The notes under the pieces were generated by a model that did no database searches, was not told the DNA's origin, and saw only the letters and a list, made by a program, of their open reading frames with translations. Positions 1 through 64,000 of a DNA stretch of 64,000 nt are shown one piece after another. Each line of letters opens with the position of its first letter. The first letter of the stretch is position 1. This DNA is from Pseudomonadota bacterium (GTDB lineage: Bacteria; Pseudomonadota; Alphaproteobacteria; GCA-2746255): assembly GCA_040752895.1 (NCBI GenBank), contig JBFMHN010000002.1, positions 1 through 64,000 of the forward strand, given 5' to 3'. The translations under genes were made by a program, and so were the position numbers.

Positions 1-244
1 CCCCCCAAAGCCCGCGCCGTTTGTCTGGCGGGCGTCGGCGCCGGCGCCGACGGCATCGGTACAAACGGCAACGCCGGAAGAGAAACAACCGAACGCCCGG
101 GAGATTCTCGACCGGCTGCGTCGCGGACGACGCGGCACGATATCAACGAGGAGCTCGACCGCCTCACGATGTTCGTGCAAACGGTGGAAAGCCTCGCCCA
201 GGATGCCTTGCGCCAGGAAGTCCACGATATCGATACGGACCTGA
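1..244 (+). CDS. possible 3' end of an upstream phage gene (partial)
   Basis: Reading frame 2 is open from the window edge to a TGA at 242-244. Its first 45 or so codons look coding: a Pro/Ala-rich linker followed by a basic helix reading AREILDRLRRG. After about position 135 the frame degenerates to Ser/Arg-rich sequence, while frame 1 becomes protein-like. Either this gene ends by overlapping the next one by 76 bases, or the two reading frames are one protein broken by a -1 shift near 120-140. The product is not identifiable from this fragment. Confidence 0.3.
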   Translation, partial: PPKPAPFVWRASAPAPTASVQTATPEEKQPNAREILDRLRRGRRGTISTRSSTASRCSCKRWKASPRMPCARKSTISIRT

Positions 245-984
245 CGCTGCCGCCGGCCGCAACGCGGGCGAACAAGCTTTTGGGCTTTGGGCAATTCGGG
301 GAGCCGGCCGTCTATGACCGGGCTGCGACGGAAGCCGACCCCACGCTTGGCGGCGAATCGAACGACGGCCTCAACCTGGGCGGCGGCCAAGGGGTGTTCG
401 CGGAGAAATCCGGCGTCACGTTGCGTTTCAAGTCGCTGGTCGCCGGAAATGGCATCGGTCTCGCCGCGAATGCGAACGAGATCACGCTAACCGGAACCGC
501 GCTTAATTTGCTGACGACGGCCGGCGACCTTGTCACGCGCGACGCCTCGTCGCCGGTGCGACTCGCCATGGGTACGAGCAATCAGGTCCTGAAGGTGAAC
601 GCCGCCGGCACCGGGCTTGGCTGGGAAACACTGAAGACGTTGGCCGGCGCGAAGGTGGATTTCCAGACCTTCGCGCTTGCGACAAACACCGCGGCAAGCC
701 TGACAACACCCGCCGGAAGCGGAATTGCCCTCGCCTTTGGACTCAACGCGCTTGGTGATTCGGCCGGTGCGCTTTTCTCGTGGCGGGTGGATGCGTCCCG
801 TTTCTGCAGCCTGATCGCGAAGATCACCGGTGTTGAAGCAACGACCGGGGTATTAACCGGAACGACGGGCAACCCGGACAAGATCACTTATTCCGCTCAT
901 TCGGACGGCAAGCTTTACATTGAAAACCGGCTCGCCAGCACCCGGAATATCGCTGTCTTGCTGTTCGCGACGAGCCCGGCCTGA
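169..984 (+). CDS. phage tail-fibre-like structural protein
   Basis: The product is 271 aa from ATG 169. The frame stays open upstream to the window edge, where it encodes a plausible helix (INEELDRLTM), so the true N-terminus may lie further left. The middle has the phrase AGDLVTRDASSPVRLAMG followed by NQVLKVNAAGTGLGWETL, a pattern common in phage tail fibre and appendage proteins. The C-terminal half is beta-rich with no catalytic motif. The likely role is a virion appendage or receptor-binding component. The next gene starts inside its stop codon (TGATG at 982-986), which indicates co-translation with the terminase genes. The family assignment rests on this wording and on context. Confidence 0.6.
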   Translation: MFVQTVESLAQDALRQEVHDIDTDLTLPPAATRANKLLGFGQFGEPAVYDRAATEADPTLGGESNDGLNLGGGQGVFAEKSGVTLRFKSLVAGNGIGLAANANEITLTGTALNLLTTAGDLVTRDASSPVRLAMGTSNQVLKVNAAGTGLGWETLKTLAGAKVDFQTFALATNTAASLTTPAGSGIALAFGLNALGDSAGALFSWRVDASRFCSLIAKITGVEATTGVLTGTTGNPDKITYSAHSDGKLYIENRLASTRNIAVLLFATSPA

Positions 985-1280
985 TGGCAAAAGACATGGC
1001 GGGTCTGCGCACGCAGGTTCTCGCCATGCTGCCCGGCCTGATGGGGAAGGCGATGACCAGCTACCGTCGCTTCGCCGCCGCGCAGCAACCAAAGGATCCG
1101 AAAGGGTTTGCAACCCATCATGCCGCGTGCCGGGCGGCGCTTGCGCATATGGAGCTGCTGATCCGGCTCGCGCGCTGGGCGGAGACAAACGAGGTTGGCA
1201 ACGAGGAAAGCAACGAGGACGTGGCAAAGCTGATCGCCGAAGCGCGGGCGGCAATGGCTGAGATGACGGAGGAGGCATGA
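984..1280 (+). CDS. small phage protein, candidate terminase small subunit
   Basis: The product is a 98-aa, largely helical protein with no motif I can name with certainty. It lies directly before the large terminase gene and overlaps it by ATGA (1277-1280), the usual place and coupling for a TerS DNA-recognition subunit. Its start overlaps the stop of the tail-fibre-like gene. The sequence has a basic N-terminal half (MTSYRRFAAAQ) and an acidic C-terminal helix (EDVAKLIAEARAAMAEM). The TerS role is inferred from position only. A helical adaptor protein would fit equally well. Confidence 0.45.
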   Translation: MAKDMAGLRTQVLAMLPGLMGKAMTSYRRFAAAQQPKDPKGFATHHAACRAALAHMELLIRLARWAETNEVGNEESNEDVAKLIAEARAAMAEMTEEA

Positions 1281-2749
1281 CGTGGCCAACTTTTCCGGAA
1301 TTCGTCTGGCTTTGGAATCGCCTGCAAGCTCAGCCCACCCCGAAACTGCACCTGGAGATCACGCACTGGCTGGGCGAACGCTGGCAAGAAGGCGACCGCG
1401 AGCTTTTGTTGATTGCCTTCCGCAACAGCGGGAAATCAACGATTTCCGGTCTATTTTCGGCCTGGCTTTTGGGCAGGAACCCAAACTTGCGAATCCTCGT
1501 CCTCGCCGCCGAACAGGAGCTGGCGAACAAGATGGTCCGCAACGTCATGCAGATCATCGAGCGGCACCCGCTGACGCGACAGCTTAAACCAAAACGCGCC
1601 GACCAGTGGGCTGCCTCTAAATTCACCGTGAAACGCCGGCTGCACCTTCGCGATCCTTCGATGCTGGGACGCGGGATCAACGCGAACGTTACGGGAAGCC
1701 GGGCAGACGTCGTGCTGTGCGACGACGTCGAGGTGCCGAATACCTGCGACACGGCGCCGAAGCGGGCGGATTTGCGACGGAAGCTGGCCGAAATCGAATA
1801 TGTGCTGGTGCCGGACGGCCTACAGCTATACCTCGGCACCCCGCACACCTATTACACGATTTATACGGACGAGGTGCGGAAGGAAACCGGCGAGGAGCGG
1901 CCCTTCCTGGACGGGTTCAAGCGGCTTGAACTTCCCATCCTGGATGGGAAGGGAAAGAGCCGCTGGCCGGAGCGTTTCTCGAAAAAGAAGATCGCCGCAA
2001 TCAAACGGCGAAGCGGGCCAAACAAGTTCGCAAGCCAGATGCTGCTTAGGCCCATGAATATCGCGGAAAGCCGCTTGGACCCCGACCGGCTGCGTCTCTA
2101 CGAGGGCGAGCTCGATTACCGCGAATCGAACAAGGTGGCGAGTCTCCACCTCGAAGGGCGGCGCCTCGTTTCGGCAAGTTGCTGGTGGGACCCCGCCTTC
2201 GGATCTCCGGAGCGCGGCGATTCGAACGTGGTTGCCGCCCTCTATACGGACGAAGAAGGCGGCTATTGGCTGCATCGCTTGCACTACTTCACGTGGGAAC
2301 CGGGCTCGGAAGTGGACGAGGCAACCCAGCTCTGTCGCCGGGTGACGGGATTCCTGAAAGGACTTTACCTGCCGAGCCTGATCCTGGAGACGAATGGGCT
2401 TGGCCGTTTCCTGCCGGGCCTCCTGCGGCGCGAACTGGCGCAAGCTGGTCTTGGCACGAGCGTCCTGGAGACGACTTCCACTCGCACCAAGGACTTGCGG
2501 ATTTTGGACGCGTTCGACGCCGTGCTCGCGGCGGGTGCGTTGCATGCACATCGCAGCATTTGGACGACCCCTTTCGTCACGGAAATGCGGGAATGGCAGC
2601 CCGGCACCCACGGGCCGGACGACGGGCTGGATGCGGTGAGCGGCTGCCTGCTCGTCGAGCCTGTTCGCCTGCCGCTGACGACCCCGCCGGGCCGGCGCGA
2701 CTGGCGCGGGGCGCGAAGCGTCGTTGCGAAGACAGATTTCGAGGTTTGA
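1277..2749 (+). CDS. terL: phage terminase large subunit, T7 gp19-like
   Basis: The product is a 490-aa DNA-packaging motor with an ATPase and a nuclease domain. Near residue 50 is a Walker A-like motif, AFRNSGKST. A Walker B region follows near residue 150 (GSRADVVLCDDVEVPN), then YLGTPHTYYTIY, a coupling segment. These phrases match the arrangement in T7 gp19 (GSRAD..ADDVE..., YLGTP...). The C-terminal RNase H-like nuclease shows the expected acidic residues in WWDPAFG, LETNGLG and DDGLDAVSG. The length is somewhat below T7 gp19. All key motifs are present, so the gene looks intact. It overlaps the preceding small gene by 4 bases and is followed after 15 bases by the lysis-type genes. Confidence 0.9.
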   Translation: MTWPTFPEFVWLWNRLQAQPTPKLHLEITHWLGERWQEGDRELLLIAFRNSGKSTISGLFSAWLLGRNPNLRILVLAAEQELANKMVRNVMQIIERHPLTRQLKPKRADQWAASKFTVKRRLHLRDPSMLGRGINANVTGSRADVVLCDDVEVPNTCDTAPKRADLRRKLAEIEYVLVPDGLQLYLGTPHTYYTIYTDEVRKETGEERPFLDGFKRLELPILDGKGKSRWPERFSKKKIAAIKRRSGPNKFASQMLLRPMNIAESRLDPDRLRLYEGELDYRESNKVASLHLEGRRLVSASCWWDPAFGSPERGDSNVVAALYTDEEGGYWLHRLHYFTWEPGSEVDEATQLCRRVTGFLKGLYLPSLILETNGLGRFLPGLLRRELAQAGLGTSVLETTSTRTKDLRILDAFDAVLAAGALHAHRSIWTTPFVTEMREWQPGTHGPDDGLDAVSGCLLVEPVRLPLTTPPGRRDWRGARSVVAKTDFEV

Positions 2750-2764
2750 ACGAGGAGATTTCGG

Positions 2765-3067
2765 ATGGAGACCCAGTGGAGCGTCAGCCTGATCTGGTGG
2801 ATCACTGCCGTTGAACTTCCGACATTGGCCAGTCTTTTCTGGCTGATCTGGCGTGCCCGGAGCGAAGCGCAGGCCTCGCTCGAACGGCTGTACCATGCCT
2901 TTCAGACGGATGCCGACGAGCACCGGATGAACCTGGCCACCTTCAAACTGGAGGTTGCAAAATTCTACGCCTCGATCGCGCATCTGAAGGATGTGGAAAC
3001 GCGACTTTCCCGCCATCTCCAACGGATCGAGGACAAGCTCGACAACCAGATCCAGAGGTGGCGATGA
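2765..3067 (+). CDS. one-TM coiled-coil phage protein, spanin-like topology
   Basis: The product is 100 aa. A hydrophobic N-terminal segment (about residues 6-28, WSVSLIWWITAVELPTLASL) is followed by a charged helical region predicted to form a coiled coil (about residues 32-98). It lies between the large terminase and the endolysin, where T7-like phages carry Rz-type genes. The topology fits an inner-membrane spanin, but no Rz1-like lipoprotein frame is visible inside or after it. The next gene starts within its stop (ATGA, 3064-3067). The spanin role is an inference; a holin-associated protein is the alternative. Confidence 0.6.
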   Translation: METQWSVSLIWWITAVELPTLASLFWLIWRARSEAQASLERLYHAFQTDADEHRMNLATFKLEVAKFYASIAHLKDVETRLSRHLQRIEDKLDNQIQRWR

Positions 3068-3495
3068 ACGCGCGGGCCGATTTCGCCGAACGCGAGGAAA
3101 GACGGCTTGGCCGGTTGCTCGCCGCCGCAATCCATGCGGAATGCACACACGCCGCCGGGCATGGCAAGGGAAATGTGCGCGACATGGAAGCGATCGCCGC
3201 CGCGTTTTTGAACAGGGCGGCGCTTGAAACCCGGAAAGGGACAAGCGGCGTAAGTTTCGAGACGCTTTGCCAGGAACGGATTGCGCTTGTGGAACGTCCA
3301 CTGGACCGCCAAACGGAAGACCCCCTTTTTGTTGCCTGCCATCGGATCGCGCGGCGCGCGCTCGCCGGAGTGTTGCCGGACCCAACGCAAGGGGCAACGC
3401 ACTTTCATACGCAGGAGACATTTCCAGGATGGGCGCATGGACGCACACCCGCCGCCGCCTTCGGCAATCATCTCTATTACCGGGAGGAAACCTAG
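3064..3495 (+). CDS. SleB-type cell-wall hydrolase (endolysin)
   Basis: The product is about 143 aa from ATG 3064, which overlaps the previous stop by ATGA; a GTG two codons upstream is the alternative. The N-terminal half contains a lineage-typical AAAFLNRAAL stretch. The C-terminal half reads ALAGVLPDPTQGATHFHT, then FPGWAHGRTPAAAFGNHLYY, which is the signature of the Hydrolase_2/SleB family of peptidoglycan-cleaving enzymes. It has no signal peptide, so it would depend on the holin encoded next to it. It is part of the lysis block of the phage module. Confidence 0.8.
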   Translation: MNARADFAEREERRLGRLLAAAIHAECTHAAGHGKGNVRDMEAIAAAFLNRAALETRKGTSGVSFETLCQERIALVERPLDRQTEDPLFVACHRIARRALAGVLPDPTQGATHFHTQETFPGWAHGRTPAAAFGNHLYYREET

Positions 3496-4044
3496 ATGCT
3501 GGCGGCCCTGCTTGCCGAAATCGGACTTCCCTTTCTCGTGCGGACAGTAGAAAGGGCGCTGGGTGGCCTCGAAAACCCGATCGCGCAATCGGCGGCGAAC
3601 GCGCTCAAAGGCGTCGGTTCCGCGATCGAGAAGGGAACGATCACGCCGGAGGAAGTGCGCGAGGCGAACCGCCACGTCGAGCGCCTGGCCGAAATTGACG
3701 CGGAGCAAGAAGCGCGAATTTTGCGTGAGATCAACCAAACGATCCGCTCGGAAGTAAGCTCGGGGGATTCGTATGTTCGCAGGATGCGGCCCACTTTCGG
3801 CTATATCCTGGCGCTTACCTGGCTTGCCCAGATGCTGGCTGTCGCCCATGTGATCGCGTTCGATCCGGCGCGCGCCGGCGAGGTGGTGGCGTCTCTCGGG
3901 CATTTAAGCACTATCTGGACGGTGGGATTGAGCGTGCTCGGAATTTACGTCTACAAGCGCTCCCAGGAAAAAACGGCTGGCCTTCTTCCCGGCCCCGGCC
4001 AGGACGTTCTCGGCAGGCTTGCAAAACGCTTCGGCGGAAAATAG
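3496..4044 (+). CDS. 3-TM holin (GTA_holin_3TM family)
   Basis: The product is 182 aa and starts directly after the endolysin stop. The N-terminal half is amphipathic and charged. It is followed by RRMRPTFGYILALTWLAQM and two or three membrane segments (about residues 100-155), ending with a basic tail. This matches Pfam PF11351, the holin of 3TMs for gene-transfer release, found in prophages and gene transfer agents of alphaproteobacteria. Its role is to permeabilise the inner membrane so that the hydrolase reaches the wall. It is the last gene of the phage block; pyrD begins 46 bases later. Confidence 0.8.
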   Translation: MLAALLAEIGLPFLVRTVERALGGLENPIAQSAANALKGVGSAIEKGTITPEEVREANRHVERLAEIDAEQEARILREINQTIRSEVSSGDSYVRRMRPTFGYILALTWLAQMLAVAHVIAFDPARAGEVVASLGHLSTIWTVGLSVLGIYVYKRSQEKTAGLLPGPGQDVLGRLAKRFGGK

Positions 4045-4090
4045 GGGTTCGCTACCCAGCCGCGTGGCTTTCCGCTAGGTTGGGGGCGCC

Positions 4091-5194
4091 ATGGGGTTTG
4101 AAATTGCCACTTTCACGGCCGGTTACCGGCTGATTGCGCCATTCCTCCGATGGCTGCCGCCGGAAGCCGCCCACGACCTGATTCTGGCGGCGCTTGGCCT
4201 CGGGCTTGCGCCGCGAAGGCGGGCAGTGGACGAGCCGTCGCTGGCAACGCGCGCCTTTGGGCTTTCCTTTCCGAACGCGATCGGCCTGGCGGCCGGTTTC
4301 GACAAGAACGCCGAAGCGGTGGACGCCATGTTCCGTTTCGGCTTCGGTTTCGTCGAGGTCGGCACCGTGACACCCAAGCCCCAGGCCGGCAATCCGAAGC
4401 CTCGGCTTTTTCGCCTGACGAAGGACGAAGCCGTCATAAACCGCTTGGGCTTCAACAGCGACGGCATGGCGAAGGTGGTTGAACGGCTGCGCCGGCGAGG
4501 CGACGCGGCGGGCCACGCCCCCGGCGTCGTCGGCGTGAACGTCGGCAAGAACCGCGAAAGTGAGAACGCCAGCACCGACTACGCCGCTGCTGCCGCTGCC
4601 TTCGCGGGCCTTGCGGATTACCTTGTCCTCAACGTTTCCTCGCCGAACACGCCGGGCCTTCGCGACCTCCAGACGAAGGCGCGCGTGAGGGAAGTCCTCG
4701 AAAAGACCCGCGCCGCCATAACGGGAAAAGGGCTTGGCCAGCCGACACCGTTGCTTTTGAAAGTCGCCCCCGATCTTGAGGAGGCGGAACGCGAAGGAAT
4801 CGCGGAGGTTGCCTTGGAAGGACTCGCGGACGGCCTTGTCATCGGCAACACGACGCTAACGCGCCCTTCCTACTTGCAAAGCCCGCTGCGCCATGAGGCG
4901 GGCGGCTTGAGCGGCAAGCCGCTGTTTGCTCTTTCGACCGAAGTGCTTGCCGATTTCTACCGCCGAACGGAAGGGCGCGTGCCCCTGATCGGGACCGGCG
5001 GAATCGCCAGTGGCGAGGAGGCGTATGCGAAGGTCCGAGCCGGCGCTTCGCTCGTACAGCTTTATACGGCGCTGGTTTTCGAAGGGCCGGCACTGGTGAC
5101 GCGAATCCGGCGCGAACTTGACCGGCTTCTCCGCCGCGACGGCTTCACCCATGTCGAGCAGGCCATAGGCGCCGACCATCGGCAACTGCGCTAG
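4091..5194 (+). CDS. pyrD: dihydroorotate dehydrogenase (quinone), class 2
   Basis: The product is a 367-aa FMN enzyme that oxidises dihydroorotate to orotate at the inner membrane and passes electrons to quinone (pyrimidine synthesis). The N-terminal amphipathic extension of about 40 residues is typical of membrane-bound class 2. The sequence shows GLAAGFDKNAEA, the FMN region VEVGTVTPKPQAGNPKPRLF, INRLGFNSDG, and LNVSSPNTPGLR containing the class 2 catalytic serine. FMN phosphate-binding residues appear in LIGTGGIASGEEAY. A GGGGG tract ahead of ATG 4091 may serve as ribosome binding site. The gene is convergent with groEL across a terminator. Confidence 0.95.
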   Translation: MGFEIATFTAGYRLIAPFLRWLPPEAAHDLILAALGLGLAPRRRAVDEPSLATRAFGLSFPNAIGLAAGFDKNAEAVDAMFRFGFGFVEVGTVTPKPQAGNPKPRLFRLTKDEAVINRLGFNSDGMAKVVERLRRRGDAAGHAPGVVGVNVGKNRESENASTDYAAAAAAFAGLADYLVLNVSSPNTPGLRDLQTKARVREVLEKTRAAITGKGLGQPTPLLLKVAPDLEEAEREGIAEVALEGLADGLVIGNTTLTRPSYLQSPLRHEAGGLSGKPLFALSTEVLADFYRRTEGRVPLIGTGGIASGEEAYAKVRAGASLVQLYTALVFEGPALVTRIRRELDRLLRRDGFTHVEQAIGADHRQLR

Positions 5195-5206
5195 GTTTCC
5201 AGCCAA

Positions 5207-5241
5207 AAGAAAAGGGCCGCCCCGAAAGGCGACCCTTTTTT
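5207..5241. terminator. bidirectional rho-independent terminator between pyrD and groEL
   Basis: A GC-rich hairpin has arms AAAGGGCCGCC (5211-5221) and GGCGACCCTTT (5228-5238), a 6-base loop and one internal mismatch. It is flanked by T-runs on the plus strand (to 5241) and A-runs before the left arm, so it can end both convergent transcripts. Confidence 0.8.
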
Positions 5242-5262
5242 CAACACAAAGCTCTTAAGGCT

Positions 5263-6927
<1,665 letters not shown>

Positions 6928-7245
6928 TTAACTCTTCTTCTTGTTCTTGTTTTTCGCGCCAGTCACGATTCCCAAAATATCGGACTCTTTCACAATCAGC
7001 AGATCCTCGCCGTCGATTTTCACCTCGGTACCGGACCACTTCCCGTAAAGCACCCGATCGCCCGCCTTGACATCGAGCGGAATGAGCTTGCCCATTTCGT
7101 CGCGGGTGCCGGAGCCCACCGCAAGAATTTCGCCTTCCTGGGGTTTTTCCTTTACCGTATCCGGTATGATGATACCGCCGGCGGTCTTCTCTTGCGATGC
7201 CAGGGGCCGAATCAACGCTCGGTCGTGTAATGGCTTGAATTCCAT
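6928..7245 (-). CDS. groES: co-chaperonin GroES with basic C-terminal extension
   Basis: The product is the 105-aa lid protein of the GroEL chamber, beginning [15 protein letters not shown]. The mobile loop is recognisable ([19 protein letters not shown]), followed by the conserved [10 protein letters not shown] and [14 protein letters not shown] strands. The family is usually about 95-97 aa. Here an extra Lys/Asn-rich tail (AKNKNKKKS) follows the final IVTG. It is the first gene of the groESL operon, with the CIRCE element and promoter directly upstream on the minus strand. Confidence 0.96.
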
Positions 7246-7302
7246 GATTTTTTCTCCATAACTCCTCTTTCCAGCAACCGAAAAACCGGTTGGGGATGCC
7301 TT

Positions 7303-7329
7303 TTGGCACTCTTCATTCTAGAGTGCTAA
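7303..7329 (-). promoter_or_regulatory. CIRCE operator (HrcA binding site)
   Basis: The inverted repeat is TTGGCACTC (7303-7311), a 9-base spacer, then GAGTGCTAA (7321-7329). The consensus is TTAGCACTC-N9-GAGTGCTAA; only one position of the left arm differs. It lies between the groES promoter and start codon, so HrcA bound here would repress groESL until heat stress. Confidence 0.93.
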
Positions 7330-7330
7330 T

Positions 7331-7359
7331 GCTCTACGCAAGCCTTCGTTGTCTGTCAA
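7331..7359 (-). promoter_or_regulatory. groESL promoter
   Basis: On the minus strand TTGACA (complement of 7354-7359) is followed by a 17-base spacer and TAGAGC (complement of 7331-7336). The preceding C gives CTTGACA, which would also fit the -35 box of alphaproteobacterial RpoH promoters. The -10 box is a weak sigma-70 match. CIRCE begins immediately downstream and would cover the transcription start. Confidence 0.6.
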
Positions 7360-7381
7360 GAAAAACCATGCGAAATCGGTA

Positions 7382-9328
7382 TCAGAGGCCGGGCGCGCCG
7401 AGCTGATTCACGGAGCCGAGAGGGCTCTGGTCTTCCCACCCCTTGCCGCCAACCAGGTTCTTTTCGACATATTCGAGAAGACGGGCGACGGATTCCTCGA
7501 CCGTGAGTTCGTCCGTATCGAGGGTAAGTTCCGGTGTTTCCGGCGCCTCGTAGGGCGAGGAGACGCCAGTGAAATCGGGAATCTCGCCGGTTCGGGCCCG
7601 CCGGTAGAGTCCCTTCGGATCCCGCCGTTCGCAAGTAGCGAGAGAAGCCTTCACGTAAACTTCGTGAAAGCCTTCCGGCGCTATGGCGCGCACACGGTCG
7701 CGATCGGCCCGGTAAGGCGAAATGAAGGCGGTGATCACGATCAAGCCGGCTTCCGCGAAAAGAGCGGCAACCTCGCCGGCGCGCCGAATATTTTCGGCTC
7801 GATCTTCCGGCAAAAAACCAAGATTCGCGTTCAACCCGTTCCGCAGGTTATCGCCGTCAAGGACGTACACTTGATAGCCCTTGCGAAAAAGTTGACTTTC
7901 GAGTTCAAGCGCCAGCGTCGACTTGCCCGCCCCGGAAAGGCCGGTCAGCCAGAGCACGCCACTGCGGTGCCCGTTCAACTGCCAGCGCGACGCCGCATCC
8001 ACACGGTGGTCGACGAAGAAAATATTGGTCGCCTTCCGCGTAACGCTTTGCCGCTGATCGGGGTAGCCTTTCATGTTGACGATGCCGCCGCCGACGATGG
8101 CGTAGTCTTCGACGAGAACGAAACGCCCCGTATGCGAGTTGTCGGAAAATTCGTCCAGCGCGACCAGGCCGCGCGTGCGCAACGTCACCTCCGCGACTGC
8201 GTTCTTGACGACTTCCTCGCCTTTTTGAGAGGAAAGGTCCGCCACCTCGACAATACGGTCGATGGATTGCACCTCGGCACGGTATTCGCCGGTGTGCAGC
8301 TTGAGCTTGTAGCGGTTGCCAACCTTCAGAGGTTTATGGCCGAGCCAAAAGATGTTGGCGCGGAAGACGTTCGTTTCGATCGGCGGATTTTCCGCATGGC
8401 TGGCCACTTGGCCGCGCTCGATGAAAATCTGTTCGTGCAGCGTGACCGCGATCGACTGGCCGGCGGAAGCGGCTAGGCTGGGCACGGAAGCGCCCCAGTT
8501 TTCGATGCTCGCCACCTTTGCGGCCTTGTTCGAAGGCGACAGCAGGATCGTGTCGCCGACGCGAAGCCGGCCGCTTTCGATGCGGCCGACGATGAGCCGG
8601 CGATGGTCGAACTTATAGACGTCCTGGATGGGAAATCGAAGCGGCAGTTCGGTCGGCGGCACCGGCGGCTGAAAGCCGTCCAGCGCCTCGACGACCGTGG
8701 GCCCGTCGTACCAGTCCATCCGGTCGGAACGCCGAACAATGCCGCCGCCCTCGCGGGCAGAGACGGGAATGATATGCCGGGCCTCGACGCCGATCCCGGC
8801 CAGGTACCTGCGGTACTCTTCCTCCACCTTCACGAAGCGGCTCTCAGAATAGTCGGCAAGGTCCATCTTGTTGATGGCGACGACGACTTGGCGAACGCCG
8901 AGAAGGTGCAGGAGATAACCGTGCCGACGGGATTGTTCCTGCACGCCTTCATGGGCGTCGATCACAAGAAGCGCCGCGTCGGCGCTGGCCGCGCCACTCA
9001 CCATGTTCTTCAGAAATTCCTTGTGGCCGGGAGCGTCGATGATGACGTAGTCGCGCTTTGCCGTCTTGAAGCGGATCTGGGAAGCGTCGATCGTGATCCC
9101 CTGGTCCCGCTCCGCCTGCAGCGCGTCCATAAGAAACGCCCACTCGAAGGGCATCCCCCGACGTTCGCACATGGCCTGAATCGCCTCCAGCTTCCCCTCC
9201 GGGAAAGAGTCCGTGTCGTAGAGGAGCCGCCCGACGAGAGTCGATTTGCCATGATCGACATGGCCGACGATCACAACGCGGAGAAGCGCCGCGTTCAGCG
9301 CACGCTCGGAAGAGATCGGGCCCGCCAT
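7382..9328 (-). CDS. cysNC: sulfate adenylyltransferase subunit 1 / APS kinase fusion
   Basis: The product is a 648-aa two-enzyme fusion of assimilatory sulfate activation. Residues 1 to about 440 are the CysN GTPase that drives ATP sulfurylase: GHVDHGKST at 22-30, DAPGH at 98-102, NKMD at 153-156. Residues from about 455 are the CysC APS kinase: P-loop GLSGAGKST at 463-471, then VLDGDNLR and [12 protein letters not shown] with the active-site serine. Both halves look catalytically intact. The gene begins immediately after the cysD stop, so it is the last gene of cysH-cysD-cysNC. Confidence 0.95.
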
Positions 9329-10129
9329 CTACATATACCCCTCGACCCGGAGCCGTTCGAACGCGTCCTCCGATTCCTTGTCCTGAGCGCGGCCGGAACG
9401 TTCGGAAATCTTCGTCGTTTCAAGCTCGGCGATGATGTCGTCAATCGTCGCGGCGGTCGAGGCGACGGTGCCCGTGCACGGCGCGCAGCCGAGCGAGCGA
9501 TACCGCCGACCGTCCTTCGCGAAATACAGATCCACGACCGGGATGTTCTCCCGCCGGATGTACCGCCAGATGTCGAGTTCCGTCCAGTGCAGGATGGGAT
9601 GGATACGCAGATGCGTGCCCGGTGCAAAATCCGTCTTGAACTGGTCCCAGAATTCCGGCGGCTGGTCGCGAAAGTCCCACTCCGCGTGTTCGCCGCGCGG
9701 GCTGAAGACGCGTTCCTTCGCGCGGGTTCCTTCCTCGTCGCGCCGGATGCCGGCGAAGACGCCGGTGAAGCCCTGGGCGGCGATCGTCTGTTTGAGGCCT
9801 TCCGTCTTGAGGGCCCCGCAGCAAACGACGCGCCCCTTCTCCGGCCCCATGCCCGCCGCGAGCGCCGCCTTGTTCTGGCCGACGATCAGATTCAAATTCC
9901 ATTCCTTCGCCATGCGATCGCGAAACGCGATCATCTCGGGCATCTTGTAGGAGGTGTCGATGTGCACGAGCGGAAAAGGCACGTGGCCAAGGAACGCCTT
10001 CCGGGCCAGCCACAAAAGGACATTGCTGTCCTTCCCGATCGACCACAGCATCGCCAGCTTGTCGATCTTGTTGAAGGCTTCCCGGAAGATGTAGAGGCTT
10101 TGGTTTTCCAGGGCGTCGAGGTAATTCAT
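9329..10129 (-). CDS. cysD: sulfate adenylyltransferase subunit 2
   Basis: The product is the 266-aa catalytic ATP sulfurylase subunit that adenylates sulfate to APS with CysN. It belongs to the PP-loop superfamily: [18 protein letters not shown] near residue 29 carries the pyrophosphate-binding loop. Other family segments include [41 protein letters not shown] and [11 protein letters not shown]. Its ATG overlaps the cysH stop by ATGA (10126-10129), and cysNC follows with no gap. Confidence 0.95.
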
Positions 10130-10851
10130 GGGTTTTTGGACCAGCGTGCCTTATGGATGCCGCATTCTGTCTTGTCGCTTGCCGCCCAGCGACCGGCGCG
10201 GATTTCTTCGTTCGGCTCGATCCGGCGCGTGCAGGTCGTACAGCCAATGGAAAGATAACCTTGCGCCACCAGCGGGTGGGGAGGCAAGTCGCGCGCTTTG
10301 AATTCGGCGGCGATGTCGGCTTGGCTCCACCGCACCAGCGGGTTGATCTTGATCTTTCCGTCCTCCGCTTCGATCGTCGGCAACGTGGTGCGGCCATCGC
10401 CATGGAAACGCTTGCGGCCGGTGATCCACGCATCGAAATCGCCAAGCGCGCGATTGAGCGGCCGAACCTTGCGAAGGTCGCAGCAGGCGTCGTAATCCCG
10501 CGACCAAAGAGTTGCATCGGGGTCTTCCGCCACAAGCTCCGCCGCGTCCGGCCGCAGCACGCGAACGTCCGTCAACCCGAGGCGTGCGACAAGCGTTTCC
10601 TTATAGCGAAGCGTCTCCTCAAAAAGCTTCCGCGTATCGAGAAAAAGGACCGGCGTCGCCGGATCGATCTCGGCGACCAGCGCCAGCAGCACGCCCGCCT
10701 CCGCCCCGAAGGAGGAGCCAAGCGCGATACGGCCTCGGAATTCCTTCTCGATCATGACGCGGAGAAGCGCAAGCCCATCGAGATGGCCATAGGCCTTATC
10801 GAGAGCCGCAACCCGAGGCTTCGCCGCTTCCGCCTTCGCCAGCGCTGTCAT
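10126..10851 (-). CDS. cysH: assimilatory APS reductase (4Fe-4S type CysH)
   Basis: The product is a 241-aa enzyme that reduces activated sulfate to sulfite using thioredoxin or glutathione. It carries two cysteine pairs, ACCDLRKV and GCTTCTRR, which bind a [4Fe-4S] cluster in the APS reductase branch and are absent from classical PAPS reductases. The catalytic cysteine is in TECGIH near the C-terminus. The P-loop-like start is [11 protein letters not shown] and the substrate loop is FLDTRKLF. It is the first gene of cysH-cysD-cysNC. An AT-rich control region lies directly upstream. Confidence 0.92.
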
Positions 10852-10872
10852 GCGAGGTGACCTTGCCTGTCT

Positions 10873-10899
10873 TATTTAACTAAATAAATTAGTTAAATA
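10873..10899. promoter_or_regulatory. 27-bp palindromic candidate operator for cysHDNC
   Basis: Perfect 11-base arms, TATTTAACTAA (10873-10883) and TTAGTTAAATA (10889-10899), flank a 5-base centre, ATAAA. The palindrome ends 22 bases before the cysH ATG on the minus strand. Size and symmetry suit a dimeric repressor or activator, but I cannot name the regulator family. Confidence 0.6.
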
Positions 10900-10957
10900 T
10901 ACTATATATACATTCATATTACGTTATTTACGCAAAACACAACCGATTTCTATGTAA

Positions 10958-10995
10958 TTCGTATTGCTATACATAATAAATATGTACAATACGAA
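10958..10995. repeat. interrupted inverted repeat in the AT-rich region
   Basis: The arms are TTCGTATTG (10958-10966) and CAATACGAA (10987-10995). Inside them TACAT (10970-10974) and ATGTA (10982-10986) also pair, with a 3-base bulge on the left and a 7-base loop. It could form a hairpin at the end of the response-regulator transcript or be a second protein-binding site. No T-run follows, so a terminator role is uncertain. Confidence 0.5.
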
Positions 10996-11062
10996 ATAAC
11001 AACTTGATTTACCTATAATTTTATAGCGCCTCGCCGTTTTTTAGCGGCCGCGCCCTACCGGC

Positions 11063-11455
11063 TCATATGCCGGTGGTGTGATGGAGCGCTTCGGCCAGAG
11101 CCGCGCGCAACCGTTTCACGCGAATCGGCTTTTCCAGGCTCTGAACGAAGGGAAGGCCGAAGGCGTCGCCAAGACTGCGGGCGCTCTCCAACAGTTTTCC
11201 ACTATAGCCGCTCATGACGAAAATGGGGGCCGCGCAGCCGATCTCCGCCAGGTGACGCAGACATTCGATCCCGTCCGTTTCCGGCATGACGAGATCGAGC
11301 ATGACGACGGTCGGCTTGAAAGTCTGAAAGGCGGCCAGGAACTCCGTCGGGTGGACGGTCGTGTAAACCTCGAAGCCTTCGCCTTCGGCCACGTTGCGGA
11401 TGAGGTCACAGATTTCTTCCTCGTCATCGATGACGAGTAGACGTTTCGACGTCAT
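11063..11455 (-). CDS. stand-alone response regulator receiver protein
   Basis: The product is 130 aa consisting of one CheY-like receiver domain with no output domain. All phosphorylation residues are present: the acidic pair in LLVIDDEEE, the phospho-acceptor Asp in VVMLDLVMPETDG, the Ser in FVMSGYSG and the Lys in LEKPIR. Such single-domain proteins relay phosphate or bind partner proteins. No kinase gene is adjacent, so the partner is unknown. It lies upstream of the cysH control region on the same strand. Confidence 0.88.
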   Translation of the reverse strand: MTSKRLLVIDDEEEICDLIRNVAEGEGFEVYTTVHPTEFLAAFQTFKPTVVMLDLVMPETDGIECLRHLAEIGCAAPIFVMSGYSGKLLESARSLGDAFGLPFVQSLEKPIRVKRLRAALAEALHHTTGI

Positions 11456-11628
11456 GACGGCTTCACCCCTTACAAACCCCTGACGAACGGTAGCATGCCG
11501 TATAATGGTGTTTTAAGCCTTAAGGCATGGTTGTCGGCGTCTTCAGCCGACAGCCCACGCCGCTTTATTTTTCCCATCCCCCTTGCCCCCGTCAAGGAAA
11601 GTGCCTAAGGACGCACCAGGAGGCACCC

Positions 11629-12675
11629 ATGACAAGGGAAATCCCCATCCGCCCCCCTTCCCATGGGCGACAAGTTGCGATCTGGCTTTTCCTGTGCGCG
11701 GGCCTTGTTTTCACCATGGTCCTGCTGGGAGGAACCACGCGGCTTTCAAACGCCGGCCTTTCCATCGTCGAATGGAAGCCGCTGACCGGCATCCTGCCGC
11801 CGCTCTCGGAGGCGGAATGGCAAGCGGTCTTCGCGCAATACCGGGCCTTTCCCGAATACGAGATGCGGCACATCGGCATGACATTGGCCGAGTTCAAATC
11901 GATCTTTTGGCTGGAGTACCTGCACCGCCTGTGGGGCCGCTTCATCGGCGCCGTTTTCTTCTTTCCTTTTCTTTATTTCTGGCTGCGCGGCGCGCTCGAC
12001 CGGAAACTGGCCGCACGACTTCTCGGCGTCTTTCTGCTCGGCGCCTTTCAAGGCTGGCTCGGCTGGTACATGGTGCAAAGCGGCCTGGTCGAACGGCCCG
12101 ACGTCAGTCCCTACCGGCTGGCCGCCCATCTCGGGCTGGCGTCGATCGTTTTCGCGCTTCTCTTCCGGCTTGGTCTTAGCTGCCGGCCGACGGCGGCCGG
12201 AAAACGGCCGCCATCCCTTTTCGGCGCCGCCACGGCCGGCACGGTAGCGCTGGTTTTCCTGACCATTCTCGCCGGCGCCTTCGTCGCCGGCATCGACGCC
12301 GGCCTTACCTACAACACCTTCCCGAGAATGGGGGAAGGCTTCGCCCCGGACGGCTACTGGGCGCTGGAACCCGCCTGGCGGAATTTCTTCGAGAACATCC
12401 CGAGCGTGCAATTCAACCACCGGCTGCTTGGCGGGTTCACGTTTCTTTGGGTGGCGGCGCTCTGGCTTGCTTCCTGGCGGGTGACGGTTTCGAAACGGGC
12501 GAGACTGGCGCTCGGCCTTCTTCTGGCCATGGCGACCCTGCAGGCAGGCCTTGGCATCGCGACACTTCTCCATGCCGTGCCGCTGCCGCTTGGCGTAGCG
12601 CACCAGGCGGGGGCTCTCCTTCTGTTTACTCTGGCGCTGTGGGCCGAGGATGAAACCCGGCGGGAAGGGAATTAA
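11629..12675 (+). CDS. ctaA: heme A synthase (Cox15/CtaA type 2)
   Basis: The product is a 348-aa polytopic membrane enzyme that oxidises heme O to heme A for aa3-type cytochrome oxidases. It shows about eight membrane segments. The conserved histidines occur in EYLHRLWGR, RLAAHLGLAS, FNHRLLGGF and GVAHQAGALL, which ligate the two hemes. The early TRLSNAGLSIVEWKPLTG is diagnostic of the alphaproteobacterial/mitochondrial Cox15 branch. I chose ATG 11629 because AGGAGG lies 6-7 bases upstream. A possible TATAAT at 11501-11506 could be part of its promoter, without a good -35 partner. Confidence 0.94.
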   Translation: MTREIPIRPPSHGRQVAIWLFLCAGLVFTMVLLGGTTRLSNAGLSIVEWKPLTGILPPLSEAEWQAVFAQYRAFPEYEMRHIGMTLAEFKSIFWLEYLHRLWGRFIGAVFFFPFLYFWLRGALDRKLAARLLGVFLLGAFQGWLGWYMVQSGLVERPDVSPYRLAAHLGLASIVFALLFRLGLSCRPTAAGKRPPSLFGAATAGTVALVFLTILAGAFVAGIDAGLTYNTFPRMGEGFAPDGYWALEPAWRNFFENIPSVQFNHRLLGGFTFLWVAALWLASWRVTVSKRARLALGLLLAMATLQAGLGIATLLHAVPLPLGVAHQAGALLLFTLALWAEDETRREGN

Positions 12676-12684
12676 GGCCGCGCC

Positions 12685-13365
12685 ATGCCGAAGCCCGCCG
12701 CCGGACACTTCGAGACCGTTTGCCACCCGCCCGCCTCCGGCGGACCGGCCGGCAAGCTCGTCGTCCTCCTGCACGGCTATGGCGCAGACATGCACGACCT
12801 GATCGGGCTGGCGCCGCATTGGGCGGGGTTGATGCCGGATGTCGAATTCCTTTCGCCGAACGCGCCCGAACCTTGCGCCGGCTATCCGATTGGCCGCCAG
12901 TGGTTTCCGGTCGGCAGCCTCGACATCGAGGAAATGCACGCCGGCGTCCTTGACGCGGCCCCCCGGTTGGATGCCTTCCTCGACGCCGAACTCGAAAAGC
13001 GCGGGCTCACGGAACGCGATCTTGCGCTCGTCGGGTTTTCGCAAGGCACGATGATGGCGCTGCACGTTGGCCTGCGCCGCAGCCATCCGCCGGCCGGCAT
13101 CCTCGGCTTTTCCGGCGTCCTCGTCGGCGCCGAAACCTTGGCCGAAGAAATCCGCGTCCGGCCGCCGGTCTTCCTGGTGCATGGCGCGGCCGACCCCATG
13201 ATCCCGGTGCAGGCTTTAACGATGACGGAAAACGCCCTGCGCGCGGCGGGCGTTCCGGTGAAGTCCCATGTTTCACAAGGGCTTGGCCACGGGATAGACG
13301 CGGCGGGCCTGGCCTTGGGAGGCCGCTTCCTGGCCGAAATTCTGGGCACACCCGCCGACGGGTAA
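12685..13365 (+). CDS. phospholipase/carboxylesterase family alpha/beta hydrolase
   Basis: The product is 226 aa of the Abhydrolase_2 family (YpfH/EstB-like serine esterases). It has the oxyanion-region LVVLLHGYGAD, the nucleophile elbow GFSQGT, the acid in VHGAADPMIP and the histidine in GLGHGID. No signal peptide is evident, so it is likely cytoplasmic. It starts 9 bases after ctaA on the same strand and may be co-transcribed. The natural substrate cannot be told from sequence. Confidence 0.85.
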   Translation: MPKPAAGHFETVCHPPASGGPAGKLVVLLHGYGADMHDLIGLAPHWAGLMPDVEFLSPNAPEPCAGYPIGRQWFPVGSLDIEEMHAGVLDAAPRLDAFLDAELEKRGLTERDLALVGFSQGTMMALHVGLRRSHPPAGILGFSGVLVGAETLAEEIRVRPPVFLVHGAADPMIPVQALTMTENALRAAGVPVKSHVSQGLGHGIDAAGLALGGRFLAEILGTPADG

Positions 13366-13504
13366 GCCGCGCCCGGCCATTCTCCATGCCCCCCTGAAGC
13401 CCCCTCAACCCACGGTTTTTGCTAGCTTTTTATCTCTCGACAAGGCACAATCCGCTCGCCTGTCCGGCCTTAGGGAAGCCTTGGCGCGGTCAAAAGAGGA
13501 AGGC

Positions 13505-14068
13505 GTGGAAGCGCAGCTAAAGAATTACCCGGCCCTCGTGCTGAACGCGGATTTCCAGCCGCTCAATTATTTTCCGCTCTCCACCTGGTCCTGGCAGGAC
13601 GCGATCAAGGCGGTCGTCCTCAACCGGGTCAGCATTCTTTCCGAATACGATTTCTTCATCCGTTCGCCGAGCCTCAAGCTCCGGCTGCCGAGCGTGATCG
13701 CGCTCAAGGAATACATCCCGATCCGCCGTCACCCGGCCTTCACGCGGTTCAACGTTTTCCTGCGCGACCATTTCCGTTGCCAATATTGCAGCGCGGCTTA
13801 CGCGTCCGAGGACCTTACCTTCGATCACGTCGTGCCGCGCTCCCGCGGGGGGCGGACGACCTGGATGAACGTGGTTTCCGCCTGCGGCCATTGCAACATC
13901 CGCAAGGGTGGGCGCACGCCCGAACAGAGCGGCATGCATCCAAGAACCCGCCCCGCACAGCCAACCGCCTACGACCTTCGCGAGAACGGCCGCGCCTTCC
14001 CGCCGAACTATCTGCACGAAAGCTGGCGGGACTATCTCTACTGGGATACGGAACTCGAACAGTCCTGA
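13505..14068 (+). CDS. HNH endonuclease domain protein
   Basis: The product is 187 aa from GTG 13505, chosen because GAGGAA lies just upstream; an in-frame TTG at 13481 would add 8 residues. The N-terminal part (NYPALVLNADFQPLNYFPLS) is typical of a conserved family of chromosomal HNH proteins. The catalytic module has CQYC, FDHVVPRSRGG, NVVSACGHCN and RTPEQSGM, giving the zinc knuckles and the HNH residues. Nothing around it suggests a restriction cluster or intron, and its biological target is unknown. It is convergent with coq7. Confidence 0.85.
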   Translation: MEAQLKNYPALVLNADFQPLNYFPLSTWSWQDAIKAVVLNRVSILSEYDFFIRSPSLKLRLPSVIALKEYIPIRRHPAFTRFNVFLRDHFRCQYCSAAYASEDLTFDHVVPRSRGGRTTWMNVVSACGHCNIRKGGRTPEQSGMHPRTRPAQPTAYDLRENGRAFPPNYLHESWRDYLYWDTELEQS

Positions 14069-14078
14069 GGCCGGCGGC

Positions 14079-14639
14079 TCACACCCGGGTCGAAAGCCAG
14101 ATGGCAAGGCGCGAGGCCGCCTTGACCGCCCCGCTCAAAAGCGCATAGGCGGGGGCGGCTTCCGCCCCGTGCGCGAGGGCGGTTGCCTTGTGAGCAAGTT
14201 CGTCCTCGCGGAACGCCGCGATCACCTCGCGCAATTCCGGCTCCGCCTCGTCCAGCCGGTCGAGCTGCCCGCGGTAGTGCGCATCAATCACCTCCTCGAC
14301 GGCGACCGTGCAGGCCATGGCGGCGCGCGCGCCCAGAAGTGCCGTCGCCGCCCCCAGGGCGAAGCCGGCCACGTGCCAGAAAGGCGTAAGCAGCGTCGGG
14401 CGGACGCGGCGGTCCGCGACCAGCTTCTCGAAGACATTGAGATGGGCGCGTTCCTGCTCCAGAAGGCGCCGCAGCACGTCGCCTTTCTCGGTCTCTCCCA
14501 ACACGGCCACCTGGCCTTGGTAAATGCGGACGGCGCCGTACTCGCCGGCGTGATCGACCCGGATCATCCGCTCGACGGCCTCCGCCGGCGACGGATCGCC
14601 GGGCAGCCGTGAGGCCGGGGACCGTCGCGTCTCGGTCAT
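14079..14639 (-). CDS. coq7: demethoxyubiquinone hydroxylase Coq7
   Basis: The product is a 186-aa membrane-associated diiron monooxygenase of ubiquinone synthesis. Ligand motifs are visible in order: DHAGEYGAVRIY, LLEQERAHLNVFEKL, VEEVIDAHYRGQ and FREDELAHKATA, giving the E...ExxH pairs. An AlaGly-rich hydrophobic helix sits in the middle (ALGAATALLGARAAMACTV). The start MTETRRSP at 14639 overlaps the stop of dsbB by ATGA, so yqaA-dsbB-coq7 is one operon. Confidence 0.93.
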   Translation of the reverse strand: MTETRRSPASRLPGDPSPAEAVERMIRVDHAGEYGAVRIYQGQVAVLGETEKGDVLRRLLEQERAHLNVFEKLVADRRVRPTLLTPFWHVAGFALGAATALLGARAAMACTVAVEEVIDAHYRGQLDRLDEAEPELREVIAAFREDELAHKATALAHGAEAAPAYALLSGAVKAASRLAIWLSTRV

Positions 14640-15127
14640 GGGTTGCTTCCTTTCCGCAGGATGCGCGCGGCCCACAGGGCGGAGGCCGCCAGGGCGAGCG
14701 AGGCGAGCGCGTTGAAACCGGCGATCGAGATTCCGAAAAGCGCCCACGGCACCTCGTCGCAGCGCGCGGGCTCCGTCGCCCGCAGGCTTTGCCGAAGCAT
14801 CTCGAGGCTTTCGCTCTCGCCGCCGCCTGCGCACGCCGCCGAAAGCGTGAACCAGCCTTGCTCGACGCCGACATGGTAGGAAGCAAGCCCCGCATTGCCG
14901 AGGAAAAGCAACGCCAGCACCAGGCAAAGACCGGAAGCCGCCCTGGCCTCGGGCCGGAACAGGAAGGCGAGAAGGGCGATACCCGCCGCCAGCCCGTAAG
15001 GGAGGCGCTGGTAGAGGCAGAGCGCGCAGGGCTTGAGCCCGGCAAACTGAAAGCCGTAGGCGACCCCGAGGGCGCCCACGCTCAGCGCGAAAAATCCCAG
15101 AAACACGGCCCTTCGGCTCACGCTCAT
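14636..15127 (-). CDS. dsbB: DsbB-family disulfide bond formation protein
   Basis: The product is a 163-aa inner-membrane protein with about four TM segments that re-oxidises DsbA using quinone. The first redox pair is in LKPCALCLYQRLPYG. The second periplasmic loop holds two further cysteines (SAACAGGG and PARCDEVP). The start MSVSRRAV at 15127 overlaps the stop of the upstream yqaA-like gene. No dsbA is present in the window. Its proximity to a ubiquinone-synthesis gene fits its use of quinone but may be incidental. Confidence 0.85.
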   Translation of the reverse strand: MSVSRRAVFLGFFALSVGALGVAYGFQFAGLKPCALCLYQRLPYGLAAGIALLAFLFRPEARAASGLCLVLALLFLGNAGLASYHVGVEQGWFTLSAACAGGGESESLEMLRQSLRATEPARCDEVPWALFGISIAGFNALASLALAASALWAARILRKGSNP

Positions 15128-15705
15128 AGGACGTATTTTAGGAGAAGGGCGAGCCCGATCGCTACCACGAAGACCAGGACCGAAAGCGGCGCCAGGTTCT
15201 TCTCGACGAAGCCGCGGATGGAGGGCCCGAAATACCAGAGCAGCCCCGCCTCGATGTAAAAGCGAAGCCCGCGCCCAACCAGCGAGGCAAGCAGGAAGGG
15301 CGGGACAGCCATGCCGACGGCGCCGCTTGCGATGGTGATCACCTTGTAGGGAAAGGGCGTGAAGGCGGCGCCGACCACGATCCAAATCCCCCACGCCCGG
15401 TAATGGGTCTGGAATTCCACAAACGCCGCCGTGAAGCCATAGAAATCGAGAAGCGGCCGACCCACCACCTCATAGAAGAAGAAGCCGATCCCGTAACCGA
15501 GCAGCGCGCCGGCCACCGAAGCCATCGTGCAGAGCCCGGCCAGAAAGAAAGCGCGTTCCCGCCGGGCCAGGCACATCGGCACCAGCAGAAGATCCGGCGG
15601 CACCGGAAAGAAGGCGCTTTCCGTGAACGAGACGGCGGCAAGCGCGGCAAAGGCCCGCTTGCCCGCAGCAAGCCGCATCGTGGCGTCGTAGAGGCGTTTC
15701 AGCAT
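15124..15705 (-). CDS. YqaA-family (VTT domain) membrane protein
   Basis: The product is a 193-aa integral membrane protein of the SNARE-associated/VTT (DedA-like) superfamily. It has FTESAFFPVPPDLLLVPM near residue 30, LLGYGIGFFFYEVVG, and AFTPFPYKVITIASGA, a signature of YqaA proteins. I took ATG 15705; the longer upstream frame crosses the tRNA and is not credible. It heads the yqaA-dsbB-coq7 operon. Members of the wider superfamily move lipids or affect membrane potential; the role of this one is unknown. Confidence 0.85.
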   Translation of the reverse strand: MLKRLYDATMRLAAGKRAFAALAAVSFTESAFFPVPPDLLLVPMCLARRERAFFLAGLCTMASVAGALLGYGIGFFFYEVVGRPLLDFYGFTAAFVEFQTHYRAWGIWIVVGAAFTPFPYKVITIASGAVGMAVPPFLLASLVGRGLRFYIEAGLLWYFGPSIRGFVEKNLAPLSVLVFVVAIGLALLLKYVL

Positions 15706-15841
15706 CAACCGATCCGGCCCCCCCCCGCAAGGGGCGCGACCAAAAGGCGCAACACGGGCGCCAATAGAACCCGCGGGACGGACCTTGGCAAGACCCGCCA
15801 TTGACCGGAGCTTCCCGACGGTTAGGATAGCGACCCCTAAG

Positions 15842-15928
15842 GCCCCTGTGGCGGAATTGGTAGACGCGCCAGACTCAAAATCTGGTTCCGGCAACGGAGT
15901 GGGAGTTCGACTCTCCCCGGGGGCACCA
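15842..15928 (+). tRNA. tRNA-Leu (anticodon CAA)
   Basis: The gene is 87 bases. The acceptor stem GCCCCTG (15842-15848) pairs with CGGGGGC (15918-15924), and the CCA end is encoded (15926-15928). The anticodon stem-loop CCAGA-CTCAAAA-TCTGG gives CAA, reading UUG codons. A long variable arm, typical of leucine tRNAs, follows, and the T-arm carries GTTCGAC. No integrase or duplicated 3' end is seen nearby. Confidence 0.97.
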
Positions 15929-16039
15929 GGTTTCGCAGCGCACACCCCACCTCATGGCTTCCGCCCACGCCTGCCGCCTATGCGCCGTGCTCGCAAGGTG
16001 GCGCGGCGTGCGTCGGCATCCGCGTCAAGCGCGTCCGCG

Positions 16040-17509
16040 TCAAGGGGTGGGTGTCGGGCGCGGCGCGTGCGGCAAGGCTTCTTCCATCGCGCACCGCCAG
16101 CTTGCGTAGCGCCGGCGCAGGCCGGGCGCAGGCTGCGGCGCGAAGGTTCTGGCTTCCGCCGCGGGCCAGGCGGCCGGACAACCGGCCACAAGATAGGCAA
16201 GACCGCGCGCCGTCGCCTCGCGGAATTCGGGGCAGACGACGGCAAGCCCGCTTACATCGGCCAGCCGCTGCGCCAGCCCGGCCAACGCGGCAAGCCCGCC
16301 GGTCAGCCGGACGCACCGGAGCATGGGCGAAAGACCTCGAAGCGCTTCGAGGTTCACTGCCAGCAGGAAGACGATGCTTTCCAGCACGGCGACGATCCGT
16401 GCCGGTGCTTCGCCCGCGCCCACGAAGCGGGAGGGAAAATCCGGCACCCAATAGGGCGAGCCGAGGCCCGACACCCCGTTCAGGAAAAGCGGCGGGCGGG
16501 TCGCCGCCGCCAGCCAGGCTGGCGCCTGCCGAAGAACATCGGCGAGCCGCAGGCCGAGTTCGCCCGCCACCGTTTCCAACGCCACGCCAGCACCGTTTAC
16601 GGTGCCCTCGACGACATAGAGCGGACGACCGTTCTCTTCCAGGACGACACCGCTCAAAAGCCCGGGCAGCCGCACCGGCTTGTCGCCGACAATGCGCTGG
16701 ACGAAGGCGCCGGTCCCGATATTCGCGAAGGCGTCCTGCGGCGCGGGCGCCCCACCGGCGAAGAGGGCCGCCGCCTGATCGCCGGTCATGACCCGGAAGG
16801 GAATCCGCCACGCGCCTGCCTCGAAATGGCCGAAGGCGTGCCGGGTGGGAACGCAGGCCGGCAGCGCCACCCGCGGCACGCCGAAAAGGTCGAGCAGGTC
16901 CGCCGCCCAGTCGCGAGTCTGGAAATCCCACAAGAGCGTGCGCGAGGCGTTCGCCGGATCTACGACATGGGGCCGTTCGGCAAGCAGGCGAAACAGCAGA
17001 AAGCTTGCCATCGGCCCAAGCGCCAGGCGGCCTTCCGCAAGGGCTTCGCGCACGCCGGGCAGGTGATCGAGGCACCAGCGAAACTTGCTCGCCCCGTAAT
17101 GGGCCGACAGCACGAGGCCGGTCCGCGCGTGGACGCGCTCCGCCTCCCCCGCAAAGCCGGCCAGCCACTTGGCGGCGCGCCGGTCCTGCCACGAAAGGAC
17201 GGGCGAGAGCGCCGCACCCGTCCGCCGGTCCCAGCAAACCAGGCTCGAGCGCTGGGTGGCGAGGCCGCCGGCCGCAACCGCCGCGGCCCACCCGCCAAGC
17301 TTGGCCAACACCCGTTCGGCCACCTCGCGGACGGAGGCGGCAACGGCGTCCGCGTCCTGCTCCACCCGGTCGTCGCCGGAACGCAAGGTGGCGACCGGGG
17401 CCTCGGCCATCGCCTGCGCGCCCGCTTGCGAATCGAAGACGATGGCGCGGGAGGCGTGCCCGCCTTGGTCGATCGCGAGGTAAAGCGGTGTGGAAGCGGT
17501 CGAAGCCAT
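16040..17509 (-). CDS. FGGY-family carbohydrate kinase (glycerol kinase-like)
   Basis: The product is a 489-aa two-lobed sugar or polyol kinase. The first phosphate-binding loop is LAIDQGGHASRAIVFD. Later come TGDQAAALFAGGA, NIGTGAFVQR, VVEGTVNGAGVALE and the nucleotide-binding RLTGGLAALAGLAQ. Overall spacing resembles glycerol kinase. However, the usual substrate segments diverge and no glycerol dehydrogenase or transporter lies nearby, so I do not assign a substrate. It stands alone, downstream of its divergent neighbour's start. Confidence 0.85.
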   Translation of the reverse strand: MASTASTPLYLAIDQGGHASRAIVFDSQAGAQAMAEAPVATLRSGDDRVEQDADAVAASVREVAERVLAKLGGWAAAVAAGGLATQRSSLVCWDRRTGAALSPVLSWQDRRAAKWLAGFAGEAERVHARTGLVLSAHYGASKFRWCLDHLPGVREALAEGRLALGPMASFLLFRLLAERPHVVDPANASRTLLWDFQTRDWAADLLDLFGVPRVALPACVPTRHAFGHFEAGAWRIPFRVMTGDQAAALFAGGAPAPQDAFANIGTGAFVQRIVGDKPVRLPGLLSGVVLEENGRPLYVVEGTVNGAGVALETVAGELGLRLADVLRQAPAWLAAATRPPLFLNGVSGLGSPYWVPDFPSRFVGAGEAPARIVAVLESIVFLLAVNLEALRGLSPMLRCVRLTGGLAALAGLAQRLADVSGLAVVCPEFREATARGLAYLVAGCPAAWPAAEARTFAPQPAPGLRRRYASWRCAMEEALPHAPRPTPTP

Positions 17510-17624
17510 GATCCCGGCGGCCCTTCGCTATGATCTAGGTGCTGGCGGCGCAAACCGGTCCAACGCTACCATCGCCGCCTCGGGAAAACCCCTCTTATTC
17601 GCGGGAGCGCGGTAAGGCCGCGGC

Positions 17625-18269
17625 ATGTTCGACGATCGCAAGGACGCCGGGAAAAAGCTTGCCGCCAGGCTTCGCCGCCTGGCCGGCGAAAAGCCAATCG
17701 TCTTCGCCCTGCCGCGCGGCGGCGTCGTCGTCGGCTTCGAGATCGCCAAGGCGCTGAAGGCGCCGCTCGACGTCGTCCTCGTGCGCAAGCTCGGCGCCCC
17801 GGACCAGCCGGAACTCGCCCTGGGCGCCGTCGTCGAGGGGGAAACGCCCGAACTCGTCACCAACCCCGAGATCGTCGCCGCGCTCGGCCTTTCCGCAAGC
17901 GATCTGGAAAAAGGCAAACAACACCTTCTTCGGGAAATCGCCGAGCGGCAGCGGCGCTACCGCGGCGGCCGGAAGCGGACGCCGGCGACCGGCCGGACGG
18001 CGATCGTCGTCGACGACGGGATCGCGACGGGGGCGACCGTGCGGGCGGCGCTCCGGGTGCTCCGCAAGGAAGGCCCGAAGCGGCTCATCCTCGCCGTTCC
18101 CGTGGCGCCACCCGAGACCCTTGAACGCCTGGCGCAAGACGCGGACGACACCCTTTGCCTGGAAGCGCCGCCCGATTTTGGCGCGGTCGGCTTCTACTAC
18201 GCGGACTTCCGCCAGACCGCGGACGCCGAGGTCGTCGCCCTTTTGCGGGCGGCGGAAGCCTTCGCCTGA
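17625..18269 (+). CDS. phosphoribosyltransferase-domain protein
   Basis: The product is a 214-aa type I PRTase fold. The N-terminal beta strand is FALPRGGVVVGFEIA, followed by VRKLGAPDQPELALGAV. The PRPP-binding motif is IVVDDGIATGATVRAA near residue 128. This is the family of stand-alone predicted PRTases often annotated as ComF-like or erythromycin-esterase-associated. The nucleobase substrate cannot be predicted. The gene is convergent with a DUF547 gene 4 bases downstream. Confidence 0.82.
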   Translation: MFDDRKDAGKKLAARLRRLAGEKPIVFALPRGGVVVGFEIAKALKAPLDVVLVRKLGAPDQPELALGAVVEGETPELVTNPEIVAALGLSASDLEKGKQHLLREIAERQRRYRGGRKRTPATGRTAIVVDDGIATGATVRAALRVLRKEGPKRLILAVPVAPPETLERLAQDADDTLCLEAPPDFGAVGFYYADFRQTADAEVVALLRAAEAFA

Positions 18270-18273
18270 AATC

Positions 18274-19128
18274 CTAGTAGGCCTTGGCCGCGTTCAAGGA
18301 CCAGTCGTAGTCATCGCCGGCAATGGCCGCCACCCCCGCCAGCGCTTCCCGTAAAGGCGGGGCGGCGTAGGCGCGAAGATGCCGGAGCACGCCGGCCGCG
18401 CCGCCGAAATCCTCGCCGTACCAGGCGTAGATGCTGGAGACGACGAGCTTTCCCCCGTCGAGGCGCGCCCCGCGCGGGTGGTTGACATAGGCGCTGGCCG
18501 CCGCCTCGAGTCTTTCCTCTATGCCTTCCGCCGCGTAAGGCCGCGCGTCGAGGTTCGGGCAGCCGATGGCAGCGCAATTGACGGCGTAGTGGACGCGGGG
18601 GTCCCGCCAGATGGGGCGCAGGATGCGGTGTTCGATGTCGTTCAGGGAAAGTTCGACCCCTTCCACCGTCACGAGCTTCGCGTCCCATGGCCCGACCGCA
18701 AAAAAGCCGGGCGAGATGCCGATGTCGCGGATGGTGGCCACCGGGTAATGATCGAGGATCACCCGTACGGTAAGCGCGTTGTAGAAATTGACCCAGTAGG
18801 CGAACTGTTCGTGCCGGTTGAGCCGACCGACGGCGGTTTTTTGCAACGCGTCGAGATAACCGGCAAGAAGGGCGCGGGCCTCCGCCGTGACGGAGCCATA
18901 GGCGACCCGGTTAACGCCGTCCGCCGACGCCACGACGTAGCGTTCGAGGAAGCGACCCCAGGCCGCGTGATCGACGCGTGCGCGCGATTCCGCGTCCACC
19001 ACCTCCCAGCGCGCCCAGGGTTCCGCCTTCGGGGCCGAGAGAAAATCGCCGATACCGGCGGCGGCCACCGGCGGCGCCAACAACGCCGCCCACAGCAGAA
19101 CCAAGAAAATCGGGCGCGGCGAATGCAT
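18274..19128 (-). CDS. secreted DUF547 protein
   Basis: The product is 284 aa with a cleavable signal peptide (PIFLVLLWAALLAPPVAAAG). I chose ATG 19128 because it puts that segment at the very N-terminus. The DUF547 region follows: NRHEQFAYWVNFYNALTVRV, SLNDIEHRILRP, and the cysteine-bearing VNCAAIGCPNLDARPY. The family has a papain/transglutaminase-like fold with unproven activity, and the protein is probably periplasmic. It is monocistronic by appearance. Confidence 0.85.
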   Translation of the reverse strand: MHSPRPIFLVLLWAALLAPPVAAAGIGDFLSAPKAEPWARWEVVDAESRARVDHAAWGRFLERYVVASADGVNRVAYGSVTAEARALLAGYLDALQKTAVGRLNRHEQFAYWVNFYNALTVRVILDHYPVATIRDIGISPGFFAVGPWDAKLVTVEGVELSLNDIEHRILRPIWRDPRVHYAVNCAAIGCPNLDARPYAAEGIEERLEAAASAYVNHPRGARLDGGKLVVSSIYAWYGEDFGGAAGVLRHLRAYAAPPLREALAGVAAIAGDDYDWSLNAAKAY

Positions 19129-19322
19129 GGGCGCTGTCCCCTTATCCCTCTCTAGTGCGGCAAGCCTACTACAAAGGAAGCGGCGAGCGGCTTTACAAGC
19201 CGTTGAAGAAAGCCGGACCGCGCCATGGAGACGTAACCGATTTGCCATATTGGCCGTCTATTTTTTGTCCGGCACCTGAAAAACCATAAGCCGCACCCCT
19301 TAAGTCTTCAAGGGAAAGCCCC

Positions 19323-21491
19323 ATGGAAGAGATGACCAACAAAAGAATAGGGGGCACCGAGGCGATTGAGGCGAGGGGTCCGACCCGCTTCATCAACCGG
19401 GAGCTTTCCTGGCTTGCCTTCAACGAACGGGTTCTGGAGGAAGCGGTGAACCCCCGCCACCCCCTTCTCGAACGGTTGCGTTTTCTTTCGATTTCGGCGA
19501 ACAACCTCGACGAGTTCTATATGGTGCGTGTCGCCGGTCTCAAGGGCCAAGTCGCGGCTGGCGTCGCGAGTCCAAGCCAGGACGGGTTGACACCGACCCA
19601 GCAGCTGGAGGCCATTCGGGCAAGCGTTCTCCGACTCATTCGCAAGCAGGACGCGATCTGGCGCACCCTCAAGGACGCGCTATGGGCGGACGGCATTGCC
19701 GTCATCAAGCCGGATGAACTGACGGTGGACGAACGGGCGTGGCTCAAGCCCTATTTCATGGAGCATATCTTTCCGATCCTCACGCCGCTTGCCGTCGATC
19801 CGGCGCACCCCTTTCCGTTCCTTCCCAATCTCAGCCTCACGCTCGCCTTACGGCTCAAACGCGAAAAAAACGGCAAGACCAAGACACTGACGGCGCTCCT
19901 ACCCTTGCCGCGACAGACCGATCGCTTCATCCGGCTGCCCGCTCGAAACAAGGAAATCCGTTTTATCGCCATCGAGGACTTGGTCGTTCTTTTTCTTGAT
20001 TATCTTTTCCCCGCGCTGACGGTAACGGGCCTCGGCGTTTTTCGTATCATTCGCGACAGCGAAATGGAAATTGACGAAGAAGCGGAAGACCTTGTCCGCG
20101 TTTTTGAATCTGCGCTCAAGCGTCGGCGGCGCGGCAACGTCATCTGGTTTACCGTTCAGACGGACATGCCGGAGGACGCGTACACCTTCGTGATCAAAAA
20201 AATCGGCGTCGCCAAGGAAGATGTCATTCCGACCGAGGCGCTTCTGGGCATAGCGGATATCGCCCAACTCATCGCCGACGAGCGGCCGGACCTTAAGTTC
20301 CTGCCGTTCACGGCGCGGTTTCCAGAGCGCATACGCGATTTCAACGGAGACTGCTTCAGCGCAATTCGCCACAAAGACATCATCGTTCACCACCCGTATG
20401 AAAGCTTTGACGTCGTCGTGCAGTTCTTGCGCCAGGCAGCGCGCGACCCGAACGTCCTCTCCATCAAACAAACGCTTTACCGGACCAGCGAGGATTCGCC
20501 CATCGTTCGCGCCCTAATCGAGGCGGCCGAGGCCGGCAAGTCGGTGACTGCGCTGGTCGAGCTTAAGGCCCGTTTCGACGAGGAGGCGAACATCCGCTGG
20601 GCGCGCGACCTGGAGCGCGCCGACGTCCAGGTCGTCTATGGTTTTATTGACATAAAGACACACTCGAAAATATCGCTCATCGTCCGTCGCGAGGGATCGG
20701 AAGTGCGCAGCTATGCGCATTTTGGCACCGGGAACTACCATCCGGTAACGGCCAAGATATACACGGACCTTGCTTTCTTCACCTGCGATACCGTGCTTTG
20801 CTGGGATGCCGCCAACCTGTTCAATTTCATGACGGGCTACGCCTCCCCGGAACACCTTGAAAAGATCGTCGCCTCGCCGATCAACCTGCGGGAACGCCTT
20901 CTCGATCTGATTGGGGATGAGATCGCCCACGCCAGGGCCGGACGGCCAGCGGCGATCTGGGCAAAGATGAACGCTCTCGTCGATCCGGAGGTAATTGACG
21001 CGCTCTATCAGGCCTCTCAAGCCGGTGTTACGATCAAGCTTGTTGTTCGCGGCATCTGCTGTCTGCGTCCGGACGTTTCGGGCTTGTCGGAGAATATACA
21101 AGTGAAAAGTATCGTCGGACGTTTCCTGGAACATTCCCGTATCACCTGTTTTGGCGCCGGCCATGGGTTGCCCTCGCCGGCCGCGAAGGTTTTCATCTCT
21201 TCCGCCGACTGGATGCCGCGTAACTTTGACTGGCGGCTTGAGGTTATGGTGCCGATCGAGAATTCGACCGTGCATTCCCAAGTTCTGGACGAGATCATGG
21301 GCGCCAACCTGGCGGACGAGGCCCAAAGCTGGTTCTTGAACGCCGACGGGACCTACCGACGGGTCCAGGCCGGGAAAGACGCCTTCAGCGCACACAACTA
21401 TTTCATGACGAATCCCAGTCTTTCTGGCCGCGGCAGTGCGCTCAAGAACGCGAAAATACGCCCCAAGCTGGTCGTTCGGAAACCTCTCTGA
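19323..21491 (+). CDS. ppk: polyphosphate kinase 1
   Basis: The product is a 722-aa enzyme that reversibly polymerises ATP gamma-phosphate into polyphosphate. The N-terminal domain starts [19 protein letters not shown]. The catalytic core has [15 protein letters not shown], then [20 protein letters not shown]. The autophosphorylated histidine is in [16 protein letters not shown], followed by [19 protein letters not shown]. The C-terminal domain carries [20 protein letters not shown]. The ATG at 19323 follows AGGGAAAG; a second ATG at 19332 is possible. ppx follows 3 bases after the stop, giving a synthesis-degradation operon. Confidence 0.96.
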
Positions 21492-21494
21492 GCC

Positions 21495-23000
21495 ATGCCC
21501 GCGAAACTGGCGCGGCCGTTGGCCGGGAAAAACCAGAAGCGACGTCGCGTCGGTGTCATCGACGTCGGCTCGAATTCGATTCGCCTTGTCGTCTATGACT
21601 GCTCCGGCGCCGTTCCTTACCTCATGTTCAATGAAAAGGCCCTGTGCAGCCTGGGGCGCGGGCTTGCCGAAACAGGCCGGCTTAACCCGACTGGCGTCAA
21701 ACTGGCGATGGCGACCCTGGCTCGCCTAGTTGCTCTTTGCCGAGCCATGAAATTGCAGCGGACCGTGGCGCTGGCCACCGCCGCCGTACGCGAAGCAACG
21801 GACGGCATGGCCTTCGTCCGCACCGTCGCACAAAACGTCGGCATCCGGCTGCGCGTACTCAGCGGCGATGAGGAAGCGGCGCTGTCGGCGGCAAGCGTAC
21901 AGGCCGGCATCCCGGACGCCGACGGCGTGGTGGGGGATCTGGGCGGCGGCAGCCTCGAACTCGTCGCACTTCGCCAGGGTAACCAGACTGGGCGCGCCAC
22001 CCTGCCGCTCGGCCCGTTGCGTCTTCTTGACGCGGGCAGCAAGAAAAAGATAACGCGCATCGTCCAGGAAAGCTTCGATAGCGTGCCATGGTTAGCCGAG
22101 ATGAAAGGGCGCAATCTTTATCTCGTCGGAGGTTCCTGGCGCGCGATCGGCAAGCTGCATCTTGCCCAATCCCATTACCCCTTGAACGTGATCCACGGCT
22201 ATACGGTGGCGCCCGTCGAGATGCTGAAGATGACCGGCCAGCTTGCCGCCTTAAGCGGCGCGGCGCTGGAAAAAATCGCCGCGGTGCCGAAGGCGCGGGC
22301 GGACGTCTTGCCACCCGCGGCTTATGTGCTCGGCAAATTCATCGAGGCGACCTCCCCGAAAGGAATTGTCTTTTCCGGCTACGGGCTTCGCGAAGGATAT
22401 GTCTTCCGGCATTTTGCGAAAGACCTGAAGGACGTGGATTCCTTGATCGCCGTCTGCGCGGATCTTGGGGCGCGGTTCGGCCGCTTCGACATCGCCGAAG
22501 CTCTCTTCGACTGGATGACGCCGATCTTTCCCGAGGAAACCCAGAAGCAAGCGCGCCGGCGCCGCGCCGCTTGTTACGTAAGCGACATCGCCTGGATGGA
22601 ACACACACCCTATCAGGCCGAACACGCCTTTTTCCGCATCCTGCGCATGCCGTTCATCGGTACCGACCACGAAACCCGCGCCTTCCTTGCGCTGACCATC
22701 CATCACCGCTATGGCGGCCGCATGAACGACGAAGCGACCCAAGGTATCCAAAGGCTGTTGAAGGAGAAGGATATCTGGCGTGCCCGTGCGGTCGGGCGGG
22801 TACTTCGGCTTGCCTACACGCTTTCCGGCGGCACGAAAGACCTCATCAAACGCACGCGCCTTTACCTTGAGAATGACGCGCCGCGCCTTTGGGTGCCGAA
22901 CGATTCGCCAGTCTTCTTCGGGGTGGCAACGGAAGACAGCCTGCGGGCGCTGACCGCGGCCCTGCAGCAGCCGAAGCGGCCGGCAACCGTGAAAACCTAG
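21495..23000 (+). CDS. ppx: exopolyphosphatase / Ppx-GppA phosphatase
   Basis: The product is a 501-aa enzyme of the ASKHA superfamily that removes terminal phosphates from polyphosphate and possibly pppGpp. The first phosphate loop is GVIDVGSNSIRLVVYD, the catalytic region is LSGDEEAALSA, and the second loop is VVGDLGGGSLELV. The C-terminal half is the helical HD-like extension of alphaproteobacterial Ppx. It is coupled to ppk. Its TAG stop lies in a CTAG shared with the convergent Rieske gene. Confidence 0.93.
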   Translation: MPAKLARPLAGKNQKRRRVGVIDVGSNSIRLVVYDCSGAVPYLMFNEKALCSLGRGLAETGRLNPTGVKLAMATLARLVALCRAMKLQRTVALATAAVREATDGMAFVRTVAQNVGIRLRVLSGDEEAALSAASVQAGIPDADGVVGDLGGGSLELVALRQGNQTGRATLPLGPLRLLDAGSKKKITRIVQESFDSVPWLAEMKGRNLYLVGGSWRAIGKLHLAQSHYPLNVIHGYTVAPVEMLKMTGQLAALSGAALEKIAAVPKARADVLPPAAYVLGKFIEATSPKGIVFSGYGLREGYVFRHFAKDLKDVDSLIAVCADLGARFGRFDIAEALFDWMTPIFPEETQKQARRRRAACYVSDIAWMEHTPYQAEHAFFRILRMPFIGTDHETRAFLALTIHHRYGGRMNDEATQGIQRLLKEKDIWRARAVGRVLRLAYTLSGGTKDLIKRTRLYLENDAPRLWVPNDSPVFFGVATEDSLRALTAALQQPKRPATVKT

Positions 23001-24037
23001 CTTCGCCAGCGGAGCGTCCGCGGCTCGACCGGGTTGACGAAGGGCCTCCCCTCCGCCTCGCTCGCCAGGTATTCGCGCTTGAGCTTGTAGTACCACTTCG
23101 CCTGGGTGTCCGCGTCGTCGATCAGCACGAGCGCGGGATCGAACGCCAACCCCCGCTGCTGCTTCACGACAACGTCGTGGTCCTGTTTCAAGAAGGTTCT
23201 CGCCAACCGCCGGACGATCGGCGTGAAAGGGCTTAGCCACGGCATCGTCCAGTAAAGGCACTGGTGCACTTCGGTCTCGGTAGCCGTCAAGGGCGTAACC
23301 GCCGTGAGACTCACCGCGGCGTGCCGGTCCCCGCGCACGTGCTCGATCCGGACGCCGGGAAGCGCGTAAGCGATCTCCGTCGTCACGTCCTTGCCAAGCA
23401 CGCGATAGACGAAGCCGCCCTGGGGATTTGGATGGCGCGCCATGCGGAACCCCATCGGCGCCGGTTCGTAGCGCTTTTCCTTGAGACGCAGGCGGCGGCG
23501 CTTCTTCGACTTCCACCACCAGGAGGTATGGACGTAAGGCGCGTGACTCGGGTCCATCAGGCCGATGACGGCGTGATCGATGTGGCAGGCAAAATCCATC
23601 GCGATCTGCACCTTGGGCCGGCCCTCGCCCATCCCCGGCACGCGCGGCACTTCCGGCAGCGCGTCTTCGGCCTTTTTCCCGTCGCCCATGTAAATCCAGA
23701 TATTCCCCTGCACCTCGCGGCAGGGATAGCGGCGCACGCCGAGACGCGAGAGGTTGAACTTCTGCCCTTCGGCGAGGGAGGGGATTTCCGTGCAGCGCCC
23801 GCCGGTGTCGAACCGCCAGCCATGGTAGCAGCACACGACCTCGCGGCCATCGAAGCTGCCGTCGCTCAAGGGAATGCCCCGATGGGGACAGATGTCGCGG
23901 AGCGCGAAGACGGCCCCTTCGGCGTCGCGCCCGAAAAGGATCGGCTCGCCGAGCAGCGTCTTCGGATGCACCCGACCCCGCTGCAGACACCGCGCCGGCA
24001 TCGCCAAGTACCAAAGATTGCGAAGAAGGTCCGTCAT
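22997..24037 (-). CDS. Rieske non-heme iron oxygenase, alpha-subunit type
   Basis: The product is 346 aa from ATG 24037 (MTDLLRNLWY); a TTG 12 codons upstream is less likely. The Rieske [2Fe-2S] cluster is bound by CPHRG and CCYHGW, about residues 50-75. The mononuclear-iron domain begins HIDHAVIGLMDPSHAPYVH, supplying His/Asp ligands, and is followed by WWWKSKKRRRL. Such enzymes hydroxylate or demethylate ring compounds. No reductase or ferredoxin gene is adjacent, and the substrate is unknown. It ends convergently with ppx. Confidence 0.88.
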   Translation of the reverse strand: MTDLLRNLWYLAMPARCLQRGRVHPKTLLGEPILFGRDAEGAVFALRDICPHRGIPLSDGSFDGREVVCCYHGWRFDTGGRCTEIPSLAEGQKFNLSRLGVRRYPCREVQGNIWIYMGDGKKAEDALPEVPRVPGMGEGRPKVQIAMDFACHIDHAVIGLMDPSHAPYVHTSWWWKSKKRRRLRLKEKRYEPAPMGFRMARHPNPQGGFVYRVLGKDVTTEIAYALPGVRIEHVRGDRHAAVSLTAVTPLTATETEVHQCLYWTMPWLSPFTPIVRRLARTFLKQDHDVVVKQQRGLAFDPALVLIDDADTQAKWYYKLKREYLASEAEGRPFVNPVEPRTLRWRS

Positions 24038-24183
24038 GCGCCGAAAGGCTCGCCCCTTGATCCCGGGCCGCAAGTCTGCCCGTTTTCACCCGGCGCGTCA
24101 CCTTTCCCAAAGGGCAAGGGCGGCATTGGCCCGAAAGACCGGCGGCGTGGCTGGCGCGACTTAAGACTTATAAGATTGAAGCC

Positions 24184-24429
24184 TTAGCCGTCGTAGGGGC
24201 GGACATGGGCGACGGCGGTTTTGCTGATGAGGTGCATCTGCTCGGCCTCGTCCAGGAAGGGAAAGAACTGGTTCGGATCGTTCAGCAAATCCTGAATGCG
24301 CATGGTCGCCTCGATGAAGACGTGCCCCTTCAAAATCTTCCCGTCGTGCAGGGTGATTTCGACATATTCCCGGACTTTTGGAATTCTTGGCGGCAATCTC
24401 GGCACGTGGTGCCGACTGATCTTGGTCAT
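24184..24429 (-). CDS. conserved small protein of unknown function
   Basis: The product is 81 aa from ATG 24429; an in-frame start 5 codons earlier exists. A basic N-terminus (KISRHHVPRLPPRIP) precedes a small beta-rich region: VREYVEITLHDGKILKGHVF, then RIQDLLNDPNQFFPFLDEAE. The pattern of two short strands, a xLLND turn and a final AVAHVRPY resembles small regulatory domains found near signalling genes (DUF6812-like), but I cannot confirm the family. No signal peptide or TM segment is seen. Confidence 0.7.
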   Translation of the reverse strand: MTKISRHHVPRLPPRIPKVREYVEITLHDGKILKGHVFIEATMRIQDLLNDPNQFFPFLDEAEQMHLISKTAVAHVRPYDG

Positions 24430-24611
24430 GGAACCCCTCCGCAAGCGCGCCCAATGCTATACGCCCGCTTCACTTAACCGCCGGTTAACCGCGCCGGGCC
24501 GACGCTATCCCGGCGGCGGCTTCCTTGCCGCCGCGCCGCGCCTCCGATATATTGCACTGCATCATAACCCGGCCGGCCGAGCGGGAAGGCCTCAACAGGG
24601 ACGAAGAACGC

Positions 24612-25061
24612 ATGGAAGAATTCCACGGCTACTACCTTGAAGACCTTTCCGTCGGCATGACGGCAGCCTATGCGAAGACGATCACGAGCGCCGACATCAT
24701 CTTGTTCGCCGGCATTTCCGGCGATACGAACCCGGTTCACTTAAACCAGGAGTTCGCCAGCAAGACGGTGTTCAAAGACCGTATCGCACACGGCTTTCTT
24801 TCGGGGAGCTTCATCTCGACGGTGATCGGAACCAAACTGCCCGGCCCGGGCTGCATCTACGTCAGCCAGACGCTTAATTTCAAAGCGCCGGTGAAGGTCG
24901 GGGATACCGTCCGGGCGCAGGTCACGATCACGGAGATTCTCCCGGAAAAAAGACGCGTTCGCCTGGAGACGATCTGCCTGGTCGGGAATACGCCCGTCAT
25001 CGAAGGCGAAGCGCTCGTCCTGGTGAACCGCAAAAGCCAAGCCGCCACCAACGCCGCCTAG
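24612..25061 (+). CDS. MaoC-like (R)-specific enoyl-CoA hydratase
   Basis: The product is a 149-aa hot-dog-fold protein. The hydratase 2 motif is intact: TSADIILFAGISGDTNPVHL provides the catalytic Asp/His pair, followed by DRIAHGFLSGSFIS. The core strand region is VSQTLNFKAPVKVGDTV. It resembles PhaJ-type enzymes that hydrate trans-2-enoyl-CoA to (R)-3-hydroxyacyl-CoA, linking beta-oxidation to polyhydroxyalkanoate synthesis. No PHA synthase is present in the window. ATG 24612 is preceded by a modest AGGGA site. ribF follows after 12 bases. Confidence 0.88.
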   Translation: MEEFHGYYLEDLSVGMTAAYAKTITSADIILFAGISGDTNPVHLNQEFASKTVFKDRIAHGFLSGSFISTVIGTKLPGPGCIYVSQTLNFKAPVKVGDTVRAQVTITEILPEKRRVRLETICLVGNTPVIEGEALVLVNRKSQAATNAA

Positions 25062-25073
25062 AAGCCGGAGCCG

Positions 25074-26018
25074 ATGCGGATTCTTCGCCATACGGCCGAC
25101 GTTCCGGCGGAAGTTCTCGGGGCGACGGTCGCCCTCGGCAATTTCGACGGCATGCACCGCGGGCACCAGGTAGTGCTGGAGAAGACGCGTGAACAGGCGC
25201 GCGGCCACGCCACGGCCGTGCTGACCTTCGAGCCCCACCCGCGCAGCTTCTTCGCGCCCGAAGCGCCGCCCTTCCGGCTCACCTCGCTGCGCGACAAAAC
25301 GCGGGCGATCGAGCGCTGCGGCATCGATTTTCTCATCGTTCAGCATTTCGACAAGGCGTTTGCCTCCCAGTCCGCGGAAACCTTCGTCCGCCGCACGCTG
25401 GTGGGCGACCTTAAGGTCGCCCATGTCGTGACCGGCTACAACTTCCGCTTCGGCCGGGAACGTAAAGGCGATGCGACGCTTCTGCAGGCGCTGGCGGAAC
25501 GGTTCGGCTTCGCCTTCACGGCGGTAAGCCCGGTGCGGTCCGGGGAAGCGATCTATGCCTCGACGGCGATCCGCGAGTATTTGTGGAAGGGGGAGCCGGC
25601 GAAGGCGGCGCGGCTGCTCGGGCGGCCGTGGGAAATCGAGGGCCGCGTCGAGGAAGGGGCCGGACGCGGCCGCGGGCTCGGCTTTCCGACGGCGAATCTG
25701 GCGCTTGGCGACCACCTTCACCCGAAGGCGGGCATCTACGCCGTCCGCGCCGGGGTGGACGCAGGCCTCGCCACGGTCTGGCGGAAGGGGGTGGCCTATC
25801 TTGGGACCAGGCCCACCTTCGGCGCCGGGAACCTTCTGCTTGAAGTCCACTTCTTCGACGCCGCCCCCGATCTTTACGGCAAGCATCTCCGGGTGCAGAT
25901 GATCGAATTCCTGCGCGAGGACGCGACCTTCGAGGACGGCGATCACCTGCGGCGGCAGATGGAAGAAGACGCCAAGCGCGCCCGCGAAGTTCTTGCGGCG
26001 GCCGACGATCCCGCGTAG
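25074..26018 (+). CDS. ribF: bifunctional riboflavin kinase / FAD synthetase
   Basis: The product is a 314-aa enzyme that makes FMN and FAD from riboflavin. The N-terminal adenylyltransferase has GNFDGMHRGHQ, VTGYNFRFGRERKGD and STAIREYL. The C-terminal flavokinase has GAGRGRGLGFPTANLAL and YLGTRPTFGAG. It is followed after 12 bases by ileS, an arrangement (ribF-ileS-lspA) common across proteobacteria. No FMN riboswitch is seen upstream. Confidence 0.95.
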   Translation: MRILRHTADVPAEVLGATVALGNFDGMHRGHQVVLEKTREQARGHATAVLTFEPHPRSFFAPEAPPFRLTSLRDKTRAIERCGIDFLIVQHFDKAFASQSAETFVRRTLVGDLKVAHVVTGYNFRFGRERKGDATLLQALAERFGFAFTAVSPVRSGEAIYASTAIREYLWKGEPAKAARLLGRPWEIEGRVEEGAGRGRGLGFPTANLALGDHLHPKAGIYAVRAGVDAGLATVWRKGVAYLGTRPTFGAGNLLLEVHFFDAAPDLYGKHLRVQMIEFLREDATFEDGDHLRRQMEEDAKRAREVLAAADDPA

Positions 26019-26030
26019 GAACGCTGGTGC

Positions 26031-28847
26031 ATGGCGAACCGCTATAAGGATACCGTCTTTCTTCCCGACACCCCTTTCCCGATGCGGGCGAGCCTTCCCG
26101 AGCGCGAGCCGGATCTGCTGAAGCGTTGGGAGGAAACGGGCCTTTACCGGCGCCTGCGGGAGACGGCGGACGGGCGCGAGCCGTTTATCCTCCACGACGG
26201 GCCGCCTTACGCGAACGGGCATCTCCATATCGGGCACGCCCTCAACAAGATCCTGAAGGATATTGTCAACCGCTTCGCCCAGATGCAGGGCAAGGACGCC
26301 CGCTACGTCCCCGGCTGGGACTGCCACGGGCTTCCCATCGAATGGAAGATCGAGGAGAAGTACCGCGCCGCGGGCAAGGACAAGGACGCCGTCCCCCTCA
26401 TTGCCTTTCGCCAGGAATGCCGCGAATTCGCCCTGCACTGGATCGACGTCCAGCGCGACGAGTTCAAGCGCCTGGGCGTGCTTGGCGACTGGGAGCGCCC
26501 TTACACGACGATCACCAAGGACGCCGAGGCGAAGATCGTCGAAGAGCTGGGCCGGTTCCTCCTCAACGGCGGGCTTTACAAGGGCAAGAAGCCGGTCCTC
26601 TGGTCGGTCGTCGAGAAAACGGCGCTGGCGGAAGCCGAAGTCGAATACCACGACCACACGTCCACGCAGATCTACGTGCGATTCCCGATCGCGAAGGCGT
26701 CGGTCAAGGCGCTGGAAGACGCCGCCATCGTCATCTGGACGACAACGCCCTGGACGATTCCCGGCAACCGCGCCGTCGCCTATGGCGAGGCGATCGCCTA
26801 CGCGCTGATCGAGGTGACGGGCGTGTCCGAGAAAAGCCTCGCGCGGAAAGCCGAGAAACTTCTCATCGCGGAAGCACTTCTCGACTCCGCCCTTGCCGAT
26901 GTCGGCGTCACCGACCACCGGGTCCTCGCACGCCTCCAGGGGAAGGAACTGGGCGAGGTTTCCCTGCGCCACCCCCTGTTCGGCCAGGGTTACGATTTCG
27001 AGGTGCCGCTGCTGCCCGGCGACCATGTGACGGTCGAGCAGGGCACCGGCTTCGTGCACACCGCGCCGGGCCACGGGATGGAAGACTTCGAGCTTGGCCG
27101 GCGCTATGGCCTCGAGGTGCCGGACACCGTTGCGGACGACGGCACTTATTACGATCACGTGCCGCTTTTCAAAGGCCGCCACGTCTTTAAAGTGGACCCC
27201 AAGGTCGTCGAAGCGCTCACGCAATCCGGCGCGCTGCTGTGGGCCGGCAAGACGACGCATGCCTATCCCCATTCCTGGCGGTCGAAGGCGCCGCTCATCT
27301 TCCGGGCGACGCCGCAATGGTTCATCGCCATGGATCGGCCGGACGCGCGCGGCGAAACTCTGCGCGAGAAGGCCCTGGCAGCCGTCGAGGCGACGCGCTG
27401 GATTCCGAAGCAGGCGCGCAACCGCATGTTCGCCATGGTTTCCGAGCGGCCCGACTGGTGCATCTCGCGCCAGCGCGCCTGGGGCATCCCGATCGCCGTC
27501 TTCGTGAACCGGAAAACCGGCGAACCCTTGCGCGACGCGAAGGTGCTGGAGCGCACCGTCCGGGCGATCGCCGAGGAAGGGTCGGACGTTTGGTTCACCA
27601 GTCCGCCGGAGCGTTTCCTGGGCAACGATTACCCGGTGGAAGCGTACGAGGCCGTGCACGAAATCCTCGATGTCTGGTTCGAGAGCGGAGCGACCCACGC
27701 CTTCGTGCTCGAGGCGCGCCAGGACCTTGCCTCGCCCGCCGCGCTTTACCTCGAAGGGTCCGATCAGCACCGCGGCTGGTTCCAGTCCTCGCTTCTCGAA
27801 TCCTGCGGGACGCGCGGGCGAGCACCTTTCGAGGCCGTCCTGACGCACGGCTTCGTCCTTGGCGAGGACGGCCACAAGATGTCGAAATCCTTAGGCAACG
27901 TCGTCGCCCCCCAGGAGGTCGTGAAGGCTTTCGGGGCCGACATCCTCCGGCTTTGGGTCGGCACCTCGGACTACACGGAAGACCTGAAGATCGGGCCGGA
28001 GATTCTGAAGCACGCGGCCGACATGTACCGGCGTTTCCGCAACACGCTTCGCTACCTGTTGGGAAGCCTCAAGGATTTCGATGCGGCCGAGCGGGTCGAA
28101 ACGGCGGACATGCCGGAACTCGAGCGCTGGGCACGTCACCGCCTATGGGAACTTTCCCGGGAAATCCGGAAACGCGCGGCCGATTACGACTACACGTCCA
28201 TCGTGCTGGCGCTCCACAATTTCTGCACGATCGAGCTTTCCGCTTTCTATTTCGATGTCCGCAAGGACGCCGTCTACTGCGACGGGAAAACAAGCCTGCC
28301 CCGGCGCGCCGCACGGACGGTGATGGACGATCTCTTTCATTGCCTGACGGCGTGGCTGGCGCCGGTCCTTTGCTTCACGGCGGAGGAGGCCTGGCTCGCC
28401 CGCTTCCCGGATGCGAACGAAAGCGTGCATCTCCGCCTTTTCCCGGACGTGCCGGAAAGCTGGCGGGACGACGCGCTCGCCGCGAAGTGGGAAAAAATCC
28501 TTCGTGTCCGAAGCGCCGTTACAAAGGAACTGGAAGCGCACCGCGAGAAAAAAACGATCGGGTCTTCCTTGCAGGCCGTCCTCACGGTCTTCGTGGAGAA
28601 GAGCCAGGCCGATGCTTTTAAGAACGTGGAACCTGCGGAAATTTTCATAACCTCTGGGGCAAAAATAACAACAGCGACCGAGGAAACGGGAACGGTTCGC
28701 GTGGAGCCGGCGCCGGGCAAAAAATGCGAACGCTGCTGGAAGGTCTTGCCGGAGGTTGGAACCTTGCCGGATCACGACGACCTTTGCCGGCGCTGCGCCG
28801 GGGTCGTGCGGGAACTCGCAGACGAAGGAAAGGCGAAACAAACATGA
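26031..28847 (+). CDS. ileS: isoleucyl-tRNA synthetase
   Basis: The product is a 938-aa class I synthetase. The HIGH motif is in PYANGHLHIGHALNKI near residue 60. The editing CP1 domain includes IVIWTTTPWTIPGNRA. The KMSKS motif is in EDGHKMSKSLGNV. The C-terminal zinc-binding segment has CERCWKV and LCRRCAGVV, as in the bacterial type 1 enzyme. Its stop overlaps the lspA start by ATGA (28844-28847). It is complete. Confidence 0.97.
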   Translation: MANRYKDTVFLPDTPFPMRASLPEREPDLLKRWEETGLYRRLRETADGREPFILHDGPPYANGHLHIGHALNKILKDIVNRFAQMQGKDARYVPGWDCHGLPIEWKIEEKYRAAGKDKDAVPLIAFRQECREFALHWIDVQRDEFKRLGVLGDWERPYTTITKDAEAKIVEELGRFLLNGGLYKGKKPVLWSVVEKTALAEAEVEYHDHTSTQIYVRFPIAKASVKALEDAAIVIWTTTPWTIPGNRAVAYGEAIAYALIEVTGVSEKSLARKAEKLLIAEALLDSALADVGVTDHRVLARLQGKELGEVSLRHPLFGQGYDFEVPLLPGDHVTVEQGTGFVHTAPGHGMEDFELGRRYGLEVPDTVADDGTYYDHVPLFKGRHVFKVDPKVVEALTQSGALLWAGKTTHAYPHSWRSKAPLIFRATPQWFIAMDRPDARGETLREKALAAVEATRWIPKQARNRMFAMVSERPDWCISRQRAWGIPIAVFVNRKTGEPLRDAKVLERTVRAIAEEGSDVWFTSPPERFLGNDYPVEAYEAVHEILDVWFESGATHAFVLEARQDLASPAALYLEGSDQHRGWFQSSLLESCGTRGRAPFEAVLTHGFVLGEDGHKMSKSLGNVVAPQEVVKAFGADILRLWVGTSDYTEDLKIGPEILKHAADMYRRFRNTLRYLLGSLKDFDAAERVETADMPELERWARHRLWELSREIRKRAADYDYTSIVLALHNFCTIELSAFYFDVRKDAVYCDGKTSLPRRAARTVMDDLFHCLTAWLAPVLCFTAEEAWLARFPDANESVHLRLFPDVPESWRDDALAAKWEKILRVRSAVTKELEAHREKKTIGSSLQAVLTVFVEKSQADAFKNVEPAEIFITSGAKITTATEETGTVRVEPAPGKKCERCWKVLPEVGTLPDHDDLCRRCAGVVRELADEGKAKQT

Positions 28848-29317
28848 TGCGTCTCGGCCTATGGATCGCAACCACCGTTACCGTTCTCGATCAGGCGATC
28901 AAGTGGTGGCTGCTGAAACACGCGCTGGCCGGGCCGGAGGCTTTCCAGCCGCTCACCCCCTTCCTTAGCCTCGTGCGCGTCTGGAACCGCGGCATCAGCT
29001 TCGGGATTCTGGGCGGCGAGAACGCGCTTGCGCCGATGACCCTGATCTTCCTTGCCTTCAGCGCCGCCTTTTTCTTCATCGTCTGGCTGGGCCGCACGCG
29101 AAGGCCCTGGATCGGTTGGGGGTTGGGCCTCGTCATCGGCGGCGCGTTTGCCAACGCGGTTGACCGGATGCGTTATGGCGCCGTTCTGGATTTCCTGGAT
29201 TTCCATGCTTTTGGCTACCACTGGCCCGCTTTCAACCTGGCCGATGCCGCGATCACCGTGGGTGTGGGGCTGATTTTGATCGACGCCTTGCTGGAGCGCA
29301 GGAAATTGCCTACATAA
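28844..29317 (+). CDS. lspA: lipoprotein signal peptidase (signal peptidase II)
   Basis: The product is a 157-aa inner-membrane aspartyl protease that cleaves prolipoproteins at the lipobox. Four TM segments are evident. Conserved boxes are VLDQAIKWW, VWNRGISFGIL, GGAFANAVDRMRYGAVLDFL and FNLADAAITVG, with the catalytic aspartates in NAVDR and NLAD. Two adjacent ATG codons (28844 and 28847) are possible starts; the first overlaps the ileS stop. A predicted lipoprotein, a potential substrate, is encoded next. Confidence 0.95.
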   Translation: MMRLGLWIATTVTVLDQAIKWWLLKHALAGPEAFQPLTPFLSLVRVWNRGISFGILGGENALAPMTLIFLAFSAAFFFIVWLGRTRRPWIGWGLGLVIGGAFANAVDRMRYGAVLDFLDFHAFGYHWPAFNLADAAITVGVGLILIDALLERRKLPT

Positions 29318-29340
29318 GAAGGCGAACTGGACAGAGACGC

Positions 29341-29907
29341 GTGCCCGTGCTCCGATTTCGTATCCTTCTCGCGACCTTTTTGCTCGGCTTGGCGCCCATG
29401 GTGGCCGGGTGCGAGATCGCCGATGACCTGGTTTCCGGTACGAAAAGCAAGCTGCCGGACGAATTCCAAGTCATGAACCAACCGCCCTTGAGTCTGCCGC
29501 CGGACTACGGCCTCCAGCCGCCACGGCCGGGCGCCGAACGGCCCAGCCGGACCGAACCGACAGAGAGCGCCCGCCAGGCCGTCTTCGGCATCAAGGATAC
29601 CGGACTTTACCGATCGGAAGACGTCAGCGCCGCCAACTGGACGATCGGCGAACGCGCCCTTCTCACGCGGGCCGGCGCCAACCGGGCCGAACCTGGCATC
29701 CGTCGCATTCTGAACGACGAAGCGACGGCGATCGCCCCGGAAGACCGCTCGCTCACCGAGAAGCTGCTGTTCATGGGCGCGGAGGACACGTCGACGGACG
29801 AAACGCTCAACCCGGGTGAGGAATACCGGCGGATCCACGACCAGCCGGCGCCCACCGCCCCCGACACGGAAACCCCCAAAGACGACGAAACCTTCGGGTA
29901 CGAGTAA
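29341..29907 (+). CDS. DUF3035 outer-membrane lipoprotein, BamF-like
   Basis: The product is a 188-aa predicted lipoprotein from GTG 29341. The signal peptide ends in a lipobox, MVAGC, with the acylated Cys at residue 24. The mature start ends in LPDEFQVMNQPPLSLPPDY, the DUF3035 signature. In Caulobacter a member of this family (BamF) is part of the BAM complex that inserts beta-barrels, so a role in outer-membrane assembly is likely. The C-terminal third is acidic, proline-rich and probably disordered. It lies between lspA and two M16 peptidase genes. Confidence 0.85.
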   Translation: MPVLRFRILLATFLLGLAPMVAGCEIADDLVSGTKSKLPDEFQVMNQPPLSLPPDYGLQPPRPGAERPSRTEPTESARQAVFGIKDTGLYRSEDVSAANWTIGERALLTRAGANRAEPGIRRILNDEATAIAPEDRSLTEKLLFMGAEDTSTDETLNPGEEYRRIHDQPAPTAPDTETPKDDETFGYE

Positions 29908-29947
29908 GCGGGCCATCCGGCCAGCTCGATGGTTTGCCCCTTCCGAT

Positions 29948-31321
29948 ATGCGGCATGCCCTTTTCTTTCGTTCGACCGCGCGCCTTGCCGGCGCTTTCGC
30001 TTTTTTTTGCCTTCTTCTTCCCGCCCCTCTCCAGGCCGGCGTCTTCAACCCGGAAAGCTTCACGCTGGAAAACGGCCTGCAGGTCGTCGTCGTTCCGAAC
30101 CCGCGCATACCCGCCGTGACGCACATGGTCTGGTACAAGGTCGGCGCGATCGACGAGGCGCCGGGGAAATCCGGCCTTGCGCATTTCCTCGAACACTTGA
30201 TGTTCAAGGGCACGAAAACGCTCAAGCCCGGCGAGTTCTCGCAGATCGTCGCCCGCCACGGCGGCCATGACAACGCCTTCACGGCGCAGGATTTCACCGC
30301 CTACTACCAGACGATCGCCAGCGACCGGCTCGAACGCGTCATGCGGATGGAAGCGGACCGGATGGTGAACCTGGCCCTGACCGACGCGATCGTGCTTCCC
30401 GAACGCGACGTCGTACTGGAAGAACGCCGGATGCGATTCGAAAACGACCCGAGCGCCATGCTTTCCCTGGAAGTGGAGGCGATGCTTTACCGCAACCACC
30501 CCTACCGGAAGCCGATCATCGGCTGGGCGCACGAGATCGCAAGCCTGACGACGGAGGACGCGCTGCGTTTCTACCGGCGCCACTACGCGCCGAACAACGC
30601 GATTCTGGTGGTCGCCGGCGACGTGACGGCAAAGACGCTTCGCCCGCTGGCGGAGAAGATCTACGGCGCGATTCCGGCCCGCGAGATCGGGACCCGCGCC
30701 ATCCCGACCGAACCCCCCCTGACCGAGGACGTGACGCGCCGCGTCGTGCTGCACTCGACCGAAATCCGCCAGCCCCTTTTCCTCCGCCGCTACTTGGCCC
30801 CGAACCAGCGAACGGCCAAGGCGGGAGAGGCCGAGGCCCTCCAGGTGCTGGCGGAAATTCTCGGCGGTGGCGGCACCAGCCGTCTCTACCGGGGGCTTGT
30901 CGTCGATCAAAAGATCGCCGCCACAGCCGCCGCCCATTACGACCCGGTGGCGCGGGGACCGGCGGCGTTCTCGATCCAGGTCGTCCCGGCGCCCGGCGTG
31001 GCCGTCGAAAAGGTCGAGGCGGCGGTGGACGCCGAAATCGAAAACCTCGCGCGCGACGGCGTCACGGAGACCGAAGCCGGAGACGCCGTTCGCCGACTGC
31101 AGGCGGCGGCGATCTACGCCCGCGACGGGCTTGATACCGGGGCCCAAGTGCTCGGCGCCGCTTTGGCTTCGGGCCTGACGATCGAGGATGTCGAAAGCTG
31201 GCCGGCGCGTATCGGGAAAGTGACGGCAGGGGACGTGCGGGCGGCGGCGGCCGACGTTTTCGACCGCAAGCGCTCGGTGACCGGATTTTTGCTGCCAAAG
31301 AAACCCGGGGGAACGCCATGA
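29948..31321 (+). CDS. secreted M16 zinc metallopeptidase (active subunit)
   Basis: The product is 457 aa. The start MRHALFFRST at 29948 gives a clear signal peptide ending near residue 30 (PAPLQAG). The inverted zinc motif HxxEH is present at residues 79-83 (LAHFLEHLMFKGT), with the third glutamate ligand in VVLEERRMRFEN. A second M16 domain half follows, with LGGGGTSRLYRGLV. It probably acts in the periplasm on peptides or misfolded outer-membrane proteins. Its stop overlaps the start of the M16-like partner (ATGA, 31318-31321). Confidence 0.92.
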   Translation: MRHALFFRSTARLAGAFAFFCLLLPAPLQAGVFNPESFTLENGLQVVVVPNPRIPAVTHMVWYKVGAIDEAPGKSGLAHFLEHLMFKGTKTLKPGEFSQIVARHGGHDNAFTAQDFTAYYQTIASDRLERVMRMEADRMVNLALTDAIVLPERDVVLEERRMRFENDPSAMLSLEVEAMLYRNHPYRKPIIGWAHEIASLTTEDALRFYRRHYAPNNAILVVAGDVTAKTLRPLAEKIYGAIPAREIGTRAIPTEPPLTEDVTRRVVLHSTEIRQPLFLRRYLAPNQRTAKAGEAEALQVLAEILGGGGTSRLYRGLVVDQKIAATAAAHYDPVARGPAAFSIQVVPAPGVAVEKVEAAVDAEIENLARDGVTETEAGDAVRRLQAAAIYARDGLDTGAQVLGAALASGLTIEDVESWPARIGKVTAGDVRAAAADVFDRKRSVTGFLLPKKPGGTP

Positions 31322-32676
31322 GCCTGGGTGACCGATTGCGGCGCCTGGCCGTCCACGCCGGCGCGCTTGCCTGCCTTCTTTTTTTCCTTCCCTCGGCGGC
31401 TTCGGCGCTTGCTATCGAACGCGTCGTAAGCCCGGGCGGGATCGAGGCCTGGCTCGCGCGGGACGCTTCCGTTCCCGTCATCGCCGTCGAGATCGCCTTT
31501 CGGGAAAGCGGCAGCGCCGGGGACCCGGCGGGCAAGGAAGGGCTCGCCTATCTCGTCTCCGGCCTCTTGGACGAAGGCGCCGGGCCGATGGATTCGCAGG
31601 CCTTCCGCGAAGCCCTCGAAAAACAAGCTATCTCCCTAAGCTTCGACGCCAACCTTGACGATTTTCTCGGAAGCCTGAAGACGCTCCGGGAAAACCACGT
31701 GGCGGCGTTCGACCTTTTCCGCCTCGCCCTCTCCGAGCCGCGCTTCGATCAAGACGCCGTCGCGCGCATCCGCAACCAGGTCCTTACGACGATCGCCGCG
31801 CGTCTGGACGACCCGGACGCCACCGCCCAGCGCGCCTGGCTGCGCACCGTCTTTCCCGACCACCCCTACGGAAAGCCGCAGCAGGGAACCGCGGCAAGCG
31901 TGGAAGCCGTCGTCGCGAAGGACCTGCGCGCCTTCGTTGGCCGCAATCTCGCCCGCGACAATTTGATCATCGGGGTCGCCGGCGACATCACGGCGGCGGA
32001 GCTTGCGCCTTTGCTGGACCGCACCTTCGGAGCCCTTCCCGCCCATCGCCCGGAAGCGACGCCCATCCCCGAAACGAAAGCGAAGGGCGAGGGTGCGGAA
32101 ACCGTGATCGAAAAACCGATCCCGCAAAGCGTCGTCGTCTTCGGCCAGGCCGGCGTGAAGCGGGACGACCCGGATTACTACGCCGCCCAGGTTCTCAACC
32201 ACATCCTCGGCGGCGGCGGGCTGCAATCCCGCCTGGCGAAGGAAATTCGCGGCGCGCGCGGGCTTGCCTATGCGGTTTCCACCTATCTCTATCCCCTTGA
32301 TCGGGCTGGCTTATGGGTGGGCCAGCTCGCCACCCGCAACGATCGGGTCAAGGAGAGCCTCGATCTCCTCCGCGCCGAGTGGAAGCGCATGGCGGAAACG
32401 CCCGTCACGAAAGAAGAACTGGAAGACGCCAAGACCTACATCACGGGCGCCTTTCCCCTTTCCCTCGACAGCACCGGGCGGATCGCCTCGGTCCTTCTCG
32501 CCATTCAGAAATATCACCTTGGAATCGATTACTTCGAACGCCGCAACGCATACATCGCGGCGGTTTCCGCGGACGACCTCCGCCGTCTCGCCAAACGGCT
32601 TCTGAACCCCGATGCGCTTGCCGTCGTCGTCGTCGGAAGCCCGAAAGGCCTCGCCGCACCCGGCGCGGCCGAATAG
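31318..32676 (+). CDS. M16-like peptidase subunit lacking the zinc motif
   Basis: The product is 452 aa with an N-terminal signal (ALACLLFFLPSAASALA). It aligns in layout with its upstream neighbour. Where the zinc motif should be, however, it reads KEGLAYLVSGLLDEG, so HxxEH is lost. The C-terminal half keeps the conserved ILGGGGLQSRLAKEIRGARG. Pairs of one active and one inactive M16 protein form heterodimers in mitochondria and bacteria, so this is most likely the non-catalytic partner. It is translationally coupled to the active gene. Confidence 0.9.
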   Translation: MSLGDRLRRLAVHAGALACLLFFLPSAASALAIERVVSPGGIEAWLARDASVPVIAVEIAFRESGSAGDPAGKEGLAYLVSGLLDEGAGPMDSQAFREALEKQAISLSFDANLDDFLGSLKTLRENHVAAFDLFRLALSEPRFDQDAVARIRNQVLTTIAARLDDPDATAQRAWLRTVFPDHPYGKPQQGTAASVEAVVAKDLRAFVGRNLARDNLIIGVAGDITAAELAPLLDRTFGALPAHRPEATPIPETKAKGEGAETVIEKPIPQSVVVFGQAGVKRDDPDYYAAQVLNHILGGGGLQSRLAKEIRGARGLAYAVSTYLYPLDRAGLWVGQLATRNDRVKESLDLLRAEWKRMAETPVTKEELEDAKTYITGAFPLSLDSTGRIASVLLAIQKYHLGIDYFERRNAYIAAVSADDLRRLAKRLLNPDALAVVVVGSPKGLAAPGAAE

Positions 32677-32755
32677 TTCGGGCCGCCGCCCCTGTTCGCC
32701 CGGCGGACCTTCTGCTAGTCTTGCCGGAACAAACACCCCCCCGGACACGCCCGAA

Positions 32756-34045
32756 ATGCTCTATCGGCACGTCATCGAAACCTGCTTCGACACGGCAATT
32801 GGCGAAGGCGGGCTGCGGGAAGAGGCGTTCGAGAAGTGGCTGGCGCGGACGGCTTCCGGACTGGCGCGTCTGCGCAAGCACCGGGCCGAGGAAACGCTGC
32901 CCCTTCTCAAGCTTCCCGACGCCCGTGACGATCTCGTCCGGCTGGAGCCTCTCGCCCGGCAACACCGGGAACGGTTCGACCGCGTCGTCCTTCTCGGCAC
33001 CGGCGGGTCGAGCCTGGGCGCCCGCGCGCTCGCCGCCCTGGCGCCGTCGGAAAGAAAGCCCCGTCTTCTCTTCTTCGACAACGTGGACCCGTGGTCCTTC
33101 GAGAACCTCTTCCGCAACGCCGACCCAAGGAAAACCGGGTTCCTAGTCGTCTCGAAATCCGGCGGCACGGCCGAGACGCTCACCCAGTTTCTGACCGCGC
33201 TCGATTGGGTCCGCCAACACCTCGATGAGAAAGCCGTCCCGGAGCGCTTTACGGTCATCGCCGAGCCCGGCGAGAACGCGCTCCGTCACCTGGCGGCGCG
33301 GTGGGCAATTCCCTGCCTCGACCACGACCCGAAAATCGGCGGCCGTTTTTCCGTGTTGTCGCTGGTCGGCCTGCTGCCCGCCATGATCGCCGGCCTCGAT
33401 CCGCGCGGCGTGCGCGAAGGGGCGGGGCGCGTCCTCGATGCGACGCTGGCGGCGAATAACCCCGCCGCCGCCGAGCCCGCGATCGGGGCCGCCCTGCACG
33501 TGGCCCTCGCCGAAACCCGGCATCTCAGCCAGACCGTCTTCATGCCCTACCTCGACCGCCTCGACGGCTTCGGCCTCTGGGTCCGGCAGTTGTGGGCGGA
33601 AAGCCTCGGCAAGCAAGGCCGCGGCACCACCCCGATCCAGGCCCTCGGCACGGTGGACCAGCACAGCCAGCTGCAGCTTTATCTCAACGGGCCGAAAGAC
33701 AAGTTCTTCACCCTTTTGTTCGCCAACACGGTGGGCCAGGGGCCGGAAATCCCGCCCGCACTTGCGGCGGATCCCGACCTTCGCTGGCTCGCCGGCCGGC
33801 ACATGGGGGACCTGCTCGAAGCGGAAGGCCGGGCCACCGCCGAAAGCCTTGCCCGTCATGGCAGGCCGGTGCGCGTCTTGCGGATCGAGGCGCCGACCGA
33901 GGCGGTGGTCGGCGCGCTGCTCATGCATTTCATGCTGGAAACCATCCTCGCCGCCGATCTTTTCGGGGTGGACGCGTTTACCCAGCCGGCGGTCGAAGAG
34001 AGCAAGCGGCTGGCCCGCGAATACCTTGCGGACGGCGCGCCATGA
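32756..34045 (+). CDS. pgi: glucose-6-phosphate isomerase
   Basis: The product is 429 aa, clearly shorter than the roughly 550-aa enterobacterial enzyme but with all core blocks. It has two SIS-type sugar-phosphate segments (VVLLGTGGSSLGARALAAL and LVVSKSGGTAETLTQF), GGRFSVLSLVGLLPA, then QALGTVDQHSQLQLYLNGPK. It interconverts glucose-6-phosphate and fructose-6-phosphate. ATG 32756 starts the conserved reading; upstream in-frame codons are unlikely. Its stop overlaps the mutL start by ATGA. Confidence 0.92.
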   Translation: MLYRHVIETCFDTAIGEGGLREEAFEKWLARTASGLARLRKHRAEETLPLLKLPDARDDLVRLEPLARQHRERFDRVVLLGTGGSSLGARALAALAPSERKPRLLFFDNVDPWSFENLFRNADPRKTGFLVVSKSGGTAETLTQFLTALDWVRQHLDEKAVPERFTVIAEPGENALRHLAARWAIPCLDHDPKIGGRFSVLSLVGLLPAMIAGLDPRGVREGAGRVLDATLAANNPAAAEPAIGAALHVALAETRHLSQTVFMPYLDRLDGFGLWVRQLWAESLGKQGRGTTPIQALGTVDQHSQLQLYLNGPKDKFFTLLFANTVGQGPEIPPALAADPDLRWLAGRHMGDLLEAEGRATAESLARHGRPVRVLRIEAPTEAVVGALLMHFMLETILAADLFGVDAFTQPAVEESKRLAREYLADGAP

Positions 34046-35817
34046 CGATCCGCAGGCTTCCCGAAACCACCGTCAATCGAATCGCCGCCGGCGAGGTGAT
34101 TGAACGGCCGGCTTCCGTCGTCAAGGAACTGGTCGAAAACGCGATCGACGCCGGCGCGCGCCGGATCGAGGTCGTCATGACGAACGGCGGCCGCAGCCTC
34201 ATTCGCGTGACGGACGATGGCGGCGGCATGACGGCCGAGGAGCTTGCCCTTGCCGTCGAGCGGCACGCGACTTCGAAACTGGACGACGACAGCCTGCAAA
34301 ATATCGCCACGCTCGGCTTCCGGGGCGAGGCGCTCCCCTCGATCGGCGCCGTCGGCCGGCTTACGATCACCAGCCGGCCACCCGCCGCCGCCATGGCCCA
34401 TGCGATTCGCCTCGAAGGAGGAAGGAAAGGCGCGGTCGCGCCGGCCGCCCATCCGCCGGGCACGCGTGTCGAGCTGCATGACCTTTTCTTCGCCACCCCC
34501 GCCCGTCTCAAATTCCTGAAGGCGCCGAGGACCGAGCTTCAGCACGCCGTTGACGCCGTCCGGCGGCTGGCGATGGCACACCCCGAGATCACGTTCCACT
34601 TTTCCGACGGCGAACGCACGCTGTTGCAGCTTGAATCGGTCCAGGGCACGCTTTTCGACGCCAGGCTCGACCGCCTGATCCAATGCGTAAGCCGCGCGTT
34701 CGCGGAAAACGCGCTGCCCATCCGGGCCGAGCGCGAGGGAATCGGGCTTGGCGGCCACATCGGCCTGCCGACGTTCAACCGCGCCAATGCGCGGATGCAG
34801 TTCTTCTTCGTGAACGGCCGGCCGGTGCGCGACCCGCTTTTTCACGGCGCGGTTCGCACCGCCTACCGCGACGTGCTGGCGCGCGACCGCCACCCCGTGC
34901 TTGCCCTTTTCCTTGAACTCGCGCCCGAGCTTGTGGACGTGAACGTGCACCCAACGAAGGCGGAGGTGCGGTTCCGGGACGCCGGCCTCGTGCGCGGGTT
35001 GCTCATCGGCGCCTTCCGCCACGCCCTCCACGAGGCCGGGCACCGGGCGTCGTCGTCGGTGGCGGCGTCCGCCCTTGGCGCCTTCCGGGCCGAGCCTGCC
35101 CTTTCCTTCGCGAACGGCGCTGGGCGGGAACGGGGACTGCGCGAGGCGGCCCCCGCCTACCACGCCTCCCTGCCGGGGACGGCTACACCATCGGCGCGAA
35201 CGCCGGACGCGGAATCGGCCGAGCCCGAGCCTGCCGCCCATCCCCTGGGCGCGGCCCGCGCCCAAGTGCACGCGACTTACATCCTCGCCCAGACCGCCGA
35301 CGGCATCGTGATCGTGGACCAGCACGCCGCCCACGAGCGGATCGTGCTGGAGCGCATGCGGGCAGGTCTAAGCGGCAAGGGAATCGAACGGCAAATCCTT
35401 CTTATTCCCGAAGTCGTCGAACTGCCGGAGGAAAAGGTTCAACCCCTTCTCGATCGCGCCGAGGAGTTGGCCGAGTTTGGCCTTGTCGTCGAATCCTTCG
35501 GACCCGGCGCCGTCGTGCTTCGCGAAATCCCGGCTATGCTGGGCCTGGTGAACCCGCAAGGGCTGATCCACGACCTGACCGACGATCTTGAGGAGTTCGA
35601 GGCGGGCTTGAGCCTGCGCGAAAGCCTCGACCGCGTCGCGGCGACGATGGCGTGCCACGGCAGCGTCCGGGCGGGAAGGCGGCTGACGGCGGAGGAAATG
35701 AACCACCTTCTGCGCCAGATGGAAAAAACGCCGCACGCCGGTCAATGCAACCATGGCCGCCCGACCTACGTTGAGTTGAAATTACAAGATATTGAACGCC
35801 TGTTCGGAAGGCGCTAG
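34042..35817 (+). CDS. mutL: DNA mismatch repair protein MutL
   Basis: The product is 591 aa. The GHKL ATPase has ELVENAIDAGARRI, VTDDGGGM and TLGFRGEALPSIGAVG. A Pro/Ala-rich linker (about residues 340-410) leads to the dimerisation/nuclease domain. That domain carries DQHAAHERIVLE, which fits the DQHA(x2)E(x4)E endonuclease motif, plus ACHGSVRAG and QCNHGRPTYVEL. This indicates a nicking MutL, as expected in bacteria without MutH. It is coupled to pgi, with no mutS in the window. Confidence 0.96.
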   Translation: MTIRRLPETTVNRIAAGEVIERPASVVKELVENAIDAGARRIEVVMTNGGRSLIRVTDDGGGMTAEELALAVERHATSKLDDDSLQNIATLGFRGEALPSIGAVGRLTITSRPPAAAMAHAIRLEGGRKGAVAPAAHPPGTRVELHDLFFATPARLKFLKAPRTELQHAVDAVRRLAMAHPEITFHFSDGERTLLQLESVQGTLFDARLDRLIQCVSRAFAENALPIRAEREGIGLGGHIGLPTFNRANARMQFFFVNGRPVRDPLFHGAVRTAYRDVLARDRHPVLALFLELAPELVDVNVHPTKAEVRFRDAGLVRGLLIGAFRHALHEAGHRASSSVAASALGAFRAEPALSFANGAGRERGLREAAPAYHASLPGTATPSARTPDAESAEPEPAAHPLGAARAQVHATYILAQTADGIVIVDQHAAHERIVLERMRAGLSGKGIERQILLIPEVVELPEEKVQPLLDRAEELAEFGLVVESFGPGAVVLREIPAMLGLVNPQGLIHDLTDDLEEFEAGLSLRESLDRVAATMACHGSVRAGRRLTAEEMNHLLRQMEKTPHAGQCNHGRPTYVELKLQDIERLFGRR

Positions 35818-35827
35818 GAAAGAAGAC

Positions 35828-36136
35828 ATGAAAACACCCGACGAATCCAACCACCTGGTTGACGGCGTGCGCAATTTTTTCAAGTCGCGGACGCCGATCG
35901 AACTGATAGCCCTTGGCGCGATAGCACTTCTCGTCATCGATCTCCTGCTCGTTCCCATCCGGGCGACGACGCTTATGCTGGTCGTTGTCGCCACCTTGCC
36001 GTGGTGGCTTCCCTGTCTCCGGGACTACTTTTGGGCGGGTGCGCCGCTGGCCGAGCCCGAGCCCGAACCGATGGAATCCGACGAAAACCCACCGCCGGAA
36101 ACGCCCTTCGACGACACCGATCAGTACGGCGCCTGA
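35828..36136 (+). CDS. small two-TM membrane protein of unknown function
   Basis: The product is 102 aa from ATG 35828. After a charged N-terminus of about 25 residues there are two hydrophobic segments (IELIALGAIALLVIDLLL and TTLMLVVVATLPWWLPCL). The C-terminal tail is acidic and proline-rich (EPEPEPMESDENPPPETP). I do not recognise the family. It starts 10 bases after mutL and overlaps the 3' end of the convergent rsmD by 16 bases. Confidence 0.65.
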   Translation: MKTPDESNHLVDGVRNFFKSRTPIELIALGAIALLVIDLLLVPIRATTLMLVVVATLPWWLPCLRDYFWAGAPLAEPEPEPMESDENPPPETPFDDTDQYGA

Positions 36137-36720
36137 ACCGGGGTTTCCGCCATTTCGTGCCCCAGAAAAAGGGCCTTCGCCTCCCCGTAGCGGCGCTCGT
36201 CGAGGAGGCGGAAGCCTTCCGGCAAAAGACAAAGCTCCCTGGCGCCGGTCTCGAGGACGACGACAGCACCTTGGCGAAGCCAGCCTTCCCGCCGAAGTGC
36301 GGCGAGCGAAGGCCCACCCAAGTCTTGCCCATAGGGCGGGTCGAGGATCGCAAGCCCGACCGGCGCCGAAAGGTGGCCGGGCCTCCTGGCATCCCGCCGC
36401 AGAATCGCGACGCGGGCTTCCTCGCCCAGGCTTGCCGCGTTCTTCTGAAGAATCGCGACCGCCTTGGCGTCGGTTTCCAGGAAGGTGACGAAGGCAGCCC
36501 CGCGGGAGAGAGCCTCGAAACCCATGGCGCCACTGCCGGCGAAGGCGTCGAGAACGCGCTCGCCGGCGGGAAACGGATCACCCTCTTGCGAAGGACGGCG
36601 GTGGGCAAGCCAATCGAAGATCGCCTCGCGCACCCGCAGGGCGGTGGGCCGGATGCGCCGGTCCTTCGGTCCCTCAAGCCTTCGCCCACGGTGCTTCCCG
36701 GCAACGATCCGAAGCGTCAT
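36121..36720 (-). CDS. rsmD: 16S rRNA (guanine-N2)-methyltransferase RsmD
   Basis: The product is a 199-aa SAM-dependent enzyme that methylates G966 of 16S rRNA. It begins with the family motif MTLRIVAGKHRGRRL, followed by RPTALRVREAIFDWL. The SAM-binding glycine-rich loop is VLDAFAGSGAMGFEALSRGA and the catalytic motif is LDPPYG. Its start overlaps the stop of the pseudouridine synthase gene by ATGA, forming an RNA-modification operon. Confidence 0.95.
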   Translation of the reverse strand: MTLRIVAGKHRGRRLEGPKDRRIRPTALRVREAIFDWLAHRRPSQEGDPFPAGERVLDAFAGSGAMGFEALSRGAAFVTFLETDAKAVAILQKNAASLGEEARVAILRRDARRPGHLSAPVGLAILDPPYGQDLGGPSLAALRREGWLRQGAVVVLETGARELCLLPEGFRLLDERRYGEAKALFLGHEMAETPVQAPY

Positions 36721-37469
36721 CCGCCTTTCTCCGCGCCTTCGCTCAAGAGAGCCGCAACAAGCCGCGGCGGCACCTCGCGCACCTCGCCCCTGGCGAGACG
36801 GCCGAGTGCGAACGGCCCATAGGCGATGCGGATAAGACGATTCACCGTAAGGCCGAGATGCTCAAGCACCTTGCGGACTTCGCGGTTTTTCCCCTCGGCC
36901 AGCGAGACGGCAAGCCACACGTTCGCCCCCTGCACCTTTTCGATGCCCGCCGCGATCGGTCCATAGCGGATGCCCTTCACGTGTATGCCCTTGGCCAGAC
37001 CGGCGAGGGCGGAAGGCGTCACTTGGCCGAAGGCGCGAACCCGGTAGCGCCGCTGGAAACCTTGCGCAGGGTGTTCGAGCTTGCGCGCCAGCCTGCCGTC
37101 GTTGGTGAGCAGAAGCAGGCCTTCCGAGTTGAGATCGAGCCTGCCCACCGAAACGAGGCGGGGAAGCACGGCCGGCAGATGGCCAAAAACGGTTGCCCGG
37201 CCCTGCGGGTCGCGGTGCGTCGTCACCAGCCCCTTCGGCTTATGGTAAAGCCAAAGCCGCGGACGATCGGCGCCCGGAAGCGGCTTGCCGTCCACCGCGA
37301 TGCGGGTGTGGCGCGTGACATTGACCGCGGGCGTTTCCACCACCTTGCCCTCGATGGCAACGCGACCGGCAAGGATCCAGCGTTCCGCTTCGCGCCGCGA
37401 ACAGAGGCCGGCGCGCGCGATCCGTTTCGCAAGCCGTTCGCCGCCAACGCGCGTTTCCTTCGCCTTCAT
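36717..37469 (-). CDS. RsuA/RluB-family rRNA pseudouridine synthase
   Basis: The product is 250 aa from ATG 37469. An N-terminal S4 RNA-binding domain (ERLAKRIARAGLCSRREAER) precedes the catalytic domain. The active-site aspartate lies in SVGRLDLNSEGLLLLTNDG, and other motifs are LYHKPKGLVTTHRDP and EGKNREVRKVLEHLGL. The length and the PKG..TTHRDP segment point to RluB/RluE-like enzymes modifying 23S rRNA; the exact target is uncertain. It is flanked by ATGA overlaps on both sides (rsmD downstream, a glutamine amidotransferase gene upstream). Confidence 0.92.
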   Translation of the reverse strand: MKAKETRVGGERLAKRIARAGLCSRREAERWILAGRVAIEGKVVETPAVNVTRHTRIAVDGKPLPGADRPRLWLYHKPKGLVTTHRDPQGRATVFGHLPAVLPRLVSVGRLDLNSEGLLLLTNDGRLARKLEHPAQGFQRRYRVRAFGQVTPSALAGLAKGIHVKGIRYGPIAAGIEKVQGANVWLAVSLAEGKNREVRKVLEHLGLTVNRLIRIAYGPFALGRLARGEVREVPPRLVAALLSEGAEKGG

Positions 37470-38182
37470 GCGCCTTCGGCGGCGGCGACGAAGGCGGCGA
37501 AGATTTTCGCGTCTCCCTCGCTCACCAGATATTCCGGGTGCCATTGGACGCCGAGGCAGAAGCGGCGGCTTGGGTCCTCGATCCCTTCGATGACGCCGTC
37601 GGGCGCCACCGCGTCAACCACCACGGCGCCGGCCACCGTTTTGACCGCCTGGTGGTGGGCGCTGTTGACGGCGAGGGTGCGCGCGCCCGTGATGCGGTGC
37701 AGAAGCGAGCCTTCCGCGACCGCGACGGCGTGGCCGGGTTCGTTCCTCGGGTTGGGCTGTTCGTGGGCAAGGGCATTTTTCACTTCGTCCGGGATGTGCT
37801 GGACGAGCGTCCCGCCGAGCGCCACGTTCAGAAGCTGCTGGCCGCCGCAGATGCCGAGGATCGGCAAATTCCGCCGGTGCGCCGCTCGCGTGATGGCAAG
37901 CTCGAAGGCGGTTCGCCGGTCCTTCGTGGTGACGCTCGCGTGCCGCTCCTTCACCCCGAAATGGGTCGGGTCGATGTCGAAATCGCCGCCGGTGACGACC
38001 AGGCCGTCGATCCGCTCGAGATAGGCTTCCGCCAGGTCCGGCTCGTCCGGCAGCAGCAGGGGAAGGGCGCCCCGCTCGACCAACACGCGGACGTAATTCT
38101 CGCGCAGGGCGTACCAGGGAAGCTTCGAATAACCGCCCGGGCCCTCCCGGTCGAGCGTCAAGCCGATGACGGGTGCGTGCAT
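37466..38182 (-). CDS. class I glutamine amidotransferase-like hydrolase (PuuD family)
   Basis: The product is 238 aa of the Peptidase_C26 family, related to gamma-glutamyl-GABA hydrolase. The nucleophile cysteine is in ILGICGGQQLLNVALGG. The catalytic His/Glu are in GVQWHPEYLVSEGD. The substrate loop GGDFDIDPTHFG is typical. It may act in polyamine breakdown, but no other puu genes are nearby, so the substrate is inferred only from family. It is translationally coupled to the pseudouridine synthase gene. Confidence 0.85.
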   Translation of the reverse strand: MHAPVIGLTLDREGPGGYSKLPWYALRENYVRVLVERGALPLLLPDEPDLAEAYLERIDGLVVTGGDFDIDPTHFGVKERHASVTTKDRRTAFELAITRAAHRRNLPILGICGGQQLLNVALGGTLVQHIPDEVKNALAHEQPNPRNEPGHAVAVAEGSLLHRITGARTLAVNSAHHQAVKTVAGAVVVDAVAPDGVIEGIEDPSRRFCLGVQWHPEYLVSEGDAKIFAAFVAAAEGA

Positions 38183-38268
38183 GGCCGGACTGTAGGACGC
38201 CGACGGGGCTTACGGCAACTCGTCCGCCGCCACTTGACGGGGGCCCGCCCCCTCTTCACTCTCGCCCC

Positions 38269-38760
38269 ATGCTTAGAAAGCCATCCCCTTTCCTGACCGC
38301 GGCGGAAAAAGAAGCCGAGGCGGCCGGCCTGCGGGGCGAGGTCCCGGTCGGCGCCGTCCTCGTCGATGGCCGGACGGGGAAGATCGTCGCCGCCTTCGGG
38401 AACGAAACGGAAGCCCTTGCCGACCCTACCGCGCATGCCGAAATGCTTTGCCTGCGCGCGGCGGCTAGGAAGCTCGGTAGCCCCCGGCTCGGCACCTGCG
38501 ACCTTTACGTCACGCTCGAACCCTGCCCGATGTGCGCGGCGGCGATTTCCTTCGCGCGAATCCGGCGGCTTTATTTCGGCGCCTACGACCCGAAGGGCGG
38601 CGGCGTCGATCACGGGCCCCGCATCTTCGACCAGCCCACCTGCCACCACCGGCCGGAAACTTTCGGCGGCATCGACGAGGCGTGCTGCAAGGCGCTGCTC
38701 AAGACCTTCTTCGCCGAACGCCGCAACGAAAAGACAGCGCCGCAACGGACACGCCCATGA
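38269..38760 (+). CDS. tadA: tRNA-specific adenosine deaminase
   Basis: The product is a 163-aa zinc enzyme that converts A34 to inosine in tRNA-Arg(ACG). The zinc/catalytic motifs are TAHAEMLCLRAAAR (the HAE) and LEPCPMCAAAISFARI (the PCxxC), followed by YFGAYDPKGGGVDHG. ATG 38269 gives the family length. Its stop overlaps the start of a globin gene by ATGA, an odd pairing. Confidence 0.93.
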   Translation: MLRKPSPFLTAAEKEAEAAGLRGEVPVGAVLVDGRTGKIVAAFGNETEALADPTAHAEMLCLRAAARKLGSPRLGTCDLYVTLEPCPMCAAAISFARIRRLYFGAYDPKGGGVDHGPRIFDQPTCHHRPETFGGIDEACCKALLKTFFAERRNEKTAPQRTRP

Positions 38761-39173
38761 CGCCCGAGCAGGCGAAGCGCGTCCAGGCAAGCTTTGCGAA
38801 GCTGTTTGCGCGGGCGGATCCGGTGGCGGACGCCTTCTACCAGCGGCTTTTTGCGCGCGACCCGAGTTTGCGCGCCCTCTTCAAGGGCGACATGCGGGAA
38901 CAGGGGCGAAAGCTGATGGCGATGCTCCGCATGCTGACGCGGGCGGGCGAGGACCTCTATGCCATTCTGCCCGCCATCGAGAATCTGGCTTTCCAGCACG
39001 TCCGCTTCCACGTGACAGCGAAGGATTACGACACCTTCGGGGAGGCGCTGCTGGAGACGCTGGAACGCGAACTCGGCGCCGACGGCTCGCCGGAAACGCT
39101 CGCGGCCTGGCGGCAGGCCTATATCGAAATCGCCGGCTTCATGAAAGAGGCCGCCGCCGACGTCGTCCGCTGA
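38757..39173 (+). CDS. single-domain bacterial globin (first copy)
   Basis: The product is a 138-aa globin of the Vitreoscilla/flavohemoglobin-like class, without a reductase domain. Helix B carries FYQRLFARDPSLRALF with the B10 tyrosine. The E-helix Gln is in [16 protein letters not shown]. The proximal histidine is in FQHVRFHVTAKDYDTFG. It may bind O2 or NO. It is translationally coupled to tadA and lies 115 bases upstream of a paralogue. A short inverted repeat (39189-39203) lies between them, without a T-run. Confidence 0.88.
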   Translation: MTPEQAKRVQASFAKLFARADPVADAFYQRLFARDPSLRALFKGDMREQGRKLMAMLRMLTRAGEDLYAILPAIENLAFQHVRFHVTAKDYDTFGEALLETLERELGADGSPETLAAWRQAYIEIAGFMKEAAADVVR

Positions 39174-39288
39174 AAAAGGCCGTTTTTTATCCTTTTCAAG
39201 GATGTCTCGGTCTTCGCTCTTCAGTTTTTCTTAAACGCTCCCGACCGACAATCCAGGCGCCGTTGTCCGGAAAGGATAGGAGCAAAAA

Positions 39289-39702
39289 ATGTCACCGGAA
39301 GAAGTTCGACTCGTCCAAACCACGTTCCACAAAGTAAGCCCGATCGCCGAAGACGCGGCGGCGATGTTCTATGGCCGTCTCTTCGAGATAGACCCTACCT
39401 TGCGCCCCCTGTTTAAGGGCGACATGAAGGAACAGGGGCGCAAGCTGATGGCGATGATCTCCCTGGCGGTGAACGGGCTTGGCAGCCCCGACAAACTCGG
39501 CTCCGCCGTCCGCCAGCTTGGCACGCGCCACGCCAGCTACGGCGTGAAGGCGAAGGATTACGACACCGTCGGCCAGGCCCTTCTGTGGACGCTCGAAAAG
39601 GGTCTTGGAGATGCCTTTACGCCGCAAGCGCGGCAAGCCTGGACGGCGGTTTACGTGCTGCTCGCCTCGATGATGAAGGAAGCGGCGGCGAAGGCGGCTT
39701 AA
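39289..39702 (+). CDS. single-domain bacterial globin (second copy)
   Basis: The product is a 137-aa paralogue of the upstream globin. It shares [19 protein letters not shown] and an identical GRKLMAM stretch. The proximal histidine is in [17 protein letters not shown], closer to the flavohemoglobin consensus than in the first copy. A strong ribosome binding site (AGGAG, 8 bases before ATG 39289) indicates independent and probably higher expression. Its TAA stop lies in a TTAA shared with the convergent purD stop. Confidence 0.92.
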
Positions 39703-41000
39703 GTCTGCTTGCCGATGGCGCGCCAGCCGATATCCCGGCGGCAGAAGCCGTCCGGCCAATCGATCCGGCCCACCGCCTCGTAAGCCCGGGCTTGGGCGTC
39801 TGCGATCGTCTCGCCGAGGGCGGTGACGCCAAGCACGCGCCCGCCATCGGCAAGCACGCGGCCGCCCTCCGCCCGCGTGCCGGCGTGGTGGACGACGACG
39901 CCGGGCAGCGCCGCCGCGGCGGCAAGCCCGCGAATTTCGGTTCCCCGCTTATAGGCGTCCGGATAGCCCTGCGCGGCCAGCACGACGCAAAGGGCGGCTT
40001 CCTTCCGCCAGCGTAAGCGGACTTCATCGAGCCGCCCCTGATAGGCGGCGACAAGGGCGGCGAGCAGGTCCGAATCGAGCCGCGCCATCAGCACTTGGCA
40101 TTCCGGGTCGCCGAACCGGATGTTGAATTCAAGCAGCGTGACGCCGGCCGATCCGATCATGACGCCGGCAAAGAGAACGCCGCGGAAGGGACATCCCTCC
40201 TCGGCCATGCCGCGGACGGCGGGCAAGAGGATGCGTTTCTCGATCTCGGCGGCAATGGCGTCGGTGACGACCGGCGCCGGCGAGTAGGCGCCCATGCCGC
40301 CAGTGTTGGGGCCGGTGTCGCCATCGCCCACCGCCTTGTGGTCCTGGGCGGCGGCCAGCGGCAGGACGTGCGCGCCGTCGACCAGCGCGAAGAAGCTCGC
40401 CTCCTCGCCTTCGAGGAATTCCTCGACGACGATCTCGCGTCCGGCCGCGCCGAAACGCCCGCCGAGCAGCGCTTCTTCGATCGCCGCCTCGGCTTCGGCG
40501 AGGCTGTGGGCGACGGTCACCCCCTTGCCGGCCGCAAGCCCGTCCGCCTTGACGACGACCGGGATTTTTTGGGTGCGCAGATAGGCCTTGGCGGGGCCGG
40601 CTTCCGTGAACCGCGCGTAAGCCGCCGTCGGGATCCCGTGCTTCACGCAGATATCCTTCATGAAGCCTTTCGAGCCTTCGAGGGCGGCGGCTTTCCGGCT
40701 GGGCCCGAAGGTGGGAATGCCCGCCGCTTCCATCGCGTCCACCAGACCCAGCACGAGGGGGGTTTCCGGCCCGACGACGACGAAGGCGATCCGTTCCTTC
40801 TCCGCAAACCGGACGAGGCCCGCCACGTCCTCCACTGCGATCGGCACGCAGTTCGCAAGCTCGGCGATGCCGGCGTTACCCGGCGCGCAATAGAGGGCGC
40901 CGCACAATTCCGACGCCACCAGCGCCCGAGCAAGGGCGTGTTCGCGGCCGCCGCCGCCTATGAGAAGGACGCGGCCTGGAAGCGCTGGTGTCTTGGTCAT
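39699..41000 (-). CDS. purD: phosphoribosylamine-glycine ligase
   Basis: The product is a 433-aa ATP-grasp enzyme, second step of purine synthesis (glycinamide ribonucleotide formation). The start [20 protein letters not shown] at 41000 follows an AGGCAGGA site. Typical motifs are [65 protein letters not shown] and [13 protein letters not shown]. It is divergent from xseA across 62 bases and convergent with the second globin. Confidence 0.96.
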
Positions 41001-41062
41001 TTTTTCCTGCCTCTTGGCCTTTGCGTTTCGCGAAACCGGGCTCCTTGGTATCATCCGAACCC

Positions 41063-42469
41063 ATGATGGACAATCCACCCGCGGCGGGGAACGAGCCCGG
41101 CCTTGCAGAATATGAATATAGCGTAAGCGAACTCGCGCTCGCCCTCAAACGCACCGTTGAGGAAGCCTTCGGCCGGGTCCGGGTACGCGGCGAGATTTCC
41201 GGCTTCAAGCGCGCGGCGTCCGGCCACCTCTATTTCGCGCTGAAGGACGAGAAGGCGGTGCTGGACGCCGTCTGCTGGCGGGGCACGCGGCTTGGCGCCG
41301 AACCGGCGGACGGGCTCGAGGTCATCTGCACGGGCCGGCTCACGACCTACCCCGGCCGCTCGCGCTACCAGATCGTCGTCGAGGAGATGGAATTCGCCGG
41401 TGAAGGCGCGCTTTTGAAGCTGCTCGAGGAACGCCGCAAGAAGCTCGCCGCCGAAGGCCTGTTCGACCCGGCCAAGAAGAAGCCCTTGCCCTATTTGCCG
41501 GAGCGGATCGGTGTCATCACCTCGCCGACCGGGGCGGTGCTGCGGGACATTCTGCACCGGCTGAACGACCGCTTCCCAAGGCCCGTCCTTCTGTGGCCGG
41601 TGGCCGTCCAGGGCGAAGGCGCCGCGAGTGCCATCGCCGCCGCCATCGAGGGCTTCAACCAACTGCCGAAGAAGGGGGCGATTCCGAGGCCGGACCTTCT
41701 CATCGTCGCCCGCGGCGGCGGCAGCCTGGAAGACCTGTGGGCGTTCAACGAGGAAAGCGTCGTGCGCGCCGCGGCGGCCTCGAAGATTCCGCTCATCTCG
41801 GCGGTCGGCCATGAGACGGACACGACACTCATTGATTTCGCCGCCGACCGGCGCGCGCCGACCCCTTCGGCCGCGGCCGAGATGGCGGTGCCGGTGCGGG
41901 CCGAGCTTATTGAATACGTGCTCGACTGTACCCGCCGGCTGGGAGGCGCGACGGCTCGCCGGCTGGAGACGCAGCGCGCCCATCTCAAGGCGCTCGCCCG
42001 CGGCCTCGTGGACCCGAAATCCTTCCTCGAGATGGCGGCGCTCCGCCTCGATGAGTGGACGGACCGCCTCAAGAACGCGATGGAGAAGGCGCTGATTTCC
42101 CGAACCGCGCATCTCGCCGGTTTGGGGCGCGGACTTCCCCACCCCGGCGAGCGGCTCCTCAAGATAGAAAGCGAGCTTGCCTTCGCCGGCCACCGCTTGA
42201 AGGCGGCCGGCCGGGAAGGCCTGAACGCGCGCGCCCAACGCCTGGCCGAACAGGGCCGCCTGCTCGAAAGCCTTTCCTATACGCGCGTGCTCAAGCGCGG
42301 CTTCGCCCTTGTCCGCGACACCGCGGGCGAGCCCATCACCTCGGTCCGCCAGACAACGCCCGGCCTCGTGGTCGGGATTCGTTTCGGCGACGGCGAGGTG
42401 GGTGCCGCCATCGAAAGGACGCCGTCGAAAAAACGCCCCCGCAAGACCGAACAGGGAGACCTTTTTTGA
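41063..42469 (+). CDS. xseA: exodeoxyribonuclease VII large subunit
   Basis: The product is a 468-aa nuclease subunit. It has an N-terminal OB fold ([39 protein letters not shown]). The catalytic core has [37 protein letters not shown] and [21 protein letters not shown] long C-terminal coiled coil follows. Two adjacent ATG codons (41063 and 41066) are possible starts. xseB is not adjacent. Its stop overlaps the TTG start of the M23 peptidase gene. Confidence 0.95.
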
Positions 42470-43326
42470 TTGCGCGATCGGTGCCTGCCCTTTGCCTTGT
42501 GTTTCTTCTTGCCCTCGCCCCGCGCGTTGCCTTCGCCGAGCCGGACTTTCGTTTCGAAGGGGCCTTCGCGCAAGGCGGCCTGGTTATGGGCAAGGCGCCG
42601 CCCGGGGCGACGCTTCACCTCGACGGCAAAGCCGTCCGCCTTTCCAGGGAAGGCGACTTCGTGATCGGCTTCGGCCGCGACGCCGCACTTAAGGCCCGGC
42701 TTGCCTATCGCCTGCCCGACGGAGCGGAAGGCGCGCTTGCCCTCGCCATAGCTCCCAGGGAATTTCCCGTCGAGCGGGTGAACGACCTGCCGCAGGGCCT
42801 CGTCACGCCTCCCCCGGCCGACCTCAAGCGCATCCAAGAGGAAAGCGCCGCCCTGGCCAGAGCCCGCGAAGCGGACAGCGCTGGGTCTTTCTTCAAAAGC
42901 GGTGTCGCCTGGCCGGTCTTGGGACGGGTCAGCGGCGTCTTCGGAAGCCTGCGAATCCTGAACGACGAGCCGCGCAGCCCGCACGCCGGCACCGACATCG
43001 CGGCCCCCAAGGGAACGCCGGTGGCAGCCGCGATGGACGGCACCGTCGCCGACGTCTACCCGGATCTCTTTTTTACCGGCAAGACCGTGCTGCTCGATCA
43101 CGGCCACGGGCTTTTTACGGTCTACGCCCATCTCGACCGCATCGACGTCACGGCGGGTCGTCGCGTGCGGAAGGGGGACCCGATCGGTGCGCTCGGCGCC
43201 AGCGGCCGGGCAACGGCCCCGCATCTGCATTGGGGGATGAGCTGGCTTGGGGTCCCCCTCGACCCCGAGCTTGCCGCAGGCCCCATGCCGAGGCCGGAAG
43301 CGGCCGTCTCAGGGGCTGCGGAATAG
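42466..43326 (+). CDS. secreted M23-family peptidase
   Basis: The product is 286 aa. I chose TTG 42466 because AGGGAG lies 7 bases upstream and the reading frame opens straight into a signal peptide ([20 protein letters not shown]). The start overlaps the xseA stop (TTGA); GTG 42481 is the alternative. The LytM/M23 domain has the zinc residues in [16 protein letters not shown] and in [17 protein letters not shown]. An N-terminal beta domain precedes it. The role is peptidoglycan endopeptidase in the periplasm. It overlaps the convergent lpxK by 18 bases. Confidence 0.9.
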
Positions 43327-44295
43327 GGGCCGCAGAAGCGTCTCAACGGCATCCACGTCTTGCCAGACGAGACGGACGGGGAAGACGATGACGCGGTCGC
43401 GGAAGTCTTCCGGCAGGCGGACGGCGTCCTTTGCCGTCGTGATCGGGAGGGCGCCAAGGCTCTCCGCGTCGCGAACCAGCGCCTCCACTTCTTCGCGGCG
43501 GTAGACGTGGTGGTCGGGAAAGGCGCGCGTCCCCGCCAGGGTAAAGCCGGCCTTTCGCAGGCTCGCGAAAAATTTCTCCGGCCGCCCGATGCCGGCGAAG
43601 GCAAGGAAGCGATCGCCCTGCCGCTCCGCCATGTCGGAAGCCGGCACCAACTGGGCCCGCAGCAGCCGGCCCTGGCCGGCAAGGCTCTCTCCGACCCCGG
43701 CTTCGTCCTGCCCCACGAGGACGACCGCCTGGGCACGCTGGAGGCCCGCCGCCACCGGCTCGCGCAAGGGTCCCGCCGGGACGACCCGGCCATTGCCGAA
43801 ACCGTACGCGCCGTCCACGACGAGGAGGGAAAGGTCCTTCTCGAGAGAGGGGTCCTGGAAGCCGTCGTCGAGGACCACGCAGGCCGCCCCGGCGGCGGCG
43901 GCGGCCCGCGCCGCCGCCGCCCGATCGGCTCCCACCCAAGTCGGCGCCGCCGCCGCCAGCAGCAGCGCCTCGTCCCCCACCTCGGCCGCAAGATGGCGGG
44001 CCGGATCCACTTTGGTAGGGCCTTTGAGTCTATCGCCATACTCACCGCCATACCCGCGGCCGAGCAGGTGGACGTTGATCCCCTTGCCCCGAAGATGATG
44101 CGCAATCGCAAGGGTCACCGGTGTCTTTCCGGCGCCGCCGACGACCAGATTGCCGACGCAAATCACGGGTATGGCTGCCCGGTATGGCTTGATAAAGGCC
44201 CGGCGGAGCCACCCGCCCAAACCCCAGAGAAGGCCCATGGGGCCAAGCACGAAAGGAAGCCACCCGCCCTTTGCCCAGAAGGCGGGGCTATGCAT
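43309..44295 (-). CDS. lpxK: tetraacyldisaccharide 4'-kinase
   Basis: The product is a 328-aa inner-membrane P-loop kinase that phosphorylates lipid A disaccharide. A hydrophobic N-terminal anchor (LPFVLGPMGLLWGLGGWL) precedes VGNLVVGGAGKTPVTLAIA, the Walker A region. Further family motifs are LLGRGYGG, CVVLDDGFQDPSL and FPDHHVYRREEVE. ATG 44295 lies inside the end of waaA, giving an 8-base overlap. It is the last gene of the envelope cluster. Confidence 0.93.
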   Translation of the reverse strand: MHSPAFWAKGGWLPFVLGPMGLLWGLGGWLRRAFIKPYRAAIPVICVGNLVVGGAGKTPVTLAIAHHLRGKGINVHLLGRGYGGEYGDRLKGPTKVDPARHLAAEVGDEALLLAAAAPTWVGADRAAAARAAAAAGAACVVLDDGFQDPSLEKDLSLLVVDGAYGFGNGRVVPAGPLREPVAAGLQRAQAVVLVGQDEAGVGESLAGQGRLLRAQLVPASDMAERQGDRFLAFAGIGRPEKFFASLRKAGFTLAGTRAFPDHHVYRREEVEALVRDAESLGALPITTAKDAVRLPEDFRDRVIVFPVRLVWQDVDAVETLLRPLFRSP

Positions 44296-45586
44296 GGGGG
44301 GCTTCCGCTCGCGGCGGGATCGGACCTTCGAGGTAGGGCTTGAGACGTTCGATGACGCGGTCGAGGACGCCCGCTTCGCTGGCGGCCCGCGCCGCCCCCG
44401 CCGCCGCCAGCCGGCGGGCCTCCGCCGGCGCCTTGAGCAGCCGGTCGACGGCCACCGCCAAGGCGTCGCCGTCCACGACCTCGATGGCGCCATCCGCCGC
44501 CTTCAGGGCGCGCGCGATGGGGGCGAAGTTTTCGACGTGGGGCCCGTGCAGGATCGCGCAACCGAGCCGGGCCGGCTCCAATAGGTTCTGGCCGCCGTGG
44601 GGAACAAGAGAGCCGCCGACGAAGGCAATCGGGCTCAGGCGGTAGAAGAGGCCAAGCTCGCCCAGCGTATCGGCGAGATAGATGTCGGTGGCGGCATCCG
44701 GCGCCTCGCCGGCCGCGCGCCTCGCCACCCGCAGGCCCTCGCCTTGAAGGCGGGCGGCCATCTTGCTGCCGAGATCCGGATGCCGCGGCACGAGAAGCGT
44801 GAGCAGCCCCGGATGCGCCGCCTTGAGCGTGCGATGAACGGCCCCGGCCAGACGGTCCTCGCCGGGATGGATGCTGGCCGCCAGCCAGACCGGCCTTCCT
44901 TCCAGCCGCGCCTTCAAGTCAGCCAGCGCCTTCGCATCGAAGGGCAGCGTCTCGGCGGCGTATTTGAGATTGCCGACGCAAACCACATTCCCGGCCCCCA
45001 GCGCGCGCAGCCGCGAAGCCGTCTCCTCGCTCTGGGCGAGGGCGAGGCGAAAGGTCTTCAGGAGTGCGCGCGCGAAACCGCGGGTCCGCCGCCAGCCGCG
45101 AAAGGAACGGTCCGAAAGCCGCGCGTTCAGAAGGACCGCGGGCAGACCGCGCGCGGCGATTCCTTGCAGGAAATTCGGCCAGAATTCCGATTCGACCCAA
45201 AACACAAGGGCCGGGCGCCAATGGTCGAGGAAACGGTCCACCGCCATCGGCAGATCGACTGGAAGGAACTGGTGGATAGCGCCGTCGGGCAGCCTTTCGC
45301 CCATCAGCGCCGCCGAGGTGACGGTGCCGGTCGTGACGAGGAAACAGCGATCGGGCGCTTCGCGGCGCAGCCGATGAATAAGCGGAAGAACGGAAAGGGC
45401 CTCCCCCACGCTTGCCGCATGCACCCAGACAAGCGGCCCCTCGGGCCTCGGCACGGCGGTGAAACCGAACCGTTCCGGAAGGCGCGCACGGTGTTCCTTT
45501 CCCCGCCGCATCCGCCAGCGCAGGTAGCAGCGGACGGTCGGGGCGGCCAGCACCGTGGCGACGCGGTAGAGGAAAAACGCGCTCAT
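44288..45586 (-). CDS. waaA: Kdo transferase WaaA
   Basis: The product is a 432-aa GT30 glycosyltransferase that adds 3-deoxy-D-manno-octulosonic acid to lipid IVA. It has an N-terminal membrane anchor, then PLVWVHAASVGEALSVLPL with the catalytic glutamate. It continues with FWVESEFWPNFL, VWLAASIHPGEDR and FVGGSLVPHGGQNLLEPA, the donor-binding motif. It overlaps the upstream DUF374 gene by ATGA (45583-45586) and lpxK downstream. Confidence 0.95.
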   Translation of the reverse strand: MSAFFLYRVATVLAAPTVRCYLRWRMRRGKEHRARLPERFGFTAVPRPEGPLVWVHAASVGEALSVLPLIHRLRREAPDRCFLVTTGTVTSAALMGERLPDGAIHQFLPVDLPMAVDRFLDHWRPALVFWVESEFWPNFLQGIAARGLPAVLLNARLSDRSFRGWRRTRGFARALLKTFRLALAQSEETASRLRALGAGNVVCVGNLKYAAETLPFDAKALADLKARLEGRPVWLAASIHPGEDRLAGAVHRTLKAAHPGLLTLLVPRHPDLGSKMAARLQGEGLRVARRAAGEAPDAATDIYLADTLGELGLFYRLSPIAFVGGSLVPHGGQNLLEPARLGCAILHGPHVENFAPIARALKAADGAIEVVDGDALAVAVDRLLKAPAEARRLAAAGAARAASEAGVLDRVIERLKPYLEGPIPPRAEAPHA

Positions 45587-46329
45587 TCTTCCGCCGCCGC
45601 CCGAAGAACGGCCTTCGGTTTCTTCGCCGCGCCGGGGTCCGCCTTGGGGATCGGCGGGTGGCCGTATGTCGCATCGGCCTCAAGGGTAAGCGCGTATAGC
45701 CTGTCCTCGACCAGTTGGCGAAGCCGCTCGACGGTCGCTTCATCCGGGTTCTTCGGCACGTAAATGGGCTCCCCCCACGCGAAGTGCCCGCGAGAAAAGG
45801 GGAAAGGGACGAAGAAACGATCCCAGGAGGCCAGCATCCGGCCGCGCTCGGCCGAGAAGGCGAGTGGCAGGATCGGCACGCCGGCCAACCCCGCGATCAC
45901 CACGATGCCGGGCTTCGCCCGCATCCGGGGCCCACGGGGACCGTCCGGCGTGATCCCGATCGTCTTACCGGCGCGAATCGTCTTCAGAAGACCGCGAAAG
46001 GCCTTCATGGCACCGGCGGTGGCCGAGCCTATGACCGTGCGGATTCCAAAATGCGCCTGGGCGCGGATGCTGATGATGCCGTCCCGGTGACCGGAGTTCA
46101 GCTGCACGAAGGGCTGATTGCTTTGCCACGCATAGGGCATGAGAAGCATCCGCCCATGCCAGAAGCAAACGATGAAAGGCTTGCCCGCGTCCCACAGGGG
46201 CTTCGGGTGCGCTTCCCCTGCGACCGACCAGCGGCCCGTTCGATAGACGCAGAAGATATAAAGCGCGATCAGCGCGCCGAGAAACCGCTGAACGAAATTA
46301 AGACCTATGATTCGCTTGCGAAACTGCAC
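45583..46329 (-). CDS. DUF374 lysophospholipid acyltransferase-family protein
   Basis: The product is a 248-aa member of the LPLAT superfamily, DUF374 branch. An N-terminal hydrophobic helix is followed by ICFWHGRM-like text (IVCFWHGRMLLMPYAW), SGHRDGIISIRAQAHFGI, and TIGITPDGPRGPRMRAKPG with the acyl-acceptor/phosphate-binding region. It is located between the MsbA-like exporter and waaA, so a role in lipid A or core-lipid acylation is likely, but its acyl substrate is unknown. The C-terminus is Lys/Ala-rich. Confidence 0.88.
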   Translation of the reverse strand: MQFRKRIIGLNFVQRFLGALIALYIFCVYRTGRWSVAGEAHPKPLWDAGKPFIVCFWHGRMLLMPYAWQSNQPFVQLNSGHRDGIISIRAQAHFGIRTVIGSATAGAMKAFRGLLKTIRAGKTIGITPDGPRGPRMRAKPGIVVIAGLAGVPILPLAFSAERGRMLASWDRFFVPFPFSRGHFAWGEPIYVPKNPDEATVERLRQLVEDRLYALTLEADATYGHPPIPKADPGAAKKPKAVLRAAAEE

Positions 46330-46332
46330 CGA

Positions 46333-48129
<1,797 letters not shown>

Positions 48130-48204
48130 GGCCTGCGCTATCGGTGGATTTTGCGGCGCAAAAGATAGCACGCTCCGGCAGCTCCGGCCACCGTCCGCGG
48201 CACG

Positions 48205-49548
48205 CTAGAGGCCGGCCACCGTCATGCCGTCGATCCGCAGGGTCGGCGCGTCGGTCCCGAACCGGAAAACAAGGTCGTCAGCCGGGGTGGCGTTCCGGAA
48301 CATCTCGCGCAAATTGCCGGCGATCGTGACCTCGCTGACCGGGTAGGCGATCTCGCCCCGCTCAACCCAAAAACCGGCCGCACCCCGGCTGTAGTCGCCG
48401 GTCACGCCGTTCACGCCCATGCCGATCAGCTCGGTCACCAGGAAGCCTTGCGGGATGTCCCCGAGGAGCGCCTCGGGACTGACGCTTCCCGGCTCGAGAT
48501 AGAGGTTCGTCGAAGCCGGCTGCGGCGGCGAGGAGATGCCCCGGCTGGCATGCCCGGTCGTCGCCAGGCCGAGCTGGCAGGCCGAACGAAGATCGAGGAG
48601 CCAGCTTGCGAGGACGCCGTCCTCGACGAGGGCGCGGCGCGCGCCGGCCACCCCCTCGCCGTCGAAGGGCCGCGAAGCCAGACCACGCCGACGGTAGGGA
48701 TCGTCCACAATCCGCAAGCCGGCCGCGAAAACGCGCGTGCCCATGGCGTCTTTCAGGAAGCTCGTGCCCCGGGCAACCGCGGCGCCGTTGATGGCGCCGG
48801 CGAAATGACGAAGCAGACTGCCCGCGACCCTCGGCTCATAGACGATGGGCAGGGTAGCGGATCGCAGCTTCTTCGGGCGCAGCCGGCGAACCGTCCGCTC
48901 ACCGGCTTTCCTGCCAACCGTCTCCGGCGGCTCGAGGTCTTGCGCGTAACGGGCGCTGGTAAATTCGTAATCGCGTTCCATGCCTGTGCCGCTGCCGGCA
49001 AGCACGGAGACGGAGAGGCCGAAATGGGTAGTGGTGTAAGCACCGGAAAACCCGTTCGTGGCGAGCAGCGCCACGCGGCTACGCCGAAAGCCTGCCTCCG
49101 CCCCTTCCGAGTTCGTTACCCCCGCAACGGCAAGCGCCGCCCCTTCCGCCGCGCGCGCTTTTTTCAGCAGGTCCTCGACGGCGGGCTCAAACCCGTCGCA
49201 AAGATCGAGATCGCGGATGTCGCGAGCGAGCGCTGCCGGCTCGGCTAAGCCGCAAAAGGGATCCTCCGGCGCCGTCTTCGCCATGGCGACGGCGCGTTCC
49301 GCCAGCGTCTCGAGGGAGGCCTTGGAAAGGTCCGTCGTCGAGACGATGGCCTGTCGCTTGCCGACAAAGACACGCAAGCCGAGATCCGTGCTTTCCGCCC
49401 GCTCCACCCCTTCCGAACGGCCGAGCCGGTAGGGCACCGAAAGGCTCGCCCGTTCGACGAGCAGGGCGTCGGCCGCGCTCGCGCCAAGGGCGCGGGCCTT
49501 TTTCATCGCGGCTTCCAGCAAGCCCATCGCGTCCGGGACGGCGGCCAT
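48205..49548 (-). CDS. pmbA: TldD/PmbA-family protein (PmbA/TldE)
   Basis: The product is 447 aa of the U62 family. TldD and PmbA form a heterodimeric protease acting on microcin precursors and unfolded peptides. Recognisable blocks are VPYRLGRSEGVERAESTDLG early and VNGVTGDYSRGAAGFWVERG near the C-terminus. The HExxxH motif of the TldD subunit is absent, as expected for PmbA. No tldD is present in the window. rmuC lies 5 bases upstream on the same strand. Confidence 0.92.
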   Translation of the reverse strand: MAAVPDAMGLLEAAMKKARALGASAADALLVERASLSVPYRLGRSEGVERAESTDLGLRVFVGKRQAIVSTTDLSKASLETLAERAVAMAKTAPEDPFCGLAEPAALARDIRDLDLCDGFEPAVEDLLKKARAAEGAALAVAGVTNSEGAEAGFRRSRVALLATNGFSGAYTTTHFGLSVSVLAGSGTGMERDYEFTSARYAQDLEPPETVGRKAGERTVRRLRPKKLRSATLPIVYEPRVAGSLLRHFAGAINGAAVARGTSFLKDAMGTRVFAAGLRIVDDPYRRRGLASRPFDGEGVAGARRALVEDGVLASWLLDLRSACQLGLATTGHASRGISSPPQPASTNLYLEPGSVSPEALLGDIPQGFLVTELIGMGVNGVTGDYSRGAAGFWVERGEIAYPVSEVTIAGNLREMFRNATPADDLVFRFGTDAPTLRIDGMTVAGL

Positions 49549-49553
49549 GATCG

Positions 49554-50630
49554 TTACTCCACGAGACGAGGCTTGGCGGGTTCCGGCGGGGCGAGCGTCT
49601 CACCGCTTTCCTCGACCTCCAGCTCGACGATACGCTCCGCCCGCTTCGTCACCTTCTCGGCCGAGGTGCGAATCTCCCGGAGATCTTTCTCGGCACTCTG
49701 AAAGTGCTTCTGCAGATTATCCGCGCGCCCGTCCAGCCGCCCAACGTCGGCCAGCAGCGCTATCACTTCCTTCTGGATTACGTGGGCCTGCTCGCGCATG
49801 CGCACGTCCCGCAAGATCGCGCGCACCGTTGTCAGCGTCGCCCACAGCGTCGTCGGCGAGACGATCCAGACCCGCGCCTTGTAGGCTCGATCGACGACGT
49901 CCTGGAAGTTCGTGTGGAGCTCGGCATAGACCGCTTCGCTCGGCAGAAAGAGAAGGGCGGAATCCGCCGTCTCGCCGGGGAGAATGTAGCGTTCGGCAAT
50001 ATCGGTTACGTGCTTGAGGATGGCCTGGCTGAACTCGCGGGCGCGCTGTTTCTTTTCGGTTTCCGTCCCGGCCTGCAAAAGCGCGCGGTACCCTTCGAGC
50101 GGGTATTTCGCGTCGATCGCGATCGGCCCCGGCGGGTTCGGAAGCTCGATCAGGCAATCCACCCGCTTGCCGTTGCTCAAGCTCGCCTGAAAACGGTAGG
50201 CGGAAGCCGGCAGCACGCCGCGCACGATATCCTGCAACTGCACTTCCCCGAAGGCGCCGCGCGCCTGCTTGTTCGACAGGATGTCCTGCAGCCCCACGAC
50301 CTGGCTGGAAAGCTCGGCGATGTTTTTCTGGGCGGCGTCGATGACGGCCAGCCGCGTCTGCAGGTCGGTCATCGTTTTGGTCGCCTTCTCGGCCGATTGC
50401 GTAAGCCCGTCGTTGAGCCGCCTGGAAACCTGATCGAGCCGCTCGCCGATGGCGCGCTCCTGTTCCTGCAGGCGCCGGGCGAGCTGGCTTTGCGCCTCGC
50501 TTTCGGTTTGCGCGATCTGGTCGAGCCGGCCCTCGAGCCCGGCCAGGCCGCCGCGGCGCTGCACGAGCAGGGCCGTAAGGGCGCCGGCGGCAAGCCCCAG
50601 CAGAAGGACGAGCAGAAGCGTTAAGTCCAT
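49554..50630 (-). CDS. rmuC: DNA recombination protein RmuC
   Basis: The product is 358 aa. An N-terminal TM helix (LTLLLVLLLGLAAGALTALL) and a long coiled coil (about residues 30-110) precede the RmuC nuclease-like core: KQARGAFGEVQLQDIV, DCLIELPNPPGPIAIDAKYP and ILPGETADSALLFLPSEAVY. I chose ATG 50630 (MDLTLL) because AGGA lies 8 bases upstream; ATG 50639 and TTG 50648 are in frame. The exact activity is unproven; it limits certain DNA rearrangements. It is divergent from def. Confidence 0.92.
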   Translation of the reverse strand: MDLTLLLVLLLGLAAGALTALLVQRRGGLAGLEGRLDQIAQTESEAQSQLARRLQEQERAIGERLDQVSRRLNDGLTQSAEKATKTMTDLQTRLAVIDAAQKNIAELSSQVVGLQDILSNKQARGAFGEVQLQDIVRGVLPASAYRFQASLSNGKRVDCLIELPNPPGPIAIDAKYPLEGYRALLQAGTETEKKQRAREFSQAILKHVTDIAERYILPGETADSALLFLPSEAVYAELHTNFQDVVDRAYKARVWIVSPTTLWATLTTVRAILRDVRMREQAHVIQKEVIALLADVGRLDGRADNLQKHFQSAEKDLREIRTSAEKVTKRAERIVELEVEESGETLAPPEPAKPRLVE

Positions 50631-50683
50631 GCCGGCCATCCTACCCAAATTGGCGCGGCTTCACAAAAGAGGTATGCTGAATC

Positions 50684-51205
50684 ATGGCGATTTTACCAGT
50701 CATTACAGCGCCGGACCCGCGGTTGAAGGTCAAGGCGCGGCGGATCGAGGGCGTGGACGACGCGACCCGCCGGCTGATGGACGACATGCTGGAAACGATG
50801 CACGCAGCCCCCGGCATCGGCCTTGCCGCCCCCCAGGTCGGGGTGGCGAAACGCGTTCTCGTCGTCGACGTTGCGCGCGAAGGGGAAACGCCATCCCCCC
50901 TGAAAATGGCCAATCCGGAGATTCTCTGGGCCTCCGACGACAAGGCCGTCTTCGAGGAGGGCTGCCTTTCGCTGCCCGACCAGTTCGCGCCCGTCGCCCG
51001 CCCGACGAAGGTCCGCGTCCGTTACCTGGATTGCGAAAACGAGATTCGGGAGATCGCGGCGGAAGGGCTGCTTGCCACCTGCCTCCAGCACGAGATGGAC
51101 CACCTCGACGGCGTTCTTTTCGTGGACCACCTTTCCCTGCTCAAGCGCAACATCATCCTGCGCAAGCTTACCAAGCTGAAAAGGGCGCAGGCGATCGCCG
51201 GATGA
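50684..51205 (+). CDS. def: peptide deformylase
   Basis: The product is a 173-aa metalloenzyme that removes the formyl group from nascent proteins. All three motifs are present: [22 protein letters not shown] and [14 protein letters not shown]. It starts the def-fmt-truA operon; fmt begins within its stop (ATGA, 51202-51205). An AGAGGT site precedes ATG 50684. Confidence 0.96.
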
Positions 51206-52155
51206 ACCCCCTTACGCTTGCCTTCCTGGGCACCCCCGACTTCGCGCTTCCGACGCTTCGCCAGTTGATCGCGGCGGGGCACGCGATCGCGGCCGTCTAT
51301 GCGAAACCGCCGAAGCCCCGCGACCGCGGGCAGAAGGTGCAGGCCTCCCCTGTCCAGGCTTTCGCGGAAGAACATGGGCTTCCGCTGCGCATGCCGACCA
51401 GCCTGAAGGGCGAGGCGGAAGCAAGCGCCTTTCAAGGCTTGCGACTCGACGCTGCGGTGGTCGTCGCCTACGGCCTTCTGCTGCCGAAGGCGTTCCTGGA
51501 AGCGCCGCGGCTCGGCTGCCTCAACCTCCACCCCTCTCTCCTGCCCCGCTGGCGGGGGGCCGCCCCCATTCCGCGGGCCATCCTGGCGGGCGACGCCATG
51601 ACCGGGGTGACGATCATGCGGCTGGACGAGGGGTTGGACAGCGGCCCCATCCTGCTGCAGGCGGAAACCCCGATCCATGCGGCCGAAACCGCGGCCGGCC
51701 TGGAAACGCGCCTGGCCGCCCTTGGCGCCGATTGCATGCTGGAGACCCTCGAAGGCTTGAGCCGTGGCGCGCTGCAAGCGCGACCCCAGCCGACGGCGGG
51801 CGTTACCTACGCCGAGAAGCTCAACCGCGCCGAAGGCGAACTCGACTGGCGAAGGACGGCGGCGGCACTTCACCGCCGCGTCCGCGCCTTCGATCCGTGG
51901 CCGGGGGCCTGGTTTCTGCTCGGCGGCGAGCGCGTCAAGGTGCTGGCGGCGGAAGCCCGCGAAGCGCCTGCCGCGAAGCCGCCCGGCACCGTGCTCGACG
52001 ACCGCTTGACGGTCGCCTGCGGCGAAGGGGCGATCCGCATCCTCACCCTCCAGCGTGCCGGGCGCGCGCCCCTCGCGGGGGAAGCCTTCCTGCGCGGCCA
52101 TCCCATCCCGGCCGGCACCCGGCTTGCTGTTCCGGCCGGCGCCGTCGCGCCATGA
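51202..52155 (+). CDS. fmt: methionyl-tRNA formyltransferase
   Basis: The product is 317 aa. The Rossmann N-terminal domain begins [18 protein letters not shown]. The catalytic region has [28 protein letters not shown] and [17 protein letters not shown]. The C-terminal OB domain binds tRNA and begins near [17 protein letters not shown]. It formylates initiator Met-tRNA, the step reversed on proteins by the adjacent def product. It overlaps truA by ATGA. Confidence 0.96.
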
Positions 52156-52889
52156 GCCGCTACAAAATCACCATCGAATACGACGGCCGGCCCTTCGTCG
52201 GCTGGCAACGCCAGGCGAACGGCCTCGCCGTACAGGAAGCGATCGAGGACGCCATTTTCGGCCTGGCGGGCGAGCACGTCACCGTGAACGGCGCCGGGCG
52301 GACGGACGCCGGCGTGCACGCCCTTGGCCAGGTCGCCCATTTCGATCTGGCGCGCGATTTCCCGCCGGCCACCATCCGCGACGCGTTGAACGCGCTGGTT
52401 AGGCCGCACCCGATCGCCGTGTTGGAAGCAGAAGTAGCGGACGCCGCTTTCGACGCCCGCCGCTCAGCCAAGGCGCGGCACTACCTCTACCGCATCCTCA
52501 ACCGCCGGGCGCCGCCCGCCCTCGAACGCGGCCGCGTCTGGCAGGTGGGAACGCCGCTCGACACGGACGCCATGGCGGAGGCGGCGGGCGCGCTGATCGG
52601 CAAGCATGACTTCACGAGCTTCCGCTCGACCTTCTGCCAGGCGGCGTCGCCCGTGAAGACGCTGGACAGACTTGCCGTCGAACGGCAAGGCGAAGAGATC
52701 CGCGTGCACGCCGAGGCGCGCTCCTTCCTCCACAACCAGGTGCGCATCCTGGTCGGCACGCTGAAGCAGGTCGGCGAAGGGCGGTGGACGAAAGCCGACG
52801 TCGCGGCGGCGCTGGCCGCGTGCGATCGCAGGGAAGGGGGCGCCACGGCGCCGGCGGAAGGGCTTTATCTGCGCGCCGTGTGCTACTGA
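52152..52889 (+). CDS. truA: tRNA pseudouridine synthase A
   Basis: The product is a 245-aa enzyme that modifies U38-40 of tRNA anticodon arms. The N-terminal strand is [17 protein letters not shown]. The catalytic aspartate is in [20 protein letters not shown], followed by [12 protein letters not shown] and [19 protein letters not shown]. It is the last gene of def-fmt-truA and is convergent with dapE after 9 bases. Confidence 0.96.
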
Positions 52890-52898
52890 ATGCGCGCG

Positions 52899-54053
52899 TT
52901 ACCGACCGGCAAAAAATTTTTCGAGAACATTGCGGTAAATCTTGGTCAGCGCTTCGAGGTCGGCAAGGGCTACGCGTTCGTCCACCTTGTGCATCGTGCT
53001 GCCGCCGAGTCCGAACTCGACGACGGGGCCGGCGTCCTTCAGGAAGCGCGCATCCGACGTGCCGCCGGCGGTGCCGAGTGCCGGCGTCTTTCCGGTCACC
53101 GCCGCGACGGCATCCGCGACGAGCCCGCTCAAGGCCCCGGGCTCGGTCAGGAAGGCTTCGCCCGTCACCCAGATTTCGAGGTCGTAGGCGATGCCCGCCC
53201 GATCGAGGCCTTGCCGCAGCCGCTTCTCCAGGCGCTTGGCGGTGAAGGTGTCGCCGAAGCGCACGTTGAAGCTGGCTTCGATCTTTGCGGGGATCACGTT
53301 GGTCGCCGGGTTGCCGACATCGAGGCTGGTGATCTGCAGGTTCGACGGTTCGAAATGGGCGCTTCCCGCATCGAGAGGTTCGCCAAGAAGCGCCGCCAGC
53401 AGCCGCAGCATTTTCGGGATAGGGTTGTCGGCCAGGTGCGGGTAGGCCGTGTGGCCCTGCACGCCCCGCACCGTGAGCTTGCCGCTGAGGGCGCCGCGCC
53501 GCCCGATCTTGATCATCTCGCCAAGGGTCTGCGGGTTGGTGGGCTCGCCGACCAGACAGGCGTCGAAGCGTTCCCCTTCGCCGATCAGCGTTTCCAGCGC
53601 CTTGCGGGTGCCGTTGACGGAACGGCCCTCCTCGTCGCCGGTGATGAGCAGCGCGATCGAACCGCGAAAGTCGCCGCGCCGTTCGCTCAGGAAAGCGGCC
53701 GCGGCCGCGGCGAAGGCGGCGACGGCGCCCTTCATGTCGACAGCACCCCGGCCATAGAGAAAGCCGTCCACGATCTCGGCCTTGAAGGGCGCCACCGACC
53801 AGGCGGCGGCGTCGCCGACCGGCACGACGTCCGTGTGACCGGCAAAACAGAAAAGAGGGGTACCCTCGCCCACCTTGGCATAAAGGTTCTCGACCGTCTC
53901 CATCGCGTCCGAATAGGCAAGCCTGCGGCAGCGGAAGCCAAGCGGCCGGAGGGCGTCCTCGAGAACACCGATCGCGCCTTCGTCCTTCGGTGTCACGCTC
54001 GGGCAGCGGATAAGGGCTTGGGCAAGCGCCACTACGTCGAGGGAAGTCGTCAT
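52899..54053 (-). CDS. dapE: succinyl-diaminopimelate desuccinylase
   Basis: The product is a 384-aa M20-family dizinc hydrolase of lysine and diaminopimelate synthesis. Ligand motifs are [40 protein letters not shown] (the catalytic Glu pair), [13 protein letters not shown] and [13 protein letters not shown]. The dimerisation domain contains [21 protein letters not shown]. It overlaps dapD by ATGA (54050-54053), giving dapD-dapE in pathway order. Confidence 0.96.
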
Positions 54054-54904
54054 TCGCGCAGCAGCTCGTTGATCGAGGTTTTCGACCGTGTCCGCTCGTC
54101 CACCCGCTTGACGATCACCGCGCAGGCCAGCGACGGGCCGGGCCTGCCGTCGGCGAGCGGCGCACCGGGCAGCGCGCCCGGCACGATGACGGAGTAGGCC
54201 GGCACCCGACCGTAAAAAATTTCGCCGGTCACGCGGTCGATGATCTTCGTCGAGGCCCCGATATAGACCCCCATCGCCAGCACGGCACCTTCCTCGACGA
54301 TAACGCCCTCCGCCACCTCCGACCGCGCCCCGATGAAGCAATTGTCCTCGATGACGACGGGGCTGGCCTGCAAGGGTTCGAGCACGCCGCCGATGCCGAC
54401 GCCGCCGGAAAGGTGGCAGTTCTTCCCCACCTGCGCGCAGGAGCCAACCGTCGTCCAGCTGTCCACCATCGTGCCTTCGCCGACATGGGCGCCGACGTTC
54501 ACGAAGGAAGGCATCAAAACGACGCCGGGGGCGATGTAGGCGGAACGCCGGACGATGCAGCCCGGCACGGCGCGAAAGCCCGCCTCGCGGAAACGTCTTT
54601 CATCCCAGCCGGCAAATTTCGAGGGTACCTTGTCGAACCAGATCGCCGCCTGACCCTCCATTCCCGGCCCGCCGGGGATGGGGGACATGTCGGCCAGCCG
54701 GAAGGAAAGCAGGACCGCTTTCTTCAGCCACGCGTTGACCTGCCAGCCGGCGGCCGTCCGTTGGGCGACGCGGAGCGCGCCCGAATCCAGCGCCGCCAGC
54801 ACCGCCTCGACGGCCTCGACGGCTTTTCCCTTGGTCTTCGGCGACAATTGCGCGCGCATCTCCCAGGCGGCGTCGATGTCGCGCTCAAGGGCTTGAATAT
54901 CCAT
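54050..54904 (-). CDS. dapD: tetrahydrodipicolinate N-succinyltransferase
   Basis: The product is a 284-aa trimeric left-handed beta-helix enzyme using succinyl-CoA. Hexapeptide repeats start at [20 protein letters not shown] and continue through [20 protein letters not shown]. The family motif [17 protein letters not shown] follows. The gene has an AGGA site 7 bases upstream of ATG 54904. A TTGACA on the minus strand (complement of 54970-54975) in the 92-base upstream gap could be a -35 box, but the -10 is poor. Confidence 0.95.
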
Positions 54905-54996
54905 CTGGGTTTCCTCGCTTTTTGGTCGGGCGCCACACCGGCGGCGAAGATGGGACAGCCCCCTTCCCCTGTCAACAGCACCTCGCCCGCCACGCC

Positions 54997-55689
54997 TCAA
55001 GGACGGCCGGTGACCGTCTCCAACCATCCGACAAGGTCGTCGGCGACATGGTGGATGTGCGCTTCCCACAAAGCGGCGTCCACCGAACCCTCCGGCGTGC
55101 GCAGCCACACCGTCGCCATGCCGAACGCTGCTGCCGGCGCCAGGTTCTTCGGCAAATCGTCAATCATCGCCGCCCGGGCGGGCTCGATTCCGTGGCGGTC
55201 GAACAGGCGGCGATAGACCTCGGGCTCCGGCTTGGGAAGAAAGTCGGCGGCGGCGATATCGAAGACGTCGTCGAAGTGCCGCGCCACGCCAAGCCTGGAG
55301 AGCACTTCCGCCACATGGGTGGCGGGACCGTTCGTGAAGATGAACTTCCTGCCCCAAAGTTTTTCCAGCACCGCATCCAGATCGGGATTCGCCAGAACGG
55401 GCGAAAAATCGACGGCGTGGACGTAGTCGAGATAGCCGGCCGGGTCCACCTCGTGATGCTGCATCAGGCCGCGCAGGGTGGTGCCGTAATGATGGAAGTA
55501 TTCCTTCTGAAGGCGATGCGCCTCGTCTTCCCCGACGCCGAGCAGATCGCAGATGAATGCCTTCATCTTGCGATCGATTTGCGCGAAGAGACCGCAGTCC
55601 GCCGGGTAAAGCGTGTTGTCGAGATCGAAAATCCATGTCTCGACGTCTTCAAGGGCCGGCGGCCGGCGGCGGGGTAACGGAACATCCAT
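54997..55689 (-). CDS. HAD-family pyrimidine 5'-nucleotidase
   Basis: The product is 230 aa from ATG 55689. The HAD nucleophile motif is [17 protein letters not shown] near residue 18. The second motif is [16 protein letters not shown], followed by [16 protein letters not shown] and [17 protein letters not shown] with the acidic pair. It belongs to the SDT1-like pyrimidine 5'-nucleotidase group of HAD enzymes. This gene upstream of dapD is a common alphaproteobacterial arrangement; no functional link is known. Confidence 0.9.
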
Positions 55690-55855
55690 GGCGTTTCGCG
55701 GCGGAACCCTTAAAGCCCCAAGGCTTGCCGCCCCCAAGGCGCTTGAGGAGCCGGTGGAAGGGCCGTGCCTGAAGGGTTCCTTAACCACCCTTTCTTAAGA
55801 TTCCCCCAAGAGATAAGCCGACGTTCCAAAACAAGCAAGGCGAGGGCGACGCCGA

Positions 55856-57550
55856 ATGAGCGGACCGCTTGCATCAAGGTTACCCGACGCGCCGCGGGCC
55901 AGTCCGGCGGCGGCGCGTTTGCTATCCCTGTTCGAGGACGGCGGCGCCATGGCGGGTGCGACCTTCCCGGCGCTGCTGGCCGACGGCGCGGGGCAGATTC
56001 TGCGCGCCAACCCGCAGGCCGGCATTCTTTCGGCGGGAAGCGCGGCCGAGCTCGCCACCCTCATCCGCGAAACCTTTCTGGCTGGCGTGGCGCGGCACGT
56101 CGAGGTCCAGCGCGTCGAAGGCAGTGGCGAAGCCGCGCTTGAGCTTTCGCTCATTCCCCTGCCGGAAGACAACCTTGTCCTCGTCCTTGCCACCGACGTC
56201 ACGCTGGACCGCAACCTGCGCAAAGCGCTGATCGAATCGCGCCAGCGCTACAAGGCGCTCGTCGAGACGGCGAGCGACTTCGTATGGGAGACGGCGGCCG
56301 ACGGCACCTTCGCCTTCGTCTCGCCGAAGGGCGCCCTTGGGTTCGATGCCGAAGCGCTCATCGGGCGCGGCGCGGCGGAACTGCTTTTCGACGCGGCGGA
56401 GACCGGGTTTGCCCTTCCCTTCACCACGCGCCGGGAAGTGAAGGAGGTCGAGCTTTGGTTCCAGAGCGAAAGCGGCGAGGCGGTTGCCCTCGCGATCTCG
56501 GCCCAGCCGATATTCGATGCGGAGGGCGTCTGGTCGGGCGCCCGCGGGACATGCCGGGACGTGACGAAGGCCCGCCTGCATCAGATGGCGCTTGCCCGCT
56601 TCCAGAACCGGGAACGCCTGCTTCTTTTTCTCGTGCGGACGATCCGGGACGAGGTCGCGCCGGACGCGATGCTGGCGCGGGCGGCGACCGCCATCGCGCA
56701 CGCGGCGAACGCCGACGGCTGCCGAATTCTTACCCTGGACGAGGCCGGCCGCTTCCGCCAAGGCGCCATCGAAGGCGAAGCCCCTGCCTTCGAAGACGAG
56801 GCCCTGGCCAGCCAAGACCCGCACGAGCCCGCCCCCGCCCTCTTCGAGGAAGTCGGCCACGGCCACGGCCTCGTGCTCGCGACCTGCTACCGCAAGCGGC
56901 GAAACGGCGCGGTAAGCCTGTGGCGCAAGGGCAAACCCTTCGGCGAAGAGGACAAGGAATTGCTGGCCGGCGTCGCCGACCAGATCGGCATCGCGAATGA
57001 GCAGATCGCCGTTCACCAACGCCTGCTTCGTCTTTCGACGACGGACGCGTTGACGGGCCTTCTCAACCGACGCGCCTTTCACGAGAAACTCGATCGCCGT
57101 TTCGCGCGCGTGGCGCAAGGCCGGGAGCGGGCCGCCCTTTTTTACCTCGACCTCGACAATTTCAAGCAGGCGAACGACCGCCGCGGCCATGGCGCGGGCG
57201 ATGCCGCCCTCAAGAAGGTCGGTGAAATCCTTCTGCGAAACACCCGCAGCGGCGACCTCCTCGCCCGCCACGGCGGGGACGAGTTCGCGCTGTGGCTGGA
57301 AAACACGAACGCGAAGGCGGCCGGGGAAAAGGCCGCCGCCCTGCTTGAGGGCGCGGCCGCGCTGGCCGATTTTTCCGGCGGGGTGGACGCCCCCCTCGGC
57401 TTCTCGATCGGGATCGCCGTCTTCGATCCGGACCACCCGGAGAACCTGCACCATCTCCTGAACCGGGCGGACGCCGCCATGTACCGGGCGAAACGCGGCG
57501 GCAAGGGCGGCTACGTCCTCGCCGATGCGGCGCAGGAGAAGGCGGAATGA
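55856..57550 (+). CDS. PAS-GAF-GGDEF diguanylate cyclase
   Basis: The product is a 564-aa predicted cytoplasmic c-di-GMP synthase. After an N-terminal region of about 125 residues comes a PAS domain (YKALVETASDFVWETAADGT; about 135-245), then a GAF-like region (about 265-390). The GGDEF domain follows, with DALTGLLNRRAFHEKLD and the intact active site ARHGGDEFALW. RSGD lies five residues before GGDEF, so the product-inhibition I-site is present. No TM segment is seen. It overlaps a DUF2336 gene by ATGA (57547-57550). Confidence 0.93.
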   Translation: MSGPLASRLPDAPRASPAAARLLSLFEDGGAMAGATFPALLADGAGQILRANPQAGILSAGSAAELATLIRETFLAGVARHVEVQRVEGSGEAALELSLIPLPEDNLVLVLATDVTLDRNLRKALIESRQRYKALVETASDFVWETAADGTFAFVSPKGALGFDAEALIGRGAAELLFDAAETGFALPFTTRREVKEVELWFQSESGEAVALAISAQPIFDAEGVWSGARGTCRDVTKARLHQMALARFQNRERLLLFLVRTIRDEVAPDAMLARAATAIAHAANADGCRILTLDEAGRFRQGAIEGEAPAFEDEALASQDPHEPAPALFEEVGHGHGLVLATCYRKRRNGAVSLWRKGKPFGEEDKELLAGVADQIGIANEQIAVHQRLLRLSTTDALTGLLNRRAFHEKLDRRFARVAQGRERAALFYLDLDNFKQANDRRGHGAGDAALKKVGEILLRNTRSGDLLARHGGDEFALWLENTNAKAAGEKAAALLEGAAALADFSGGVDAPLGFSIGIAVFDPDHPENLHHLLNRADAAMYRAKRGGKGGYVLADAAQEKAE

Positions 57551-59175
57551 ACCGGCTGGGGCCCGCGAAAATCGGCTACGAGAAGGCGAAGGCCCTGGCC
57601 CGCGACGAGGACCCGCGCGTCCGCCGCGAGCTTGCCGCGCGCGCCGACGTCCGCCCGGAAGTTCTTTACTACCTGGCGGAAGACGCGGACGTAGAGGTGC
57701 GGGCGGCGATCGCCGCCAACGCGACCACCCCGGTCAAGGCGGACCTCCTGCTGGCGCGCGACACGGACGACGACGTCCGCCAGCGGCTCGCCCGCAAGAT
57801 CGGCCGCCTGGTGCCGAACCTGCCGGAGGACACCCGGGACCGGGCCCGCGACTTAACCCTAGAGGTGCTCGAGGTCCTCATGCAGGACCGTCTGCCGCAC
57901 GTCCGCCGGATGCTGGCCGAGGAGCTGAAGGCGACGGCGAAGGCACCGGCCGACGTCATTCGCCGGCTGGCTCAGGACCCGGCGATCGAGGTCGCCATGC
58001 CGGTCCTCGAATTCTCGCCGCTGCTGACGGAGGCGGACTTGCTGGCGATCCTCGCCGCGGGCCCGGTGGAAGAAGCGATCGCCGCGATCGCCCGCCGGAA
58101 CGGCGTGTCGGAACCCGTCTCGGACGCCATCGTCGATATGGAAAGCGTCCCGGCGATCGCCGCCCTTCTCGCCAACCCGGTGGCGCAAATCCGGGAAGAA
58201 ACCCTCGACCGCATCGTCGCCAAGGCGCCGGGGGTGCGGTCCTGGCACGAACCCCTCGCCCGCCGGCCGCATCTGCCGCCACGCATCCTGCGAAAGCTGA
58301 CCGATTTCCTTGCCGTCTCGCTTCTTCAGACGATGCAAAAACGCGGCGATCTGGAGCCGGAGACGGCAAAACTGGTCGCCGCCGCCTTGCATGCCCGCGT
58401 CCGGAAGGAAGAAGTCGAAGAGGGGGACGCGGGGGACGCGGAAAGCGAAACGCGGGAAAGTATCGCGCAGGAAGTCCGCAAGCTCCATGCGAAAGGCGCG
58501 CTCGACGAAAAAGCGGTCGCCCTGGCCTTAGGCGCCGGCCAGCACGCCTTCGTCACCGAAGCCCTGGCCGTGCTCGGCCGGATTCCCGCCAAGATCGCCG
58601 AACGCGTCTTGAACGCGGGCAACGCCTTTGCCGTCGCCGCGCTCAGCTGGAAGGCGGGGCTTGGCGCGCGCTTGGCCTCCCGTATCCAGACGCGCCTTGC
58701 CCATATCCCGCCGACGGAGGCCTTAAGCGTCGAGTCGGACGCCTACCCGATGAGCGAGGACGCCATGCGCCTCCAGCTCGATTCCTTCCAACCGGCGCCG
58801 GACCGGACACCCGCGGAAGAGCAGCCGACGAGCGCGCACGAACCGCCGCCGGACCAAACGCCCGAAGACGCAAAACGCCGCACGGGCCCCATCGACCCGG
58901 ATTGGTCGATGGACGGCGCCGCACGGCCGGTCCGGCGCGCGGTCGAGCCGGACTGGGCGGCAAGGCGGCCTGCCCGGTCGCAGGTCGCCGAGCCGGACTG
59001 GGCGCGGGAAACGCCGGCCGACGGGGCGGCAGGGGATAGGGGGGATACGCAAGAAGAACAAGAAGAAATCGGCGCGACCGGCGAAGCCGAAACCGCGGCA
59101 AGCTTGGAAGAAGCGTTGAAGGAAGGGATGGACCCGGCCGCGCCGAGGCCGAAAAAGCCGGCCTCGATCCTCTAG
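57547..59175 (+). CDS. DUF2336 (HEAT-like) protein with C-terminal PDW repeats
   Basis: The product is 542 aa. Residues 1 to about 400 are all-helical with HEAT-like repeats ([40 protein letters not shown]), typical of DUF2336. The C-terminal 130 residues are Pro/Glu-rich and disordered-looking, with three spaced PDW motifs ([25 protein letters not shown]). It is translationally coupled to the diguanylate cyclase, so it may be a scaffold or effector of that signal; this is inference. Its stop shares CTAG with argB. Confidence 0.82.
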
Positions 59176-60104
59176 CCGGCCTCGATCAACGTGCCGACGC
59201 CGTGTTCCGTAAAGATCTCAAGCAGCAGCGCGTGCGGCACGCGCCCATCCAGAATGACGGCGGCGCCCACCCCCGCCCGGACCGACGCCAGGCAGGTTTC
59301 GACCTTCGGGATCATGCCGCCGTGAATCGTGCCATCGGCCACGGCGGTTTCAACGGCGCTGGCCGTCATCTCGGGGATGAGCGCGCCTTGCTTGTCGAGC
59401 ACGCCGACGATGTCCGTCAATAAAAGCAGGCGCGTCGCGCCCACCGCCGCCGCGACGGCACCCGCCACCGTGTCCGCGTTGATATTATACGTCTCGCTAT
59501 CCGCGCCGATGCCGATCGGCGCGATGACCGGGATGATCCAGGATTTAACGAGCGAGACGAGCGTTTCCGGATTCACGTGGGTCGGTTCGCCCACGAAGCC
59601 GAGATCGAGAACGTTTTCGATGTTCGAATCCGCGTCCCGCTGGGTGCGCTGCAATTTTCTCGCCTGGATCAGATTTCCATCCTTTCCGGAAAGGCCCACC
59701 GCTTTGCCGCCGGCCGCGTTGATCGCCGCGACGATTTCCTTGTTGATGTTGCCGGCCAGCACCATCTCGACGACCGTGACGGTTTCCTTGTCCGTGACGC
59801 GAAGCCCGTCCACGAATTCGCTTTTGATCTTGAGCCGCTTCAGCATCTCGCCGATCTGCGGCCCGCCGCCATGCACGACGATGGGATGAATACCGACCTG
59901 CTTGAGCAGGACGACGTCACGGGCGAAAAGCTTGGCCAGCTCCGGATCCCCCATCGCGTGGCCGCCATACTTGATGACGAAGGTTTCGCCGGCGTAGCGC
60001 CGCATATAGGGCAGCGCCTCCGAAAGCGTCTTCGCCTGGGCGAGCCACTTGGGGTTGACCTCGAATTTTTGTGCTGCTTTCTGCTCGGTTTTTTTCTCCG
60101 TCAT
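59172..60104 (-). CDS. argB: N-acetylglutamate kinase
   Basis: The product is a 310-aa amino-acid-kinase enzyme of arginine synthesis. Motifs: [57 protein letters not shown] and [15 protein letters not shown]. The N-terminal helix preceding the core, with [20 protein letters not shown], is typical of arginine-sensitive hexameric forms, so feedback inhibition is likely. It follows ysxC by 11 bases. Confidence 0.96.
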
Positions 60105-60115
60105 GGTGCGGCACT

Positions 60116-60811
60116 CTAGTGGAATTCGCCCCCCCGCGCCAGCCGGGCCAGGCCGGCGCGCAGTTCCGGAATGCCTTCGCCGGTCCGGGCGCTCGTCACC
60201 AGGATTTCCGGATGGACCGGCCCGTGGGTCAGCGATTCCTCGGCGGTGGCGCGCAGCGCGGCGGCCAGGGCGGCGGTCGTCGGCTTGTCTCCCTTCGTCA
60301 GAACGATCTGGACGGAGACGGCCGCCTTGTCCAACAGGGCGAGCAGTCGGCGATCGACTTCCTTCAACCCGTGGCGGGCGTCCACCAGTAGAAGCACGCG
60401 CTTCAAGCTGGGCCTTGTCTTGAGGTAGCATTCGACGAGCGCCGTCCATTGCCGCACGGCCTGCTTGGAGGCGCGCGCGAAGCCGTGGCCCGGCAGGTCG
60501 GCAAGCATGAGTTTCTCGTCCAACCGAAAAAGGTTGATCTGCTGGGTGCGGCCCGGCGTCGTCGAGATGCGGGCCAACGCCTTCCGCCCGGTGAGGGCGT
60601 TCAGCAGGCTCGACTTGCCGACGTTCGACCGCCCGCAAAACGCCACTTCCGGCAATTCCGCCGGCGGAAGAACGGCAAGGCTCGTGGCACCGGCCACGAA
60701 CGCGCAAGGACCCGCAAAAAGCCGCCGCCCGGCCTCCAGCGCCTCTTTTTCCAAGGAAGGCTTCAAGGCGGGGTTTTCAGCCCCGGGCGGCGCCTTTTCC
60801 GTTGCGGTCAT
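60116..60811 (-). CDS. ysxC: ribosome biogenesis GTPase YsxC/EngB
   Basis: The product is a 231-aa GTPase for 50S assembly. G motifs: P-loop [20 protein letters not shown]2 [14 protein letters not shown]3 DLPGHGFA and G4 LTKGDKPT. An N-terminal extension of about 45 residues is usual in alphaproteobacteria. It lies between yidC and argB in the conserved rpmH-rnpA-yidD-yidC-ysxC-argB cluster. Confidence 0.95.
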
Positions 60812-60856
60812 CGGTGTTCGCCTCTTGAGGTGGCCTTGGGCGGCCTTGCGGAAGCT

Positions 60857-62575
60857 TCAAGCGTTCGACGATTGCTTGCTCGTCTGGCGCAGGATCATCC
60901 ACTGCTGGGCGATCGAAAGCACGTTGTTCCACGCCCAATAGATGACCAGCCCGGCCGGGAACCGCGCAAGCAGAACCGTGAAGATGATGGGCATGAGCTG
61001 GAAGAGCTTCGCCTGGATGGGGTCGGCCGGCGGCGGGTTCAGCTTGAACTGCGCCCACATCGTTATACCCATGACGATCGGCCAGAGACCGATCTGCAGG
61101 AAGTCCGGCAGCGTCCACGGTATCAAACCGAACAGATTGAAGATCGAGGTGGGGTCCGGCGCCGAAAGATCCCGAATCCAGCCATAAAACGGCGCGTGCC
61201 GCATTTCGATCGTCACGAACAACACCTTGTAGAGCGCGAAGAAGACGGGCAGCTGTATGAGCACCGGCAGGCACCCGGCCAGCGGATTGATTTTCTCCCG
61301 CTTATAAAGCTCCATCATTTCCTTGTTCATGCTTGCGCGGTCGTCTTTGAAACGCTCGCGCAGCTCCATAACCTTCGGCTGCAGCAATTTCATCTTGCTC
61401 ATCGAGCGATAGGACTTGTTGGCAAGCGGGTAGAAGAGAAGCTTGACCAGGACCGTCATCAGAAGGATGGCAAGCCCGAAATTGCCGAGCAGGGTGTTCA
61501 GGTAGTCGAGCAGATAGAAGATCGGTTTCGTCAGAAAATAGAGCCAGCCGAAATCAACGCTGCGATCGAAAAGCGGAACGTTGAGCGTGTTCGAGTAACG
61601 GTCGAGCAGGCGGACCTCCTTCGCGCCGGCGAAGAAATGGCCCGTCGTCTCCAGCGTTCCCCCCGCCGGAACCGTCGCCCCGGCGCCCAGAAAATCCACC
61701 TGGTACTTGTCATGGCCATCCGCCAGACGATGGGTGAAGCGGTAGTGGCTGGGGCGCGCCGGGTCCGGGATGAGCGCGGCCTGCCAGTACTTGTCCGTGA
61801 TTCCGATCCAGCCGTCCGGGCTGTCGCGTTCCATGACGCGCGCCGCGGCGAGATCGTCGTAGTCGATCTCCTCGAGGGTGTGGTCGAAGACGCCGAGCAG
61901 CCCTTCATGCAGGATGAAGAAGCCCGCCGTCTTCGGGGTGCCGGTCCGGGAGAGGAGGCCATAGGGATGCAGCGTGACGTCGTGTTGGCTGGCGTTCCTC
62001 ACGCTGTCTGTAACGGTGAAAAGATACGCGTCGTCCAGCGCGACGCGGCGGGTGAACTCAAGCCCCTGGTCGTTCCGCCAGGTAAGGGTGATCGGCTTGT
62101 CCGGGGTAAGCGTCGTGGCCGTCGTTTGCCATACGGCATCGGCGCCCGGCGTTTCGACGGCGCTATCCCCGCTCATCCAGCCGAACTCGGCGTAATAGGG
62201 CGCCGCCGACGCGGCCGGGTGCAGAAGAACGATTTCCGGGCTCTTGGGGTCGGTCGTCTCGCGGTAGGCCTTGAGCGCCAGGTCGTCGATCCGGCCGCCC
62301 TGGAGGCGGATCGAGCCGCGCACGCGGCCCGAAACGATCGGAATGCGCGCATCTTCCACCGCCGCGGCGGTCGAACCGTTCGCCGCCGCGCCGTTGGAAG
62401 GCGGCCGCGGCGTGTCACGGATCGGTGCGGGCACTTCCGGAACGGCGGCGCCAGATTTCGTTTCCTCGGTCGGGGTTACCGGCGGGGGGTAGTAATAATC
62501 GTAGAACGCCTGAAAGCTGAGCAGGATTCCAAGCGATAGGACGACGGCGAGAATAAGGTTGCGTTGTTCCATCAT
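60857..62575 (-). CDS. yidC: membrane protein insertase YidC
   Basis: The product is a 572-aa insertase that inserts and folds inner-membrane proteins with or without SecYEG. The N-terminal TM (NLILAVVLSLGILLSFQAF) precedes a large periplasmic beta domain (about residues 50-350). The conserved core then has LLKTIFYLL-like text (FLTKPIFYLLDYLNTLLGNF), YRSMSKMKLLQPKVMELRER and LAGCLPVLIQLPVFFALYKV with the hydrophilic-groove region. Two ATG codons at the start are possible. It is a complete five-TM, proteobacterial form. Confidence 0.96.
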   Translation of the reverse strand: MMEQRNLILAVVLSLGILLSFQAFYDYYYPPPVTPTEETKSGAAVPEVPAPIRDTPRPPSNGAAANGSTAAAVEDARIPIVSGRVRGSIRLQGGRIDDLALKAYRETTDPKSPEIVLLHPAASAAPYYAEFGWMSGDSAVETPGADAVWQTTATTLTPDKPITLTWRNDQGLEFTRRVALDDAYLFTVTDSVRNASQHDVTLHPYGLLSRTGTPKTAGFFILHEGLLGVFDHTLEEIDYDDLAAARVMERDSPDGWIGITDKYWQAALIPDPARPSHYRFTHRLADGHDKYQVDFLGAGATVPAGGTLETTGHFFAGAKEVRLLDRYSNTLNVPLFDRSVDFGWLYFLTKPIFYLLDYLNTLLGNFGLAILLMTVLVKLLFYPLANKSYRSMSKMKLLQPKVMELRERFKDDRASMNKEMMELYKREKINPLAGCLPVLIQLPVFFALYKVLFVTIEMRHAPFYGWIRDLSAPDPTSIFNLFGLIPWTLPDFLQIGLWPIVMGITMWAQFKLNPPPADPIQAKLFQLMPIIFTVLLARFPAGLVIYWAWNNVLSIAQQWMILRQTSKQSSNA

Positions 62576-62584
62576 TCTTCCGTC

Positions 62585-62842
62585 TCAGGAATTCGGCATT
62601 TCGCTTTGCCGAGGCGACGACGGGCCGGGCACGGGATCGAAGCCATGGCCGCCGAAAGGATGGCAGCGTAGAATCCGGCGAAGCGCGAGCCAGCTTCCCC
62701 GGCCCGGCCCGAAACGCGCGATCGCCTCGCCCGCATAGTCCGAGCAGGTCGGAAGGTACCGGCAACAGGGCGGCAGCAACGGCGAAAGCGTCCACCGGTA
62801 AAGCCGGATGAGCGCTTGCAAGAGTAAGGTGAGTCCCCTCAT
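62585..62842 (-). CDS. yidD: membrane protein insertion efficiency factor YidD
   Basis: The product is an 85-aa protein of the UPF0161 family. The sequence [20 protein letters not shown], then [15 protein letters not shown] and [19 protein letters not shown], is the full family signature with its conserved cysteines. It probably aids Sec/YidC-dependent insertion. It overlaps rnpA by 4 bases (62839-62842) and precedes yidC by 9 bases. Confidence 0.94.
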
Positions 62843-63237
62843 GCCTTCCCCCTCGGGCCGGCGCCACCCGCCGGCCGCGGCCCGGCAAAAGAATCCAACC
62901 GTTCGAGAGCCATTCCCAGATCCTGAACCAGCGCCCCATAGGGGCGGGTAAGCGAGGAACGCCTTCCGATCACAACGTAGTCGCGGCCGGCCTTGCCATG
63001 GACCGCGAGCACCTCGCGGACGGCGGCCCGCAAACGGCGGCGAACCCGGTTCCGCGCAACTGCGTTGCCGACCCGGCGGCTCACCGTGAAGCCAATTCGT
63101 AAGCCCTTCTCCTCAGACCCGTCTGCCAAGGCGGGTCGGGGAGCAACCTGCAGAATTAATCCGGGAGTGACCCACTTGCGACCCCGGCCGGCGATCCGCA
63201 GGAAATCGGCCCGGTGCGTCAGGCGCCCGACCGACAT
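62839..63237 (-). CDS. rnpA: ribonuclease P protein component
   Basis: The product is a 132-aa basic protein that assists the RNase P RNA in tRNA 5' processing. The RNR motif region is [20 protein letters not shown], the defining signature. ATG 63237 begins [15 protein letters not shown]. It lies 10 bases downstream of rpmH, which it follows in nearly all bacteria, and overlaps yidD. Confidence 0.95.
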
Positions 63238-63247
63238 CCCAAGCCCC

Positions 63248-63382
63248 TTAAGCCGACAGTCGCTTGCGGCCCTTCGCGCGACGGTTCGCCAACACCCGCC
63301 GGCCGCCGACCGTTGCCATCCGGCTGCGAAAACCGTGGCGGCGCTTGCGAACCAGGACACTCGGTTGATAGGTGCGTTTCAC
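63248..63382 (-). CDS. rpmH: 50S ribosomal protein L34
   Basis: The product is 44 aa from a GTG start at 63382, with GGAG about 9 bases upstream. The protein begins [20 protein letters not shown] and ends [12 protein letters not shown], the standard L34 sequence. It is the first gene of the rpmH-rnpA-yidD-yidC-ysxC-argB cluster, with a good promoter upstream. Confidence 0.95.
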
Positions 63383-63423
63383 GATCGACTCCGTCCGGCG
63401 GTATCATACCTCGTAGGGCCCGG

Positions 63424-63452
63424 TGTATAAGGGCTTGGGACGGGCAAGTCAA
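63424..63452 (-). promoter_or_regulatory. rpmH operon promoter
   Basis: On the minus strand TTGACT (complement of 63447-63452) is followed by a 17-base spacer and TATACA (complement of 63424-63429). This is a close sigma-70 match at ideal spacing, placed about 40 bases before the rpmH start, in a 207-base intergenic region that otherwise shows no gene. Confidence 0.75.
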
Positions 63453-63589
63453 CGCCGGCGAGGGCGGTCCGGGCATCCTCGCGCGCTTCACGTTTTTTTG
63501 ATAACCTGTTGACTTGGCGAAGCTCTCGGCGCCCGTTACACCCCAATCCTGGTTCATACCGCGGGGGAAGGGAAACCGCAAAAACCGCC

Positions 63590-64000
63590 ATGACCGATCC
63601 GCACCGTCCCGAGGCCAGCCCGCCGGTCAAGCCGGAAAACCGGTGGCGGTACCTGCCGATCGCTTTCCTCGCCGTGGGGCTTTTCGCCTTCTTCGCCTTC
63701 GGCCTCCACCGCTATATCGCCTTCGAGACCCTCAAGGCCCACCGGGCCGAGATGCTCGACTTCGTCGGGCGCCATTACGTTCTGGCGATCCTGCTCTATG
63801 TCGCAGGCTACGCCCTCGCGATCGCCTTCTCGATTCCGGGGGGTGTCGTTCTGACGGTGACCGGCGGGTTCCTGTTCGGGCTCACGGTCGGCACCCTTGC
63901 CACCGTGGTCGGCGCCACCCTTGGCGCGGTCGGCCTCTTCCTCGCCGCCAGGCTTGCCTTCGGTAACGTACTCCGCCGCAAGGCCGGCCCAACCCTCCGC
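63590..64000 (+). CDS. TVP38/TMEM64-family membrane protein (partial)
   Basis: This is the first 137 codons of a protein running off the window. After a Pro-rich cytoplasmic N-terminus comes a TM helix (YLPIAFLAVGLFAFFAFGL). The VTT/SNARE-associated region follows: AGYALAIAFSIPGGVVLTVT, GGFLFGLTVGTLATVVGATL. This is the TVP38/TMEM64 signature. It is the second VTT-domain protein in the window, besides the YqaA-like one at 15124-15705. It is divergent from rpmH. Confidence 0.85.
   Translation, partial: MTDPHRPEASPPVKPENRWRYLPIAFLAVGLFAFFAFGLHRYIAFETLKAHRAEMLDFVGRHYVLAILLYVAGYALAIAFSIPGGVVLTVTGGFLFGLTVGTLATVVGATLGAVGLFLAARLAFGNVLRRKAGPTLR

Follow-up and report, generated by a model that had tools for sequence, protein, structure and literature searches.

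A probably domesticated podoviral gene cluster between an S24 repressor gene and pyrD is a candidate gene transfer agent of Alphaproteobacteria

The window, by which we mean the whole stretch of 64,000 nucleotides analyzed here (G000:C2:1-64000), is the very start of the 517-kb contig C2 of its source genome, an alphaproteobacterial genome of 2.29 Mb (G000). Its first 4,044 nucleotides harbor six open reading frames (ORFs) on the forward strand, which an initial annotation had read as tail fibre, possible terminase small subunit (TerS), terminase large subunit (TerL), one-transmembrane (one-TM) coiled-coil protein, hydrolase, and holin, an order that it likened to the late region of T7. All six ORFs were confirmed, and so was the likeness in gene order. 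The fibre ORF (positions 1 to 984) matches tail spike and tail protein families (phrog_14558/1640; E = 4e-5 to 4e-4) and is truncated at its 5' end because the window begins at a contig end. Its relative in the congener G001 is 378 amino acids (aa) long, with a C-terminal 280 aa that are 80% identical to the window fibre and a conserved N-terminal tail-attachment domain (phrog_1640; E = 9e-35).

TerL (1277 to 2749) belongs to the T7 gp19 family, as had been proposed: it scored 421.9 bits against the NCBIfam profile termin_lrg_T7 (NF033889), for which the cutoff is 150, and it matches phrog_38 (E = 2e-72) and the PDB entries 8dgc/4bij. Residues 12 to 198 match the solved T7-type maturase B (E = 5e-24), and the phrases GSRAD...DDVE and YLGTP, from which the family had initially been recognized, lie inside this span. 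Furthermore, the ATPase and nuclease motif residues are invariant in a 13-row alignment. The ORF preceding TerL (984 to 1280) encodes a conserved protein of 98 aa (phrog_31793; E = 1.5e-24), for which AlphaFold predicted three helices without a helix-turn-helix (HTH) (pLDDT of 87); this model gave no significant PDB match. Since no similarity to T7 gp18 could be detected, the protein is called TerS-like by its position only.

The three remaining ORFs appear to be devoted to lysis. The one-TM coiled-coil protein (2765 to 3067; phrog_29007, of unknown function, E = 1e-25) occupies the position of T7 18.5, and we infer that it is a probable lysis accessory; it follows TerL in 64 of the 80 loci kept from a GTDB scan as the best of at least 549 related stretches. 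It is followed by a cell wall hydrolase, a probable endolysin (3058 to 3495; PF07486 Hydrolase_2, E = 1.4e-8; phrog_938 endolysin), and by a three-TM holin of the GTA type (3496 to 4044; PF11351 GTA_holin_3TM, E = 4e-11; phrog_3427 holin). The cluster is bordered by the host gene pyrD (4091 to 5194, forward strand), which lies outside the particle unit. As initially annotated, there is no integrase or tRNA on this side, and no tRNA was found nearby.

In relatives, the complete unit measures about 12.5 kb and consists of a divergent S24/LexA-like repressor gene followed by the particle and lysis genes and then by pyrD. In G001, lysyl-tRNA synthetase (LysRS) and the divergent S24/HTH repressor are followed by two small conserved proteins, a short phrog_831 protein, and the portal (PF12236; E = 1e-142). 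Next come a small gene, a T7-type scaffold (PF05396; E = 1e-13), the capsid (PF19821; E = 3e-83), an 89-aa protein, tail tube A (phrog_394), and tail tube B (phrog_376, seen in G003). The right part comprises a small internal-virion-like protein (phrog_418; E = 1e-4), the fibre, the TerS-like protein, TerL, the one-TM protein, the hydrolase, and the holin, and it ends at pyrD. This gene order is common to the congeners G001 and G003, to other families, to the GTDB loci, and to 40 further genomes, while the fibre region varies in length. Among the genes that the initial annotation had suggested looking for to the left, a podoviral portal and tail tubes are thus present in relatives, but a single-subunit RNA polymerase and an integrase belonging to the unit were not found. 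Upstream of the portal we also observed a conserved protein with invariant His and Cys residues (L023:12903-13358 and relatives), which gave no family in Pfam or NCBIfam and no fold match and may have an enzymatic role in the particle or in lysis.

In G000 itself, the two ends of the unit are found at the beginnings of different contigs, the S24 end on C3 (C3:1137-1769) and the fibre-to-holin end on C2, and everything from the portal through tail tube B is absent from the assembly. This is most simply explained by an assembly or binning gap. Portal and capsid matches on G000:C7 were considered as the missing middle and rejected, as they belong to a different phage. They are part of a second podoviral module at a contig end (G000:C7:30634-38226; L223), which has its own TerL and a portal and capsid about 30% and 28% identical, respectively, to those of the cluster; it is probably a separate prophage fragment.

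Several copies are damaged or interrupted. Insertions are carried by the clusters of G018, G043, and G054, and in G018 and G054 the cluster is split over two places. In G054, what appears to be a 17-kb prophage, carrying genes for an integrase, a terminase, and a portal, sits inside the portal gene of the cluster (C2:1263.4-1280.2 kb; L226, L227). In G018, a tyrosine-recombinase element is inserted in the capsid gene (C9:265593 onward; L224), with the remaining capsid on contig C14. G003 has no portal, neither in its otherwise well-kept cluster (C8, between 43104 and 42715) nor in the rest of the genome, which is rated 99% complete. Additionally, in one genus with 0.9-Mb genomes (G417, locus L323; G128; G247), the ATPase and nuclease halves of TerL lie about 3.4 kb apart, separated by opposite-strand genes, one of which resembles dnaB.

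The chromosomal site of the cluster is well conserved. At least 18 distinct loci had pyrD downstream in the same orientation, and in 18 loci the divergent S24 gene lay 0.7 to 1.8 kb from the portal, the exception in that set being G034 (10.6 kb). In eight genomes that have S24 without the cluster, S24 is located beside pyrD or a few kilobases from it, usually near LysRS. Taken together with the flanks in carriers, this adjacency indicates a single ancestral site that the cluster either still occupies or has been lost from. Some lineages have moved the cluster, as in Magnetospirillum, where it has been relocated beside genes that look flagellar, and in some loci host genes are embedded in the unit or split it. 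The initial annotation had suggested a search for direct repeats bounding the element; none were detected in G001, a relative with an intact copy, whose two cluster ends have no word of at least 10 bp in common.

TerL relatives were present in 57 of 385 sampled alphaproteobacterial genomes, representing 33 families and including genomes of 0.9 to 1.5 Mb, nearly always in one copy per genome. Magnetospirillum, Skermanella, Roseospirillum, Terasakiella, and Caenispirillum are among the best 80 of the at least 549 GTDB stretches, and 243 related stretches are entered in IMG/VR, as viral. Among the matches listed from 50,697 phage records, the best phage TerL was 29% identical to that of the window. 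We also searched a sample of 59 genomes for PF13547 (GTA_TIM tail protein), a marker of the gene transfer agent (GTA) RcGTA, and it was absent from G000 and from all strong TerL carriers. This lack of overlap proves nothing alone, since only about one genome with both would be expected by chance. Kogay et al. examined Rhodospirillales, Rickettsiales, and several other orders that yielded no RcGTA-like clusters (PMC6821227), and the podoviral cluster is present in orders where they saw none.

The initial annotation had called the locus T7-like podoviral. The podoviral part of this reading held, as TerL is neither siphoviral nor of GTA type and the upstream genes are neither lambda- nor Mu-like. 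Indeed, the cluster shares with T7 and the Autographiviridae the TerL family, the portal, the scaffold, the tail tube classes, and the late gene order from portal to TerL. In contrast, a T7-like phage is not what we found. The single-subunit RNA polymerase (PF00940) was absent from 10 genomes and from 40 IMG/VR records but present in T7, which served as the positive control. None of 160 related loci had a T7 RNA polymerase, primase-helicase, gp15/gp16, or Piluca-type integrase, whereas control phages scored; the only nonstructural T7-type matches were a polymerase and an exonuclease in a single locus (L051), and with this exception no replication or ejectosome module was detected in the unit. 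Among the matches listed, integrases lay away from the cluster except within elements inserted into it. Furthermore, the TerL tree placed the cluster family far from T7, with a very long branch between the two, and nearest to the terminases of Alcaligenes phage Piluca and Yersinia phage YeP4-type phages (27 to 28% identity); monophyly of the cluster family was neither shown nor rejected (p-AU of 0.36). Piluca also has a portal and a tail tube A similar to those of the cluster, but, being a complete temperate phage, it carries integrase, repressor, recombination, and pilot genes, and its gene order is different.

We then compared the divergence of the cluster with that of its hosts. Protein distances correlated with those of pyrD (Mantel r of 0.48 for TerL, 0.54 for tail tube B, 0.67 for the capsid, and 0.68 for tail tube A; P = 0.0001 for each), with P values of 0.0002 to 0.048 once near relatives were removed. 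TerL distances correlated with RpoB distances as well (r = 0.71; P = 0.0006; n = 8), while for the tail tube proteins no significant correlation with RpoB was seen among seven taxa. Mean distances of the structural proteins were 0.57 (capsid) to 1.12 times those of pyrD. The omega values of the cluster genes were mostly 0.03 to 0.2, comparable to those of pyrD, GroEL, and LysRS, and looser for the TerS-like protein, the 89-aa protein, and the hydrolase. The cluster genes are hence under purifying selection, and the descent of the cluster across much of the Alphaproteobacteria appears to have been mainly vertical. A prophage end, one of three options offered initially, was not borne out; positions 1 to 4044 represent half of a cluster that lies between the S24 repressor gene and pyrD and has passed mainly from parent to offspring lineages.

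The S24 protein is 210 aa long and harbors Cro/C1-type HTH and Peptidase_S24 domains. In the 59-genome sample, it was present in 13 of 13 strong TerL carriers and in 9 of the 46 other genomes. Upstream of S24, the motif GAA-N4-TTC was found in 16 of 39 cluster-bearing loci (2.2 expected), and the full GGAA-N4-TTCC was found in 4 of 39 (0.35 expected), namely, in all four genomes of the genus of the window, to which the exact form is confined; the palindromes recur at distances of about 39 and 67 bp from the start of S24. A -35 element (TTGAC) facing the cluster was present in 26 of the 39 upstream regions (3.4 expected) and in none of eight from cluster-less genomes, and in G000 the palindrome GGAATATTTTCC lies directly 3' of TTGACA. 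These features are reminiscent of RogA of Caulobacter (CCNA_00080), a protein of 213 aa with an HTH and an S24-like domain that uses GGAA-N4-TTCC repeats to repress GTA activators (PMC9632790) and whose gene adjoins lysS in Caulobacterales according to a preprint (PMC13420450). Given the matching operator (exact in the genus of the window, looser in the 16 loci), size, domain architecture, and lysS/LysRS neighbor, S24 is probably RogA. There are two differences: most cluster-linked S24 copies keep the catalytic Ser and Lys, residues that are reportedly missing from RogA, and the target in Caulobacter is gafYZ, whereas here it is apparently the structural cluster itself. Because the catalytic residues are mostly kept, control of the predicted switch by DNA damage is plausible. 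In Rhodobacterales, the RcGTA tailspike gene tspA adjoins lysS (PMC13420450), the gene that lies next to S24 here; conceivably, tspA might be a remnant of the podoviral cluster.

Gene content and selection together argue for a working particle that packages DNA and lyses the cell and that no longer spreads as a virus. It is thus very likely that the cluster encodes a domesticated DNA-packaging particle of podoviral origin. Such a domesticated particle system was another of the options named initially, and it is favored by the gene content, the single ancestral site, the purifying selection, and the lack of an RNA polymerase and an integrase. The known class of particles with these properties is the GTA, and the particle genes are kept at one chromosomal spot next to a gene resembling a GTA switch; for these reasons a GTA is, on balance, the function that we favor. 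The locus combines features expected of a GTA, namely, a phage-derived structural cluster, inheritance with the host, and purifying selection. It has also been reported that a TerS without an HTH is a hallmark of GTAs (PMC11841831), and our HTH-less model agrees with this, albeit weakly, as the protein is identified as a TerS solely from its place in the gene order and is the only one that was folded. For the window, it is likely that positions 1 to 4044 form the right half of a domesticated podoviral cluster of mainly vertical descent that lies between S24, apparently RogA, and pyrD and would make a GTA-like particle. Upon stress, the repressor would free the promoter that points toward the cluster; the head would be built from scaffold, capsid, and portal and filled with host DNA by TerL, perhaps together with the TerS-like protein. 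The tail tube proteins and the fibre would form a short tail, the holin, hydrolase, and one-TM protein would lyse the cell, and the particle would carry host DNA to relatives.

One alternative is a lineage of temperate podoviruses, infectious now or until recently, that integrates at the S24-pyrD site, with S24 acting as a CI-type repressor. IMG/VR does enter the S24-pyrD unit as viral, and some temperate podoviruses, Piluca for example, have a TerL, a portal, and a tail tube A related to those of the cluster. Codivergence alone would be compatible with such a phage, because podoviral lineages may descend with their hosts over long times (PMC10386132). However, the unit is a single copy of only about 12.5 kb of structural genes with no integrase, replication, recombination, or RNA polymerase module beside it, host genes are embedded in it or split it, and phage TerLs reach at most 29% identity among the matches listed. 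A temperate phage is made unlikely by the combination of a fixed site, the lack of phage modules, and the observed rates.

We consider it equally improbable that the domesticated particle serves another use, such as killing competitors, altruistic lysis, or protein delivery. The lysis set and the length-variable fibre region that are part of the unit would suit such a role, and the T7-type ejectosome proteins gp15/gp16 were not detected; nevertheless, the portal, the scaffold, and a TerL with ATPase and nuclease motifs, which would be needless in a DNA-free particle, are conserved, and the repressor resembles a known GTA regulator. Finally, a decaying prophage remnant without function, to which the portal-less G003, the insertions in G018 and G054, and the TerL in two pieces in one genus might point, is very unlikely in view of the low omega values (mostly 0.03 to 0.2, like those of pyrD, GroEL, and LysRS), capsid distances of only 0.57 times those of pyrD, a gene order intact across families and in genomes of 1.1 to 1.5 Mb, and a conserved regulatory region.

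The candidate GTA resembles RcGTA and CcGTA (Rhodogtaviriformidae, type I) in consisting of phage-derived structural genes that descend vertically and have no integrase of their own, in the holin family (GTA_holin_3TM), and in the associated RogA-like repressor. It differs in that RcGTA is siphovirus-like, whereas here the portal, the scaffold, TerL, and the tail tubes are of podoviral type. BaGTA (Bartogtaviriformidae, type II) is likewise a domesticated phage cluster that codiverges with its hosts (PMC9662315); its description sets it apart from the present cluster, as its capsid is of the HK97 type (PMC9662315), whereas the capsid here is PF19821. A literature search of open-licence papers found no published podoviral or T7-like GTA. 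We tentatively propose, as an idea that is somewhat more apt to fail than to hold, that the cluster represents a third, podoviral class of alphaproteobacterial GTA, as old as RcGTA or older and directly repressed by RogA at lysS-rogA-pyrD, and that RogA was first the repressor of this element and was later co-opted for RcGTA-type agents in lineages from which the cluster was lost.

If the GTA reading is true, GTAs are more widespread than thought and have arisen again from a different type of virus. The RogA-like switch beside a podoviral cluster would then suggest an origin for the RogA repressor, and culturable genera such as Magnetospirillum and Skermanella would offer a testable system. 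It would also call for caution over the "proviruses" of virus databases, many of which may be host particles.
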